Origin: an uncultured Planctomycetaceae bacterium
GTDB taxonomy: Bacteria > Planctomycetota > Planctomycetia > Planctomycetales > Planctomycetaceae
Length of the DNA stretch: 5,553 nt
Reading direction: 5' to 3'
NCBI GenBank assembly: GCA_903921605.1
Contig: CAIXQV010000555.1
Span: forward strand, 1-5,553
The notes under the pieces were generated by a model. It saw only the letters and a list, made by a program, of their open reading frames with translations, was not told the origin of the DNA and did not search any database. Shown one piece after another: positions 1 through 5,553 of this stretch. The position numbers were made by a program, and so were the translations under genes. Position 1 is the stretch's first letter; the number at the start of each line of letters is the position of its first letter.

Positions 1-140
1 CACCCAATAAACTAAACGATTTGTTCCATGCAGAACACTTTGAAAGGATCATTAGGAATTGGGAGTTGGGTAAATTCCAATTCCTTTCAGCCGATGACAT
101 CAACAACCTTCGTAAGATAATTGAGGCATTGAGACGATGA
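1..140 (+). CDS. C-terminal end of a polymorphic toxin (5' partial)
   Basis: Frame 3 is open from the left edge to a TGA at 138-140, giving 45 residues that end in a charged, helix-prone tail with the elements FHAEHFERIIRNW, FLSADDIN and KIIEALRR. The stop overlaps the ATG of the next gene in an ATGA (137-140), the coupling often seen between a toxin tip and its immunity gene. The gene begins outside the window, so no domain or catalytic residue can be assigned. I infer 'toxin tail' from its position and overlap and from the repeated toxin-tip/immunity layout downstream, not from a recognised family. It could instead be the end of an unrelated protein. Confidence 0.6.
   Translation, partial: PNKLNDLFHAEHFERIIRNWELGKFQFLSADDINNLRKIIEALRR
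54..85 (+). repeat. 9-bp perfect inverted repeat inside the toxin tail
   Basis: AGGAATTGG (54-62) is matched by its exact reverse complement CCAATTCCT (77-85) across a 14-nt loop. It lies in the last part of the toxin reading frame, about 50 nt before the next gene's start. No T-run follows, so it is not a typical intrinsic terminator. It could form an mRNA hairpin or be a chance match in AT-rich DNA. Confidence 0.4.
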
Positions 141-532
141 GTGACTGCATTCGTATATTCGAAATTGCTATTCGTCGGGACGAACTGGGGGAGTTTGAGG
201 AACTGTCATGGGATCTCGTTCCTCTCGTGGACCCGAAAGAGACTCTGCACCTGGAGCCAAACGGCCTGCCAGCCGTCGGAACGTCCGTAGTCCCCGGCAT
301 GGTTCTGGTCGGAAAAATTGGCAAGTCAAAGTCCTATCCAACGTCACGAAAACCAACGAGCTTGGAGTTAAATGCGTTGAGTTTTGATAACTTGCGTCGC
401 CAATTTGGTGGTCTATGGGTAGACCGGGCATTCCGAGTACCTGAGGGTTGCTTTGGCGAAGTCGCTGAGGCAAAAATGAGTGCACAAGACGACGGGACCC
501 CGGTAGCTGTAATTAAGTTACGAATCTCGTAG
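137..532 (+). CDS. Small RpoB-like protein, candidate immunity protein
   Basis: A 131-residue acidic protein with no signal peptide or membrane segment. Residues 53-61 (PGMVLVGKI) and 86-109 (LRRQFG, then WVDRAFRVPEG, then FGEV) follow in order the bacterial RNA polymerase beta subunit motifs 'VGDILVGKV', 'LLRAIFGEK', 'D.SLRVP.G..G.V'. The end, PVAVIKLRI, resembles the strand that follows in beta. The rest of beta is absent, so this is a stand-alone domain and not a polymerase subunit. The ATG at 137 overlaps the TGA of the upstream toxin tail, which puts it in immunity position. A GAGG at 123-126 is a plausible ribosome site. Known: immunity genes directly follow toxin tips. Inferred: it neutralises the lost toxin, perhaps by mimicking the beta subunit. 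The similarity is recalled from motifs and was not computed. Confidence 0.7.
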   Translation: MSDCIRIFEIAIRRDELGEFEELSWDLVPLVDPKETLHLEPNGLPAVGTSVVPGMVLVGKIGKSKSYPTSRKPTSLELNALSFDNLRRQFGGLWVDRAFRVPEGCFGEVAEAKMSAQDDGTPVAVIKLRIS

Positions 533-546
533 CGTGTTTGTTGCAG

Positions 547-573
547 TTCACAATCTCTGGACATTCCTATAAT
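547..573 (+). promoter_or_regulatory. Possible sigma-70-type promoter
   Basis: TATAAT at 568-573 matches the -10 consensus exactly. TTCACA at 547-552 is one base from the -35 consensus, but the 15-nt spacer is short. A TTGCAG at 541-546 would give a spacer of 21. It lies in the only intergenic gap of the first 4 kb that could serve the following toxin module. Planctomycete promoters are poorly defined, so this rests on the -10 hexamer. Confidence 0.35.
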
Positions 574-601
574 CTAGTGTTGGACTAATCTAGTGTTGGA
601 C
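570..601 (+). repeat. Perfect 16-bp tandem duplication
   Basis: TAATCTAGTGTTGGAC occurs twice with no mismatch, at 570-585 and 586-601. It lies between the RpoB-like gene and the orphan toxin module and overlaps the end of the possible -10 box. The second copy contains the TAG (591-593) that closes the toxin frame upstream, so the toxin's open frame starts just inside it. It looks like a recent slippage or insertion/excision footprint. Confidence 0.85.
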
Positions 602-629
602 GCAGTTTGGGATCAGGGCGGCTCGGGTT

Positions 630-1661
630 TTGATTGAAGGCGTGTACCAGCGTCGTGAGGCCGGGTATCTGGATGAACAACGTCGCTGGGAGGAGTTCCG
701 TGAGAAAGCGAAAGACATTCTGAATCAAGGCGTTCAGAACTGGGCCTCCCTGCGAGCTGCAGCGCAGACTGCGTTTGAAAAAGGTGACGCAGAAATGGAG
801 CAGCAGCGAAATCGGCTGTTCGCTTCCGAAGCCGGTCATCTGCAATGGCACGAGAACCGCTGGCTCGAAGACAAAGCCGCAGTCGACCGCGAAATTGCTG
901 AATCTGCGGAAGCCAACGCGGCTGTTGTGGACAAAGTGCTGGACGGGATTCAACTGACACTGGATGTTGCAGGATTCGCTCCAGGCGTTGGAGCCGTCCC
1001 GGATGTGATTAACGCGATGATCTCCGCAGGTCGAGGCAACTACGGCGAGGCACTCTTCAACCTCGCAGTTGCCATTCCCTTCTGGGGCGATGCGGCCAAA
1101 GGCGGCAAGATGCTCGCCAAAGCCGGACAGGAGGGCATAACCCATGCCGATGAAGTCATCAGCATGAGCACCGCTCTTGCGAAGAACGGAGACAAAGCGA
1201 AGGATATTCTCAAGGCGGGAGATGAAACGGGGAATGCATTTGGGAAGAATCTGGATGAGGTTGCGAAAGATGATGCGATCGTGCATATGCTTGATGACGG
1301 GGAGGATATCTCAGCCCTCGGAATCACCGCGTTTTCTCAGTTCAAGTACGCGTCAAGATTCGGCTTCAAGTCGTATGATGAGTTAGCCGCTGCGACAAAA
1401 GGCATGGGTGTCGAGGTTCACCATCTAATAGAAAAACGCTTTCATGAGGTGATGGGCCAAGAGCGAGGGGAAATGCTGAGCATCGTTCTGACTCCAACAG
1501 AACATCAGAAATTCACAAATGCGTGGCACGCCCATTTTCCACGACTGCGAGAGGCAGCGCACATTCCATACAACGAGTTGTCCCCGAAGCAGATTGAGGA
1601 AGCTGCTCGGGAAATTTACGCTGGCTTCCCTGAGATTCTAAAAGCACTAGGATTGAATTGA
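630..1661 (+). CDS. Orphan polymorphic-toxin C-terminal module with HNH/EndoVII-like tip
   Basis: A 343-residue frame with three parts. Residues 1-97 are rich in Glu, Arg and Gln and probably helical or coiled coil. Residues 98-166 are a hydrophobic, glycine-rich pre-toxin segment (motifs LDVAGFAPGVG, PDVINAMISAG, IPFWGDAAKGGK) of the kind that precedes toxin tips in Rhs, CDI and related proteins. Residues about 240-343 form the tip, with VEVHHLIEKRF (H264, H265, E268), LTPTEHQ (H292), FTNAW and a helical end IYAGFPEILKALG. The HH...E...H pattern suggests a treble-clef HNH/endonuclease VII nuclease acting on nucleic acid. No delivery domain or signal peptide is present. The start is weak: TTG 630 has no clear ribosome site, the frame is closed by TAG 591, and the first ATG is 795. 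It is therefore probably a displaced tip and may not be translated. The tip may be related to myxobacterial Sit toxins, which is inferred mainly from its neighbour. Confidence 0.75.
   Translation: MIEGVYQRREAGYLDEQRRWEEFREKAKDILNQGVQNWASLRAAAQTAFEKGDAEMEQQRNRLFASEAGHLQWHENRWLEDKAAVDREIAESAEANAAVVDKVLDGIQLTLDVAGFAPGVGAVPDVINAMISAGRGNYGEALFNLAVAIPFWGDAAKGGKMLAKAGQEGITHADEVISMSTALAKNGDKAKDILKAGDETGNAFGKNLDEVAKDDAIVHMLDDGEDISALGITAFSQFKYASRFGFKSYDELAAATKGMGVEVHHLIEKRFHEVMGQERGEMLSIVLTPTEHQKFTNAWHAHFPRLREAAHIPYNELSPKQIEEAAREIYAGFPEILKALGLN
921..1125 (+). repeat. Pre-toxin core, copy 1
   Basis: This encodes the hydrophobic glycine-rich segment of the orphan toxin and is the most complete of three copies. 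It shares an exact 32-bp block (999-1030) and an exact 31-bp block (1092-1122) with copy 2 (2761-2792 and 2854-2884). Copy 3 (4171-4335) matches mainly at protein level. The conservation makes it a natural site for recombination between toxin modules. Confidence 0.85.
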
Positions 1662-1664
1662 CCT

Positions 1665-2501
1665 ATGAGAATCTACCATTATATCTGCTTCAATGCCTCG
1701 CCAGACCACGTGACAGAATTGGAACGAGTTGGTATTTCGATCAAAGCTAAGAATTCTGCAGCTTTCTCTGTCTATGACGACGATTCACGATGGCCTGAAG
1801 TGCAATGCTTACTGAATAGCTGGCACGTGAAGTGGCGTGATCATATTGAATACTCAGATGAAGACCTGTCTTCGTCAGCGTATCTGCATATTATCGGCGC
1901 CCCTGAAGCAGCGATCCCCCATCCCGAGAAGAAAAGCGGTTGGAAGGCGGCAACTTACGATCTTTCCAAATATTGCGGCACTTGCGGAAGCCACAAGCTT
2001 CAAATTCATCCATTCCAGCTAATTGAGGCGCCGAAATTTGGAACAGATGATGTCGTGTCGCTTTATTGGGTCTACGACGAATACTTTGTTCGAACGGAGA
2101 TTTGGAATCGGGTTTTCCAGCCGTTCGGAATCGAGTCGCTGCCGGTTCTCCGTCACGAGAGTCGGTTGCCGCTGGAAACGGTCGTGCAGTTGAAGATTGA
2201 CGACATTTCACAGTTTCCACTCGACGCTGGAGACAAATGGGACTCCTCTGTCTGTGCTGTGTGTGGACAGAAGAAGAACTGTGGCTCTCCACGGACACCA
2301 TACTTTCCGCAGTTTGTGGGAAATCCGGAAGGCCACCTCTTTAAGACGCAGGAGTTATTCGGTGCTGGATTGATTTCAGCGCGTGCTGTGGTTTGCAGCA
2401 ATGAACTCTATCGCGTGATGATGTCTGCGGGCGTTCGCGGTTTGAAATTCGAGCCGCAAGAGATGGTGTGCACTGGCCAGACATCACGCGGGGCCCGGTG
2501 A
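1665..2501 (+). CDS. Double-CXXCG protein, SitI6-like candidate immunity protein
   Basis: A 278-residue soluble protein with two CXXCG motifs, CGTCG at C104/C107 and CAVCG at C197/C200, with C205 close behind. It probably binds zinc through them. The end contains an aromatic segment (GHLFKTQELFG) followed by a helix and GLRGLKFEP, the layout I recall for the double-CXXCG family first noted as Myxococcus paralogues and now called SitI6-type immunity proteins. Between the two knuckles is a YWVYDEYFV...VFQPFGI segment. It starts 3 nt after the toxin stop, with only a weak AGG (1649-1651) upstream, so translation is probably coupled to the toxin frame. Its role would be to bind and block the 630-1661 nuclease tip. 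Family membership is from motif memory; the pairing is inferred from adjacency. Confidence 0.75.
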   Translation: MRIYHYICFNASPDHVTELERVGISIKAKNSAAFSVYDDDSRWPEVQCLLNSWHVKWRDHIEYSDEDLSSSAYLHIIGAPEAAIPHPEKKSGWKAATYDLSKYCGTCGSHKLQIHPFQLIEAPKFGTDDVVSLYWVYDEYFVRTEIWNRVFQPFGIESLPVLRHESRLPLETVVQLKIDDISQFPLDAGDKWDSSVCAVCGQKKNCGSPRTPYFPQFVGNPEGHLFKTQELFGAGLISARAVVCSNELYRVMMSAGVRGLKFEPQEMVCTGQTSRGAR

Positions 2502-2502
2502 T

Positions 2503-2907
2503 TGCGTCTGGAGAACTCGCGAGCCAAAGAACGATTATTCTAGATTCTCTCCGCGTTGGAACTGGGCGATAAGAACAGGTACGGTTCAAAAACCTCGTTC
2601 TTGCGAACCGGAAAAAGAGCGGCTCAAAGAACACGCTGATCGCTGGCGTCACGATCTCGAAGATCTTCGTAAGCGGGAGCCGATTGACTGGGAGAAAGAG
2701 CTCGACTGGGTCCAGTTCGTCCTCGATGTCGCCGGTTTTGTTCCGGTTCTCGGTGCGGGACCGGATGTGATTAACGCGATGATCTCCGCAGGACGAGGCA
2801 ACTGGGGCGACGCAGCAATCAACGCCATCGCAATGATCCCGTTCTGGGGTGACGCGGCCAAAGGCGGCAAGATGCTCGCCAAAGGAACGCAGGTGCCATG
2901 CACTTGA
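2503..2907 (+). pseudogene. Truncated toxin remnant carrying pre-toxin core, copy 2
   Basis: Frame 1 is open from 2446 (inside the previous gene) to TGA 2905-2907 and has no ATG before the core. From about 2620 it encodes a charged helical stretch (RWRHDLEDLRKRE), then LDWVQFVLDVAGFVPVLGAGPD and a hydrophobic segment ending FWGDAAKGGKMLAK, closely matching residues 98-164 of the orphan toxin at 630-1661. Homology ends at LAK: the last residues (GTQVPCT) are read from the CAGGTGCCATG repeat that begins at 2890, and the frame then stops. Both the N-terminal delivery part and the toxic tip are missing. The 80 or so bases after 2501 look like non-coding junction sequence. Confidence 0.8.
2701..2889 (+). 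repeat. Pre-toxin core, copy 2
   Basis: Second copy of the conserved core, with two blocks identical at DNA level to copy 1 (2761-2792 and 2854-2884). The region between the blocks differs at many third positions and several amino acids (GNWGDAAINAIAM against GNYGEALFNLAVA). The copies are therefore diverged relatives with locally homogenised ends, not a fresh duplication. Confidence 0.85.
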
Positions 2908-2963
2908 CAAGGAAGTGGCGCCCAACACACAACGCAGGAACACAGGTGCCATGCACGTGACAG
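2884..2963 (+). repeat. Composite CAGGTGCCATG repeat, left copy
   Basis: Two near-identical 20-bp units, CAGGTGCCATGCACTTGACA (2890-2909) and CAGGTGCCATGCACGTGACA (2943-2962), lie 53 bp apart. A CCAACACACAACGCAGGAA stretch (2922-2940) leads into the second unit. GTGC-CAT-GCAC within each unit is a small inverted repeat. The element cuts off the copy-2 toxin frame on its left and leads into the small zinc-type gene on its right. A related composite lies at 3291-3344. Confidence 0.8.
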
Positions 2964-2983
2964 AAGCATATGAAAGGAGAAGC

Positions 2984-3289
2984 ATGGCAAATCTGTTTCC
3001 CGGAAAAACGCGTTGTGCTCTCTGCGGAAAAGTCATCGAATCAGCCGAAACGACAGTAGGCTTTCCACCATTCATCCCAAATTGGCACAGCCTCTCTAGA
3101 TATTCAGATGCGGCACTTCACACTGTTTGTTTCGAACAATAGGAGCTTCGAGCCGATTTCGAGAAGCTATACCGTGGCTATCAGTCGATCATGCAGTCTC
3201 GTCCGATGAACATCGAACTTGCCGCTGCAAATGAGTGGGGGGAGAGTGCGTTCGACTCGCTCTTCGCGGAGGGGAAGACTGCGGACTGA
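2984..3289 (+). pseudogene. Small CxxC/HxxC zinc-type protein interrupted by an in-frame TAG
   Basis: ATG 2984 follows a good ribosome site (AAAGGAGA, 2973-2980, slightly close to the start) and gives 52 residues with CALC (C11, C14) and HTVC (H46, C49), probably one zinc-binding treble-clef or LIM-like knuckle. A TAG at 3140-3142 ends it, but the same frame continues for 48 protein-like residues (ELRADFEKLYRGYQ, then SRPMNIELAAANEWGESAF) to a TGA at 3287-3289. The natural protein is therefore about 101 residues, broken by one nonsense base change. Readthrough, or re-initiation at ATG 3191, is possible but unsupported. I half-recognise the N-terminal half as a small family in toxin arrays but know no function. 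An upstream ATG at 2849 in the same frame only reads through the repeat and the copy-2 core out of frame, so it is not the start. Confidence 0.75.
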
Positions 3290-3290
3290 A

Positions 3291-3344
3291 AGAACACAGG
3301 TCCACCAAACACAGGACGAATACAGGTGCCATGTACGTTGGCAC
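3291..3344 (+). repeat. Composite CAGGTGCCATG repeat, right copy
   Basis: AGAACACAGGT (3291-3301), CCACCAAACACAGGACGAA (3302-3320) and TACAGGTGCCATGTACGT (3321-3338) appear in the same order and orientation as the corresponding parts of 2884-2963, with about 27 bp missing from the middle. GTGCCA (3326-3331) and TGGCAC (3339-3344) form a perfect 6-bp inverted repeat with a 7-nt loop. Together with the left copy it brackets the small zinc-type gene. Confidence 0.75.
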
Positions 3345-3345
3345 G

Positions 3346-3479
3346 AATGTATGGATTCGACGCTGTCTCAATGGCTTCACAGAAATCAATCGCACTGGCT
3401 GCCGCTAGAGGTGACTGCCGCCGACGTCTGGCGCGTGCGTGATGAAATGTTGCGGCTCTATTTTGGAATTGGATCATGA
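3346..3479 (+). pseudogene. Leftover toxin C-terminal tail
   Basis: Immediately right of the repeat, frame 3 encodes about 42 residues from ATG 3351 (MDSTLSQWLHRN, then PLEVTAADVWRVRDEMLRLYFGIG) to TGA 3477-3479. That stop overlaps the next gene's ATG at 3476 (ATGA). A helical tail ending at the immunity start is what the last part of a toxin tip looks like. The frame stays open leftwards to 3219, but that part only reads the repeat and the zinc-type gene in the wrong frame. It may be the far end of the toxin whose core stops at 2889, or of another toxin. No catalytic motif is present. Confidence 0.55.
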
Positions 3480-4102
3480 GAAGTCGAACCAGACAGACGG
3501 TATACAGTATTGGCCGGCAATACGACGACGATACTTTCGCCACAACGTATTTGGAGGCCTGCGAGGACGATTTTGCGATTTGCCCTCTTTGTCGACGCGC
3601 TAAGCGAATTCGCCCGGATACATCATGTCGGCTGATTTGGAAGACGTCAAAGCAAGGAAACAAAGTCGGGCGACTGGGGGATCTTACGTGGCATTCAAGT
3701 GATGACTGCACTCTGTTATCGGATCGTCTCAAGCAGGTCATGGAGCCGTATTTGCATGAGGTAACCGTTCGAGAGGTCTCTTACGAGAACACTTTTGAGA
3801 TTCAGAATCAGAATTCCGGCAAACCCCTGTGGGAGGTCACCGATTTGCCAGTGGCCTCGGTGGATATCGAGGCCACTGGTGCCCGCCTGACAAAGCAGTG
3901 TTCTGAATGCGGACATAGAACTTATAACTTCAATGCGGAGATGTTGCTGACTGTGGATCGCAGTTCATGGCATGGATGGGACCTTTTTACGCTACGTGAG
4001 TTCCGGCTGTTTTTTGTCTCTGAACGAGTCCTTGCGTGTATCCAGCAAGTGAACGCGACCAACTACGAAATCTGGCGCGAGGCCGTCATCAGCGATGACT
4101 AA
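3476..4102 (+). CDS. Double-CXXC candidate immunity protein
   Basis: A 208-residue soluble protein with CPLC (C36, C39) and CSECG (C142, C145), so a probable two-knuckle zinc site. After the first knuckle come WKTSKQGNKVGRLGDLTW and a helical TLLSDRLKQVMEPYL. After the second come WDLFTLREFRLFFVSERV and a Q-V-N-A-T-N stretch. The DLF...EF...SERV order parallels the end of the double-CXXCG protein at 1665-2501 (HLF...ELF...), so the two look like distant relatives in one immunity superfamily. The ATG overlaps the stop of a toxin-tail remnant (ATGA) and has only a weak ribosome site, implying coupling. Its toxin is gone or reduced to that tail, so it is an orphan immunity gene. The family is inferred from motif layout only. 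Confidence 0.7.
   Translation: MRSRTRQTVYSIGRQYDDDTFATTYLEACEDDFAICPLCRRAKRIRPDTSCRLIWKTSKQGNKVGRLGDLTWHSSDDCTLLSDRLKQVMEPYLHEVTVREVSYENTFEIQNQNSGKPLWEVTDLPVASVDIEATGARLTKQCSECGHRTYNFNAEMLLTVDRSSWHGWDLFTLREFRLFFVSERVLACIQQVNATNYEIWREAVISDD
3848..3879 (+). repeat. Perfect 12-bp inverted repeat inside a coding region
   Basis: CCAGTGGCCTCG (3848-3859) and its exact complement CGAGGCCACTGG (3868-3879) are separated by GTGGATAT. G-U and U-A pairs can extend the stem inward, leaving a four-base loop. No T-run follows, so it is not a standard terminator. It falls between the two zinc knuckles of the 3476-4102 protein, where it encodes PVASVDIEATGA. Confidence 0.8.
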
Positions 4103-4383
4103 TTAAAACGCTGTTCCATCTGAGCTCCTGTGCAAATCTGAAGCAGTTGCTATGCACTCGACCAGCTGCGGTCGACGCAGCAGTTGAAGGCGTCAAAATC
4201 ACACTCGACGTCGGTGGGCTTGTACCGGGAGTCGGCATCGTTCCAGATGTGATAATCGCCATGATCTCCGCCGGACAAGGCAACGACTCCGAAGCTCTTT
4301 TCAGCCTCGCCTGTGCGGTTCCATTCTGGGGAGAAACTGTCAGACTCGAAGAACTCATTAGTGAGTATGGAAATGGGTACTAG
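4099..4383 (+). pseudogene. Truncated toxin remnant carrying pre-toxin core, copy 3
   Basis: Frame 1 is open from 4099, just after the previous gene, to TAG 4381-4383. The only early start is TTG 4147. It encodes VDAAVEGVKITLDVGGLVPG, PDVIIAMISAGQGN and a hydrophobic run ending VPFWGE, matching residues 100-155 of the 630-1661 toxin. Homology stops after FWG and the last 15 residues (TVRLEELISEYGNGY) are unrelated, so the DAAKGGKMLAK end and the whole tip are missing. The frame overlaps the next gene's start by 17 bp. It is a core with both ends deleted and is unlikely to be functional. Confidence 0.75.
4171..4335 (+). repeat. Pre-toxin core, copy 3
   Basis: Third copy of the core seen at 921-1125 and 2701-2889. 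The block ATGATCTCCGC (4261-4271) is shared by all three copies, but most other third positions differ. It is therefore older or from a different lineage than the copy 1/copy 2 pair. Confidence 0.75.
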
Positions 4384-4639
4384 GCTCGAGGTAATTGACT
4401 TCGTGAAAATTCCGGGGCGCGATGATCTCTTGGTTGTTGTAGACTTGTTAAGCGGTACTGAGGATCTGGAAGGACGCGAGTTCGTTCTTTTAAAGTCGAA
4501 CGCAGTCTGGCGTGTTACGTCGATTGCAACCCATCCAGCTCCAGGCGATCACTCGGTAAGCACATCCAGAATTGCACTGGGGCTGGAGCCGCAGGGGGCT
4601 CCGACGATAGAGGTTGGGGATTTTCTGGAAGCAGTATGA
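4367..4639 (+). CDS. EF-Tu domain-2-like small protein, candidate immunity protein
   Basis: From ATG 4367 (or ATG 4373) this gives 90 residues, predicted all-beta. The order VIDFVKIPGRDDLLVVVDLL, SGT, LEGREFVLL, WRVTSIATHP, SRIALGLEP, IEVGDFLEA follows domain 2 of translational GTPases (F-x-I-x-GRG-x-VVxGxVxxG, a central strand, V-x-x-I, a leucine-rich strand, then 'xxGxxL'). The GTPase domain is absent. The frame is open upstream to 4313, but that part overlaps the copy-3 toxin frame, so a start inside it is preferred; no strong ribosome site is seen. It directly follows a toxin core, the place of an immunity gene, and abuts the next gene with no gap. Inferred role: toxin neutralisation, possibly by imitating an EF-Tu surface. 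The fold call is from motif pattern, not alignment. Confidence 0.65.
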   Translation: MEMGTRLEVIDFVKIPGRDDLLVVVDLLSGTEDLEGREFVLLKSNAVWRVTSIATHPAPGDHSVSTSRIALGLEPQGAPTIEVGDFLEAV

Positions 4640-5299
4640 ATGAATATGCTCCAACCTCCATTGTCCGTCATCTTGCTATTTCCTCGCGTAATGCTGGGCG
4701 ACTCGCAAGCCATCGTTCATTTACGTTCAGGGCTATCTTCTGTCGTGTTCGCCGACACAGTGATTCAAACACTCTTGTCCACATGTGGCGAAATTGGGCA
4801 AGTTGCATTCTCAAAACCGAATTCTGGGTGTGCAACATCTCGTGAAATTGCGTTACGCTTGGCACAGAACACTGTGATCGCGATACCGAGCAGTGGAGAA
4901 TTTGAATTGTCACCCGGAACACTCGGATTCGAGTCCCGCTCCGGTCGGATTTGTCGGATTTCAGTTTCTTTCTCACCCGAGACTAAGTCGCTTGGCGAAT
5001 TGCCGTCGTTTATTGACAACATTCGAGCGTTAAGCGAAGTCGATTCCGAAATTGATCTCGACGCCATCACGCAAGCTGCTTTGGGGATACGGTGCGGTGA
5101 TACAAACTTGGTTTTGCCAGTTGTTATTCTCTCAACGGAAGGTGAAGTTGATGCCTTTGTAAGCTATGAGACATATGAAGGCGCATCGAATCCTAAGTTG
5201 TTTGTGGCTACGCATAACGATCGTGTACCGCAGACTGGCAAAGTGTTTCAGAGGAGTGTTAAAGGATTGGTCTCAATTGGTACATTCGCAAGATGCTGA
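4640..5299 (+). CDS. Unrecognised 219-aa protein, coupled to the EF-Tu-like gene
   Basis: I do not recognise this protein. It begins with a hydrophobic strand-like stretch (LSVILLFPRVML) and has no lysine or arginine before it, so a signal peptide is unlikely. It then alternates strands and acidic helices: ISVSFSPETKSLGELPSFI, a stretch with SEVDSEIDLDAITQAALG, and VILSTEGEVDAFVSYETYEG. No cysteine pairs or catalytic motif stand out. ATG 4640 starts on the base after the previous TGA, with GGAAG (4627-4631) eight bases upstream, so the two are probably co-translated. A second in-frame ATG lies at 4646. Position suggests a second immunity-type gene or a helper of the 4367 protein. The end (GTFARC) may be altered, since another frame looks coding from about 5292. 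Confidence 0.65.
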   Translation: MNMLQPPLSVILLFPRVMLGDSQAIVHLRSGLSSVVFADTVIQTLLSTCGEIGQVAFSKPNSGCATSREIALRLAQNTVIAIPSSGEFELSPGTLGFESRSGRICRISVSFSPETKSLGELPSFIDNIRALSEVDSEIDLDAITQAALGIRCGDTNLVLPVVILSTEGEVDAFVSYETYEGASNPKLFVATHNDRVPQTGKVFQRSVKGLVSIGTFARC

Positions 5300-5381
5300 G
5301 AATCTGCTGATGGCTGACGTGGCAAAGCTGGGGGAGTTTACTCCGGACAGCACATCAACCGTGTTAGCACTTCCGGGATAG
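5292..5381 (+). pseudogene. Possible coding remnant after the 219-aa gene
   Basis: Frame 3 reads DAENLLMADVAKLGEFTPDS, then TSTVLALPG, to TAG 5379-5381. Its composition (acidic, few Cys/Trp/Arg, many codons ending in G or C) looks coding. It starts just where the 219-aa frame ends, in a different frame. It may be the real end of that protein after a frameshift near 5270-5297, or a fragment of another gene. No homologue is recognised. Confidence 0.3.
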
Positions 5382-5413
5382 TGACGGCATTGATGCAGAC
5401 AATTTCTGCGTAA

Positions 5414-5553
5414 TTTGCGGCAACGAATGATGGCAGCGGTCCATCAAGCGGTTCCGGCACAACGATCATTCTGCAACACCAGACGACGCTGGCGACAGAT
5501 GTTCCGAAACCAGTATTGGATCCATCGGAGCGTGAGGAGGTTGTTGCCGATGC
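5414..5553 (+). CDS. Possible start of a further module (3' partial, no start seen)
   Basis: Frame 2 is open from just after TAA 5411-5413 to the window end. It reads a Gly/Ser/Thr-rich linker (NDGSGPSSGSGTTI) and then LATDVPKPVLDPSEREEVVA. The composition is typical of a linker region in a large secreted or toxin protein. No ATG, GTG or TTG start with a ribosome site is visible near its beginning. A competing frame from ATG 5427 is also open but is Arg/Trp-rich and looks like a shadow. Confidence 0.35.

Follow-up and report, generated by a model that had tools for sequence, protein, structure and literature searches.

The window analyzed here, meaning the whole 5,553-nt stretch of DNA from an uncultured Planctomycetaceae bacterium, begins inside an upstream coding frame whose stop codon overlaps the start of a gene for a 131-aa protein, and continues with further candidate cassette genes and copies of a repeated linker (Table 1). 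A preceding sequence-only reading had described the 131-aa protein as an RNA polymerase beta-subunit (RpoB)-like fragment occupying the immunity position behind a toxin tail. The open reading frame, its ATG start, and the ATGA overlap are present in the window, and the RpoB motifs listed for the translated protein are real and collinear.

Table 1. Coordinates of the features in the window
Feature	Position	Strand	Description
Upstream coding frame, last 45 codons	3..140	+	Open at the window edge; stop TGA at 138-140; interpreted as the terminal part of a toxin tip
Flap gene	137..532	+	ATG start, 131 aa; stand-alone RNA polymerase beta-flap domain protein, candidate immunity protein
ATGA stop/start overlap of tail and flap gene	137..140	+	Upstream stop TGA at 138-140
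Remodelled flap tip	344..430	+	Codons 70-98; predicted helices 75-80 and 83-93; seven columns longer than in RpoB
Next cassette, 343-aa ORF	630..1661	+	Pre-toxin linker at about 929-1122; C-terminal HHL motif near the end, no family match
278-aa ORF in immunity position	1665..2501	+	Three bases behind the 343-aa ORF; Cys motifs CGTCG and CAVCG
Second pre-toxin linker copy, broken cassette	2691..2884	+	Direct repeats D1 (74%) and D3 (92%)
208-aa ORF, candidate immunity gene	3476..4102	+	Weak SitI6/Imm11-type matches
Third pre-toxin linker copy, broken cassette	4173..4305	+	Direct repeat D1 (66%)

The 131-aa protein (hereafter, the flap protein) was compared with structures and protein families by sequence, profile, and fold. 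In a single-sequence search of all PDB sequences, all 27 distinct matches at E ≤ 10 were RpoB (best E 0.0063), as were 39 of the 40 matches at E ≤ 1 obtained with a two-row profile (best E 1.1e-5; the remaining match was a nucleoside hydrolase at E 0.17) and all 35 matches at E ≤ 1e-3 obtained with a 70-row profile (best E 7.3e-8). The RpoB match in PDB strengthens as the alignment of the flap family gains rows, from 1 to 2 to 70. Two RpoB chains, 8dkc_C (E 7.3e-8) and 9n9p_C (E 2.4e-6), scored best against the profile of the family. As a single sequence, the flap protein matched the Pfam model PF00562 (RNA_pol_Rpb2_6) at E 1e-4 and 22.0 bits, just under the curated cut-off of 23.4, and four RpoB models of NCBIfam at a best E of 2.7e-5, with scores far under the full-length cut-offs, as expected since the protein consists of one domain only. 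No model of a known immunity or defence family in Pfam or NCBIfam matched it, only RpoB models did, and PADLOC gave no match at E ≤ 0.1. With the two-row PDB profile, the matched stretch corresponds to residues 832-937 of Escherichia coli beta, which lie in the flap.

The predicted structure of the flap protein (pLDDT 92.5, pTM 0.81) recovered the flap fold: the best 50 rows in each of two fold comparisons with PDB, assigned by PDB title and chain, were second-largest subunits of RNA polymerases or the flap itself, with identities of 17-30% to the polymerase subunits among the rows listed. The RpoB relationship, which had been put forward as refutable by a profile search, is thus borne out by both profile and fold. 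The earlier remark that the protein holds nothing else of beta was also correct, and the comparison of the model with PDB structures sharpens it, in that what is present is one complete domain, the flap. With the other beta domains absent from its 131 aa, the protein is not a functional RpoB but a flap domain standing alone, and it belongs to a family of its own.

Three protein searches delimited this family at 76 protein clusters, all at E ≤ 5.1e-19; the next match followed at 2.5e-3, and the 33 matches from there on all carry PF00562. Family members are 78-183 aa long (69 of 76 within 123-157 aa), and by our own count of the table 42 of them have a precomputed PF00562 annotation and 34 do not. 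The family alignment comprises 70 of the 76 members, leaving out the short P0071, P0072, and P0074-P0076 (78-109 aa) and also P0018 (123 aa), which was omitted without good reason; 11 positions are invariant in its 70 rows (D15, G18, P29, H38, L39, G48, G54, G59, P73, W94, and G107). A tree built from 18 sampled RpoB rows and 26 rows of the flap family separates the two groups by one branch (100/100; length 3.1). The family rows were 23 picked across the list plus the copies from genomes G140, G816, and G046, all three of which were flagged as long branches, and G816 and G046 may group falsely. As regards an origin from the planctomycete's own rpoB, the three same-genome RpoB rows grouped with other RpoB, but the length of the branch to RpoB means that the donor of the domain cannot be named. 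The best explanation of these data is that the flap protein is probably a whole beta-flap domain that left the polymerase long ago.

Being short, close to the contig edge, and accompanied by broken cassettes in the window, the ORF could also be a decayed or split rpoB fragment or an assembly artefact without a function of its own. This is very improbable, given the 76 members with their narrow length range and invariant positions, a codon pattern (described below) typical of a constrained protein, and a separate RpoB-length frame of 1243-1249 aa in three of the four genomes that carry a flap gene. These frames rule out a split rpoB, with the caveat that a genome search of G816 returned no second RpoB match at E ≤ 0.01; the existence of the flap family already speaks against a fragment.

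The DNA downstream of the flap gene is a cassette array. Copies of the pre-toxin linker, each at least 133 nt, lie at 929-1061, 2691-2823, and 4173-4305, the second and third being 74% and 66% identical to the first, and these three copies place the flap gene of the window in a toxin-cassette locus. The 343-aa ORF carrying the first copy ends near an HHL motif, which we take to be perhaps that of a nuclease tip. The 278-aa ORF behind it had no Pfam match, and the 208-aa ORF gave only below-cut-off matches to TIGR02264 (E 0.0015), PF09535 (E 0.0011), and PF07791 (E 0.0089). Among 148 genomes of the class, 10 contained the linker, at 12 places in total, within frames of 277-2154 aa that differ in their C-terminal ends; some of these tips resemble nucleases by motif. 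At three of these places (L033, L037, and L041), an extra segment lies between the linker and the C-terminal end and resembles a Hint/intein element by motif. Between the broken cassettes of the window, a short repeat around CAGGTGCCATGCAC occurs three times (2890-2909, 2943-2962, and 3323-3342), a number of copies reached in none of 200 shuffles; its exact 14-base core was absent from the 44 other loci compared.

A closely comparable arrangement was found in genome G140 (locus L024), where the same 4-nt ATGA overlap (3751-3754) joins a flap gene to a related upstream frame. The two tails share 28 of 44 residues (64%) and are thereby better conserved than the flap proteins that follow them, which share 52 of 131. 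Half of the identical tail residues (14 of 28) are encoded by different codons in the window and G140, indicating that the tail frame is or was coding. Neither tail matched a Pfam or NCBIfam model, and the G140 tail gave no PDB match, each comparison being confined to the terminal 45-58 residues. Run against 397 genomes of the class at E ≤ 0.001, a profile made from both tails returned only G140, itself one of the rows of the profile, and thus the tail was not seen away from a flap gene in this set. Window-tail matches at two places on Mycetohabitans plasmids (E 0.5 and 0.7), one of them inside a 2.4-kb hypothetical ORF, were treated as chance. The toxin tail claimed by the sequence-only reading accordingly stands as a coding frame with an ATGA overlap, while its identification as a toxin, in 45 residues with no family match, derives from context.

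The G140 locus contains additional elements. After the flap pair comes a second tail/ORF pair (4371-4700 and 4690-5277, the latter encoding 195 aa) with an 11-nt overlap; the pair had no Pfam match, and the other best scores of its frame were E 0.18 in NCBIfam and E 0.44 in PDB, with no match among plasmids. GACCCCTTTCC-type repeats occur before, between, and after both pairs and further on (3448-3545, 4169-4365, 5251-5358, and 6820-6880), beside a Y1 transposase on the minus strand (2747-3415; PF01797, E 1.4e-15) that scored 77.5 bits against the REP-associated type NF047646, just under its cut-off of 80. The upstream frame of the flap gene is cut short behind these repeats and the transposase, which together are perhaps a way in which such cassettes move. 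In their sequence organization, the window and the G140 locus look like arrays of tip/immunity cassettes.

DNA around a flap gene could be read at five loci, namely the window, L001, L024 of G140, L025 of G046, and L030 of G816. The flap gene follows the same tail with an ATGA overlap at two of them (the window and G140), whereas no tail was detected by the tail profile at the other three (best E 1.3). Contig ends were rejected as the cause of the missing tails, since at least 406 bases are readable upstream in each case (406 bases in L001, where the contig ends, 8,232 in L025, and several thousand in L030). The search for other toxin tips at these three loci comprised only an inspection of the frames and a few family scans. 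In L030, a small ORF on the minus strand with a hydrophobic stretch (7427-7714) overlaps the start of the flap gene with its stop, again by ATGA; it is perhaps a different partner of the flap gene, or a chance arrangement. In L025, whose contig ends 137 bases downstream, the flap copy (8233-8562) is shortened and divergent, matching profile positions 3-63, and a short zinc-ribbon-like ORF lies upstream of it. The immunity position proposed for the window consequently gains a second example in G140. The absence of the tail from L001, L025, and L030 speaks partly against the expected linkage of homologs to one toxin tip, five loci being too few for any statement about where homologs mostly occur.

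The flap genes without a tail are possibly orphans, or genes with other partners. Such copies could be accommodated by a modified form of the immunity reading, in which the flap gene guards against this toxin family and is retained also in genomes without the toxin, as protection against neighbors. The three tail-less copies and the truncated upstream frame of G140 agree with this proposal, and orphan immunity proteins have been described in another system in the available part of PMC10539506. As a full account it is nevertheless quite unlikely, as no toxin is known against which the copies would protect.

Flap genes are rare in the whole genomes searched. With the 70-row alignment, and across overlapping genome sets, they were found in four whole genomes in all (G001, G140, G046, and G816): in 3 of 397 genomes of the class, 2 of 392 of the phylum, 1 of 45 in the family and order of G140 (the identical 45 genomes), 2 of 170 in the family of G001 (to which G046 also belongs), 1 of 176 in the order of G024, and 1 of 4 in the family of G816. 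The class, phylum, and G024-order sets were draws from larger groups, and the genome counts therefore come partly from draws. A scan of genome contigs with the single flap sequence gave no match, and one with a six-row alignment gave 19 loci, comprising one family member (L001) and 18 RpoB-length frames; because the patterns used in the six-row scan are present in 51 of the 76 family members, rarity in genomes is only roughly measured. Viral contigs yielded no relative in scans with the single sequence, the 70-row alignment, or the tail alignment, and the flap protein had no tblastn match in phages and plasmids.

This distribution bears on the proposal that the flap protein is a transcription regulator, a free flap that sequesters a flap-binding factor such as sigma region 4 or NusA, with its position behind the tail being incidental. 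The model shows the entire flap fold including helices in the tip, the beta flap is bound by sigma region 4 according to the available text of PMC7403470, and the tail is absent from three of five loci, all as a regulator would allow. However, a housekeeping regulator would not be expected to be so rare and patchy, with four genomes in the whole-genome searches, nor to have a rebuilt flap tip (described below), nor to keep the same upstream frame beside flap proteins that are only 52/131 identical. A regulatory role thus appears unlikely.

Position and array context make immunity the leading reading: the tail and ATGA overlap common to the window and G140, the codon pattern of a coding frame, and the surrounding cassettes all argue for it. 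Against it stand the lack of an intact toxin domain, a tail without a toxin-family match, the three tail-less loci, and the small ORF that takes the place of the tail in G816. The true absence of the tail at three loci slightly lowered an initially somewhat higher estimate, and on balance the flap protein is predicted to have an immunity function, which we consider probable. In that case, the upstream frame would encode the terminal part of a toxin tip, which the flap protein would bind and neutralize.

The identity of the domain further suggests how neutralization might work. The upstream toxin may act on RNA polymerase by attacking or clamping its flap, to which sigma region 4 and several phage inhibitors bind, and a free flap with a rebuilt, better-binding tip could compete for the toxin and so hold it off the polymerase. 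That the flap protein is a polymorphic-toxin immunity protein in which a whole flap domain serves as a decoy for the toxin is the explanation tentatively preferred here, although the decoy step goes further than the immunity step.

The flap tip bears on the choice between a decoy and reuse of the fold. In the alignment of 26 family and 18 RpoB rows, a seven-column gap inside the tip is identical in all 18 RpoB rows, and the two helices predicted by the model sit at this insertion. P73 and W94 are conserved in all 70 rows of the family alignment, E77 in 68, and L76 in 66, and an RpoB-tip-like L[RK]..[FY]G motif is found in 40 of the 76 members. In RpoB, the tip helix is contacted by sigma region 4. 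The tip has been rebuilt and the body kept, as would be expected if the tip now served a different partner or held its former one more tightly. Under fold reuse, the flap would have been recruited as a stable scaffold whose rebuilt tip binds a toxin unrelated to RNA polymerase. Such reuse shares the context evidence with the decoy explanation, and the low identity to RpoB, the enlarged tip with its conserved P73, L76, E77, and W94, and the nuclease-like tips presumed behind the same linker fit it; the whole flap was kept, however, and the RpoB-like tip motif persists in just over half of the members. It is rather unlikely as the overall explanation, even though a reused scaffold accounts for the low identity and rebuilt tip nearly as well as a decoy does. 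The tip is unfaithful to that of RpoB and the identity is 17-30%, which weakens the decoy relative to reuse. Since no intact toxin domain was found, the tip being represented in the window and in G140 by its end alone, the two could not be told apart. If the protein does confer immunity, decoy action would be the likelier mechanism and fold reuse a less likely though substantial one.

Immunity proteins usually cover the active site of their toxin, revealing little of what the toxin targets. If, in contrast, a gene in immunity position encoded a free copy of the target domain, the target could be read directly from it; in the present case it would be the beta flap of RNA polymerase. Toxins that act by halting transcription would be implied, along with a ready pair of inhibitor and target. 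An undescribed class of polymorphic toxins that kills via the flap, with the flap protein as a target-decoy immunity protein, is accordingly a possibility to be entertained with some reserve. Even if the fold was merely reused, a core enzyme domain has been put to a new purpose in this family, which comprises at least 76 stand-alone flap proteins whose tip is rebuilt.

In the literature on decoy or mimicry immunity, RpoB or the flap, and RNA polymerase toxins, within the portions of text available, no description of a stand-alone flap immunity protein was found. The terms RNA polymerase, RpoB, flap, mimic, decoy, and SBHM are absent from the first 300,000 of the 357,715 characters of the 2012 survey of polymorphic toxins (PMC3482391). 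Among agents acting on RNA polymerase, the accessible part of PMC9990079 names only small-molecule antibiotics, and in that of PMC12135965 RpoB serves as a loading control. In the available text of PMC12136450, the words "mimic" and "paralog" do not occur and "decoy" appears only in the title of a reference.

The locus nevertheless resembles known systems in several respects. In the available part of their survey, Zhang et al. (2012, PMC3482391) describe toxin cassettes that are arrayed with immunity genes next to them, and the window shares with such arrays a small ORF directly behind the end of a coding frame and an array with a repeated pre-toxin linker. A weak, below-cut-off likeness to the SitI6/Imm11 double-CXXCG immunity proteins belongs to the neighboring ORF at 3476-4102 and not to the flap gene. 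Relative to the RpoB flap within PF00562, the flap protein lacks the other beta parts and has a longer, rebuilt tip; in PDB entries 3TBI and 3WOE/3WOF, the flap is likewise present on its own, as an isolated domain of 228 and 130 residues, respectively. The flap is a known target of inhibitors: according to the consulted portion of PMC7403470, sigma region 4 binds there and phage proteins, gp39 among them, act on it, and this source together with PDB titles shows T4 gp33, Thermus phage gp39, AsiA, and P7 acting on the beta flap, marking it as a vulnerable spot. These proteins bind the flap or displace sigma, whereas the protein at 137-532 is itself a flap. The closest parallel in logic is Cpi1, the immunity protein of the papain-like protease toxin Cpe1, which, in the part of PMC12136450 available, competes with the substrate instead of plugging the active site. 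The flap protein is proposed to compete for its toxin in the same way; unlike Cpi1, it would itself be a relative of the target.
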